Source: a virus
DNA: 40,473 nucleotides
Reading direction: 5' to 3' (one strand)
IMG/VR virus record: IMGVR_UViG_3300035181_000141
Coordinates: 1-40,473 of that record
The notes beneath the pieces were generated by a model. The model made no database searches. It was not told the DNA's origin and saw only the letters and a list, made by a program, of their open reading frames with translations. The position numbers and the translations under genes are program-made. The stretch's first letter is position 1, and each line of letters starts with the position of its first letter. Shown here in pieces: positions 1 to 40,473 of the stretch.

Positions 1-426
1 ATGAGTAAAGAGAAAGTTTTTATTGTTATATCACACAAACGAGTTCTTAAAAAGAATAACAGGGTCGGATCACGTAAACCAATCGAATCTGATTGGGAAA
101 TGGTTGAAACAATTGAATTTGTAAACCATCTTAAGAAACAACATATTACTATGTCTAGTTCTACAGCCGATTACCTTAACAGGAGGTTATTGTCAGGCCA
201 ACACCTCGGCATGGAAAGTTACGATCATTTTGAAAATTATATCGAAACAAAATATCCTAAGCAGTTAGCTGAATTAGATGTATCTTATAAAGAACAGCAA
301 GTTAAGCCACCTATCGCAGAGAAGTCTCCTATAGCAAAAGTAGAAGCAGAAGTAGAACCGTCCGTGCCACTGTTTACTGATGAATTTGGTAACGTTCGCG
401 CCCGTACAATCTTTGATCATGCATAA
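1..426 (+). CDS. hypothetical protein
   Basis: I do not recognise this 141-residue protein. The reading frame begins with ATG at the first base of the window, so an upstream start cannot be excluded. The N-terminal half is basic (KRVLKKNNRVGSRKP near residues 13-27). Residues about 100-125 are a proline- and glutamate-rich linker, followed by a short conserved-looking tail (FTDEFGNVRAR). Its last 8 bases overlap the next gene, which suggests translational coupling. Confidence 0.6.
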   Translation: MSKEKVFIVISHKRVLKKNNRVGSRKPIESDWEMVETIEFVNHLKKQHITMSSSTADYLNRRLLSGQHLGMESYDHFENYIETKYPKQLAELDVSYKEQQVKPPIAEKSPIAKVEAEVEPSVPLFTDEFGNVRARTIFDHA

Positions 427-652
427 CACGAGCGAAAAAGAGTGGCCATATGGTAATAAAAATATGACTGCTCTGGATGCACGGCTTTATAAATTATGTA
501 AAGAAATAGACGATATACGGATTGATTTACACACAGATTCGCTATTAGCAGAACCTACAATGAGATGTCATTACAATGCACCGGCCGAAATTCAGAATCT
601 TGGTGTCCAATGTGACTGGATTAATAGATATTTAAGGATAACACATGACTAA
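419..652 (+). CDS. hypothetical protein, 77 aa
   Basis: This is a small acidic protein of unknown function. I take the ATG at 419, which overlaps the upstream stop by 8 bases. The longer frame from 380 would lie deep inside the upstream gene and has no ribosome binding site. The stop overlaps the following HAD-type gene by 8 bases, so the three genes look co-translated. Confidence 0.6.
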   Translation: MHNTSEKEWPYGNKNMTALDARLYKLCKEIDDIRIDLHTDSLLAEPTMRCHYNAPAEIQNLGVQCDWINRYLRITHD

Positions 653-1247
653 GAATAAAATTATATTAACCGATTGTGACGGCGTACTCTTGGACTGGGC
701 ATCCAGTTTTAATGAATTTATGGCCGAAAAAGGTCACCCACAAATTCCTGGTACCGACTCCGAGTATAGTCTTATGTTACGTCATAATATTTCCTCATCA
801 GAATCCCATAAGTATATTATGGAATTTAACGAGAGTTCACGTATAGCTGAGTTATCAGCATTTGCAGATTCGGTTAAGTATGTTAATAAACTTGTGGAAA
901 AAGGATTCAGATTCATAGCTGTTACTAGTATAAGTGATGCACCTATAGCAAAACACTATAGGACGCAAAATCTACTAAAGTTATTCGGCGATGTATTTGA
1001 TGAAATTAATTGTATCGAGATGGGTGCAAGTAAAGCAAATATTTTAATGAACTGGGAAGCATCGGGTTATTTCTGGATTGAAGATCACATGCGTCAAGCC
1101 GAAGCAGGGCACGAAGCAGGGCTAAAAACAGTATTGATTGACCATCCGTATAACTCCCATTATAAGACTGATTTATTTCCTACAGTTAGTCACACAACTC
1201 CGTGGGAAGAAATTTATAGTACGGTTTGTAATGAATATAATTGTTAA
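645..1247 (+). CDS. HAD-superfamily phosphatase, 5'(3')-deoxyribonucleotidase-like
   Basis: This probably dephosphorylates a small phosphorylated substrate, perhaps a nucleotide. All four HAD motifs are visible: motif I DCDGVLLDW at residues 10-18 (nucleophile D10, acid/base D12), motif II VTS near 93-95, a motif III lysine at about 130, and motif IV WIEDHMRQAEAG from residue 144 (E146, D147). The 200-residue length and the small cap between motifs I and II resemble phage nucleotidase-like HAD proteins. The substrate is inferred only from family and from neighbours that handle nucleotides. It overlaps the preceding gene by 8 bases and is followed within 5 bases by the kinase gene. Confidence 0.8.
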   Translation: MTKNKIILTDCDGVLLDWASSFNEFMAEKGHPQIPGTDSEYSLMLRHNISSSESHKYIMEFNESSRIAELSAFADSVKYVNKLVEKGFRFIAVTSISDAPIAKHYRTQNLLKLFGDVFDEINCIEMGASKANILMNWEASGYFWIEDHMRQAEAGHEAGLKTVLIDHPYNSHYKTDLFPTVSHTTPWEEIYSTVCNEYNC

Positions 1248-1252
1248 CGGAT

Positions 1253-1690
1253 ATGTCACTTAAAATATTAATAATGGGTCTTCCTGGCAGTGGGAAGACA
1301 ACCTTAGCTCTTGCATTATTAAGAGAGCTATCGGATAATAATTCCGTAGATTGGATAAATGCTGACGATATTCGTAAGAAATATAATGATTGGGATTTTA
1401 CAATAGAGGGCCGGCTTCGTCAAGCATATCGAATGTATGAACTTGCTTCGGTGTCGACTACCGATTATGTTATGGCAGATTTTGTTGCACCACTTACCGA
1501 GATGAGAGAGATTTTTGCTGCGGACTGGACCATATGGGTCGATACCTTAGCAGCGGGTCGTTTCGAGGATACTAACAGTATATTTGAACGCCCTGTATTA
1601 TATGATTTCCACGTTACTGAACAGGATGCCGATGCCTATGCACATACTATTGGCAATCATATAAAGAGTAATTATGCAAGACAGTTTTAA
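1253..1690 (+). CDS. P-loop kinase, adenylylsulfate-kinase-like
   Basis: This is a small nucleotide kinase of the APS kinase (CysC) type. Counting from ATG 1253 (145 residues), a Walker A motif GLPGSGKTTLA begins at about residue 8. It is followed by NADDIRKKYNDW, which corresponds to the DGDNIR segment of CysC, then by FVAPLTEMREIF (like the FISP loop) and WTIWVDTL (like the FVDT strand). The frame is open from a TTG at 1241, but ATG 1253 follows the upstream stop at 1247 and fits the P-loop distance better. In bacteria CysC makes PAPS from APS. Whether this divergent copy does so or phosphorylates another substrate is unknown. The 3' end overlaps the DUF2061 gene by 17 bases. Confidence 0.7.
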   Translation: MSLKILIMGLPGSGKTTLALALLRELSDNNSVDWINADDIRKKYNDWDFTIEGRLRQAYRMYELASVSTTDYVMADFVAPLTEMREIFAADWTIWVDTLAAGRFEDTNSIFERPVLYDFHVTEQDADAYAHTIGNHIKSNYARQF

Positions 1691-1868
1691 ACGAAGTCTT
1701 TTAAAAAGTATATCTTGGCGTATAATTGGAAGTTCGACTACACTACTAATAGCATTTTTATTAACAGGTAGTATCACTGTAGCCGGATCTATAGCTATTA
1801 ATCAATTTATTGCTAATACAATCTTATATTTCCTACACGAACGTATCTGGAATAAAATCCCCGAATAA
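1674..1868 (+). CDS. DUF2061 family small membrane protein
   Basis: This 64-residue integral membrane protein matches the DUF2061 pattern: an N-terminal RSLLKSISWRIIGSSTT motif, two hydrophobic segments (about residues 18-32 and 36-52), and a C-terminal ILYFLHERIWNKI motif. Its function is unknown. It overlaps the kinase gene by 17 bases, so the two are likely made together. My recollection is that DUF2061 proteins occur near or fused to CysC-type kinases in bacteria, which would strengthen both calls. Confidence 0.8.
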   Translation: MQDSFKRSLLKSISWRIIGSSTTLLIAFLLTGSITVAGSIAINQFIANTILYFLHERIWNKIPE

Positions 1869-1869
1869 T

Positions 1870-1877
1870 TATAAATA
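1870..1877 (+). promoter_or_regulatory. T4-type late promoter core (TATAAATA)
   Basis: The octamer TATAAATA is identical to the T4 late promoter consensus. It lies 21 bases before the ATG at 1899, with a Shine-Dalgarno sequence AAGGA in between. No -35 element is needed in the T4 late system. Confidence 0.7.
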
Positions 1878-1898
1878 GTATATCGTTAAGGATATACT

Positions 1899-2258
1899 AT
1901 GGAAATTAAAGCACTTATTAAAGATAACATCGGTAAAGTGGCGTTTGGCTCAATCGGAACTGTCATCACATTAGTTACTGCACTATTTACTATCGACAGT
2001 CGATATGCACATGCAGTAGATGTAATTAAGGAAAAACTTCAGACACAAGATCTTATCCAAGATACTTCGCAAACTCTACGCAGACAGATGTTAGAAGATA
2101 AATTATTCGAATTGGATGTTAAGAAAGCCCAATCTAAAGAACAAAAATTGCCACCAGTCGAATCTGCATTAAAGGAACGATATGAACGCCAGTTGTCTGA
2201 GATAAGCAGAAGTCAAAATAGAAATAGAAGTGCAAATAGTCTACTACCTAGAGATTAG
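1899..2258 (+). CDS. single-pass membrane protein with coiled coil
   Basis: The function of this 119-residue protein is not recognised. A hydrophobic segment at about residues 13-31 (GKVAFGSIGTVITLVTALF) is followed by a long charged, helical, probably coiled-coil region from about residue 40 to the end, rich in K, E, Q and R. That layout would suit a membrane-anchored lysis or envelope protein, such as a spanin-like or host-envelope-interacting protein, but no specific motif supports this. It has its own late promoter and a good ribosome binding site, and a terminator follows immediately. Confidence 0.6.
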   Translation: MEIKALIKDNIGKVAFGSIGTVITLVTALFTIDSRYAHAVDVIKEKLQTQDLIQDTSQTLRRQMLEDKLFELDVKKAQSKEQKLPPVESALKERYERQLSEISRSQNRNRSANSLLPRD

Positions 2259-2264
2259 TCACTA

Positions 2265-2286
2265 AAAAGCCCCTTTCGGGGCTTTT
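2265..2286. terminator. bidirectional intrinsic terminator
   Basis: A 9-bp stem AAAAGCCCC / GGGGCTTTT with a 4-base loop has a T-rich tract on the right and A-rich on the left. It can therefore stop both the rightward gene ending at 2258 and the leftward PhoH gene ending at 2290. Confidence 0.85.
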
Positions 2287-2289
2287 GTT

Positions 2290-3051
2290 TTATTCGTCGT
2301 CTCCATAAACATCAAGTATCTCACCGACTAGCTCGTCACGTTCGACATGCTGTCGTTCGAACAAACAAATTGCCATTGACTTCTTAGGTGCTGTTTTAAA
2401 ACGTTCTAGAAAATCTTTTAAACCATTCTTATCAAATCCACGATCATGTTGTTTCATATCTCCTGTAATGATCATAGAACATCCTTCGCCTATCCTTGTT
2501 AACAACATCTTCATCTGGTCAGGAGTTGAATTTTGCATTTCGTCTGCAATGACATACGCATTCTTAAATGTGCGACCGCGCATGAAACCCAATGGTGCAA
2601 TTTCAATGATCCCGTCTTCCAACATTTTTTTAGTTTCCAACAACCCGTAGTGTTCTTCGAATACGTCGAAAATAGGTTTAGTCCAAGGTTCCATCTTAGC
2701 ATTTAAGTCACCCGGTAAAAATCCGTGCTTCTCGTCTACACTGACGGCAGGGCGTGTCAATATAATTTTTGTAATTTCACCTTCACGTAAAGCCTTGATA
2801 GCTCTCAGTACGCCTAGTAATGTTTTACCCGTTCCCGCCGGCCCAACTGCAAATACTATACGTTTTTCCAATAGTGCATCTACATAAACTTCTTGGGCAG
2901 TATTGCGTGGAAGTATCTCTACTCGTTTATAATTTCTATTTGCGAGTTTAACTACATTGACTACTGATGGATCGGTCCGTTGGTAAGATGTGCGTGAGTT
3001 TTGTGAAGATTTTGTTGCAGATTTTGTGTCTTCTTTTCTAGTTTTTCTCAA
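2290..3051 (-). CDS. phoH: PhoH-like ATPase
   Basis: This is a PhoH-family P-loop ATPase, a family very common in lytic phages and thought to act on RNA, although its phage role is unsettled. In 253 residues it has an N-terminal basic, serine-rich region (1-30), a Walker A motif GPAGTGKT at 70-77, a VIADEMQN Walker B segment at about 167-174, and a GDMKQHD sensor motif at 197-203. The start is a TTG at 3051, preceded by AGGAG seven bases upstream; no in-frame ATG lies nearby. It sits alone on the minus strand, convergent with the gene at 1899 and divergent from the late gene at 3260. Confidence 0.92.
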   Translation of the reverse strand: MRKTRKEDTKSATKSSQNSRTSYQRTDPSVVNVVKLANRNYKRVEILPRNTAQEVYVDALLEKRIVFAVGPAGTGKTLLGVLRAIKALREGEITKIILTRPAVSVDEKHGFLPGDLNAKMEPWTKPIFDVFEEHYGLLETKKMLEDGIIEIAPLGFMRGRTFKNAYVIADEMQNSTPDQMKMLLTRIGEGCSMIITGDMKQHDRGFDKNGLKDFLERFKTAPKKSMAICLFERQHVERDELVGEILDVYGDDE

Positions 3052-3120
3052 GATGATGCTCCTGGCTGAGTTAGTTTTTGTGGGACGATGGGGCTGTTAG
3101 ACAGGAATTGTCTACCCCGG

Positions 3121-3170
3121 GGAACTTCGATTAATGTATCGAGTGTAATTTGCATACACAAGTATTTACC
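3121..3170 (-). promoter_or_regulatory. possible phoH promoter
   Basis: In the 208-base gap upstream of phoH, the minus strand carries TTGTGT, a 17-base spacer and TACATT. Just upstream is GGTAAATA (3163-3170), one base away from the late octamer. Either could drive phoH with a leader of about 80-110 bases. Two small inverted repeats in the leader (AGACA/TGTCT and CGAT/ATCG) are too short to call a structure. Nothing else is seen in this gap. Confidence 0.3.
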
Positions 3171-3225
3171 ATAACATACGTAAATATATACTATATTCAA
3201 CATTTTACGAACCTTACATATTATT

Positions 3226-3233
3226 GATAAATA
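3226..3233 (+). promoter_or_regulatory. T4-type late promoter core (GATAAATA)
   Basis: The octamer lies 26 bases upstream of the ATG at 3260, with an AAAGGAAT ribosome binding site between them. Confidence 0.65.
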
Positions 3234-3259
3234 GCATATGGATAGACAAAAAGGAATAC

Positions 3260-3826
3260 ATGACGGATCTTGATACGATAAAAACAACCCTTGTAAATAT
3301 CTCTAAGGGCAATGATATATTAAGCACTCTGATCGAATTTGAGCGCACACTAGATAATGCAGAGATATTTGCATATAAGAATTGGATATTGGGCGAACTG
3401 GTCGAAGGCCCGACTATTAGTCGTTATTGGTACAAAGTTGTATTCATGTATCCTTACGCTATGATGCCCGACCCAAATGCTGGACTACGGTTAACAAAGT
3501 TAGGCGCAAAAGTAAATTTTAGGAAAGGTGTTTTTAAAAAGCCTGTAAAAGTGGAAGGCCCGCAGGACTGGGTAGACCCACAAACTAAACGAGCTAAAAT
3601 GGCTGAGCATGAAATTTGGTTAGTAACTATAGAACTACCGATGAAATATATCAGCCGTGGATTAGAACAAACAGATGATATTATTCAGCGCGACATCGAT
3701 GATACTAATGCAGAACTAGCAGATGCATTTGATGAAGCTCCGCAAGAGGAAATGGCGCCAGAAGAAGATCAGGGCATGGGTATGGATGATACTAGTGATA
3801 TGATGCCACCGGAGGAAGAAGTATGA
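3260..3826 (+). CDS. late protein of unknown function, 188 aa
   Basis: I do not recognise this protein. The ATG at 3260 follows a Shine-Dalgarno sequence (AAAAAGGAA); the frame is open further upstream from a TTG but that start would lie within the promoter. Residues 1-145 look like a compact alpha/beta domain with tryptophan- and tyrosine-rich segments (ISRYWYKVVFMYPY). The last ~45 residues are a very acidic, methionine-rich tail (repeated EE, DD, MGMDD, MMPPEEE). The late promoter makes a virion or assembly role plausible. It overlaps the next gene by 4 bases (ATGA). Confidence 0.7.
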   Translation: MTDLDTIKTTLVNISKGNDILSTLIEFERTLDNAEIFAYKNWILGELVEGPTISRYWYKVVFMYPYAMMPDPNAGLRLTKLGAKVNFRKGVFKKPVKVEGPQDWVDPQTKRAKMAEHEIWLVTIELPMKYISRGLEQTDDIIQRDIDDTNAELADAFDEAPQEEMAPEEDQGMGMDDTSDMMPPEEEV

Positions 3827-4575
3827 GCTTAAAGAATGGCGACTTGGCGGGAACTATATTGCCCGACGTCTCTATCGACGAATTTGAGCCAAAAGCTGGC
3901 GACGATGTAGATGTTATTGTTGTTGCATTTTATCTTACAGATGAAGAGCCAGCGGCAGATCTTAATACATTTATTCAACGTGGATTTATCGATACATTAG
4001 ATGTCGAAGTAAGCCCTAACACCGATGAGGAAGGTCGATATCTTGTATTTGTCGAAATGAATCGTGACGATACTTTTCCGAATAAATTCCAAGCACTCTT
4101 AACAGATATAGGTAATTTAAGTGGATCGATGGACTGGACTGTAACTACATATTTTTCCAACGGACAATCATTTGCATACAATGACCCAGAATTATACAAT
4201 TATGTTATTATCGACCCCGCAGACTATGTACCAAAGGATGAGTTTAAAATGAAAGAAATGAAAGAATCTATTGAGAAATTTTTTAGTGCTTCCTTAGTCG
4301 CAGACTTGACTATTGACGGTAACTTTGTTACACTAGCAGGGAACGGTAAGAAAGTGATTGCAGAAGTTATTGATGTAGGAGATTATGATACTATTATTGG
4401 TAGAAATTTCCTAAGTGAGTCTGCTTTTATGGTAGGTCGAGATCCTTATGAAGCTAAGATATTATTAAGCATTTTAGGAAATTGCCAAGTTTTACCAATA
4501 GGAAAATATCTTTCCGTTAATTATGACAATAAGATAATGTTGCTAAAAGATACACAAATAACATATAGGAACTAA
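3823..4575 (+). CDS. late protein of unknown function, 250 aa
   Basis: This acidic protein is not recognised. It overlaps its upstream partner by 4 bases, so the two are coupled and may form one complex. Sequence features include a valine-rich strand segment near residues 29-38 ([11 protein letters not shown]), a stretch around 98-125 rich in aromatic residues, and a helical region near 140-160 ([13 protein letters not shown]). No catalytic motif or membrane segment is visible. A structural or assembly role is inferred only from the shared late promoter. Confidence 0.7.
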
Positions 4576-4579
4576 TAAG

Positions 4580-4801
4580 TTGGCTAAAGATAAAGATGGC
4601 ATGATTGTCACAAAAGGGCGTGTTACTGATGCAGCACCAGGAGCAAAATTTAAAGTTAAATTAGAAAACGGACACACCCTTAATGCCGTTATTAGTGGTA
4701 AAATTAGAAAGAATAATATTCAAATTTTATTAAATGATTTGGTGGAAGTGGAACTTTCATGTTATGATCTTACATTAGGGCGTATTACTTATAGATTTTA
4801 A
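4580..4801 (+). CDS. infA: translation initiation factor IF-1
   Basis: This is a phage-encoded IF-1, which binds the ribosomal A site on the 30S subunit during initiation. The 73-residue product matches bacterial IF-1 across its whole length: N-terminal [28 protein letters not shown] (residues 28-45), IQIL (47-50), VEVEL and [11 protein letters not shown] (62-72), the OB fold with its conserved basic residues. The start is a TTG at 4580: only this codon gives the standard MAK N-terminus, and TAGGA lies about 9 bases upstream. The downstream antisense endonuclease overlaps its 3' end by 27 bases. Chromosomal infA is usually near 72 codons, so this copy is full length and looks functional. Confidence 0.9.
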
Positions 4802-5539
4802 CCAGTCTTTCTCCCACACTTGAACAAGGGCATATCCTGCAGATTCTATAAGAGATATTCTTTCCATAGTTAAAGAATATAATTCGCCGAATGTTTTCTT
4901 ATTATTCGAATTTACCTTTTTATGATCATATGTATCGGGATTACCGTGCCAATAATCGCCCCAGTATTCATATATAGTGTTTGTATTCGGATCATATGCG
5001 TCTACCTTAATTCGTTTAGATCCGAGTTTAATCCAAATTTCTCGATATTCTTTACATATATGTAAAGAATCTAGCCATACTTGTGATGCTTCGGAAACTG
5101 GTCCTGATCCGCATCGTTGACACCCGGCACGTTTATGGACATCGGGTGATTGGGAGAATTCTCCATGAACTGGACAGATAATTTTCATTATAGATGTTAT
5201 CCCAGTGAATGTTTCGTCCAGATATGTATATTTGTTATTATGGAAGTTTTTTGCAAATAGAATAAATTTATTATATGATGATATTTTTTTGGAAATACCT
5301 TTTTTGATATTCCCACAGGTAGGACATCCACATTTTCGCGTAGTATGACTCATCGGGGTTTGCATCCACTCGCCGTGTTCGGGGCATATAATTTTTATAT
5401 GCGTATGTGCGTTAATATAATCTACATAACTGTAGTCATATTTATTATTATGTATTATTTTAGCTTTATCTATAAATTCGGATAATGGCATCCGTTTTGC
5501 TAAAGATATTGCTGTTCCACGAGGCTTATATTTTGACAT
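4775..5539 (-). CDS. DUF723-type zinc-ribbon homing-endonuclease-like protein
   Basis: This 254-residue protein has two tandem DUF723-like modules. Each has HNNKY..Y, then IICPxHGE, then a CxxC pair (first at residues 30-75 with C52, C72 and C75; second at 100-143 with C122, C140 and C143). They are followed by a nuclease-like domain with VDAYDP (179-184) and [12 protein letters not shown] (190-201), resembling PD-(D/E)xK, EDxHD or very-short-patch-type endonucleases. Such proteins are usually free-standing homing endonucleases in phages. It is antisense to its neighbours and wedged between infA and dnaJ, overlapping the end of infA by 27 bases. A GATAAATA late core lies only 5 bases before the ATG, so the message should be leaderless. 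Confidence 0.8.
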
Positions 5540-5544
5540 ATACT

Positions 5545-5552
5545 TATTTATC
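5545..5552 (-). promoter_or_regulatory. late promoter core abutting start codon (GATAAATA)
   Basis: The minus-strand octamer ends 5 bases before the ATG of the endonuclease gene. With T4-like spacing the transcript would begin at or beside the start codon, with no room for a ribosome binding site. Confidence 0.6.
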
Positions 5553-5581
5553 TTTTATAATGTGTAGAGATGACTACTTAC

Positions 5582-5589
5582 GATAAATA
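5582..5589 (+). promoter_or_regulatory. late promoter core abutting start codon (GATAAATA)
   Basis: The octamer ends 6 bases before the dnaJ ATG. No Shine-Dalgarno sequence lies between them, so a leaderless dnaJ message is predicted. It is divergent from the minus-strand core at 5545-5552. Confidence 0.65.
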
Positions 5590-5595
5590 TAGTAT

Positions 5596-6396
5596 ATGAA
5601 AAAAGATTATTATGAAATATTAGGGTTAGAACGAACTGCTACCGCTGAAGAAATTAAAGGCAGATATAAACGCCTAGCGATGAAGTTTCATCCTGATCGA
5701 AATCCCGGGGAAGGCTCCGCAGCAGCCGAGGAAAAGTTTAAAGAAGCAAAAGACGCATATGAAGTATTGAGTGATCTCGAAAAACGCAAAGAATATGATA
5801 CCTATGGCCATGCCGGACCAGGATTTTCAAATAACAGGTCTAGTTGGACACATCAGAGCACTGATACAGCACAGTTCGATGAGATGTTTAAGGCATTCTT
5901 CAATCAACGACCACAGCAACCGCAGCAACAACAAACAACAACACATATATTAACGATATCTCTTGCAGATGCATATATAGGTAAGTCGATAAGAGTTAGT
6001 TCGTCAGCAGTGATTAATGTTCCACGAGGAGCAAGATCTGGAACTAAATTTTTTGTTGATAACAAAATGTATCGTGTTGATATACAACAGCATTTTAAAT
6101 TTAAACGATCTAATGACGATTTACTAGTTGACGTAACAATTGATGCTATCGAGGCCATGGTTGGCATGGATGCTATACTAGACCACTTAGATGGTGTTAA
6201 ACTACAGTTTGTAATACCAGCAGGCATACAGCCCGGGCAAATAGTTAAATTATCAGGCAAAGGAATGAGAAACCCCGAACTTGATAAACATGGTGATATA
6301 TTAGTTCGCATCACTATTACTATTCCGAAGGCACTGACTGTTGCACAAGCGGAAGTTTTAAAAACATTGACACACAGAGATTCAATTAATATTTAA
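5596..6396 (+). CDS. dnaJ: DnaJ/CbpA-type co-chaperone
   Basis: This is a J-domain co-chaperone that should stimulate a host DnaK. The J domain occupies residues 1-70, with the essential HPD at 32-34 and a final [12 protein letters not shown] short glycine/phenylalanine stretch and a glutamine-rich linker (about 105-117) follow, then the substrate-binding C-terminal domain with [12 protein letters not shown] near 243-254. The four CxxCxGxG zinc repeats of classical DnaJ are absent, so it is a class II, CbpA-like member, slightly short at 266 residues. It lies 10 bases before the ClpA-type gene, so chaperone and unfoldase are probably co-transcribed. No DnaK or GrpE gene is in the window. Confidence 0.92.
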
Positions 6397-6406
6397 GGAA
6401 AATAAA

Positions 6407-8623
6407 ATGACTAAGAAGGTAGAGAAAATGATTGAACGCGCAGTTGCAATCGCAAATGACAACAATCACGAATATGTAACATTAGAGCATGTATTATTAT
6501 CTCTGTTACATGAGAAAGAAGTTAATGAACTTATCCTTGCTATTGGCGGGCAACCAGCTAAAATTAAGACGGAGACTATACAATTTTTGGGTGATCCTGC
6601 ACTTAAAAAGCCGGACGCACTAAAAGACATACCCGCAAAACGCACGGCTGTATTACAACGCACATTCCAGCGAGCGCTGACACAAGCAGTATTTAGCGGC
6701 CGCGCCGAACTTAGCAACGAAGCTATTTTGTTAAGTATATTAAGCGAAGAAACAAGCCACTCACATTATTTCTTAGGCAAATACGGCGTGTCTAGAGAAA
6801 AAATTATCGAACATTTGCGTAAGGCAGACGAGAAACAAGCAACACAAGAAGACACTTTCTTAGACTTGTATGCACGTAACTTAAATAAAGAAGCAACAGA
6901 TGGTGCAATTGATCCGGTGATCGGACGTGAACGCGAAGTTGTCGATACTATCGAAATCTTAGCTCGTCGTAAAAAGAACAATGTTGTGTATGTCGGCGAG
7001 CCTGGTGTGGGTAAAACTGCATTAGCAGAAGGCTTGGCACTGAAGATTATAAATAAAGAAGTTCCAAAAGCATTGCAAGATAAGGTTGTATACAGTTTAG
7101 ATATCAGTGCTTTGTTAGCTGGTACGAAATTCCGCGGTGACTTCGAAGAACGTTTGAAAGGTGTGTTAGACCAAGTTAAAAAACTCGGTAACTGCATTAT
7201 GTTTATTGATGAAATACACATGATTTTAGGCGCAGGTTCTACGACTGGTAGCCAGATGGATGCAGGTAACATGTTAAAGCCTATGCTTGCTAAGGGCCAA
7301 TTAATGTGTGTCGGCGCTACAACATACGATGAGTTCCACGAACACTTCGAAAAAGATAAAGCACTGTTGCGTCGTTTCCAGAAGTACGATATTAATCAAC
7401 CGTCTGCAGAAGAAACAAAACTTATTCTTCGCGGTATTGCATATCAATACGAGAAGTTCCACGGTGTAACATTCGAAGAAGGCGCGACAGATATGTGCGT
7501 AGATTTGTCGGGACGTTATATGAAGTCTAAGTTCTTCCCGGACAAAGCAATCGACGTTATGGATTCGGCCGGTGCCATCGCTAAGTTACGTGAAGAAAAA
7601 ATAGTGACGATAGATTCCGTTGTTCGCCAGGCTGCAAAAATTGCACATATTCCTGTTGAGATGATCGACATGAAGGAAAACAGTGCGTTGGAAAATCTTG
7701 CACCACGTATAAAGAACAAAGTGTATGGACAAGATGTTGCTATTGACAAACTTGTTGAAGCAATCTTTATGTCTAAGGCTGGATTGCGTAATCCAACTAA
7801 GCCTATCGGTAGCTTCTTATTTACTGGCCCAACCGGTACTGGTAAGACTTATACTGCTAAGAAACTTGCTGAATCACTCGGCGTTCACTTTGCACGTTTT
7901 GATATGTCTGAATACATGGAAAAGCATACAGTATCTAAATTTATTGGTGCCCCTCCAGGTTTTGTAGGACACGGCGAAGGTAAAATGGGTGAAGGACAAT
8001 TGATTCAGGTAGTGGATACTAATCCGAACTGTGTATTATTGCTCGATGAAGTTGAAAAGGCCCATCCTGACGTATTAACTGTATTATTGCAAGTAATGGA
8101 TGACGGTCGGTTAACATCGTCTAAAGGTAAGACAGTAGATTTCTCAAACGTAATCATTATTATGTCTGCTAACTTAGGTGCAGCAGATGCTGAGAAATTA
8201 AAGATTGGTTTTGGTAGCCAAGATAACGGCGCAGTTGTTGAAGCTGAAATCAAAAAATTCTTTAGCCCAGAATTTAGAAATCGTTTAGATGGTATTGTTA
8301 AATTTAACAAACTAACAATGAATGAAATGAATTTGATTGTTAATGCCGAAGTTGAGAAAACAGATGTAATGCTTGCTCCAAAGAACATTACACTTAATGT
8401 AACTCAGCAGGCACGTGACTGGCTTGCTACAAATGGTTATGACCCATTAATGGGTGCAAGACCGTTTGAACGCTTATTCGAAGAGAAGATTAAAAAGGTA
8501 TTATCTAAAGAAATCTTATTCGGTAAGTTAAAAGATGGCGGCCGTGTTAATGTTGATTGTGTCGACGGCGAACTTGTTATTGATCCGCATCCACCCGTAA
8601 CAGAAGCATTAATTGTAGTTTAA
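6407..8623 (+). CDS. clpA: ClpA-type AAA+ protein unfoldase
   Basis: This is a Hsp100 unfoldase with two AAA+ modules, 738 residues against about 758 for E. coli ClpA. An N-terminal Clp repeat domain (1-140) precedes module 1 (Walker A GEPGVGKT 197-204, Walker B FIDEIH 266-271) and module 2 (Walker A GPTGTGKT 474-481, LLLDEVEKAHP 544-554). There is no long ClpB middle domain. The tripeptide IGF at 600-602, in EKLKIGFGSQDN, occupies the position of the ClpP-docking loop of ClpA (IGL) and ClpX (IGF), so it may recruit a host ClpP. Both pore loops carry phenylalanine (KFRGDF near 241; GAPPGFVG 514-521) where E. coli has tyrosine. A GGAAAA Shine-Dalgarno precedes ATG 6407, and a terminator follows. 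Confidence 0.93.
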   Translation: MTKKVEKMIERAVAIANDNNHEYVTLEHVLLSLLHEKEVNELILAIGGQPAKIKTETIQFLGDPALKKPDALKDIPAKRTAVLQRTFQRALTQAVFSGRAELSNEAILLSILSEETSHSHYFLGKYGVSREKIIEHLRKADEKQATQEDTFLDLYARNLNKEATDGAIDPVIGREREVVDTIEILARRKKNNVVYVGEPGVGKTALAEGLALKIINKEVPKALQDKVVYSLDISALLAGTKFRGDFEERLKGVLDQVKKLGNCIMFIDEIHMILGAGSTTGSQMDAGNMLKPMLAKGQLMCVGATTYDEFHEHFEKDKALLRRFQKYDINQPSAEETKLILRGIAYQYEKFHGVTFEEGATDMCVDLSGRYMKSKFFPDKAIDVMDSAGAIAKLREEKIVTIDSVVRQAAKIAHIPVEMIDMKENSALENLAPRIKNKVYGQDVAIDKLVEAIFMSKAGLRNPTKPIGSFLFTGPTGTGKTYTAKKLAESLGVHFARFDMSEYMEKHTVSKFIGAPPGFVGHGEGKMGEGQLIQVVDTNPNCVLLLDEVEKAHPDVLTVLLQVMDDGRLTSSKGKTVDFSNVIIIMSANLGAADAEKLKIGFGSQDNGAVVEAEIKKFFSPEFRNRLDGIVKFNKLTMNEMNLIVNAEVEKTDVMLAPKNITLNVTQQARDWLATNGYDPLMGARPFERLFEEKIKKVLSKEILFGKLKDGGRVNVDCVDGELVIDPHPPVTEALIVV

Positions 8624-8634
8624 ATACTATACTA

Positions 8635-8662
8635 CAACATAGGCCCTTCGGGGCCTATGTTG
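8635..8662. terminator. intrinsic terminator between convergent genes
   Basis: A perfect 12-bp stem (CAACATAGGCCC / GGGCCTATGTTG) is capped by a TTCG tetraloop. The T tract after it is weak on both sides. It ends the clpA transcript and overlaps the last codons of the convergent kinase-like gene. Confidence 0.75.
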
Positions 8663-9362
8663 CTTTCTGTTGTGTATCAGCTACGGGGTCAGTTAATACT
8701 ACCTGTGGACCATTTTTTGTACCACGTAACATAATATTACCTGCATGTAAATCTAGATGAAAACTGTCAATACTTTCATCTATAATATCAGTAATTACTC
8801 TTAGTGCCTGTATTAATTTCTTGTCCTTAACGTCGGCATATGAATCATTCATTATCACGTATTTCATAGCATTCACAATCGCATGGTTAAGTTGAGATGA
8901 ATTACTGTCTCTGCCATACGGCAACATATCATCAAACTTATTAAACATTTTTTTACCCATATTATATAGTGCTTCACTGTCAAACTCTGTAGCAGTCATA
9001 AGTGTCTCCATCTCGAAACTAGGCTTCTTTCGTCCTGCACTATCACGCTCGACTTCTACTTTATACACTCTTGGGAAGTATGGATTCGATTGTGCTAACC
9101 CACTATTTGTAACTGTCTTAATATACATATAATAAGCATCGCCCTCGACCCTTGCTGTTGGTTCGTGATACGTCTTTTTAGCATCCATAGGCGTATTTGC
9201 ATCAACATCGACAGTTGCATAATATCCGTTACCACCTCTTTCCCCGTAAGGTGGAACTGTTTTCATAGCAGCTTTTTTATTAATAGACATTTGATCTAAA
9301 TCAAATTCGCCATCTATATCTTTTGTCTTATATTCTGTATTAATAATTTCGTATAATTTCAT
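8655..9362 (-). CDS. protein-kinase-fold protein, possible capsid-internal protein
   Basis: This 235-residue protein has signs of a protein kinase-like fold. HLDLHAGNIMLR (202-213) matches the catalytic loop with its Asp and Asn, and LTDPVA (223-228) sits where the DFG-type metal-binding Asp is expected. YKVEVER...FEMETLM (100-122) resembles the lobe hinge. The ATP-binding lysine and a glycine-rich loop are not clear (GERGGNGYYATV at 40-51 is a candidate), so activity is uncertain, and the protein ends soon after the DPVA motif. The N-terminus MKLYEIINTE resembles the T4 capsid-targeting sequence MKTYQEFIAE. It has a late promoter and a GGATAAT ribosome binding site. Confidence 0.65.
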   Translation of the reverse strand: MKLYEIINTEYKTKDIDGEFDLDQMSINKKAAMKTVPPYGERGGNGYYATVDVDANTPMDAKKTYHEPTARVEGDAYYMYIKTVTNSGLAQSNPYFPRVYKVEVERDSAGRKKPSFEMETLMTATEFDSEALYNMGKKMFNKFDDMLPYGRDSNSSQLNHAIVNAMKYVIMNDSYADVKDKKLIQALRVITDIIDESIDSFHLDLHAGNIMLRGTKNGPQVVLTDPVADTQQKAT

Positions 9363-9385
9363 TTCTATTATCCATCAAGTTTATA

Positions 9386-9393
9386 TATTTATC
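9386..9393 (-). promoter_or_regulatory. late promoter core (GATAAATA)
   Basis: The minus-strand octamer lies 23 bases upstream of the kinase-like gene and is divergent from the plus-strand core at 9399. Confidence 0.65.
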
Positions 9394-9398
9394 GAACA

Positions 9399-9406
9399 GA
9401 TAAATA
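9399..9406 (+). promoter_or_regulatory. late promoter core (GATAAATA)
   Basis: The octamer lies 32 bases upstream of the structural gene at 9439, whose ribosome binding site is TGGAGAT. Only 5 bases separate this core from the divergent one. Confidence 0.65.
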
Positions 9407-9438
9407 TATAATAAATATTCGACTTTGGAGATAAAGTA

Positions 9439-9876
9439 ATGGCAATTAGAAAATCAGTTCTGATGATGACAAATACCGGTACACACTGGAATGTTATCGG
9501 AGAGCCAATAAGGGCTGATGCTTATTACGGCTATACAGACGGCATACATACTGTGCAAGTAATATATCAAAATCTAGTAGGCGGTTTTGGCTTACAAGGC
9601 ACACTTGCGCTAGATCCAAAACCCGAAGATTGGTTCTGGATTAAATTAAATCCAAACGGCGATATAAATACTCCATTCATACCATTTCCGATTGACCCGT
9701 ATGCACCAACAGGAAATAACGGTGGCGACACAGGGTCAATGGCAACGACATTTATAGGAAATTTTGTTTTCCTAAGAGCAGTATTAACTCGAGATTATCT
9801 TCAACCGTCACCAGTGAATGTGCAATGGAACACTTGGCAGTACGGACAGATTGATAAAGTCTTATTAAGTCTATAA
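9439..9876 (+). CDS. putative structural protein, 145 aa
   Basis: This protein is not recognised by family. It is rich in aromatic, glycine and proline residues with few charges, a composition typical of beta-rich virion proteins (for example VIYQNLVGGFGLQGTL near residues 36-51 and WFWIKLNPNG near 66-75). It is the first gene of a late transcription unit that continues into two fibre-like genes, 10 bases apart from the next. A fibre-associated or baseplate role is inferred from position only. Confidence 0.65.
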   Translation: MAIRKSVLMMTNTGTHWNVIGEPIRADAYYGYTDGIHTVQVIYQNLVGGFGLQGTLALDPKPEDWFWIKLNPNGDINTPFIPFPIDPYAPTGNNGGDTGSMATTFIGNFVFLRAVLTRDYLQPSPVNVQWNTWQYGQIDKVLLSL

Positions 9877-9886
9877 GGAACAGAAA

Positions 9887-10993
9887 ATGATAATAGGTCA
9901 AAATGCCCTCTTAAATCAATATGTACCAACGTTCTATATTAAGAATATTATCGATGGTCAGACATTAAGATATGACTCGACAAGAAAAGCATTTGTTAAT
10001 GCTACCCCAACGGGCGGTAGCGGTGGCGCATCCAAATTAGGTGAATTACTTAATGTATCGCCCACAGTAGATAGTCCGTCACTTTCCCTTCTTTCGGGTC
10101 AATCATTAACATATAACGCATTTACTAGTCTGTGGGAAAATTCATTCACAGATTATAATACTCTGCTAAACAAGCCGACAAGTAGCAGTTTTAGTTTCGC
10201 CGGATTAAGTGACACGACAAAACCCCCGCTTTCAAACGGTTATGTATTATGGAATGCAACTGGAACACAGTTGGTCTATTCTACCACTATACCAGTTACA
10301 AGCATTACAGGACTTGCGCCGGTCGCATCTTTAGGAACAGCCGGTTCATTATATAATATATCACCGTTAAGTGATACACTTAATAATACTACTGATGTCG
10401 GTAAAATTCTTGTTTGGAATGGTACAGTGTGGACACCGTCGTTGGGAACAGGTGTTAATGTTGTAGCAGACTTAACAACAAGAAATGCATTGCCTACGAT
10501 GTTAGGAACCCAATCATATGTCATCAATTCTGATGACGGTGCAGGAAATTATGTAAACCAGTGGAGTTATTGGATTTATACAATTTCGGGACCATCAAAT
10601 GGATGGACACTAATATCTAGACAAGAAACTTCGATATCAGATTCATCGACAATCGAATTTACATTAACTCCGTTTTCTCCAGGAACTACTATTATCGGTA
10701 CTTTACCGACAGGTGGTAGAATTACACTTATTACTGTTGAAGTGCCTGTATCGTTTATTATTCCAGGTACAACATTAGAAATAGGATATAATATTCCAGC
10801 AGCATCCGTAGTAATGCCATCAGCACTAATGACAATTACAGAGATAGATTTAACAAGTATCGGTGTGTATTCGACAATGTCAGATATATTATTTGGAACA
10901 GACACTCCTGCAGGAGATGTCGAAATAACAGCAACATATGTGAACGGTGGAACGGTAGTTGGATCAGCGCAAATTATAGTCTCATATGTATAA
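9887..10993 (+). CDS. putative fibre/appendage protein, 368 aa
   Basis: This is a beta-rich, serine/threonine/glycine-rich protein with low charge and phage fibre-like repeats such as LRYDSTRKAFVN, LTYNAFTSLWEN and ILVWNGTVWTPS, all variants of a short L-x-(Y/W)-(N/D)-x-x-W hairpin. The C-terminal ~110 residues (starting near SSTIEFTLTPF and ending GGTVVGSAQIIVSYV) look related to the C-terminal domain of the next gene, suggesting a shared tip or trimerisation domain. An AAGGAA ribosome binding site precedes ATG 9887. It is probably a minor fibre or fibre-attached protein. Confidence 0.75.
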   Translation: MIIGQNALLNQYVPTFYIKNIIDGQTLRYDSTRKAFVNATPTGGSGGASKLGELLNVSPTVDSPSLSLLSGQSLTYNAFTSLWENSFTDYNTLLNKPTSSSFSFAGLSDTTKPPLSNGYVLWNATGTQLVYSTTIPVTSITGLAPVASLGTAGSLYNISPLSDTLNNTTDVGKILVWNGTVWTPSLGTGVNVVADLTTRNALPTMLGTQSYVINSDDGAGNYVNQWSYWIYTISGPSNGWTLISRQETSISDSSTIEFTLTPFSPGTTIIGTLPTGGRITLITVEVPVSFIIPGTTLEIGYNIPAASVVMPSALMTITEIDLTSIGVYSTMSDILFGTDTPAGDVEITATYVNGGTVVGSAQIIVSYV

Positions 10994-11008
10994 TAAATGA
11001 TTTTTTTG

Positions 11009-11016
11009 GATAAATA
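11009..11016 (+). promoter_or_regulatory. late promoter core (GATAAATA)
   Basis: The octamer lies 38 bases before the large fibre gene and is followed by an AGGAG ribosome binding site at about 11044-11048. Confidence 0.7.
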
Positions 11017-11054
11017 ACAAAGAGGGCCGTTAAGGCCTATAATAGGAGATTTAA

Positions 11055-13955
11055 ATGGCAAATGTAAAAAACTTCGGGCTGATTGGTGTAGGTACTGACC
11101 TACAATTCGGTAAGGCCGGTACGCGTCTTATCAACAATGCAGGCACGTTCAATTTCAAGGCAGCAGACGGTTCGACTGATGCAGCAGTTACAGCTTCAAG
11201 CGTAACAACATCGGCAGGTAACGTAACTGCAACAACAGGTAATTTAGTATTAACTGCTACCTCAGGTACAATAAGTGTCGGTGGCGATACAACACTTAGC
11301 CGTCAAGGCGCAGGCGTATTCCAATTCGACGGTTCTAAAGCATTTGTTGCCCCTATCGGTAATACAGCAGGTCGTCCAACTGGTGCAACTGGTATGGTTC
11401 GCGTTAATAACGACGTACCAACAGCATCTACAGTTGAATTCTTCAACGGTACAACATGGACAACACTTGGGTCGACAGGTAGTGTAGCTACATTACAGAT
11501 AGAAGTCGACAATATCGAAGCAACACTTGGTACAATGGTTAACTCCAATGGTACATCTAATGTTGCAGGAGCACTTACTGATATATTGTTTGGCGGTGCT
11601 ACTGATTTGACAACAGCCCTTAATAACTTAGCAGCTGGTGTCGAAGGCAAAAATACATTGGAAGAAATTTTTCCAGTAGGCGCACCAGGTAACGTAATCT
11701 ACGGTAACCCAGGTGGAACTGATTGGTCACAAGGTTTGCCAGGCGCAACTTCAGGTGTACAAGCATATGACGCAGGTCTTGCAGCTTTAGCAGCAAAAAC
11801 TTCGACAGGACTTATGGTTCAGACTGGTGCTGATACATATTCATCAACATCATTAACTGCTCCTATACGTGGTTTTACAATCACTAACGCATCTGGTGTC
11901 GCTGGTTCCCCAACATTTGTTCTTGCTAATAACTTGTCAGCTTTAGAAGCTAATACAACACCCGGTTACTATGTAATTACAGCAGACGGTACTTCAACAT
12001 CACGTACATTCTCTGGTGCAGCTGGTGAAATCGTTGTTACAAACGGTGACGGTGTTTCTTCTAACACAGATATCGGTTTAGCAACAGTCACTAATGCTGG
12101 AACAGGTACATTCTTAAAAATTACACGTGACGGTTTCGGTCGTGTATCAGGTACAACAGCAGTAGTTACAGGTGATATCACAACATTGGTTGACGGTACA
12201 TATGTAAATATTACTGGTGACTCAATGTCAGGTAGTTTGTCATTCACTGGCGGTGCAACAGTTACAGGTCTTCCAGATCCAACTAATGCAACTGATGCAG
12301 CAACTAAGAACTATGTTGACAATGCAGTTACAGGTCTTTCGTGGAAACAAGCAGTTCACACAATGTCTTCAACAAATGTTACTATCTCTAATCCAGGTAC
12401 AGCAACATTCGGTGGACACACAATTACAATCGGTCAACGCTTATTGTTAACTGGTCAAACAGCAGGTCAAGATAATGGTATCTATATTTTCGATACAACA
12501 TCGACTCCGTTAGTTCGTTCTTCAGACGCAAATACGTTTGACGAATTGAATGGTGCATCGGTATTTGTTGAACAGGGTACATATGCTAACACAGGTTGGG
12601 TACAAACAGCAGTATTGACGTCGTTGTCAACTCCTGAAGTATGGACTCAATTCTCTGGTGCTGGTGCTTACACAGGCGGCATTGGTATTGATGTTACAGG
12701 TAATGTTATCAGTGCTATTCTTGGTGCTGGTGTTACTAACTTACCATCAGGCGAAATTGGTCTTGACATCGTTGCTGCTGAAGCTATTCAGTTGACAACA
12801 TTGTTAACAGGCGGTCAGTTGACATTGGTGTTGGAAGGCGCTGGTGGATTACAACAGTCTGGTACTGGTTTGAAGATTTCTGCAGCTGGCGTTACAAATG
12901 CTATGCTTGCAAACTCATCAATCACATTAAATGCAGATAGTGGTTCAGGTTCTGTTTCATTAGGTGGAACACAACTTATCCAAGGTACAGCATTACAAGG
13001 TATTTCAACTTCAGTAACAGGTAGTACATATACTGTTACAGCAGCTGATGCAACAACACTTGCAAAAGGTGTTGCTAGTTTTAACTCTGCATCATTTAGC
13101 ACATCGTCCGGTGCAGTTTCTCTTAATACAGTTGACGTAGCACACGGTGGTACTGGTGTAGTTACATTAGGTGCTAACCAGGTAATGATCGGTAACGGTA
13201 CAAGCCCTGTTATAACAAGTGCTGGATTAACATTTGTTTCCGGTGCAGCTGATACATTGACAGTTGGTGGCGGCAACGGCGGTACAATTGTTGCAGACGG
13301 TGTTGACTTGAAGGTTACTGCTACTTCTACTAATGGTAACGTAGTTCTTATGCCTACTGGCACTGGTTCGGTTATTGTTGGTCCTGCAGGTTCTGGTAAA
13401 ATTCAATCAGACGCTGGTACTGCATTGCTTGTTCAGGGTAACACAACATTAACATTGAAGGCAGTTACTGGAAATGTTATCGTTGATTTGTCTGGTACAT
13501 CTAACTATGTTACTGTAACAGGTCCAACAGCGGCTCAATATGCAGCAGCTATTGCAGCAGTTCCTGCAGCATTAACTAACAAACAGTATGTTGATGATGC
13601 TATTGCTTCCGGTGCTTCTGCTGGTGCAATTAAGGCTTACCAAGTTACAGTTCCACTTGATGCAAATGGTACAGTAAACATCGGCACAGCAATGCCAGCA
13701 GGTTCAACAGTTCTTTCTGTTAAGGTTATTGTTAGTATTGCTGATTCTGCAGCTTTATTGTCTATCGGTAAATCCGGTAGCACATCGGCTTACATGTCAT
13801 CAGGCGAAAATGATGCACAAGTTGCTGGTATGTATATGTCAGAATGTTTCGTTACAGAAGCTGGCTCAGCTCAGGTTATTGCAACAGTTGCAGCATCTGG
13901 AAATAGCGCAGGCGCGACAGCAAAAGTGATCTTCACTTACCAAGTAGCTCAATAA
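11055..13955 (+). CDS. large tail fibre protein
   Basis: This 966-residue fibre protein is very rich in threonine, glycine, alanine and valine, with long repetitive beta-structured stretches. Recognisable fibre motifs include the NATDAATKNYVDNAV helix-type linker near residues 410-425, a globular module from GLSWKQAVHTMSS (about 427) to EVWTQFSGAG (about 537) that recurs in many phage fibres, an AHGGTGVVTLGANQVMIGNG repeat near 697-716, and LTNKQYVDDAI near 840. The final ~100 residues form a beta domain related to the end of the upstream gene. Codon choice is strongly biased to GGT, ACA and GTT compared with early genes, as in an abundant protein. It has its own late promoter and terminator. 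Confidence 0.9.
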   Translation: MANVKNFGLIGVGTDLQFGKAGTRLINNAGTFNFKAADGSTDAAVTASSVTTSAGNVTATTGNLVLTATSGTISVGGDTTLSRQGAGVFQFDGSKAFVAPIGNTAGRPTGATGMVRVNNDVPTASTVEFFNGTTWTTLGSTGSVATLQIEVDNIEATLGTMVNSNGTSNVAGALTDILFGGATDLTTALNNLAAGVEGKNTLEEIFPVGAPGNVIYGNPGGTDWSQGLPGATSGVQAYDAGLAALAAKTSTGLMVQTGADTYSSTSLTAPIRGFTITNASGVAGSPTFVLANNLSALEANTTPGYYVITADGTSTSRTFSGAAGEIVVTNGDGVSSNTDIGLATVTNAGTGTFLKITRDGFGRVSGTTAVVTGDITTLVDGTYVNITGDSMSGSLSFTGGATVTGLPDPTNATDAATKNYVDNAVTGLSWKQAVHTMSSTNVTISNPGTATFGGHTITIGQRLLLTGQTAGQDNGIYIFDTTSTPLVRSSDANTFDELNGASVFVEQGTYANTGWVQTAVLTSLSTPEVWTQFSGAGAYTGGIGIDVTGNVISAILGAGVTNLPSGEIGLDIVAAEAIQLTTLLTGGQLTLVLEGAGGLQQSGTGLKISAAGVTNAMLANSSITLNADSGSGSVSLGGTQLIQGTALQGISTSVTGSTYTVTAADATTLAKGVASFNSASFSTSSGAVSLNTVDVAHGGTGVVTLGANQVMIGNGTSPVITSAGLTFVSGAADTLTVGGGNGGTIVADGVDLKVTATSTNGNVVLMPTGTGSVIVGPAGSGKIQSDAGTALLVQGNTTLTLKAVTGNVIVDLSGTSNYVTVTGPTAAQYAAAIAAVPAALTNKQYVDDAIASGASAGAIKAYQVTVPLDANGTVNIGTAMPAGSTVLSVKVIVSIADSAALLSIGKSGSTSAYMSSGENDAQVAGMYMSECFVTEAGSAQVIATVAASGNSAGATAKVIFTYQVAQ

Positions 13956-13975
13956 TTAACATAGTTAATTAAATT

Positions 13976-13999
13976 AAAAGCCCCTTTAGTGGGGCTTTT
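13976..13999 (+). terminator. intrinsic terminator after fibre gene
   Basis: A 9-bp stem AAAAGCCCC / GGGGCTTTT with loop TTTAGT is followed by a T tract (TTTTTATT). It is nearly identical in stem to the terminator at 2265. Confidence 0.88.
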
Positions 14000-14025
14000 T
14001 ATTGGATCCATTTTCGTAATATTTT

Positions 14026-14033
14026 GATAAATA
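14026..14033 (+). promoter_or_regulatory. late promoter core (GATAAATA)
   Basis: The octamer lies 28 bases upstream of ATG 14062, with a strong AGGAGG ribosome binding site in between. Confidence 0.7.
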
Positions 14034-14061
14034 TAGTATAATATAATTAGGAGGTATTATA

Positions 14062-14304
14062 ATGATTTTAATTAAAAAAGTAATTAATGATTGGTTTACT
14101 GGTCCCGACGGAAAAACGTATGACCCAGCCAGAGCTTTATGGTTTGCGGGTATACTTACGTTCTTAGCATTTACAGGGCACGATTTGTATAAAAACGGCA
14201 AATTTGACATGGTAAATTTTGGTATTGCATACGGTAGCTTACTTGTTGCTGGTGGCGCTGGTGTTAAACTTAAAGAAACAACTGAACCTAAAGCAAAAGA
14301 GTAA
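14062..14304 (+). CDS. small two-helix membrane protein, holin candidate
   Basis: This 80-residue protein has two hydrophobic segments (about residues 24-41, ALWFAGILTFLAFTGHDL, and 49-67, MVNFGIAYGSLLVAGGAGV), a short turn between them and a charged tail (KLKETTEPKAKE). Size, topology, a late promoter and a very strong ribosome binding site would suit a small class II holin, but no lysin or spanin gene lies next to it. The call is therefore only a candidate. Confidence 0.6.
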   Translation: MILIKKVINDWFTGPDGKTYDPARALWFAGILTFLAFTGHDLYKNGKFDMVNFGIAYGSLLVAGGAGVKLKETTEPKAKE

Positions 14305-14340
14305 TATTTACCAATAAATGTGCGGTTGCAGCATTTTTTA

Positions 14341-14348
14341 TATAAATA
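14341..14348 (+). promoter_or_regulatory. late promoter core (TATAAATA)
   Basis: An exact TATAAATA lies 65 bases before ATG 14414. The long leader contains the direct repeat-like segments TTTGTTGCACTCACTGG and AACAAATCACACTCAC before an AAGGAAA ribosome binding site. Confidence 0.65.
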
Positions 14349-14413
14349 GTGTATAATAATAATTTGTTGCACTCACTGGGAGACAACAAATCACACTCAC
14401 AAGGAAATATATT

Positions 14414-14779
14414 ATGTTTAGCACAATGAAAACACCACAAGACTTTTTAAACTCAGTTACAGCATTCTATTCGAACGTCCCTAAGACGCCAGAAGATGTA
14501 AAAGTAGTAATGGAGAAAGTCCAAAAAGTATTCGAAACAGAATACGCAAATAGCCAAGAAGTAATGAAGGTTTACCAGAAAGCTGCAACTGGTACTGCAA
14601 CAATTAACGAAATTACTAGTGCAAATAAAAAGGCTGTAGAATTAGCTAAAGCAACTACATTCGCCGGCATCGTTGCCATCCCTGGCGCATTGTTTGTATT
14701 GCCTGCTATTGTTAGCAAAGCACAAGAACTAAACATTAGTTTGGTTCCACGTTCTGTGGCAGCACAGTTTGATATCTAA
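14414..14779 (+). CDS. late protein of unknown function, 121 aa
   Basis: This protein is not recognised with confidence. The N-terminal two thirds are amphipathic helices (residues 1-80) loosely reminiscent of phasin-like proteins. A hydrophobic stretch at about 80-100 (ATTFAGIVAIPGALFVLPAIV) is followed by a short tail (LVPRSVAAQFDI). The gene is an isolated unit with its own late promoter, leader and terminator, which suggests a need for high, independent expression. It may be a membrane-associated virion or host-takeover protein. Confidence 0.65.
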   Translation: MFSTMKTPQDFLNSVTAFYSNVPKTPEDVKVVMEKVQKVFETEYANSQEVMKVYQKAATGTATINEITSANKKAVELAKATTFAGIVAIPGALFVLPAIVSKAQELNISLVPRSVAAQFDI

Positions 14780-14792
14780 TTTAGATATACTT

Positions 14793-14814
14793 AAAAGGGA
14801 CTTCGGTCCCTTTT
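14793..14814 (+). terminator. intrinsic terminator
   Basis: A 9-bp stem AAAAGGGAC / GTCCCTTTT with a TTCG tetraloop is followed by ATTTTG. It closes the monocistronic unit that begins at 14341. Confidence 0.88.
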
Positions 14815-14838
14815 ATTTTGAGTTTATTTTCGTATCTA

Positions 14839-14846
14839 GATAAATA
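14839..14846 (+). promoter_or_regulatory. late promoter core abutting start codon (GATAAATA)
   Basis: The octamer ends 6 bases before ATG 14853 with no ribosome binding site between. A leaderless message is predicted for the sigma-region-4 gene. Confidence 0.65.
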
Positions 14847-14852
14847 CATAAT

Positions 14853-16235
14853 ATGAAAATACTAGAACTCCTGCTACCGAAGTCCATGATAGATAAAGGT
14901 CTATCAACAAAGTCTATGAAGCAAATCGACACTTTACAAGTCCGGATGGATCTGTATGTTGATAAACTTTGTGGCATGGCTGCAGGTACTGCTCGTGATT
15001 TCCTAAAGTCTAAATTAAAAGCTGACTATATCGCACTTAAGGATATTATTAAGAAAAATAATGTAGCTGAGAGTGCTGAAAATACGGAAGACAAGCAATA
15101 TGAAGTATATGATCGTCAGACTGGTAAAGTTGTAGGCAAACCATACTCTAGTTTGTCAAGAGCGTCTAGAGCAGTCGACAGATTAGATAATAAGTATGGC
15201 GGATATAGATACGGAAAACGCCCTGTTACTCCTGTAACCGAGGCGCGACCTAATCGACAAACATCGACATATAATCCGGACAGCGATACATACAATGGTG
15301 AGAAAATGCCTACATTGCGCCCAGATCCTGCAGACAACGCAGAACAACTAAGATCTATAGCAAGTGATCCATTACATAGCTACGACCTTGATACCGATAG
15401 TATAGATGCTAAAAAGTTAATAGCGAAATACATGAAAGTATTATTACCGAGGCACCAGGATGTAATAAAAATGCGATTTATGGACGGCATGACACTCGAA
15501 GAAGTGGCAAAAGTGTTTGGAGTGCATCGTGAACGCATAAGACAGATAGAAGCATCGTCATTAAGAGCAATACGGAGAGAAATAGACAGGAGTGATATAG
15601 CAAGGGCATCTATATATAAACCTGTGGTAAGAACACCTTCCACAATAAATGCAGTCGAACTTAAACGTCTATCCGAGGTTGAAGAATTGGACGAATTATC
15701 AGTTAACACACTAAAGAGTTATTTTGGTAAATCGGGCAAAGATGCAGAGGGGCATATTGCTAAGGCAAAAGCAGGCGTGGACAAAGAAAGCTCGAGTGCC
15801 CATGCTAAAAAGCGTATGAGTGGAATGAAACAAGCAGTAGGTAAACTTTCTAAAGCCAGGCAGCGCGGTGAAAAATTATCCGAAGCAGTTCATAAACTTC
15901 CGCTCACGCCCGAAGATTTCGAAATGGTTAAGCGTTTAATGGAAAAACCGATTCCAGCTATCGTAGCACCTATTTACATATCGGAAATTATCAATGATGA
16001 CGAATTAAACGATCAATTTACTTCGTTAGAAGAAACTGACCCGGGTCGTGATATTAGACCACTTATAGTAGAATGGCTTAACAGAGTAATGCCCGACCAA
16101 ATGTATCGTTTCGGCCAAGCAGTTGCCGATGAGACACAAAGAAAAGGTTTGCTATCACCCATACACGGTTACGATGACCATCAATACAAAGGTACTAACA
16201 ACGGTACCCCCGGAAATGCTACAGGCCGTTTCTAA
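14853..16235 (+). CDS. multidomain late protein with sigma-70 region 4
   Basis: In this 460-residue modular protein, residues 197-243 match sigma-70 region 4 closely: LLPRHQDVIKMRF, then MTLEEVAKVFGVHRERIRQIEASSLRAIRR split over two helices, the -35-recognising helix-turn-helix. No sigma region 2 is present, so it cannot open promoters alone. Around it are an N-terminal helical region (1-70, MKILELLLPK), a YEVYDRQTGKVVGKPYSS module with YGGYRYGKRPV (84-125), a helical segment ELDELSVNTLKSYFGKSGKDAEGHIAKA (278-305) of a kind I associate with phage head-internal proteins, and a C-terminal helical domain ending in a Gly/Asn-rich tail. It may be packaged, ejected and act on host RNA polymerase; that is inference. 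Confidence 0.75.
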   Translation: MKILELLLPKSMIDKGLSTKSMKQIDTLQVRMDLYVDKLCGMAAGTARDFLKSKLKADYIALKDIIKKNNVAESAENTEDKQYEVYDRQTGKVVGKPYSSLSRASRAVDRLDNKYGGYRYGKRPVTPVTEARPNRQTSTYNPDSDTYNGEKMPTLRPDPADNAEQLRSIASDPLHSYDLDTDSIDAKKLIAKYMKVLLPRHQDVIKMRFMDGMTLEEVAKVFGVHRERIRQIEASSLRAIRREIDRSDIARASIYKPVVRTPSTINAVELKRLSEVEELDELSVNTLKSYFGKSGKDAEGHIAKAKAGVDKESSSAHAKKRMSGMKQAVGKLSKARQRGEKLSEAVHKLPLTPEDFEMVKRLMEKPIPAIVAPIYISEIINDDELNDQFTSLEETDPGRDIRPLIVEWLNRVMPDQMYRFGQAVADETQRKGLLSPIHGYDDHQYKGTNNGTPGNATGRF

Positions 16236-16247
16236 TCCCCGAAATTC

Positions 16248-16276
16248 TTGATTTTCGCAATAGCTGAAGTTATAAT
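16248..16276 (+). promoter_or_regulatory. sigma-70-type early promoter
   Basis: TTGATT (16248-16253), a 17-base spacer and a perfect TATAAT (16271-16276) lie 44 bases upstream of ATG 16321, which has an AAGGAG ribosome binding site. It probably drives the DsbA-like and polymerase genes. Confidence 0.8.
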
Positions 16277-16320
16277 AACTTAAACGCTAAGTAAAACACA
16301 AAGCAACTACAAGGAGTTAT

Positions 16321-16572
16321 ATGGCGAAATTAAGCCCCGAAAACATCGCACGACTAAAACAATTAATTAAAGATGGCGTGAGTGTTCTACAAGAAGTGGA
16401 AGACTTAAAGGCAGGTCTAAGCGATACAGTTAAATCAATAGCAGAAGAATTAGAAGTAAAACCTGCACAGTTAAATAAACTTATCAAGATCTGTCAAAAA
16501 GGCAAGATGAATGACCAGCGCGAAGACTGGGAAGAACTGGAAGAATTATATAAATCCGGGGGATTGGGTTAA
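16321..16572 (+). CDS. DsbA-like double-stranded DNA-binding protein
   Basis: This 83-residue helical protein resembles T4 DsbA, a small dsDNA-binding protein that affects late transcription. The best-matching region is residues 43-80 (AEELEVKPAQLNKLIKI..., then a basic GKMNDQREDWEELEELYKSG), equivalent to the conserved part of DsbA with its (V/D)xxxLNxLLxLYxK pattern. The match is from memory of the family and is moderate. The stop shares one base with the DNA polymerase start, so the two are translationally coupled. Confidence 0.6.
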   Translation: MAKLSPENIARLKQLIKDGVSVLQEVEDLKAGLSDTVKSIAEELEVKPAQLNKLIKICQKGKMNDQREDWEELEELYKSGGLG

Positions 16573-19523
16573 TGTATGTCGACAGTTATTTTAACAGGAA
16601 CGGCAAAGAAGAAGTAATTAAGGTAGTAGAACGTATAAACGGTAAAAGAGTTTATAAAGAATATCCGCCCGACTATCATTTCTATGTTAGTGATCCGCGT
16701 GGATCACATAAATCAATCTATGGAAATACACTCAAGAAGATTGTCCCACAGTCATTTACTGAAAAACAAAAATTAGTTAAGACAATGTCAGGTAATGTTA
16801 AGAAATGGGAATCCGATGTTAATCCCATAGGACGTTGCTTAGAACATAATTATCATTCGGGCGAAGCACCTGCGCTAAATGTAGCCTTTTTCGATATTGA
16901 GACTAGCTTTGATAAAGAAGAAGGTTGGTCCGAAGCTGCTGATGCAGACAATTATATAACTGCTATATCGGTTCATTTACAATGGCTTGACGAAATTATC
17001 TGTCTAGCATTTCCTCCCGAGACATTAACGTGGGAAGAAGCATCGGCAATTGCAGATGAAGTAGGTAATGTAGTTCTGTTTAAGACCGAAGTTGAAATGC
17101 TAAATGCGTTTATCGATGTAATATCTGATGCAGATGTATTATCGGGATGGAATTCAGAAGCGTATGATATTCCGTATGTAGTAAATCGTATAAAGAAAGT
17201 ATTAGGTAAACACGAAGCTCGTAGACTCTGTCTATGGGATCAATCGCCGAAAGAACGTAAGTATGAACGTGGTGGTCGCGAAGCGTTGACATATGATTTA
17301 ATTGGTCGAATTTCGATGGATTATATGCAGATTTACAAACAATACAACTATGAAGAACGACATAGCTATGCGTTAAATGCGATTGCAGAAATTGAACTTG
17401 ACGAAACAAAAATTGCATACGAAGGAACACTCGACGAATTGTATAACGATGATTTTAGGAAATTCTTAGAATACAACCTTCAAGATACACGTTTGTTAGA
17501 TAAACTTGATAAGAAATTACAGTTTATCGACTTAGCTAATTCGATTGCGCATTCTAGCTGTGTATTGATTCCTAAGGTTATGGGTGCGGTTGCAGTAACA
17601 GACCAAAACGTGTTAATGGAAGCACATAATCGTAATATGATTTGTCCTGACAAGAAACATACTAGCAGTGAAAAAGACGTAAGGGCAGCAGGTGGATGGG
17701 TAGCAACACCGAGGAAGGGATTCCACAGATGGATTGGTAGCACAGATATGAAATCCTTGTATCCGTCTGTTATTAGAACGTTGAACATGAGTCCAGAAAT
17801 GATCGTTGGACAGATCAGACTAGATCGCACTAATACAGCAATTGCAGCATGGGAAGCGAAAGGCGCCAGATATACATTTGCATCGTGGTGGAATGATAGA
17901 TTTCATGTATTAGAAATGGACGATTTCTATAATGAGGACATTGGTAACAAATTAATTCTCGATATGGAAGACGGGTCTGAGTATGAAGTAACAGGCAAAG
18001 AACTTCATGACTTAATCTTTGAGGGAGGTCAACCTTGGTGCATTAGTGCAAACGGGACAATCTTTAAGACTGACGCTGACGGTGTAATTCCTAGTCTATT
18101 AACACGATGGTACAGTGAACGTAAAGTGTTGCAAGGTATTATGACTAATTACGAGGATATATCGGATAATGCTAAAATGGCAGGTGTTAAAGTACCTAGC
18201 GACTTGTTTAGTATAGAAGATATTAGTGATACAGATATAAAGGCAAATCCTTATATAGATTCCGAATCATATAAGCCTAAAAAATTACGAGAACTTATTA
18301 CTGAGGGTCATAAGAAGCGTGTCGTGCAATATATGAACCAACATAATTTAACAGTTAAGGATGGTAAAGCAATTTATAGAGATCAAGCAGTCTTAGCACG
18401 TATTATCAGTTTCTGGGACAAGCGTCAACTAGTTAAGAAAATTAACCTTAACTCTGCATATGGTGCGTTATTGAATGCAGGTAGCAGATTCTTCGATCAA
18501 CGCTTAGGGCAATCAACTACTTTAACTGGTAGAACAATTACTAAACATATGGCTGCTAAAACAAATGAAATGATCACAGGCGAATATGATCATTACGGTA
18601 AGTCAATAGTATATGGCGATACTGACTCGTGTTATTTTTCGGCATACCCTAGTCTTAAAGAAGAAATCGAGAATGGCGATATCCTGTGGACAAAGGAAAG
18701 TGTTGTGGATTTATATAATGATTTAGCTAAAGCTGTATCAGCAACATTTCCCGAATTCTTATTATCTAGTTTGCATGTGCCAGTTAAGCGTTCGACCGGT
18801 GTAATTGCTAGTTCACGTGAAACAGTATCTGAGACAGGTATATGGATGGTTAAGAAGCGTTATGCTTGTTTGATGTATGACAAGGATGGTATTAGACTTG
18901 ACGTTGCTGGCAAAGTAGGCAAAGTAAAGGCTATGGGTCTTGATTTAAAACGCGCAGATACACCGAAATTCGTGCAAAAATTCTTGTCAGACATACTGAT
19001 GGATACTCTTACAGACAAGGGCGAGAACGCTGTGATAGAGAAGGTTCGTTTGTTCAAAGAAAAATTTGAAGATATGAAACCGTGGCAACAAGGTACACCT
19101 CGTTCAGTTAATAAGTTAACTCATTATAAAGACAAACTTGAAGATGCAGGGTTCAAAAAGATGAAAGGGATTCATGTAGGTAATTTACATGTACCTGGAC
19201 ACGTAACGGCCAGCCTTGCATGGAATAGGTTAAAAGAAGTTCATATGGATCAACATGCTATGCGTATCATCGATGGACAAAAGATTATTATTTGTAAATT
19301 AAAAGAAACAAGTGAAAATAGATTATCAAGTATTGCTTATCCCGTCGATGAAACACATTTGCCGGAATGGTTCTTGAGTCTCCCGTTCGATAGTGAAGAT
19401 ATGATGGCAGGTATCGTAGATAAGAAGGTAGAAAACTTGTTAGGTGTTCTTAAATGGGATCTTAGTAGAACAAATAAAGAACATGCACATTTAGAGACAT
19501 TATTTGATTTCAGTAACATGTGA
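16572..19523 (+). CDS. 43: DNA polymerase, family B (T4 gp43-like)
   Basis: This is the replicative polymerase with proofreading, 983 residues against 898 in T4. Exonuclease motifs are intact: FFDIETS (106-112, D108 and E110), VLSGWNSEAYDIPYVVNRI (exo II) and YNLQDTRLLDKL (exo III). Polymerase motifs follow in order: STDMKSLYPSVIRTLNMSPE (motif A), KKINLNSAYGALLN (motif B) and VYGDTDSCYF (motif C, both catalytic Asp). The N-terminus MYVDSYFNRNGKEEVI resembles the T4-type N-terminal domain. The start shares a base with the upstream stop. It should work with the adjacent sliding clamp; helicase, primase and clamp loader are not in the window. Confidence 0.96.
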   Translation: MYVDSYFNRNGKEEVIKVVERINGKRVYKEYPPDYHFYVSDPRGSHKSIYGNTLKKIVPQSFTEKQKLVKTMSGNVKKWESDVNPIGRCLEHNYHSGEAPALNVAFFDIETSFDKEEGWSEAADADNYITAISVHLQWLDEIICLAFPPETLTWEEASAIADEVGNVVLFKTEVEMLNAFIDVISDADVLSGWNSEAYDIPYVVNRIKKVLGKHEARRLCLWDQSPKERKYERGGREALTYDLIGRISMDYMQIYKQYNYEERHSYALNAIAEIELDETKIAYEGTLDELYNDDFRKFLEYNLQDTRLLDKLDKKLQFIDLANSIAHSSCVLIPKVMGAVAVTDQNVLMEAHNRNMICPDKKHTSSEKDVRAAGGWVATPRKGFHRWIGSTDMKSLYPSVIRTLNMSPEMIVGQIRLDRTNTAIAAWEAKGARYTFASWWNDRFHVLEMDDFYNEDIGNKLILDMEDGSEYEVTGKELHDLIFEGGQPWCISANGTIFKTDADGVIPSLLTRWYSERKVLQGIMTNYEDISDNAKMAGVKVPSDLFSIEDISDTDIKANPYIDSESYKPKKLRELITEGHKKRVVQYMNQHNLTVKDGKAIYRDQAVLARIISFWDKRQLVKKINLNSAYGALLNAGSRFFDQRLGQSTTLTGRTITKHMAAKTNEMITGEYDHYGKSIVYGDTDSCYFSAYPSLKEEIENGDILWTKESVVDLYNDLAKAVSATFPEFLLSSLHVPVKRSTGVIASSRETVSETGIWMVKKRYACLMYDKDGIRLDVAGKVGKVKAMGLDLKRADTPKFVQKFLSDILMDTLTDKGENAVIEKVRLFKEKFEDMKPWQQGTPRSVNKLTHYKDKLEDAGFKKMKGIHVGNLHVPGHVTASLAWNRLKEVHMDQHAMRIIDGQKIIICKLKETSENRLSSIAYPVDETHLPEWFLSLPFDSEDMMAGIVDKKVENLLGVLKWDLSRTNKEHAHLETLFDFSNM

Positions 19524-19528
19524 AATCC

Positions 19529-19557
19529 TTGACTTTCTTACTGAAATTCTATATACT
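19529..19557 (+). promoter_or_regulatory. sigma-70-type early promoter
   Basis: TTGACT (19529-19534), a 17-base spacer and TATACT (19552-19557) lie 20 bases before ATG 19578, with AAAGGA between. It probably drives the 58-residue ORF and the sliding clamp. Confidence 0.78.
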
Positions 19558-19577
19558 ACAGCATTAAAGGACACACA

Positions 19578-19754
19578 ATGAACAATCAATTTTATGCTAT
19601 TATACCCGGTCGAATGGATCCTAATATTGCTGAAATGATTTATGGATCAGTGCCAACTGAATTATTGACAGATTATTATATTTGTACTGATCCAAGAAAT
19701 ACATGCATTACATTACGACCAAAAACACAACTATTAAACAAGGAAACAACATGA
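19578..19754 (+). CDS. small conserved-context protein, 58 aa
   Basis: This unrecognised 58-residue protein reads MNNQFYAIIPGRMDPN and ends QLLNKETT. It has a good promoter, an AAAGGA ribosome binding site, and a stop that overlaps the clamp ATG as ATGA, all signs of a real gene despite its length. Its position between polymerase and clamp suggests a replication or translational-coupling role, but nothing in the sequence shows which. Confidence 0.65.
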   Translation: MNNQFYAIIPGRMDPNIAEMIYGSVPTELLTDYYICTDPRNTCITLRPKTQLLNKETT

Positions 19755-20503
19755 ACATATTAGACAGTTTGAAAGACATCATTAAGCATACGAATTCGTT
19801 AGGCTTTATTGATATGGTAAAAATTATCGGAACAACAACTGATGCAAAAATAGAAGCAATTGACGCAGATAAGACAGTTGTGATTTTCGGTAGCTTATAC
19901 CAGCCAATCACAGGCATCGATACAACAGTAGGATTATCGCGTATTGCAGTATTGAAGGGCTTTATTGATTTTCCACCATATTCAGGCGAAAAGGCTGTAA
20001 CAGAAATCGTATCCGAAATGCGTAACGGTGCAAATGCGCCAACAGAAATTAAATTTTCCAGTGGTGGTGGGCACCTATCTAACTATCGTTTCATGAGCGA
20101 GACAATGGTGAATGAACAGATTAAAGTACCTGCATTTAAAGGCGCACCATGGAATGTAACAATTACTCCGGAAAAGAAAAAGATTACAGAGTTGTCTTAC
20201 ATGTTAGGAACCTTAGGTGGCTTCGAAAAACGCTTCGTAGTAAGTGTTGATGCAACAGATACGTTAATCTTTAGTGTTGGTATTGGCCCAACAGACAGGA
20301 CAATATTACCGTTTGCAGAAAAGGTATCAGGTACAATGAAGCATCAGTGGTCATGGCCTTTATCGCAGGTGTTAGGTATTTTGAAATTGACAGAGACGTC
20401 GTCTTCGTCGACAATGAGCTTCTCAGACTCCGGTGCAATGAAAATTGAGATCGACAGTGGCTTAGGAAAATATTCCTATATTTTACCTGCAGGCAAGGCT
20501 TAA
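19751..20503 (+). CDS. 45: sliding clamp (T4 gp45-like)
   Basis: This is a probable DNA polymerase processivity factor, which in T4 also couples late transcription to replication. The 250-residue protein (T4 gp45 is 228) begins MNILDSLKD, has central LSRIAVLKGFIDFPPYS (the L-x-G-F/L segment of gp45-type clamps) and a C-terminal half of alternating strands ending DSGLGKYSYILPAGKA. The match is by pattern and context rather than strong motif identity. The true start is the ATG at 19751, overlapping the previous stop, not the open frame from 19703. Abundant T4-type late promoters in the window make a gp45-type clamp expected. Confidence 0.75.
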   Translation: MNILDSLKDIIKHTNSLGFIDMVKIIGTTTDAKIEAIDADKTVVIFGSLYQPITGIDTTVGLSRIAVLKGFIDFPPYSGEKAVTEIVSEMRNGANAPTEIKFSSGGGHLSNYRFMSETMVNEQIKVPAFKGAPWNVTITPEKKKITELSYMLGTLGGFEKRFVVSVDATDTLIFSVGIGPTDRTILPFAEKVSGTMKHQWSWPLSQVLGILKLTETSSSSTMSFSDSGAMKIEIDSGLGKYSYILPAGKA

Positions 20504-20537
20504 AACCTAAATACACTAACAACTACAGAGGAAACTA

Positions 20538-22100
20538 ATGGGAATTGATTTAGGGAAGATGCACGATGACGGCAAATGGGCAAAATATTTGCCAGCCATC
20601 AGTGGTTTTTATGTAACACAGCTAGGATACGACAAAAATATCGCAGATTATATTAAGCCAGAGCGAGTGCCAGAAAAATTCGAACACGGAATACAGGGAA
20701 TCGACTTCTTAAAACCTGAAGATTCGTATTACCATTATCCATATGGACTATATTCTGCAGGTCACGCTAATAGAAATTTAGCAAAATGTGATCGTGCGGC
20801 GCCGATGATTCACGGACGAGATAGAGAGAAAACAATACTTATCGGTGATAGTGGCGGATTCCAAATTGCAACAGGTGTTATTAAACTTGACTGGACAACA
20901 GTAAAGACTCCGGCTGGTGATAAGTTACGCGAAGAGATTCTTAGATACTTAGAACATACAGCTGACTGGTCGATGACACTCGATGTTCCAGCGTTTGCGT
21001 GGACACCACCATTCGGTGCAAAGACTGGACTAACTTGTTTCGAAGATTGCTTGGATGTAACTGAGTATAATTTGCAATACTTTATGAGTAATAGGGTACC
21101 AGGCGCAACTAAGTTTTTAAATGTGTTGTCTGGCAGTGATGCAGACAACTCTAAAACCTGGTATGAACGAGTTATTCCGTATAGTATGCCGGACGCAGTC
21201 GAAGCAATGGGTTATACACGCGATCGCACACTAGAGGGATATGCGTTTGCTGGTTGTAATATGCGACAAATGAAAACTACATTAAGTCGTATTCTTGACT
21301 TACGTGACGATAATATGTTAGCAGGGAAGGATTGGATTCACTTCCTTGGTATCGGTAGGCTTGACTGGGCATGTTATTTAACATCGATTGAACGCCAACT
21401 TAAGAAACATGATAACCCAAATCTAAGTATTAGTTTTGATGCTGCTTCGCCATTCGTAGCAGCCGGTGGGTATGCATTATCTTATGATTATACTCACTTC
21501 AGCGCAGATAGACTTACTTATTCTATGGGTAAAGGTATAGACAATAAAGGATTTACTAAATCTAAAAATGCGATGCCATACGGTGGACCTATTAACAACA
21601 GATTAACAGTAGGTGACATCTGTGTTATGGGCCCGGGTGACGTAAACAAGCATGGTAAGGAAGGTAAGACAAGCTGGGACACAACTTCTTATGCACTTGT
21701 AATGGCGCACAACGTTTTTAACCATATCGATGCAGTTCAGGAAATCAATCGATTAGCTGACGTTGCATATGCAAAACTTGGTACAGTAGATCCTAGTGCT
21801 TGGTATCGCCAGGGAAAGAAGAAGCCTGTTAATAAAGATGAATTTGTTCCTAATAACATTTTGTATTTTAACTCCTTTGTTGAAAAATTACTCGATCCAG
21901 CAACACCTAATCCACGTGCTTTATTAGAAGAATATACTGCATTCCTAGAAAGTATTAGTTTCGGTAATAAGAAGCAAGTCACAACAATGGGACAAGAGGA
22001 TATGTGGCATAAAATCGATGATGTCTCAGTCGAGGAAGCACCTGATGTCCAGGACATGGCTGATATGGATGACATGCACCTTGCAGAAGAAGATGAATGA
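20538..22100 (+). CDS. dpdA: DpdA-like tRNA-guanine-transglycosylase homologue (DNA 7-deazaguanine insertion)
   Basis: This is a TGT-superfamily enzyme. In the DpdA branch these swap guanine in DNA for a 7-deazaguanine such as preQ0. It has 520 residues. GDSGGFQ at 103-109 holds the conserved Asp (D104) and base-binding residues, LDVP at 148-151 adds a conserved Asp, HFLGIGR at 268-274 corresponds to HLLGVG of TGT, and ISFDAASPF at 298-306 carries the catalytic nucleophile position (D301). The CxCxxC zinc site of tRNA-acting TGT is missing, which favours a DNA substrate. The extreme C-terminus is a very acidic tail (from about 493). QueE at 30674 supports the pathway. AGAGGA precedes ATG 20538. 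Confidence 0.88.
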   Translation: MGIDLGKMHDDGKWAKYLPAISGFYVTQLGYDKNIADYIKPERVPEKFEHGIQGIDFLKPEDSYYHYPYGLYSAGHANRNLAKCDRAAPMIHGRDREKTILIGDSGGFQIATGVIKLDWTTVKTPAGDKLREEILRYLEHTADWSMTLDVPAFAWTPPFGAKTGLTCFEDCLDVTEYNLQYFMSNRVPGATKFLNVLSGSDADNSKTWYERVIPYSMPDAVEAMGYTRDRTLEGYAFAGCNMRQMKTTLSRILDLRDDNMLAGKDWIHFLGIGRLDWACYLTSIERQLKKHDNPNLSISFDAASPFVAAGGYALSYDYTHFSADRLTYSMGKGIDNKGFTKSKNAMPYGGPINNRLTVGDICVMGPGDVNKHGKEGKTSWDTTSYALVMAHNVFNHIDAVQEINRLADVAYAKLGTVDPSAWYRQGKKKPVNKDEFVPNNILYFNSFVEKLLDPATPNPRALLEEYTAFLESISFGNKKQVTTMGQEDMWHKIDDVSVEEAPDVQDMADMDDMHLAEEDE

Positions 22101-22323
22101 GAAGTTACAAAAAGACCTTAGCACTTTAGAGAGACTTATCGGAATACAAACGGATTGTATACATGCACACGATCCGAGTGTACAATATATGCATGGTATG
22201 CTGAATGGGCTTATTTGTGCCCATTCAGTATTTGCAGACTGCGAACCAAAATATATGAGCAAGCCTCACAGAATACATGGACGCAATATACGCCATAAAA
22301 GTATGCAATCTAAAGGAAAATAA
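22093..22323 (+). CDS. small hypothetical protein, 76 aa
   Basis: This unrecognised protein starts at ATG 22093, overlapping the DpdA stop by 8 bases. It begins with a helix (MNEKLQKDLSTLERLIGI) and ends strongly basic (HRIHGRNIRHKSMQSKGK). Cysteines and histidines in the middle (DCIHAH, CAHSVFADC) might bind metal. It is coupled to DpdA, so an accessory role in DNA modification is possible. Confidence 0.6.
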   Translation: MNEKLQKDLSTLERLIGIQTDCIHAHDPSVQYMHGMLNGLICAHSVFADCEPKYMSKPHRIHGRNIRHKSMQSKGK

Positions 22324-22512
22324 ATGAGAAATTTACAAGAATACCCGATTACAAGCATAGATATATTCGATGCACTAAGATGTGCAGATTCACTAATGGA
22401 TACTGAGAGTATAGGTGACACAAATCGACTCTCCCTAACACTCCTTAGATTATACTTAGAAGATAATAAAACAAGTTTAAATGAGTTTCTAAATAAACAT
22501 AAAATAGTATAA
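22324..22512 (+). CDS. small hypothetical protein, 62 aa
   Basis: This mostly helical, acidic protein starts immediately after the previous stop (TAAATG), preceded by AAAGGAAAA. There is no family I recognise. Confidence 0.5.
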   Translation: MRNLQEYPITSIDIFDALRCADSLMDTESIGDTNRLSLTLLRLYLEDNKTSLNEFLNKHKIV

Positions 22513-22582
22513 TATGCATGTATCACGAATCCTTTAGAAATAGAAGAAATATATGAAAAGTATAATAAGATAAGGAAATTTG

Positions 22583-23410
22583 ATGAGTAAAATAATAGTG
22601 GTGTATCATGGAAACTGTGCAGACGGATTCACAGCAGCATGGATCGTAAGTAAGATACACCCGGATGCGGAATTTTACGCAGGTTTTTATCAAACAACAC
22701 CGCCCGATGTTACGGGCAAGATTGTCTACATGGTAGACTTTAGCTATAAACTTCCTGTAATGGAAGAACTAACAAGTAAAGCATTAAAAGTAATTCACAT
22801 CGACCACCACGATACTGCTATTCGAGATTTGGCAGATTTTAACCCATCCAATTTTGAAAAATTCTATAGCCCCGCTAATACTGAGAGCGGCGCAATGTTA
22901 ACGTGGAAATATTTCTATCCTGCAATCGAAGTACCACAATTCATTAAACACATTGATGATCGGGATCGTTGGAAATTCTTATTGCCAGGAACACGCGAAA
23001 TACAGGCAAACATATTCAGTTACGATTATACATTCGAAAATTGGGATATGTTATTTAATCAGAATTTGGATGAACAGGTTCTGCAAGGTACAGCTATTGA
23101 ACGTGCCCAGGCTAAAAACATTAAGGAGCTAATGGGTGTTGTAGTTCGTAGAATGAATATTGCGGGATATAATGTGCCTGCTGCAAACGTTCCATATATG
23201 TATGGTTCCGATATGTGTCACGCTCTTGCAAAGAACGAACCATTTGCTGTATACTATTACGATAAGCCCGACGGTCGTGAATTTGGTCTACGATCAGAAG
23301 AAAACGGTGTGCATGTAGGTGACATTGCTGTGCAGTTCGATGGCGGCGGGCACGAACATGCATCCGGGTTTAGAATGAGTTATGACTTAGCGAGGAAATT
23401 TGAAATATGA
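22583..23410 (+). CDS. DHH/DHHA1 family phosphoesterase
   Basis: This 275-residue member of the DHH phosphoesterase superfamily (which includes nanoRNases, cyclic-dinucleotide phosphodiesterases and RecJ) shows the metal-binding motifs HGNCADGFTAAW (9-20), VDFS (51-54), HIDHHDTA (72-79, the DHH signature) and, at the C-terminus, the DHHA1 motif FDGGGHEHASGF (about 251-262). It could trim short oligonucleotides or degrade a signalling nucleotide; the sequence does not decide. ATG 22583 is preferred over TTG 22580, with AAGGA in front. The stop overlaps the next gene as ATGA. Confidence 0.88.
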   Translation: MSKIIVVYHGNCADGFTAAWIVSKIHPDAEFYAGFYQTTPPDVTGKIVYMVDFSYKLPVMEELTSKALKVIHIDHHDTAIRDLADFNPSNFEKFYSPANTESGAMLTWKYFYPAIEVPQFIKHIDDRDRWKFLLPGTREIQANIFSYDYTFENWDMLFNQNLDEQVLQGTAIERAQAKNIKELMGVVVRRMNIAGYNVPAANVPYMYGSDMCHALAKNEPFAVYYYDKPDGREFGLRSEENGVHVGDIAVQFDGGGHEHASGFRMSYDLARKFEI

Positions 23411-23625
23411 AAATGTTAAAATGGCTGTTTGCAGATTTGTTTGAACGTGACACATCTAGCCAAGAACGAGTCGACGAACTATATTTAACGAATGACAGCA
23501 ATAGAGAATTCGTTAAAAGTTTAGATCAAAGGCAACGTGATTATTATTTTAGTCTGCAAGACACTTGGCGGAAATCACTGACACGCCTAGAATCTCGTGT
23601 GTACGAACTCGAAGGGAAACTATGA
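23407..23625 (+). CDS. small coiled-coil protein, 72 aa
   Basis: This is a helical, highly charged protein with a hydrophobic N-terminus (MKMLKWLFADLF) and a probable coiled coil at the C-terminus (TRLESRVYELEGKL). It overlaps genes on both sides by ATGA, so it is firmly within the operon. The function is unknown. Confidence 0.6.
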   Translation: MKMLKWLFADLFERDTSSQERVDELYLTNDSNREFVKSLDQRQRDYYFSLQDTWRKSLTRLESRVYELEGKL

Positions 23626-23840
23626 AATGGAAATATAAACTACGTAAGGATTCTACGAACTGGCATGCATGGTTTGCATGGCATCCGGTAAAACTTACAA
23701 ACGGTGATACAATATGGTTAGAGTCTATTTTACGTAAATCAACTTACAGACGATTTCCTAGTTTAGTGGATAGAATGTTTTTTGTTACAGACTATGAATA
23801 TGAAGAATCTATATTAGATATTTTAAAGGACGTAAAATGA
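23622..23840 (+). CDS. small hypothetical protein, 72 aa
   Basis: This is a basic, tryptophan-rich protein (NWHAWFAWHPVKL near residues 12-24). I take ATG 23622, which overlaps the upstream stop, rather than the earlier open frame. The tail is acidic (DYEYEESILDILKDVK). The family is not recognised. Confidence 0.6.
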   Translation: MKWKYKLRKDSTNWHAWFAWHPVKLTNGDTIWLESILRKSTYRRFPSLVDRMFFVTDYEYEESILDILKDVK

Positions 23841-24196
23841 GTTTATATAATATGGTACACGGTGTCAATCCAAATACTGCACAATTAATGAATTTACTTC
23901 AGTTAACAACCGGCGACTTTGGACGATTTCGTGACGTCTATCTTAAAGATGGGTGCATTGTTGTTCATACACGATGCGGTGGCGGTAACCGTGAAGATTA
24001 TCAAGAGGTATTTGATATGGCTATGGAACATCCGTGGTATGATAGTGATGAGGATTCTGATTTTGATTGTACCTATGCAGATATTTATTTCAAACTACCA
24101 GAAGGTGAAGCACAAACTGTTGCAGCACTTGTAGACGAGGAACGTAAAACACCTGCAGAACGGTGGGATGCTATTTTTGAGGCACTAAAATCATGA
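23837..24196 (+). CDS. hypothetical protein, 119 aa
   Basis: This protein is not recognised. It has a distinctive central segment RFRDVYLKDGCIVVHTRCGGGNRED (split around residues 30-54) and an acidic cluster DSDEDSDFDCTYADIYF near 68-84. The CGGG and aspartate-rich segments look conserved, suggesting a defined fold, but no catalytic site is evident. It overlaps neighbours by 4 bases at both ends. Confidence 0.65.
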   Translation: MSLYNMVHGVNPNTAQLMNLLQLTTGDFGRFRDVYLKDGCIVVHTRCGGGNREDYQEVFDMAMEHPWYDSDEDSDFDCTYADIYFKLPEGEAQTVAALVDEERKTPAERWDAIFEALKS

Positions 24197-24492
24197 CCAA
24201 GAAGAAATTATACCTAGTTGACACAATTGTTACATTCAGACATCGTTATGTTGTCGAAGCCGATGAACTGACACATGCATATGATGAAGTTGTGATGCTC
24301 GAATCCGGTAGCGAGGATGATTTGTTTGAGCCAGTTACACAAAAATGTCTCGGTGAAACTATCATCGACGGCCGCGAAATCTCTAAGAAAGAATTCGATA
24401 AGATGTTAAAAGTTCTTGCTACAGACGATAGCGAAATGTCGTCACATTGGATGGGCGATAAGTTGATACGGCAAATTAACTATGACGCATGA
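24193..24492 (+). CDS. hypothetical protein, 99 aa
   Basis: This small acidic protein begins with strand-like segments (KLYLVDTIVTFRHRYVVEA) that recall small phage proteins binding a partner through a beta sheet. It overlaps its neighbours on both sides. The function is unknown. Confidence 0.6.
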   Translation: MTKKKLYLVDTIVTFRHRYVVEADELTHAYDEVVMLESGSEDDLFEPVTQKCLGETIIDGREISKKEFDKMLKVLATDDSEMSSHWMGDKLIRQINYDA

Positions 24493-24832
24493 CGAAGAGG
24501 GCGATGAAATAATTCGTCGGTTAAAAACAAAGCTGATGAATATCAGGATAGAGAAAACTGAAGTCGTGGCCATGTCACGAAAGTTATCAGCAAATTGGTC
24601 AGTAGGCGAGGCCCTGATACATATGCCATATGTAAGAAATGTTAGATTAACTAAAGATGAGGAAGCCGACGAAATCATCAAAAGATTATCAGCGCCACCC
24701 AAATCGAAATATGATAGTTTAGAAGATGAAATTTGTGATAAACTCGCAACACAGATTACTGCTGAAATTGATGCAATGATTATACGAGAACTAAGAATAG
24801 ATGCCGACAAAAAAACCAAAAATACTCCCTGA
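24482..24832 (+). CDS. hypothetical helical protein, 116 aa
   Basis: Two similar segments stand out: EEGDEIIRRLKTK near residue 5 and DEEADEIIKRLSAP near residue 59. They look like an internal duplication of a helical motif. The protein is otherwise charged and helical, and the function is unknown. It overlaps the upstream gene by 11 bases and the downstream gene by 32. Confidence 0.55.
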   Translation: MTHDEEGDEIIRRLKTKLMNIRIEKTEVVAMSRKLSANWSVGEALIHMPYVRNVRLTKDEEADEIIKRLSAPPKSKYDSLEDEICDKLATQITAEIDAMIIRELRIDADKKTKNTP

Positions 24833-25049
24833 ACACAAAGATATATTAGGACACGAGTTAGCACTCGGTAACTATGTAGCAATTGCAAGGCATAATGCTA
24901 TGGTAGTTTGTTCTATTCGAAAGATGACTCCAAAACAAATGAGAGTCTTATCGATACACGACAAACGTGGCGATGGATGGCTTGTGTATCCACACGACAC
25001 AGTATTGTTATCGGGCGAAGATGCCCTTGCATATGTATTAAAACATTAA
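24801..25049 (+). CDS. small hypothetical protein, 82 aa
   Basis: This is a small beta-rich, basic protein (LALGNYVAIARHNAMVVCSIRKM, split around residues 20-42, and GDGWLVYPHDTVLLSGEDAL). The alternating strands are compatible with an SH3- or OB-like fold. It overlaps the previous gene by 32 bases and precedes the sugar cassette by 9 bases. The function is unknown. Confidence 0.6.
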   Translation: MPTKKPKILPEHKDILGHELALGNYVAIARHNAMVVCSIRKMTPKQMRVLSIHDKRGDGWLVYPHDTVLLSGEDALAYVLKH

Positions 25050-25058
25050 AGGAAAACA

Positions 25059-25925
25059 ATGAAAGCATTATTAGCCGGGTTCGGCGGAATTGGCGCCAAT
25101 GTGTATTGGCCGGAATTAAATAAGTTAGGATATGAAGTATCTATTTTAGATGCTGCAACACCTAATGCAAATTACAGGGATGTATCTCAAATAACAACAC
25201 CATTCGACATAGCTGTAATTTGCACTCCAAATTTTACACATAGTAAGATTGCAGAAGGATTAGCAGCTACGGGCACAAAGCGTATTTTCGTAGAGAAGCC
25301 GGGTCTGGAAGATTCATTCGGTTGGAAAGATCTATGCACAACATATAGTGATACACAATTCCATATGGTTAAGAATAATATGTATCGTGATAATTACGGT
25401 GACATATTCAGATTAATACAAGAGAAAGAAGTTATCGGTGTAGACATCAACTGGCTGAACGGTAACCGTATCCCGAATCCAGGTAGCTGGTTTACACATA
25501 AACAATTTGCATTTGGCGGAATATCGAGAGACTTAATGCCACACCTATATTGTTTTGCACTTAAACTATTTGGCACCGAAGCTCTTAAGTCAGCAAAATT
25601 CGAACAAGCTGCTTATCAACGCTGGAACCTAGGTAGTATCTCCTCTACTGATTATGGATCAGTATATCCGACAGGCACATATAATGTAGACGATACTGCA
25701 ATTGCAGCAACTACGATTGGAAATGTAACATTAAAGTTATCTGCATCATGGAAAGAAGGATACGATAAGCAATCTATTACACTATTTTTCAGAGACGGCA
25801 CAACATACGAATGGAATTTTGGATTATGTCCAGCCGCAGCATACGGTGTTATGTTACAAGATACAACAAATACATACGACATGGATGTTCAGATCCATGA
25901 ATTCTTAGAGGCATTCGATGACTAG
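25059..25925 (+). CDS. Gfo/Idh/MocA-type NAD(P)-dependent dehydrogenase
   Basis: This 288-residue oxidoreductase has an N-terminal Rossmann fold with GFGGIG (residues 8-13), the VICTPN segment near 53-58, and the family signature VEKPG near 81-85. The C-terminal domain carries IDINWLNGN and GGISRDLMPHLY, which fits the substrate-binding sheet and the usual D/H catalytic region of the family. Members oxidise or reduce sugars and inositols. It is the first of three coupled genes (dehydrogenase, MDR dehydrogenase, glycosyltransferase), overlapping the next by 8 bases. It starts at ATG 25059 after AAAGGAAAA. Confidence 0.88.
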   Translation: MKALLAGFGGIGANVYWPELNKLGYEVSILDAATPNANYRDVSQITTPFDIAVICTPNFTHSKIAEGLAATGTKRIFVEKPGLEDSFGWKDLCTTYSDTQFHMVKNNMYRDNYGDIFRLIQEKEVIGVDINWLNGNRIPNPGSWFTHKQFAFGGISRDLMPHLYCFALKLFGTEALKSAKFEQAAYQRWNLGSISSTDYGSVYPTGTYNVDDTAIAATTIGNVTLKLSASWKEGYDKQSITLFFRDGTTYEWNFGLCPAAAYGVMLQDTTNTYDMDVQIHEFLEAFDD

Positions 25926-26841
25926 ACTATTTTATACAACAGGTAAACAGGACATAATCCACGAAGAGTGGGACAAGCCCGAAATTACATCAAACGAAAT
26001 CGAAGTAAAGTCTGTCTTTACAGGCATGTGTCGATCCGATATCGATATGTATTGTGGAACATTTCAGTTATTGCCTAAAACTATACAAGGTCACGAAAGT
26101 GTCGGTATAGTTACTAAAGTAGGTAATAGTATCAGAAATATTAAGGAGGGTGATTTTGTTGCCACACGTGGCGAGCCAGCATTTGCCGATTACTATAATT
26201 GTCCGGACCGCATGTTTGTAAAGATTCCCGAACTATTGCCTAAATACATTATCGAACCAGTTGCATGTGCTATCAATATTGCAAACTCACTAAGATTTTG
26301 GGCTGGCGAAGAAATACTAATTATGGGTTCTGGATTCTTATCCACAGTTGTTTATACTTATTTGAGTAACATGAATACGCACCAACCTGCTCAAGTAACT
26401 GTTGTAGGTAATTCTAATAAAGAATTTTGGAATAAACAGACTAATGCTAAATTGGTTTCGGTAGAGGAAGTAGCGGGTAAGAAATTCAAATACGTAATAG
26501 ATATTTCAGAGAAACCAGAGTATCTAGACTTGAACTTGTATGCGGAACGTGCTACTATTATACTTGCTGCTGAAAAACACCCTGCTGCAAATATTACATT
26601 TGGACAATTTTTATGGAATGCTACTAATATTAAGTTTCCTAGTCCACGTAACGAGCATTTCTATAGTTATATGGAAGAAGCTGTATCGATGATTCAGGAC
26701 GGATTAATCGATGTTAGCACACTCTGGTGTAAGTCTTACGATAGGGAAACAGAAGTAGAGTTAGCGTTTTCAGAAGGGCTGCACAGAGCACCGGGTTACG
26801 GAAGAGGATATATCAATTATGGCACGGAGGCTTATTCTTAA
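25918..26841 (+). CDS. zinc-type medium-chain (MDR) dehydrogenase
   Basis: This is a GroES-like MDR oxidoreductase of 307 residues, shorter than the usual 340-370. GMCRSDIDMYCG (37-47) gives the catalytic zinc Cys38, and GHESVGIVTKVG (58-69) gives His59 and Glu60. IEPVACAI (about 111-118) supplies the later Glu ligand segment seen in threonine- and sorbitol-type dehydrogenases. The four-cysteine structural zinc site is missing. The nucleotide-binding loop is GSGFLSTV rather than the usual GxGxxG, so cofactor use may be altered. It shares one base with the following glycosyltransferase start. It likely acts on the same sugar as its neighbour. Confidence 0.85.
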   Translation: MTRLFYTTGKQDIIHEEWDKPEITSNEIEVKSVFTGMCRSDIDMYCGTFQLLPKTIQGHESVGIVTKVGNSIRNIKEGDFVATRGEPAFADYYNCPDRMFVKIPELLPKYIIEPVACAINIANSLRFWAGEEILIMGSGFLSTVVYTYLSNMNTHQPAQVTVVGNSNKEFWNKQTNAKLVSVEEVAGKKFKYVIDISEKPEYLDLNLYAERATIILAAEKHPAANITFGQFLWNATNIKFPSPRNEHFYSYMEEAVSMIQDGLIDVSTLWCKSYDRETEVELAFSEGLHRAPGYGRGYINYGTEAYS

Positions 26842-27932
26842 TGAAACAAACAATATGGGTATTTTCTATCGAACCACTAGAAACGAGATATACTGCTCAA
26901 TGGCACGAACATATACCCGAACTACTAAGGTCTGCGGTTGACACGCAGACTAACGTAATACAGATCGACGGTATACAGAAAAATACGATAGTGACCCCTG
27001 GCGCGTTTCTGAATTTTTCTGATACGAATTATTGGAAAAGTTCACAGTTATGTAATTTTCTAGATTATTATAATCGTGGTGAAACTACGATTAATGATCA
27101 ATTTCTATTTACAGATGCATGGAATCCTATTATCATACAGCTTAGATATATGTCGGATTTGTTAAACCTTAATTGGAAATTCCATGGACTATTTCACGCA
27201 GGTAGTTGGGATAGCCATGATTTCCTAGGTAGGTTGATTGGCAATAAAGATTGGGTAAAACACACCGAAAAAGCTATATTCCATGCATTAGATCACAACT
27301 ATTTTGCTACAGATTTTCACATCAATATGTTCTGTTGGAATTTATTAAATTCGAACGGATCGTGCGTCGAAGATTGGCTCGATAATGGCAAAATTATACG
27401 GACGGGGTGGCCAATGGAATATATGGAAGATACACTAGCTCCATATAAAAATTTAGTAAAGCGTGATCTTATATTGTTTCCACATAGAATTGCACCAGAG
27501 AAACAAGTGGAAATCTTCAGAGACCTTGCATTATCGTTACCACAATACGAGTTTGTTGTGTGCCAGGATAACCAGCTTAGTAAGCACGAATATCATACAC
27601 TTTTAGGCGAATCTAAAATGGTATTTAGTGCTAGTAAACAAGAGACTTATGGAATCTCGACCGGAATCGAAGGACCTGTTTTGGGTACCATCCCACTTAT
27701 TCCGGAAAGACTAAGTTATTCGGAAATGTTTGACAACACAGATTTTTTATATCCGTCGGAGTGGACTGAAACATTTGATTTATATAAAATTCATAAACAA
27801 GATATTATCGATAAAATTATAGATGTAATGTCACACTATGATACATACAGAATAAAATTAGAAGAACATATGACTCGTCTAAAAAAATATTCTACAGCAA
27901 CAGATTTAATAAACAATTTAATAAGGAATTAA
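26841..27932 (+). CDS. GT-B fold glycosyltransferase (GT4-like)
   Basis: This 363-residue protein has the C-terminal half of a GT-B glycosyltransferase. LILFPHRIAPEKQVEIFRDL (about 210-229) is the hallmark P-H-R-x-x-x-E-K strand-turn-helix, YEFVVCQDN follows, and FSASKQETYGISTGIEG (about 253-269) provides the donor-binding E-x-x-x-x-x-x-x-E pattern. The N-terminal half with HAGSWDSHDF and HALDHNYFATDFH is the acceptor domain and is not recognised. Acceptor candidates are modified DNA bases, host surface glycans or a virion protein. It is coupled to the two dehydrogenases, which suggests that together they make and attach an unusual sugar. Confidence 0.8.
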   Translation: MKQTIWVFSIEPLETRYTAQWHEHIPELLRSAVDTQTNVIQIDGIQKNTIVTPGAFLNFSDTNYWKSSQLCNFLDYYNRGETTINDQFLFTDAWNPIIIQLRYMSDLLNLNWKFHGLFHAGSWDSHDFLGRLIGNKDWVKHTEKAIFHALDHNYFATDFHINMFCWNLLNSNGSCVEDWLDNGKIIRTGWPMEYMEDTLAPYKNLVKRDLILFPHRIAPEKQVEIFRDLALSLPQYEFVVCQDNQLSKHEYHTLLGESKMVFSASKQETYGISTGIEGPVLGTIPLIPERLSYSEMFDNTDFLYPSEWTETFDLYKIHKQDIIDKIIDVMSHYDTYRIKLEEHMTRLKKYSTATDLINNLIRN

Positions 27933-27933
27933 A

Positions 27934-28821
27934 ATGGAACAATTCGTAAGAAAAGGTCATGAAGGCGCAACATTTTTCGTCGGACCAGAGATTGAGCAAA
28001 CAACTGCATTCGGTAAGAAGACATTATTCGTTGTCGGCTTACAAGATACTGATACAATAGTTAAATATGCAAAAGAACATAACTGTAAGCATATCTTTTT
28101 AAGTGCAAATCGTTCATTCGATTCAGTCGATAAAGTAAATGGTGTGTACATGGTAGGTAACACATTAGCAAGCGACTGGGAAAAACAAATCCAGGCATTA
28201 CTCGATATGAGCTATATGGTATCGATTGATTATCCAGCACACAAACATGTTATGGTATTAGAGATACTTAACAAGGGTATATGGCAGTGTAGAAACTTCG
28301 TACCTATCCTTAGTGTACCGGTCCCACATGTGAACACATCTAGTCCTAATTTAACAATTAAGATTGATGATATCAATTTCGCTGCCACTAATCCAGGCGT
28401 ATGGTGTATGAATCATGCAGAAGTTACAGATAGTAACCGATTTACCGGATGGGCAGAATACGGCGATGACATGATTATCGAAGGTACTTCGGTTGTAGAA
28501 CCAGAGCGCAAAATTGTATATATGGACTTAGGTAATAATTCACCTAAAGAAGCAGTCGAGCTAATTAAAGCAGCCGTGGAAGCAGCAGTTGTTCCAGGTA
28601 GTAATAAAACATTTGATGTAGATGCAGTGTTAAATGACGGAACCTTAGGTCTTGACACTACGACTAAAACATCACTGAAGCCTGATACACAAGGAACTTT
28701 AGAATCTATTATTCCAACAATGGTATCGCCAGAAAAGACTGCTGATGCATATACAGCGGGAACAACAAAGGATCCATTGTCAACTAAAGAACTTATACAG
28801 AAAGCTAGGACTAAAAAATGA
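27934..28821 (+). CDS. conserved phage protein of unknown function, 295 aa
   Basis: I cannot name a function. The N-terminal domain has a strand-loop pattern FFVGPEIEQTTAFGKKTLFVVG (split around residues 14-35) followed by CKHIFLSANRSF, an alpha/beta fold that seems familiar from large phages. A central domain holds NTSSPNLTIKIDDINFAATNPGVW. The last ~80 residues are a low-complexity Thr/Asp/Lys-rich linker ending LSTKELIQKARTKK. It follows the glycosyltransferase by one base and overlaps the next gene by 4, so it may serve the same pathway. Confidence 0.7.
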   Translation: MEQFVRKGHEGATFFVGPEIEQTTAFGKKTLFVVGLQDTDTIVKYAKEHNCKHIFLSANRSFDSVDKVNGVYMVGNTLASDWEKQIQALLDMSYMVSIDYPAHKHVMVLEILNKGIWQCRNFVPILSVPVPHVNTSSPNLTIKIDDINFAATNPGVWCMNHAEVTDSNRFTGWAEYGDDMIIEGTSVVEPERKIVYMDLGNNSPKEAVELIKAAVEAAVVPGSNKTFDVDAVLNDGTLGLDTTTKTSLKPDTQGTLESIIPTMVSPEKTADAYTAGTTKDPLSTKELIQKARTKK

Positions 28822-29003
28822 AAAAATACGTATTCGAAGTAGTTATACATGAAGGCGGCGATGAATTCTGGGAAGAATCTACAGCTGAAGGTAAAACTGG
28901 GTGTGATGAAGTTCTCGAATACGTATCGTCATTGATCCGTTCGGAAGGTTTTGACGAATCAAACTCCAGTATTAAATTAGTCAGCTATGTAGATAAGGAG
29001 TAA
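28818..29003 (+). CDS. small hypothetical protein, 61 aa
   Basis: This acidic small protein shows an N-terminal strand (KKYVFEVVIHEGGDEFWEE) and a helix (CDEVLEYVSSLI). It overlaps the upstream stop as ATGA. The family is not recognised. Confidence 0.55.
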   Translation: MKKYVFEVVIHEGGDEFWEESTAEGKTGCDEVLEYVSSLIRSEGFDESNSSIKLVSYVDKE

Positions 29004-29004
29004 T

Positions 29005-29400
29005 ATGAAATTATTTAAAAATACACCAAGACAACAAGGAGATGCGTTTGAAGACTCGTACCTTACTGTTTTTGGAGAATGTTTTAAATCAACATGTATT
29101 ATAGAAAGACTACCCGACGGCACTGCATTAGATCACGATCACGTATCCGACGGGTGGTATTTACTTTTTAATCTACCACTTACACGAATGCGCAAATTTC
29201 TCTCTGCAGTAACATACGAAGAAAGAGAAGGCATGTGTCGTCCCAAACTACTTTTCCGAATTAGAAAAATTGGAAAGAACAGGCACTATTCCATGTTTTA
29301 TTCACTAGCATGGAAACCTGTCTATGCGGAGGCAGAGATTAGATACGATGACCCGTATCTGGCTTCTATTAAAACAATAGACATAATTAATGGAAAATAA
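29005..29400 (+). CDS. hypothetical protein, 131 aa
   Basis: The family is not recognised. It is a mixed alpha/beta protein with several aromatic residues (DGWYLLFNLPLTRMRKFL near 50-67). The start at ATG 29005 follows AAGGAG one base after the previous stop. It lies in the uninterrupted early operon. Confidence 0.6.
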   Translation: MKLFKNTPRQQGDAFEDSYLTVFGECFKSTCIIERLPDGTALDHDHVSDGWYLLFNLPLTRMRKFLSAVTYEEREGMCRPKLLFRIRKIGKNRHYSMFYSLAWKPVYAEAEIRYDDPYLASIKTIDIINGK

Positions 29401-29401
29401 T

Positions 29402-29758
29402 ATGAAACGAACAATATTTGTAACATTTATGAAGGAAGGTATACACTGTTATCCCGATGCTCCGACAGGGGTAGAATTCTTACGTAGCCCACATAGACAT
29501 ATGTTTCACTTCCGTGTAACAACCGAAGTATTCCATAATGATAGAGACATCGAGTTTATCTTATTCAAGCGCGAACTTGAGGGTCTGTATAAAGAAGCAA
29601 TTCTTGAAATAGATTATATGAGCTGTGAAATGCTTGCAGAAGACTTGATCAATTATATTTCTAGTAAATATGCAGGTCGAGCAATATCGGTAGAGGTGAG
29701 CGAGGATTCTGAAAATGGTGCAACTCTTACATACACTCCGACAACAGTTATTCACTAA
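29402..29758 (+). CDS. hypothetical protein, 118 aa
   Basis: The family is not recognised. ATG 29402 is preferred because TGGAAAATAAT in front of it repeats the GGAAAATAA ribosome-binding context of other genes here; ATG 29390 is an alternative adding four residues. HRHMFHFRVTTEVFHNDRDIEFILFKREL (split near 31-59) looks like a compact beta-alpha core. The C-terminus ends in a strand (GATLTYTPTTVIH). Confidence 0.6.
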   Translation: MKRTIFVTFMKEGIHCYPDAPTGVEFLRSPHRHMFHFRVTTEVFHNDRDIEFILFKRELEGLYKEAILEIDYMSCEMLAEDLINYISSKYAGRAISVEVSEDSENGATLTYTPTTVIH

Positions 29759-30011
29759 AAAAGTGCCAGTGGCCGAAATAGTAATACAACAACCTGTATT
29801 CGATAGTAAATATAAAACTATTCTCGAATACAGGTACAACGAAAATTATTCAGAGATGGTAAACTGGATAGATTTTCACAGTAACGGTTCGGTCGACATA
29901 AAATACGATGGAGATTTCCAATCAGGATGTTACGATTTAAAATCAGTATTTTATGGATTCGAAGATCCAGACGATGCATTAATTTTTAGGATAAAATTTC
30001 CAAATGAGTAA
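29715..30011 (+). CDS. small hypothetical protein with ED-A-x-x-(F/V)-(R/K)-(I/L)-K ending
   Basis: This is an unknown small protein of 98 residues from ATG 29715, or about 82 if it starts at GTG 29763, just after the upstream stop. No strong ribosome binding site decides. The C-terminal half reads MVNWIDFHSNGSVDIKYDGD then FYGFEDPDDALIFRIKFP. The ending resembles the product at 31910 (YFENAEDALVVKLKW), so the two may be members of a small phage family. Confidence 0.55.
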   Translation: MVQLLHTLRQQLFTKKVPVAEIVIQQPVFDSKYKTILEYRYNENYSEMVNWIDFHSNGSVDIKYDGDFQSGCYDLKSVFYGFEDPDDALIFRIKFPNE

Positions 30012-30330
30012 TATGAATTCTACGGGCGGCCATCCTATTAATATGGCAACAGTGACTAATACAATGACAACAGTTTATCCATCAGCAGCAGCAACATCAC
30101 AATATGTAACAGGCATCAGTACGAGTGGTGCAACATGGACGTCATATCCAACTAACGCTGAATATGATAAACTTACAGCAAGGGTTGAGGCATTAGAGAA
30201 ACGGTTAGCAATCTTACAACCAAATGAAACCATGCAGGAAAAATATCCGGCATTGCAAGAAGCATATGACGCATATAAAATAATAGAAAAACTTGTAAGC
30301 ACTAAAGGCCCAGATGAAACACATAAATGA
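30004..30330 (+). CDS. small protein with coiled coil, 108 aa
   Basis: A Ser/Thr/Ala-rich, disordered N-terminal half (about 1-55) is followed by a regular coiled coil YDKLTARVEALEKRLAIL and an EKYPALQEAYDAYKIIEKLV helix. I know similar short coiled-coil proteins in T4-type phages but no function. It overlaps the MazG-like gene by 17 bases. Confidence 0.6.
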   Translation: MSNMNSTGGHPINMATVTNTMTTVYPSAAATSQYVTGISTSGATWTSYPTNAEYDKLTARVEALEKRLAILQPNETMQEKYPALQEAYDAYKIIEKLVSTKGPDETHK

Positions 30331-30610
30331 ACACCAGGAAGAATGTCTTAATATTTTACAAGAAGAATGTGCAGAAATAATACAGGATGCATCGAAGATT
30401 AAGCGATTCGGATTGATAGGAAAAAGAGTAGACGGTAAGACTAATTTACATCACTTAGAATCCGAAATCGGAGATGTCTTAGCAATGCTCGAGCTTGTTG
30501 TAAATTCGGGTTTCGGATTAACTTGGGAAGGCATAGAAACTGCTAAAGCAGATAAATTTACACGTCTGTCGAAGTATATGCATACATGGGATCAACGATT
30601 AAAGAAATAA
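30314..30610 (+). CDS. MazG-like nucleotide pyrophosphohydrolase
   Basis: This small (98 residues) all-alpha NTP-PPase of the MazG/dCTPase type shows metal-binding acidic motifs ILQEECAEIIQDASKIKRFG (14-33, the ExxE pattern) and HLESEIGDVLAMLELV (47-62, the ExxD pattern). The C-terminal helix is AKADKFTRLSKYMHTW. Such enzymes cleave NTPs or alarmones to monophosphates. The position immediately upstream of the QueE promoter and its early-gene location suggest a nucleotide-pool role. Confidence 0.8.
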   Translation: MKHINEHQEECLNILQEECAEIIQDASKIKRFGLIGKRVDGKTNLHHLESEIGDVLAMLELVVNSGFGLTWEGIETAKADKFTRLSKYMHTWDQRLKK

Positions 30611-30620
30611 TTATAGATAG

Positions 30621-30649
30621 TTGCTTAACTATAAGCAATGTGCTATACT
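30621..30649 (+). promoter_or_regulatory. sigma-70-type promoter, extended -10
   Basis: TTGCTT (30621-30626), a 17-base spacer and TATACT (30644-30649), with TGC in front of the -10 making it extended. It lies 24 bases before ATG 30674 (queE) with an AAGGAAAA ribosome binding site. Inside the spacer region TTGCTTA and TAAGCAA form a short inverted repeat (30621-30637) that could serve as an operator. Confidence 0.82.
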
Positions 30650-30673
30650 TACGTATATTAAGGAAAATAAATC

Positions 30674-31555
30674 ATGTTTGGAACTAATGAAATTGTTGGG
30701 AAGAAGTTTTTTAAGGATGCACCTAAAGATAGTTTGTTTGTAACAAGCATGTTCTTTACACTCCAGGGCGAAGGTCCTTATTCCGGCATGCCGGCTTTGT
30801 TCATCCGTTTAGCTAAGTGCAACTTAGATTGTTCATTCTGTGATACATTCTTTGATGATGGTGATTGGTTAACCTTTGACGAAATCGAATCTAAAATGTA
30901 TCACACAATATGTGATTATTGGAATGATAAAGGTAAGACGGTTCCAATGTGGGCATTACCTAACGGATCTAATTCGATTAAATATCCAAATATCGTATTA
31001 GTGATGACCGGCGGGGAACCATTGTTACAAGATAATATTAGTGCATTTATGACTAAGCAATTAGCAACATTTAAAGCAGTTCAGGTCGAAAGTAACGGTA
31101 CACCGGATACACTAGTACCCGAAGGTGTTACCTTAGTTTGTTCGCCGAAATGTGCAGAGAAAAACGGTGTAGCTGTTAAGTATCTAGCACCGAGCAAGAC
31201 TATTTTAGATCGCGCAGACTGTCTTAAATTTGTGATGAGCGTCGACGAAGGGTCTCCATATAATCAAGTGCCACAATGGGCGCACGAATGGAAAGAACGC
31301 ACAGGGAAGGATATTTATTGTAGCCCAATGAATATCTATAATGACTTACCACAAACTATTAAATTAATCCGCGCCGAAAAAGGCACAATTACAATGGCAG
31401 AACGTAGCACTGTTGATGAAGTTATTGATTTCTGGGAACCAGGTGTGTTAAATTTAGCGGCAAATGAAAAGAATCATAAATTTACTGCTCGTTACTGCAT
31501 GGACTACGGATTCAAATTAAACTTACAAATGCATTTATATGCAGGTTTATCGTGA
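30674..31555 (+). CDS. queE: QueE-like 7-carboxy-7-deazaguanine synthase
   Basis: This radical SAM enzyme would convert carboxy-tetrahydropterin to CDG in the 7-deazaguanine route. It has FFTLQGEGPYSG (27-38), the cluster motif CNLDCSFC (C49, C53, C56, the CxxxCxxC spacing) and TGGEPLL (112-117) for SAM binding, with VESNGT (138-143). At 293 residues it is longer than the usual ~210-230 of bacterial QueE, with an insertion of about 40 residues after the cluster (60-103). It has its own extended -10 promoter. With DpdA at 20538 it supports 7-deazaguanine in phage DNA; FolE, QueD and QueC are not in this window. Confidence 0.92.
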   Translation: MFGTNEIVGKKFFKDAPKDSLFVTSMFFTLQGEGPYSGMPALFIRLAKCNLDCSFCDTFFDDGDWLTFDEIESKMYHTICDYWNDKGKTVPMWALPNGSNSIKYPNIVLVMTGGEPLLQDNISAFMTKQLATFKAVQVESNGTPDTLVPEGVTLVCSPKCAEKNGVAVKYLAPSKTILDRADCLKFVMSVDEGSPYNQVPQWAHEWKERTGKDIYCSPMNIYNDLPQTIKLIRAEKGTITMAERSTVDEVIDFWEPGVLNLAANEKNHKFTARYCMDYGFKLNLQMHLYAGLS

Positions 31556-31677
31556 CATTAACTAAGATCGAACTGGACATAAATAACCGTATGTTACGAT
31601 TCGGTTTTGGTAAGAATGAAGGGAATTGGTTCGTAAGAATTGATTTATGGACAATAGGGTATAGGATAACAAAATGA
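31552..31677 (+). CDS. small conserved-looking protein, 41 aa, GTG start
   Basis: This is a short ORF between queE and the next gene. It begins at GTG 31552 (sharing GTGA with the queE stop) and reads MTLTKIELDINNRM, then LRFGFGKNEGNWFVRIDLW and TIGYRITK. The stop overlaps the next ATG (ATGA at 31674). Both junctions are exactly those of this operon. The aromatic, patterned sequence resembles tiny conserved phage proteins I have seen, of unknown function. Confidence 0.65.
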   Translation: MTLTKIELDINNRMLRFGFGKNEGNWFVRIDLWTIGYRITK

Positions 31678-31913
31678 AACAACAGTGGTGGATCGTAGAA
31701 AATACAGGTTGGTCAAATGGTTCTAGCTGGTTTGGATCCGGCGGTACTAAAGAGAATCCGCTGCGATTTACTAGCGAAGTAGAAGCAATCGAATATGCAC
31801 AAAAGAAACAAGTAGCATTAAACGACTCGACAACGAAATGGCGATATACACATGTCACTGTCGAACGGTTAAGCAATAGGACGATTACGACAGAAACTTG
31901 GGTCGAAGTATGA
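31674..31913 (+). CDS. small hypothetical protein, 79 aa
   Basis: The N-terminus is tryptophan-rich (MKQQWWIVENTGWSNGSSWF), followed by a helix (SEVEAIEYAQKKQ) and beta strands ending WVEV. It overlaps neighbours on both sides by ATGA. The family is not recognised. Confidence 0.6.
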   Translation: MKQQWWIVENTGWSNGSSWFGSGGTKENPLRFTSEVEAIEYAQKKQVALNDSTTKWRYTHVTVERLSNRTITTETWVEV

Positions 31914-32119
31914 AACACTGCACAAACAAAAAACGAGCACAAAAGGCATGGACAGCAGTTCCTATATCCGGGCACAGTGACACAATAAAACGTTGGTGTC
32001 AAAATAACGGTACGGACGGCAGGTTTTCGTTCGGCGGCTACTGGGATAACAACGCATACTTCGAAAACGCCGAAGATGCGTTAGTTGTAAAATTAAAGTG
32101 GTGCAGAAATATCAGATGA
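31910..32119 (+). CDS. small hypothetical protein with ED-A-x-x-V-K-L-K motif, 69 aa
   Basis: I take ATG 31910 because it forms the usual ATGA overlap with the upstream stop. A basic N-terminus (KHCTNKKRAQK) is followed by KRWCQNNGTDGRFSFGGYWD and AYFENAEDALVVKLKWCRN. This ending resembles the C-terminus of the product of 29715. The function is unknown. Confidence 0.6.
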   Translation: MKHCTNKKRAQKAWTAVPISGHSDTIKRWCQNNGTDGRFSFGGYWDNNAYFENAEDALVVKLKWCRNIR

Positions 32120-32331
32120 AATATCCTGCAGAATTCACACACAGGATTTACCGAACCAGATTAGGTTTCCTAAATAACAATGCTAAAACTTTATCTGAGA
32201 TTACTAAAGATTATCCCGGAACTGAAATAGATGTTATATACGAAAATCTCAAATCAGTTATTGTGCTTGTATTTGAGACGCAAGAAGATTGTCTTGCATT
32301 TACATTAAAAAATGGAAAAGAATATGTTTAA
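32116..32331 (+). CDS. small hypothetical protein, 71 aa
   Basis: The start is taken at ATG 32116, overlapping the upstream stop. It has an EDCLAFTLKNGKEY segment at the end that may be a divergent version of the ED-A-x-x-x-K-L-K ending of its neighbour. It is a small alpha/beta protein of unknown function. Confidence 0.55.
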   Translation: MKYPAEFTHRIYRTRLGFLNNNAKTLSEITKDYPGTEIDVIYENLKSVIVLVFETQEDCLAFTLKNGKEYV

Positions 32332-32956
32332 ATTACCATTCTCACTAATGCCCGGCTCCTGGGGATTAGCAGGAAAAACAAAAGAAATAGCAAAAGCAGA
32401 ATATGAGCTCACCGGGTTCGAGCTCGAACAGAAATTACTGCAAATTAAGAACGGCGATTTCTCGGCCGATGAAATGACACGCAAGTATGCAGAATTGGAC
32501 TTAAAATATAGTAAGGTTACACAAGCACAATATCAGCGTATACTTGCAACATTGATTAAGGACGAGAAGCAACGAGCACTTGCTAATCTAGAATTAGATC
32601 AACGCGAAGGTAAGCTTACTGAAATCGAATATGCCAAGCAATCTGCAACAATGAGTGGCGAGCCGTGGGTTACTGTTATTAGCATGGACTTTGGTGGTAA
32701 GAGTGCATTAGAAGGTAGCTTCGAACTTGATTGGAATGAACAATTTGTTGACAAGCTACGAGCAGAAGGTTACGCAGGTGTAACACCCGATGTTATTGTG
32801 AATACTTGGTTTATGGAAGTTTGCAGAAACGTTGCCATGGAAGAATTCGACGGCACAGGGGATTTCACTGCTGACTCGGAAGCCAATCTGGATGCAGTGA
32901 AACGCTGGAGCGCCGATACGACTCCCTTAGCAAATGGTCGAAAAGGTTACAAATAA
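32324..32956 (+). CDS. conserved-looking phage protein, 210 aa
   Basis: The function is unknown. ATG 32324 is preferred over ATG 32312 because GGAAAAG lies in front of it. The N-terminus has LPFSLMPGSWGLAGKTKEIAKAEYELTG (split about 4-31), a long charged helical middle (to about 115), then EPWVTVISMDFGGKSALEGSFELDWN near 118-143. It overlaps the next gene by one base. It could be a scaffold-like or regulatory protein; no motif decides. Confidence 0.65.
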   Translation: MFKLPFSLMPGSWGLAGKTKEIAKAEYELTGFELEQKLLQIKNGDFSADEMTRKYAELDLKYSKVTQAQYQRILATLIKDEKQRALANLELDQREGKLTEIEYAKQSATMSGEPWVTVISMDFGGKSALEGSFELDWNEQFVDKLRAEGYAGVTPDVIVNTWFMEVCRNVAMEEFDGTGDFTADSEANLDAVKRWSADTTPLANGRKGYK

Positions 32957-33213
32957 TGCGGGATTCATATTATGCGATGAAAAAACGTCTCGGCGGAATG
33001 AAACTCACTCCGCGTGAAAAGCTCATCTACCATTACTACCCGTGTCCGGGCAACATCTTGCACGATATTCAACCTTGCAGGCAAGGAATCCTTTTTAACC
33101 ATTTCTATAATCGTCCTTTGGAATCCTATGTCGTATATTGGCGATCACATCCTGCTGAATATACAGCCATGTGTAATTTAATCGACTCTAAACGCCGCTT
33201 GCCCAAAGTGTAA
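32956..33213 (+). CDS. small hypothetical protein, 85 aa
   Basis: This basic protein is rich in tyrosine and histidine with a CPGNILHDIQPC segment, two cysteines that might pair or bind metal. It shares one base with the upstream stop and is the last gene before the RNase H promoter. The family is not recognised. Confidence 0.55.
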   Translation: MRDSYYAMKKRLGGMKLTPREKLIYHYYPCPGNILHDIQPCRQGILFNHFYNRPLESYVVYWRSHPAEYTAMCNLIDSKRRLPKV

Positions 33214-33244
33214 ACGACATTATAAATTTACACAACCGCACCTA

Positions 33245-33273
33245 TAGACAAACCCATTCAGACATAGTATAAT
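33245..33273 (+). promoter_or_regulatory. sigma-70-type promoter abutting start codon
   Basis: TAGACA (33245-33250), a 17-base spacer and a perfect TATAAT (33268-33273). Only 5 bases separate the -10 from ATG 33279, so transcription should begin at the start codon and the message be leaderless. No Shine-Dalgarno sequence is present. Confidence 0.75.
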
Positions 33274-33278
33274 AGTAT

Positions 33279-34331
33279 ATGACACTTATCCCTAATAAAC
33301 GACGAACATTCATTCATACAGATGGATCAAATTTGTTTTATAGACAAATCAAGATGGTGAATCCTGCATTGGGTATCGACTCAGCAATTGGCATGGCATT
33401 ACATATGATTTTGCAGAGCATGAAGAAAGAGTACCTAAAATGGAATGGTACACATGTTGTATTTCACATGGAAGGCCGGTCATGGCGCAAAGGCGTCTAT
33501 CCCGATTACAAAGGTGATCGTAAATTAAAATTTGCAGAACAAACTCTTAAAGAACAAGAAGATCATGGAATCCTGGTTGAGGCATTCGATGATCTAGTAA
33601 ATTACTTAGCTGAGAAGACGAATGTTACTGTGTTACAAAATGCAAATGCAGAAGCAGACGATCTTATAGCAGTATTCATCGAAGCACATCCTGATGATGA
33701 CCATATACTTATTAGCTCAGATTCAGATTTTTTCCAACTTCTAGCATTTCCTAATGTAATGCTATACGACCCAGTCAAAGACATACAGATTAAACAAGAC
33801 GGTGTATATGACGACTATGGCAATCGCCTATCATTTGTTCTTACGTCAGATGCTAAAATTAAAGCTGGTGGCAAAGATCCGCATTTTGTATGCGAACCGG
33901 AGTGGTATAATTATGCACTATTTCTAAAGTGTGTACGAGGCGACAAGACAGATAATATCTTTAGTTCGTATCCGGGTGTCCGTGAGAAGGGCACTAAGAA
34001 ATCTATAGGAATACGCGAGGCATACGCCGACAGGGATAATAAGGGCTATAATTGGAATAACTTTATGATGTGTAAATTTACACACCACGATGGTACACAA
34101 CACACAGTCCGCGATGATTTTAATTTTAATGAGTCACTTATCAGGCTCGATAAGATTCCCGAGGATATAAAAATTGGATGCCTTGTAACTATTGCAGAGA
34201 CGACAGGTGTCAAGTCTGTCCCAGCAGCTGATATTGGGTTTGGCTTTTCGAAATTTTGTGGTAGATGGCAATTAACAAAAATTGGAAATACTTTGGCAGA
34301 TTTTATGCCTATGTTAAAATCGAAATATTAA
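33279..34331 (+). CDS. rnh: 5'-3' exonuclease / RNase H (T4 Rnh-like, FEN family)
   Basis: This 350-residue structure-specific 5' nuclease would remove RNA primers and flaps in replication. Acidic metal-site motifs of the FEN family are present: FIHTDGSN (11-18), VVFHMEGRSWRKGVYPDYK (59-77, with the arginine/lysine helical-arch segment), NAEADDLIAVF (123-133), LISSDSDFFQLL (142-153) and VRGDKTDNIF (about 219-228). It is longer than T4 RNase H (305). The promoter lies so close that the transcript should be leaderless. Confidence 0.88.
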   Translation: MTLIPNKRRTFIHTDGSNLFYRQIKMVNPALGIDSAIGMALHMILQSMKKEYLKWNGTHVVFHMEGRSWRKGVYPDYKGDRKLKFAEQTLKEQEDHGILVEAFDDLVNYLAEKTNVTVLQNANAEADDLIAVFIEAHPDDDHILISSDSDFFQLLAFPNVMLYDPVKDIQIKQDGVYDDYGNRLSFVLTSDAKIKAGGKDPHFVCEPEWYNYALFLKCVRGDKTDNIFSSYPGVREKGTKKSIGIREAYADRDNKGYNWNNFMMCKFTHHDGTQHTVRDDFNFNESLIRLDKIPEDIKIGCLVTIAETTGVKSVPAADIGFGFSKFCGRWQLTKIGNTLADFMPMLKSKY

Positions 34332-34341
34332 GGAGCGTAAT

Positions 34342-34647
34342 ATGGCCGGGATGAATAAGTCATTAGAAGAATACGAAAAGAATAATGGATGGAGCTCATC
34401 ACTATTCTCTGCTAATGCAATTTCGTTGATGGGTGATCTAGTCAGAGAAGGTGTCGATGTTTCTGTTGGTCGAACGGTTATACACTTAAAAAAGAACAAT
34501 ACAACTCTTAAGGCGTATGTGCATTATAAGGGTCGAAGTGAAGAATACGCAACGATTACAGATTACAAAGGTAATGAATTATTAACTGTTCATTATGCTG
34601 AATTTGAAAAATTATCAAAATTTATTAAAGGAACACTATGTCCGTAA
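34342..34647 (+). CDS. hypothetical protein, 101 aa
   Basis: This small alpha/beta protein follows the nuclease with AAGGAG in front of ATG 34342. Strand-rich C-terminal half (VIHLKKNNTTLKAYVHYKG, ELLTVHYAEFEKL). The family is not recognised. Confidence 0.6.
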   Translation: MAGMNKSLEEYEKNNGWSSSLFSANAISLMGDLVREGVDVSVGRTVIHLKKNNTTLKAYVHYKGRSEEYATITDYKGNELLTVHYAEFEKLSKFIKGTLCP

Positions 34648-35129
34648 AATTAAAGCCTATCACAGAAACTTGCTGGTTAGTAATAGGTGATGCCGAAGAA
34701 AACAAAATAGGATTGTTGACTGAAATTCGTAGTCAATATGTGCTAATGGTTAAAGGCGAGAAACAGCAATTCATTAATCGTAAAGAAGTCAACAAATTTT
34801 TTAATGAAGATGTATTCTGTAATGTTATAGAATCTACAACAATAGAAGATGTTAAAAAAGATTATTTCATAAATGGATATCCTGTAGATTTCGATATGCC
34901 GAACGAAGTAATTCTGAAGGGTAATAAATTACCATTGTTCAGTAAAAAGGCGAGCAGTGACGTTTATTACAGTGCAGGATACTATTGCCTTAATTTTCCT
35001 AAGAATTGGATGCCTGCATATTGCCCTAAACTATCGACACTGGAAGCATACGAATATACAGGGCCGTGGAAGACTGAAATGGAAATGCGTCTATCATTGA
35101 CAAAGAATCGTAAAGAAAAGAACAAGTAA
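34638..35129 (+). CDS. hypothetical protein, 163 aa
   Basis: The family is not recognised. It starts at ATG 34638 inside the previous gene by 10 bases. The N-terminal part has CWLVIGDAEENKIGLLTEI, the centre is helical, and a cysteine/tyrosine-rich stretch YYSAGYYCLNFPKNWMPAYCPKL (split near 113-135) precedes a basic tail (KNRKEKNK). Confidence 0.6.
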   Translation: MSVKLKPITETCWLVIGDAEENKIGLLTEIRSQYVLMVKGEKQQFINRKEVNKFFNEDVFCNVIESTTIEDVKKDYFINGYPVDFDMPNEVILKGNKLPLFSKKASSDVYYSAGYYCLNFPKNWMPAYCPKLSTLEAYEYTGPWKTEMEMRLSLTKNRKEKNK

Positions 35130-35132
35130 TTA

Positions 35133-35330
35133 ATGTCCGAAATCAATAAACTACGTGCAAGGTTAAGGAACGTTCAGCGGAATGTGACAGAATATAGAAT
35201 GACTGTAGCTGAAGCAAAAGAGTTATTAAGCGAGATTGATAACTTAGCTATACCGGTCGTCAAGGTAGTATCTGCGCCAATTGTTGTGGAACCGCCCACA
35301 GTGCGTATTATAGATGGTGGTACTTTTTAA
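35133..35330 (+). CDS. small hypothetical protein, 65 aa
   Basis: The N-terminal half is a basic helix (INKLRARLRNVQRNVTEYRM) and the C-terminal half is valine/proline-rich and probably extended (VVKVVSAPIVVEPPTVRII). It overlaps the convergent gene at 35327 by 4 bases. The function is unknown. Confidence 0.55.
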   Translation: MSEINKLRARLRNVQRNVTEYRMTVAEAKELLSEIDNLAIPVVKVVSAPIVVEPPTVRIIDGGTF

Positions 35331-35539
35331 CGAGGTACTACTGATATATGTAATTTGGGATTTTCTGCATACTTACGTTCTGCTACTTTCATGGCAGCAT
35401 TATGTGTGTCGAAATTTCCCCATTTCTTTCCATTAATTGATATACAAAATTTTCCAACTCGCTTAGGTACAGATGCTTGATACGTACCGTCCATGCCAGC
35501 ATTCTTTACTCGCCCTTCAAACAATTCAAATAATCTCAT
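35327..35539 (-). CDS. small basic late protein, possible capsid-internal protein
   Basis: This 70-residue protein (MRLFELFEGR then basic and strand-rich, for example GKFCISINGKKWGNF near 29-43 and AAMKVAERKYAEN) might bind DNA. The first 10 residues contain two LFE tripeptides, fitting the (L/I)xE rule for T4 gp21-type prohead protease sites. A GATAAATA late core lies 18 bases upstream with GGGA as ribosome binding site. It is antisense to its neighbours. Confidence 0.6.
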   Translation of the reverse strand: MRLFELFEGRVKNAGMDGTYQASVPKRVGKFCISINGKKWGNFDTHNAAMKVAERKYAENPKLHISVVPR

Positions 35540-35557
35540 AATATTCCCATAGTAAGC

Positions 35558-35565
35558 TATTTATC
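35558..35565 (-). promoter_or_regulatory. late promoter core (GATAAATA)
   Basis: The minus-strand octamer lies 18 bases before ATG 35539. Confidence 0.6.
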
Positions 35566-35600
35566 ATCGTTTCCTAATAGTCATTAAAAGTATATATTTA

Positions 35601-35608
35601 GATAAATA
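35601..35608 (+). promoter_or_regulatory. late promoter core (GATAAATA)
   Basis: The octamer lies 24 bases before ATG 35633, with TGGAGA as ribosome binding site. It is divergent from the core at 35558-35565. Confidence 0.65.
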
Positions 35609-35632
35609 TGTATATATTATTGGAGAAATGTA

Positions 35633-35926
35633 ATGGCTCGACCTAAACCACAAATACTTTTAGAGAATGTAAATAAAAGTTATAAAGCTGAACAAGTGCT
35701 TAATGCCGATGCGATTTATGCAGTATTCTATCTAGGTAAGCCAATTAATCTTCGGACACTTAGCCACCTTATTTCATATCCTGGCCCAAAATATAAGAAA
35801 GTAAGTTTTTCTAATTCGGGGCATGCCTTTAACTTGGCTGAACGGTTAAATAAGATGTTTAAGACTACAGATTTTACTGTTGTTAAATTAACAGTTGGGG
35901 AAGTTTGCACCGAAGTCGATGACTAG
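35633..35926 (+). CDS. late protein of unknown function, 97 aa
   Basis: This small basic protein is not recognised by function, with a conserved-looking core [20 protein letters not shown] (24-43) and [25 protein letters not shown] (split near 50-74). A late promoter and good ribosome binding site support a real gene of virion or late function. Confidence 0.65.
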
Positions 35927-35947
35927 TAGCATGTAAGAGTATATAAT
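35919..35947 (+). promoter_or_regulatory. weak sigma-70-type promoter abutting start codon
   Basis: A perfect TATAAT (35942-35947) lies 5 bases before ATG 35953. The -35 at 35919-35924 (ATGACT) is poor but has 17-base spacing. A leaderless message is predicted. Confidence 0.5.
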
Positions 35948-35952
35948 ATGTT

Positions 35953-36291
35953 ATGATTAAATATTACGGTAAACAACATGTCAACGACATTATATATTCT
36001 GTATATAAGGTCGGTCGTGTAGATTGGAGTTGGATGTCTAGTTGTAAGAGAGAATTGCCCAGGGAATTCTATGAAAGCGATGTATTATATCATAGCCGTG
36101 TTGTAACACATTTTGTCAAACAATATCTGCCAGATGTGTATAAATGGGTAGCTGATACAGGAGTTCGTTCGTTCGGCACAGTTATAAATAGTATGCAAAC
36201 TCTTGAGGCTGATTTAGTTCTAAATCTTATTTTAACACCGGAAGACGAGACTGCTTTTAGATTAGTGTTTGATGTTAGGGCAGCGAACTAG
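35953..36291 (+). CDS. hypothetical protein, 112 aa
   Basis: The family is not recognised. It is an alpha/beta protein with an aromatic N-terminal part (VDWSWMSSCKRELPREFYESD near 24-44) and a C-terminal strand pattern LEADLVLNLILTPEDETAFRLVF. The tail overlaps the convergent zinc-peptidase-like gene by 17 bases. It is predicted to be translated from a leaderless message. Confidence 0.6.
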   Translation: MIKYYGKQHVNDIIYSVYKVGRVDWSWMSSCKRELPREFYESDVLYHSRVVTHFVKQYLPDVYKWVADTGVRSFGTVINSMQTLEADLVLNLILTPEDETAFRLVFDVRAAN

Positions 36292-36649
36292 TAAAACACT
36301 CGGGATACTTTTCACCGAACTTACGCATTATTACACCAGCTTGCGCATTAGCTTCGTTCTCTATATCGCTACCGTCTTCACCGTCCATCTCCTGACCTGA
36401 AAGTTTTTGTTTCCAGTGTGTCAGTTCATGCGCCAGCGTTCTAAATATGTCAACTGGATGTCTTCCAGTTGTTATTACTTCTATAGTTTGGCCATCGAAT
36501 TGACCGAATGACATCTTATCACCCGACTTAATTGCAGGATCATCACTTATCATTCGAACGGTAGGTAACTCGGATATTCCCAGTTCTTGTTTGCATAGAT
36601 TGAGCAAATGAGTTATCATTGGTTCTAAAATTGTCTCACGTATTTTCAT
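36275..36649 (-). CDS. small zincin-like metallopeptidase, possible capsid-internal protein
   Basis: This 124-residue protein has the zinc-binding signature LAHELTHWKQ (72-81; HExxH at 74-78) and a likely third ligand in DIENEANAQAG (95-105). The ~70 residues before it (SFGQFDGQTIEVIT) fit the edge strand of a zincin. It is small, like SprT-type or DUF-type phage zincins. The N-terminus MKIRETILEP carries IRE and ILE, compatible with a capsid-targeting leader. The GATAAATA core ends 5 bases before the ATG, so the message should be leaderless. Target unknown; a prohead or host-envelope substrate is possible. Confidence 0.72.
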   Translation of the reverse strand: MKIRETILEPMITHLLNLCKQELGISELPTVRMISDDPAIKSGDKMSFGQFDGQTIEVITTGRHPVDIFRTLAHELTHWKQKLSGQEMDGEDGSDIENEANAQAGVIMRKFGEKYPECFTSSLP

Positions 36650-36654
36650 ATCTA

Positions 36655-36662
36655 TATTTATC
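36655..36662 (-). promoter_or_regulatory. late promoter core abutting start codon (GATAAATA)
   Basis: The minus-strand octamer ends 5 bases before ATG 36649, with no ribosome binding site. Confidence 0.6.
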
Positions 36663-36678
36663 TCGTTATATGATTTAG

Positions 36679-36707
36679 TTGTTTATTTTTTGTATATGTG
36701 TTATACT
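36679..36707 (+). promoter_or_regulatory. sigma-70-type promoter abutting start codon, extended -10
   Basis: TTGTTT (36679-36684), a 17-base spacer and TATACT (36702-36707) preceded by TGT. The ATG at 36715 follows after 7 bases, so the transcript should start at the codon. Confidence 0.7.
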
Positions 36708-36714
36708 GTAATCT

Positions 36715-36939
36715 ATGAAAAAACTATTAGAACGAATCTCGCTGTGGGGTGCTGTATCAGCATCATTATTATTAGCATTACATATACCGATATCCGGATG
36801 GGCTTACATATTATTCTTACTGTCTAATATTGCATCCATATATTTATTACATGGTACTACTGCGCCTAAAGTAATAACACACCAAAGTTACTTTTTTGTT
36901 TTTATTAATATTATCGGAATAATTCGCTGGCTTGTATAA
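36715..36939 (+). CDS. small polytopic membrane protein, 74 aa
   Basis: There are two or three hydrophobic helices (about residues 10-26, 29-45 and 57-73) with a lysine/arginine-rich start (MKKLLERISLWG) and an end in FFVFINIIGIIRWLV. The final helix resembles the end of PnuC- or SemiSWEET-like small transporters, but the protein is too short to assign. It shares one base with the next start. Confidence 0.6.
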   Translation: MKKLLERISLWGAVSASLLLALHIPISGWAYILFLLSNIASIYLLHGTTAPKVITHQSYFFVFINIIGIIRWLV

Positions 36940-37289
36940 TGCATCCACTTAAAATACTAATTTTTATAGAAGTAAGGAAATCTTTCGCAGAGTATCAGCA
37001 ATCGGATGACTTAGCATTAAACAAATTATTATTCATGCACATAGAAGGATTACGGTTATCGCTGACAGGCTTCCGATTGATAAAGAAAATCTTCACTGCG
37101 TATTCGTTTGAGTTACCCGATACGATTATGTCTCGACACCAGCGCGGAATGTCGAAGATGGAGTATCCCTATTTTTTCACTGCAAAGCGATTAATATTAT
37201 TTTCGGAAATGGATGCCATGGTTATTAAACTGGCTGGTGGTATCGAACCTTTCTTGGAAACTTGTTGTCAACTTGACAGACCTGACTAA
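36939..37289 (+). CDS. hypothetical protein, 116 aa
   Basis: This is a basic, mostly helical protein with hydrophobic segments too broken for confident membrane spans. The family is not recognised. It overlaps the upstream membrane protein stop by one base. Its last codons contain the promoter of the next gene. Confidence 0.55.
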   Translation: MHPLKILIFIEVRKSFAEYQQSDDLALNKLLFMHIEGLRLSLTGFRLIKKIFTAYSFELPDTIMSRHQRGMSKMEYPYFFTAKRLILFSEMDAMVIKLAGGIEPFLETCCQLDRPD

Positions 37290-37301
37290 AAAAGCTATAA
37301 T
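37273..37301 (+). promoter_or_regulatory. consensus sigma-70 promoter abutting start codon
   Basis: Perfect TTGACA (37273-37278), a 17-base spacer and perfect TATAAT (37296-37301), the best promoter in the window. The ATG at 37307 lies 5 bases after the -10, so the message should be leaderless. Confidence 0.85.
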
Positions 37302-37306
37302 TAGCG

Positions 37307-37750
37307 ATGGATGATATCAATAAATCAGAAGATGCACTATTCGAAACGCTAATGATTGACAAATCGTGGCGATCACCATGCCGGCCACATTATTATAGTA
37401 ACGGACGTTTATGGGAAGATTGGTGGGGGTGGGCAACCGGGCCACTTGATGCAGTCTATATAAATAAGGAGAATGTATATCATCGAATATACGGCCCTGC
37501 ATATGTTAGCACAAAGTATGGCATTGAAGCATGGTATAAAGACGGTAATTTTCATAGATTAGATGGCCCTGCGTATCAGCATAAAGGTAGTAAATTCTGG
37601 CTCGTCGACGGTAAATTTCATAGATTAGATGGCCCGGCAGTGGATGCGAAAGGGCATCCGAAGGAATACTGGATAGGTGGTCAACGGATGTCGCCAAAAA
37701 TTTACAAAAAAGAGATCGAACGCAGAAAGCGTAAAGGCCTGATAAAATGA
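37307..37750 (+). CDS. HRxDGPA-repeat protein, 147 aa
   Basis: This protein is built of MORN-like repeats: YHRIYGPAY near 60-68, FHRLDGPAY near 83-91 and FHRLDGPAV near 104-112, each followed by a W-Y-x-D-G or W-L-V-D-G strand. The DNA reflects this, with TTTCATAGATTAGATGGCCC repeated at about 37551 and 37616. Such repeats are widespread in large phages and giant viruses; function unknown, though they may mediate protein contacts. A basic tail (KKEIERRKRKGLIK) follows. It overlaps the next start by ATGA. Confidence 0.75.
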   Translation: MDDINKSEDALFETLMIDKSWRSPCRPHYYSNGRLWEDWWGWATGPLDAVYINKENVYHRIYGPAYVSTKYGIEAWYKDGNFHRLDGPAYQHKGSKFWLVDGKFHRLDGPAVDAKGHPKEYWIGGQRMSPKIYKKEIERRKRKGLIK

Positions 37751-37959
37751 AAAAGTTTTTCTGGAAAGATGCTAAAGGATTAAAGGCAGATATTCTCAGG
37801 CACAGAGAAGCAGCAGCATCACTTGTAAAAAAGATATCAGAGTTGGAATCTATTGAGGCACCCGATAAAATGGATATAGCTGCATTAGGAGTATATAGAC
37901 AGTTCTTATGTCAGCTACAACAAAGTAAAGCAGAAGTATTATCTAAATTAGGAAAATAA
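37747..37959 (+). CDS. small helical protein, 70 aa
   Basis: Two antiparallel helices are predicted (ADILRHREAAASLVKKISELESI and IAALGVYRQFLCQLQQSKAEVLSKL). The family is not recognised. It is coupled to the repeat protein. Confidence 0.55.
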   Translation: MKKFFWKDAKGLKADILRHREAAASLVKKISELESIEAPDKMDIAALGVYRQFLCQLQQSKAEVLSKLGK

Positions 37960-37995
37960 TGAGTACCAGGAATAAACTTGACTCGGAGTTAATAA

Positions 37996-38244
37996 ATGAA
38001 CGAAGAAATTAGAAAACTGTTTATAAGATCAACAGGACATGACTCGACGATAAACGGCCGTATTTTAATAAGTCCCAGAAACATCGAAGACTTTGCTACT
38101 GCGATTATTAAACAGTGTATGACTATTAGTGAAAAAGCTACATGTGGCACTTATGAGCCGGGTACTGACGAACGCAGGGCATGGAATGAAGCAACTATCG
38201 AAGTTACAAAAGAATTTAAGAAACATTTCGGAATAGATACATGA
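37996..38244 (+). CDS. small phage protein with (I/H)xxHFGI ending, 82 aa
   Basis: Its C-terminal half (IEDFATAIIKQCMTIS..., ending EFKKHFGIDT) has the same pattern as the end of the next gene (IEKFAKLIIDECADVC..., ending QIHSHFGINT). The domain is a recurrent helical module of unknown function in large phages. Confidence 0.65.
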   Translation: MNEEIRKLFIRSTGHDSTINGRILISPRNIEDFATAIIKQCMTISEKATCGTYEPGTDERRAWNEATIEVTKEFKKHFGIDT

Positions 38245-38681
38245 TACCAAAATTTAATATCGGTGAATTAGTAATAGCAGATAATGAAGAAGCCACGATT
38301 ACGGAAATTCTTCTACCGGCAGACTCAGATTTCAACGGCGAGTATGGTTATTCAGTCGAGTGGGCTTCGGGTGAATGGGGCACATACATGGAACGTGAAT
38401 TACTGGCAGAAATAGAAAATATACGTCTGCAATCCCGAGAAGCAATGTCTTCCCGTGGCGAATACAAGCCCATAAATGGCAGAATTAAAGCACTTTTAGA
38501 ACAATCGGGATTACAAGCATATTACGATGCTCAGGATGGACAAATAGAGAAATTCGCAAAATTGATTATCGATGAATGCGCTGATGTGTGTTTAGCACAG
38601 CGAGACCCGCCGAACCTAAATTATAAGCCGAGCAAACATTTTGCCAAACAAATTCACTCACACTTCGGAATAAATACATGA
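38241..38681 (+). CDS. two-domain phage protein, 146 aa
   Basis: An N-terminal small beta domain (MIPKFNIGELVIADNEEATITEIL, split; YGYSVEWASGEWGTYMEREL) resembles the SH3-like domains of phage proteins that begin with K-F-x-x-G-x-x-V. The C-terminal half is the same helical module as in the upstream gene (EKFAKLIIDEC ... HFGI). It overlaps neighbours by 4 bases each side. Confidence 0.65.
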   Translation: MIPKFNIGELVIADNEEATITEILLPADSDFNGEYGYSVEWASGEWGTYMERELLAEIENIRLQSREAMSSRGEYKPINGRIKALLEQSGLQAYYDAQDGQIEKFAKLIIDECADVCLAQRDPPNLNYKPSKHFAKQIHSHFGINT

Positions 38682-39598
38682 TAAACCCAATAAGAACATT
38701 TGCACCAAATTTACTTGGCAGAGATTTCTGCATAGGGGATTTACACGGCTCGTATAGTGTATTCCTGAATCTATTAAAAGAACTTAATTTCGACCTTACT
38801 GTTGACCGTATGTTCTCTGTCGGCGACTTAGTTGATCGCGGACCTGAAAGCCTTAAGTGTTTGGGACTAATACGCGAGCCTTGGTTTGCTTCCGTGCTTG
38901 CTAACCACGAACAGATGATGGTTCAGAAATTTAAAGGCGGAATTATGGGCAACTATTGGTACCAGAATGGCGGATTCTGGGGTGCCGAAGCATATAACGA
39001 TACAATGGACGGATGCATTCCAGCCGAAGAAAGTGTCGAGCTGCATGAATTAATTCCGCTTGTCGAGGAACTACCGTTTCTTATTACCGTAAATACAAAA
39101 TCCGGAAAGAAGTTTCACTTAATACATGCCGAACTTCCGACCAACGCAGGCACTATTACTGATGCACGGTTAGCTGACCCTGTCGATTTATTAGCATTAG
39201 CTACTACACAGCGTGGAGATGGTGATGCATTTTTATGGTCACGGAATATATTCTATAACTTGTATAGTAAAAATCTCGAAAATAAAGAATTAACTATAGC
39301 CAATGTAAAGAGCCGAAGGATAAACATATTCAATGATGATCTATCACATATCATTTCGGGCCACACAATTTTACAAAAACCTGTCACAGTTGTTGGACAA
39401 ACAAATATTGATACAGGTGCGTATAATTCTTATTGGCAACCGGCAGTGCCGTATTCATCTGCGGAAATTGTTCCTAAGGATTGGGCAGCATTGACATGTG
39501 TTGAATTGGATACTTGGAAATTTTATCAAGCAACTGAAACAACATTTCGCGAAGTAGAGCCTGTAGTAATTACACAAGCTGATCTCGATGGAAAATAG
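38678..39598 (+). CDS. PP2A/lambda-type metallophosphatase
   Basis: This 306-residue calcineurin-like Ser/Thr phosphatase shows all metal-binding motifs in order: FCIGDLHGSY (17-26, GDxHG), SVGDLVDRGPES (47-58, GDxVDRG), SVLANHEQMM (70-79, GNHE with Ala for Gly), IHAELP (His, near 148) and ISGHTILQKP (His, near 227). Lambda phosphatase has about 220 residues, so this copy has extra segments. It may remove phosphate from host proteins or nucleotides and could counter the phage kinase-fold protein; that pairing is inference. Confidence 0.88.
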   Translation: MINPIRTFAPNLLGRDFCIGDLHGSYSVFLNLLKELNFDLTVDRMFSVGDLVDRGPESLKCLGLIREPWFASVLANHEQMMVQKFKGGIMGNYWYQNGGFWGAEAYNDTMDGCIPAEESVELHELIPLVEELPFLITVNTKSGKKFHLIHAELPTNAGTITDARLADPVDLLALATTQRGDGDAFLWSRNIFYNLYSKNLENKELTIANVKSRRINIFNDDLSHIISGHTILQKPVTVVGQTNIDTGAYNSYWQPAVPYSSAEIVPKDWAALTCVELDTWKFYQATETTFREVEPVVITQADLDGK

Positions 39599-39776
39599 CA
39601 CCGTCGAACTTACCGAATATAGCTATACGGGTTTAACCGGTACTGTATATCATCCACGGTTCGAAAACGGTGCATGGAGACTTATCCTCGGATATTACAC
39701 AATCGATGAAATTGCATTTATGTGTGATATACCCGAGGACGACATTCTTTTTCTAAAATTAAAATATGCCGGTTGA
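39588..39776 (+). CDS. small hypothetical protein, 62 aa
   Basis: This overlaps the phosphatase by 11 bases. It is a small beta-rich protein (YSYTGLTGTVYHPRFENG, then AWRLILGYYTIDEIAF) ending PEDDILFLKLKYAG, reminiscent of the ED-A-x-x-x-K-L-K endings of the products of 29715 and 31910. The function is unknown. Confidence 0.55.
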   Translation: MENSTVELTEYSYTGLTGTVYHPRFENGAWRLILGYYTIDEIAFMCDIPEDDILFLKLKYAG

Positions 39777-39801
39777 CAGCAGGTAGACAATATAATACAG
39801 T
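39773..39801 (+). promoter_or_regulatory. possible sigma-70 promoter
   Basis: TTGACA (39773-39778) with a 17-base spacer reaches a poor TACAGT (39796-39801). A perfect TATAAT is also present at 39791-39796 but only 12 bases from TTGACA. ATG 39819 follows with CAGGAG as ribosome binding site. Confidence 0.5.
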
Positions 39802-39818
39802 AAGGTACAGGAGTAGTT

Positions 39819-40100
39819 ATGAAGGCTTTGTTTAAAGAATTTTTATTAGTATGTAAAGACATACCCGGAATATTATGGAGTCTCATTACGTTGGAAAGCT
39901 TAGTTCTTAATGATACACCGATGATGAATATTTGCATATGGATATTTGTTGTAATTTTAACGATAATAATTATTCCGATATGGATTATTAGTCTTCCAGT
40001 CATTATTCCGTGGGCTACATGGCTCCGTGTTAGACAAACAGAAGACATGATGTGGGAAAAATTAAAAGGTAGTGGAACATATAGGAGGAGTCGAAGATGA
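39819..40100 (+). CDS. membrane protein, 93 aa
   Basis: This has two close hydrophobic segments (about residues 36-51, MNICIWIFVVILTIII, and 52-66, PIWIISLPVIIPW) and an amphipathic N-terminus, with a basic tail (GTYRRSRR). It overlaps the next gene by ATGA. A role in host-membrane interference or lysis timing is possible but not shown. Confidence 0.6.
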   Translation: MKALFKEFLLVCKDIPGILWSLITLESLVLNDTPMMNICIWIFVVILTIIIIPIWIISLPVIIPWATWLRVRQTEDMMWEKLKGSGTYRRSRR

Positions 40101-40279
40101 GTAAATTTACAACTTTAGCGATGTATTTTGCAGTATTTGCAGTATTTGTGTCAGTAATAGTAATTCTGAAACATAGTGCAGAAGAAAAATTGGAACATAA
40201 GGCATTTGTTCTTGGCTGTATGGATAGTGGTAAACTTAACAAAACTGAGTGCGAAGCACTTTATAAGGAAAGAAAATGA
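40097..40279 (+). CDS. small single-pass membrane protein, 60 aa
   Basis: An N-terminal hydrophobic helix (LAMYFAVFAVFVSVIVIL, 7-24) is followed by a charged domain with two cysteines (LGCMDSGKLNKTECEALYKERK), probably periplasmic and disulphide-capable. The gene uses the AGGAGGAG-like ribosome binding site at about 40082. The family is not recognised. Confidence 0.6.
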   Translation: MSKFTTLAMYFAVFAVFVSVIVILKHSAEEKLEHKAFVLGCMDSGKLNKTECEALYKERK

Positions 40280-40452
40280 ATAACTTTACAAACAAATTCA
40301 GAATGTGGTATTTCAGAAATCAATCGAACATCACATGGTTTATTATCGGCTGGCTTGTTACTTCCGGCCTACGCGACTTAATGATGGGCAATTTCTTCGG
40401 CGCATTTCTTTCCTTCTTGTTTGCTTACATCAATTACGCATTGTCGCGTTAA
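40276..40452 (+). CDS. small membrane protein, 58 aa
   Basis: This short gene (ATG 40276 overlapping the upstream stop as ATGA) encodes MNNFTNKFRMWYFRNQSN, then two hydrophobic helices (ITWFIIGWLVTSGL and NFFGAFLSFLFAYINYAL) ending SR. The pattern is familiar from small phage membrane proteins of unknown function. After its stop, ATG 40461 may open another gene, cut by the window end. Confidence 0.65.
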   Translation: MNNFTNKFRMWYFRNQSNITWFIIGWLVTSGLRDLMMGNFFGAFLSFLFAYINYALSR

Positions 40453-40473
40453 GACACAAAATGATACTTTCCG

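Follow-up and report, generated by a model that had tools for sequence, protein, structure and literature searches.

Promoters fused to start codons predict leaderless genes of two promoter classes in an uncultured clade of jumbo phages

Leaderless genes marked by a Pribnow box are already known, as is the message of lambda cI among the phages, and leaderless phage messages are usually regarded as isolated cases of the latter kind. In bacteria, the so-called 'TA-led' leaderless genes have a Pribnow-like box approximately 10–12 bp upstream of their start codon (Zheng et al. 2011, PMC3160421), and the known route of translation is direct binding of the ribosome, mostly as 70S, to the 5′-terminal AUG (PMC9031893). 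For Lactococcus cremoris, ~13% leaderless mRNAs were reported, together with an absence of leaders between 4 and 14 nt, which was attributed to two initiation modes (PMC10986495).

The stretch of DNA analyzed here (the window; 40,473 nt, IMG/VR record IMGVR_UViG_3300035181_000141) comes from an uncultured jumbo phage, of whose genome it is a fragment of 40 kb. A family B DNA polymerase of the T4 type is encoded at 16572–19523. The nearest GenBank relatives of this polymerase, from Sinorhizobium phage Phosso and Agrobacterium phage Atu_ph07, are just ~41–43% identical, and 56 viral loci, many of them >75% identical, were found in metagenomes. A GenBank megablast returned no phage near-identical to the window, and a host, sought via genome contigs, was not found. 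The clade scan set consisted of six contigs, i.e. the window and five jumbo-phage relatives (385, 369, 363, 210 and 166 kb). The permutation test was performed on 1619 called genes at their first ATG with 167 letter permutations of the octamer GATAAATA, and a caller-free scan was applied to nine clade contigs, some closely related to each other, with the cultured phages T4, RaK2 and Atu_ph07 as comparators under the same scan.

A preliminary description of the window had claimed eight promoters, four sigma-70-type and four GATAAATA late cores, that end 5–7 bases before an ATG with no Shine–Dalgarno (SD) sequence. Each was recovered at its claimed position:

33245–33281, plus strand: sigma-70-type promoter, TAGACA (33245–33250), 17 bp, TATAAT (33268–33273), 5 bp to ATG 33279
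35919–35955, plus strand: ATGACT-17-TATAAT (TATAAT 35942–35947), 5 bp to ATG 35953
36698–36717, plus strand: extended -10, TGT then TATACT (36702–36707), 7 bp to ATG 36715
37273–37309, plus strand: perfect TTGACA-17-TATAAT, 5 bp to ATG 37307
5545–5552, minus strand: late core GATAAATA (5552–5545), 5 bp to ATG 5539
5582–5589, plus strand: late core GATAAATA, 6 bp to ATG 5596
14839–14846, plus strand: late core GATAAATA, 6 bp to ATG 14853
36655–36662, minus strand: late core GATAAATA (36662–36655), 5 bp to ATG 36649

The measured spacings (5, 5, 5 and 7 bp for the sigma-70 type; 5, 6, 6 and 5 bp for GATAAATA) lie in the claimed range, none of the eight genes has an SD (0/8), and the start codon is ATG in all of them. 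The site at 37273 is indeed a perfect consensus, with TTGACA at 37273–37278, 17 bp and TATAAT at 37296–37301; an exact search of the window for TTGACA-17-TATAAT-6-ATG gave no match because the real spacing is 5. The label 'sigma-70-type' is appropriate for three of the four promoters (33279, 35953 and 37307; boxes of the TTGACA/TATAAT type at 16–18 bp) and not for that of 36715, where an extended -10 is combined with a poor -35 (TTGTTT) and which is the weakest among the eight fusions. Among 18 promoter-like sites in 33100–37500, the top two (12/12 and 11/12 matches) are fused ones.

GATAAATA is an 8-bp TATA-like box without -35 that is found genome-wide upstream of genes. All 11 octamers in the window lie shortly upstream of a gene, the seven unfused ones having ORF starts 18–38 bp off, most of these with an SD. 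Its designation as a late core is backed by a gp55-type late sigma factor encoded in the near-complete relatives G001–G004, which is consistent with GATAAATA as a T4-type late promoter.

Core-to-start spacing was surveyed genome-wide, as had been proposed beforehand, and a fused class was found for both promoter types. In the six contigs the distance from GATAAATA to ATG is bimodal, with 41 cases at 4–7 bp, 5 at 8–14 bp and 107 at 15–30 bp, so that approximately one quarter of the clade's late promoters fall in the fused class; ordinary SD genes stand beside the fused ones, as described earlier, an SD being present for 94 of the 107 late promoters at 15–30 bp. The caller-free totals over nine contigs, some of them close relatives, were 73, 9 and 137 in the same three intervals. 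GATAAATA was observed 39 times at 4–7 bp of a first ATG, vs. a mean of 0.57 for the 167 permuted octamers, whose highest count (12) came from frame-shifted copies of the GATAAATA motif. For TATAAT, the fused peak is at 5–7 bp, with 19 sites at 4–7 bp vs. a permutation mean of 6.2. The decisive evidence for this class is the independent -35 box: clade-wide, 16 fused TATAAT sites have a TTGACA (≤2 mismatches), and in 15 of them it lies at 17 bp. At 4–7 bp from the late core, clade-wide, the putative start codons are 60 ATG vs. 7 GTG/TTG; the latter, which may be chance matches, count against the leaderless reading. Under the same scan, late cores at 4–7 bp from an ATG numbered 0 in T4, 0 in RaK2 and at most 2 in Atu_ph07; fusion is essentially missing from these phages and is therefore a trait of the uncultured clade.

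The likely start of transcription was approached from base preferences in leadered promoters. In leadered late promoters, the strongest preference after the core is for A at the fifth and sixth base (0.55 and 0.54), and in the 4- and 5-bp late fusions, the two commonest, the A of the ATG is the fifth or sixth base after the core. In T4, the late box has its first base at -13 (PMC2988020), and +1 would accordingly be the sixth base after the octamer. Leadered TATAAT promoters favor A at the seventh base, after a pyrimidine, and in the fused ones the A of the ATG is at the sixth to eighth base. This coincidence suggests that the initiating nucleotide is the A of the AUG or lies no more than 1–2 nt from it. 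For 4- or 7-bp fusions the exact start is ambiguous by 1–2 nt, an uncertainty that counts against the leaderless reading. A transcription start on the T of the ATG would abolish translation.

We estimate at roughly 86% the probability that the fused genes are translated from leaderless mRNAs, alongside SD-led translation in the same phages. Host RNA polymerase with a sigma-70 factor would read TTGACA-17-TATAAT, and with the phage's gp55-type late sigma factor it would read GATAAATA; both forms of the polymerase would start at, or 1–2 nt from, the A of the ATG. The resulting mRNA would have the AUG at its 5′ end, with neither 5′ UTR nor SD, and the ribosome would probably initiate by binding this AUG directly. 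Other genes in these phages would use the same promoters at a distance of at least 15 bp, with a leader and an SD. The 8–14 bp gap corresponds to leaders of ~3–9 nt and resembles the Lactococcus cremoris gap, which was measured by sequencing in a bacterium while that of the phages is derived from promoter spacing. Of all the arguments that the fused class is a translation class and not merely a promoter arrangement, this independent match is the strongest. The predictions of the leaderless interpretation that could be computed all held; it is supported, not proven.

The genes predicted to be leaderless in the window are as follows:

33279–34331, plus strand: 5′-3′ exonuclease (PF02739)
35953–36291, plus strand: 112 aa, no known family
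36715–36939, plus strand: 74 aa, hydrophobic
37307–37750, plus strand: 147 aa, repeated DGxFHRLDGPA units
4775–5539, minus strand: late gene, endonuclease-like (PHROG 681/559)
5596–6396, plus strand: late gene, DnaJ-like co-chaperone
14853–16235, plus strand: late gene, 460 aa, sigma-70 region 4 domain (residues 194–241)
36275–36649, minus strand: late gene, 124 aa, AHELTHWK (HExxH metalloprotease-like) motif

Orthologous proteins can be aligned from their first residue onward, and the ATG is retained; among the orthologues, distant ones included, the letters of the spacer differ and its length shifts by 1–2 bp while the fusion stays. That the distance is conserved and the letters are not speaks for selection acting on the fusion as such. 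The fusion of the late gene at 36649 (minus strand; N-terminus MKIRETILE) is kept in 15 of 17 orthologues, in 14 of these 15 at exactly 5 bp, and that of 14853, at 4–6 bp, in 24 of 29 orthologous loci. Nine of the 14 orthologues of 37307 have a fused -10 and a -35 with at most one mismatch from TTGACA, and several of those of 36715 show TATAAT, TACAAT or near matches 5–6 bp from the start. Upstream of the exonuclease gene, a fused TATAAT is seen in 5 of the 9 relatives examined; the orthologues of 33279 are 62–72% identical and begin 6–7 codons further in, and with this shift of the ATG between relatives the fused promoter is shifted alongside. No homologues of 35953 were found in the viral collection, its open frame being what suggests a real gene. 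Gene 14853 was also considered as the late sigma factor and rejected, since the sigma region 4 belongs to an additional central portion that the ~190-aa orthologues do not show and the gp55 homologue of the relatives is a different gene.

The surroundings of the fused promoters were inspected for possible sources of a leader. One further feature was predicted directly ahead of 14853:

14793–14823, plus strand: intrinsic terminator, AAAAGGGAC-TTCG-GTCCCTTTT (hairpin 14793–14814) plus U-run in a T-rich tail

This strong terminator has a UUCG loop (-13.9 kcal/mol, z -3.7) and is predicted to end the preceding transcript just ahead of the fused promoter. Two pairs of fused genes are divergent, 5539 (minus) with 5596 (plus), both late cores of which lie within 56 bp, and 36649 (minus) with 36715 (plus). 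With a terminator or divergence at five of the eight window genes, there is no easy read-through source of a leader for them. Co-directional genes end 65, 26 and 17 bp upstream of 33279, 35953 and 37307, respectively, and these three could have a second, leadered read-through transcript. Clade-wide, divergence from the upstream neighbor is seen for 31% of fused late genes and 23% of leadered late genes, vs. 8% on average.

Three other explanations were weighed against the leaderless reading. If the annotated starts were wrong, transcription would begin near the ATG and translation at a downstream SD-led start. Start prediction from sequence often errs, and the later beginning of the 33279 orthologues could be taken in this sense; in these orthologues, however, the fused promoter likewise precedes the ATG, and the general alignment from residue 1 with retention of the ATG is difficult to reconcile with misplaced starts. 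Downstream SD-led starts, raised beforehand as a possible refutation, were found (in-frame, with SD, within 25 codons) in 1 of 67 fused late genes and in 0 of 16 fused sigma-70 genes, vs. 7% of all genes, so this explanation is regarded as highly improbable. Only slightly better odds, still very poor ones, are given to the view that the cores beside the ATG are seldom used and that long-leader mRNAs from upstream promoters are translated in an SD-independent, A/U-rich manner. About half of all other clade genes lack a clear SD, which means that SD-independent starts probably exist here, and for 46 of the 67 fused late genes the upstream neighbor is co-directional. Against this, the fused cores match the leadered ones in quality, and those of the sigma-70 type have precise -35 boxes; an A/U-rich enhancer would not predict the 8–14 bp gap, no enrichment is seen for permuted octamers of equal composition, and five of the eight window genes have a terminator or a divergent layout.

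Chance, finally, would be expected to place many TATA-like hexamers near ATGs in an AT-rich genome, and the number of weak promoter matches in 33100–37500 does equal the shuffled expectation. The preliminary description had judged chance unlikely to explain all cases, and the octamer count of 39 vs. 0.57, the -35 boxes at 17 bp, the conservation among orthologues and the near absence of fusion in T4, RaK2 and Atu_ph07 agree with it; chance is refuted as a general account and its probability is close to nil, while single weak cases such as 35953 may be due to it.

Under the leaderless reading, a two-track program can be imagined, in which a constant set of genes, early as well as late, would be leaderless, so that intact 70S ribosomes or ribosomes modified by the phage could serve them once SD-led initiation is altered or shut down; this extension is speculative and rather unlikely. 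A gene for ribosomal protein bS21, which adjoins the anti-SD (PMC9723584), is present in four of the five relatives, and a role of phage bS21 in the leaderless track is speculation from this co-occurrence. A phage IF3 was rejected as the cause, as none was found in the five relatives.

In the open-access literature, which is an incomplete sample, no description was found of leaderless genes with T4-type or GATAAATA late promoters. The apparent novelty lies in how many such genes are predicted for a T4-superfamily jumbo phage, in the involvement of two promoter classes, in the restriction to a clade and in the conservation at the level of orthologues. Throughout this jumbo-phage lineage, leaderless genes seem to number in the tens per genome, whereas in its cultured relatives and T4 they do not, which offers a natural comparison for the question why a virus would drop the leader. 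For annotation, start finders that expect an SD may misplace fused starts; the fused promoters, in turn, yield exact, testable predictions of 5′ ends. The findings also touch the question why huge phages carry bS21.

Compared with T4-type late promoters (PMC2988020, PMC7892883), those described here share the 8-bp A/T box, the lack of a -35, the A/T-rich initiation region and, in near-complete relatives, the presence of a gp55-family sigma factor, but the octamer preferred by the clade starts with G and that of T4 with T. Like the 'TA-led' genes (PMC3160421), the fused genes lack an SD and are mixed with SD-led genes in one genome; unlike these, which are known from cellular genomes with one promoter type, they belong to a T4-superfamily jumbo phage and have two promoter classes, one of them presumably read by a phage sigma factor. 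With lambda cI, the classic leaderless phage mRNA, they would share the 5′-terminal AUG, here deduced from promoter position; in contrast to that single gene, tens of genes per genome are predicted here.

One gene family of the window was found in both promoter arrangements:

35327-35539, minus strand: leadered member, T4-type late core GATAAATA 18 bp away

The family is fused in the related phage G004 (7 bp), so a gene can pass from one mode to the other.

A short N-terminal motif resembling M[KR]xxE(I/L)(L/I)xE was frequent at the start of fused late genes, being found in 15 of 68; among leadered late genes it occurred in 10 of 186, and among the other genes in 31 of 1337, with orthologues counted repeatedly. 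The motif was listed for genes 36649, 35539 and 9362 (all minus), 14853, and relatives. Features of the individual genes were as follows:

14853-16235, plus strand: 460-aa protein, sigma-70 region 4 domain at residues 194-241
36275-36649, minus strand: small protein with AHELTHWK motif
37307-37750, plus strand: protein with repeated DG(N/K)FHRLDGPA units
G005, L241:231-2618: ribosomal protein bS21 region of a related phage

The sigma domain sits inside a middle part of ~270 aa that is absent from the ~190-aa orthologues. Conservation is seen at the N-terminus, MKILELLLPK, and over the final 120 residues. AHELTHWK suggests a small HExxH metalloprotease-like protein, for which no Pfam match was obtained; the repeat protein matched neither Pfam nor PHROG. 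bS21, present also in G001, G002 and G003, lies in G005 among ClpX-like, Hsp20-like and apparently ClpS-like genes, identified from their translations.

Proteins carrying the N-terminal motif are perhaps head-packaged; it resembles the capsid-targeting peptides of T4.
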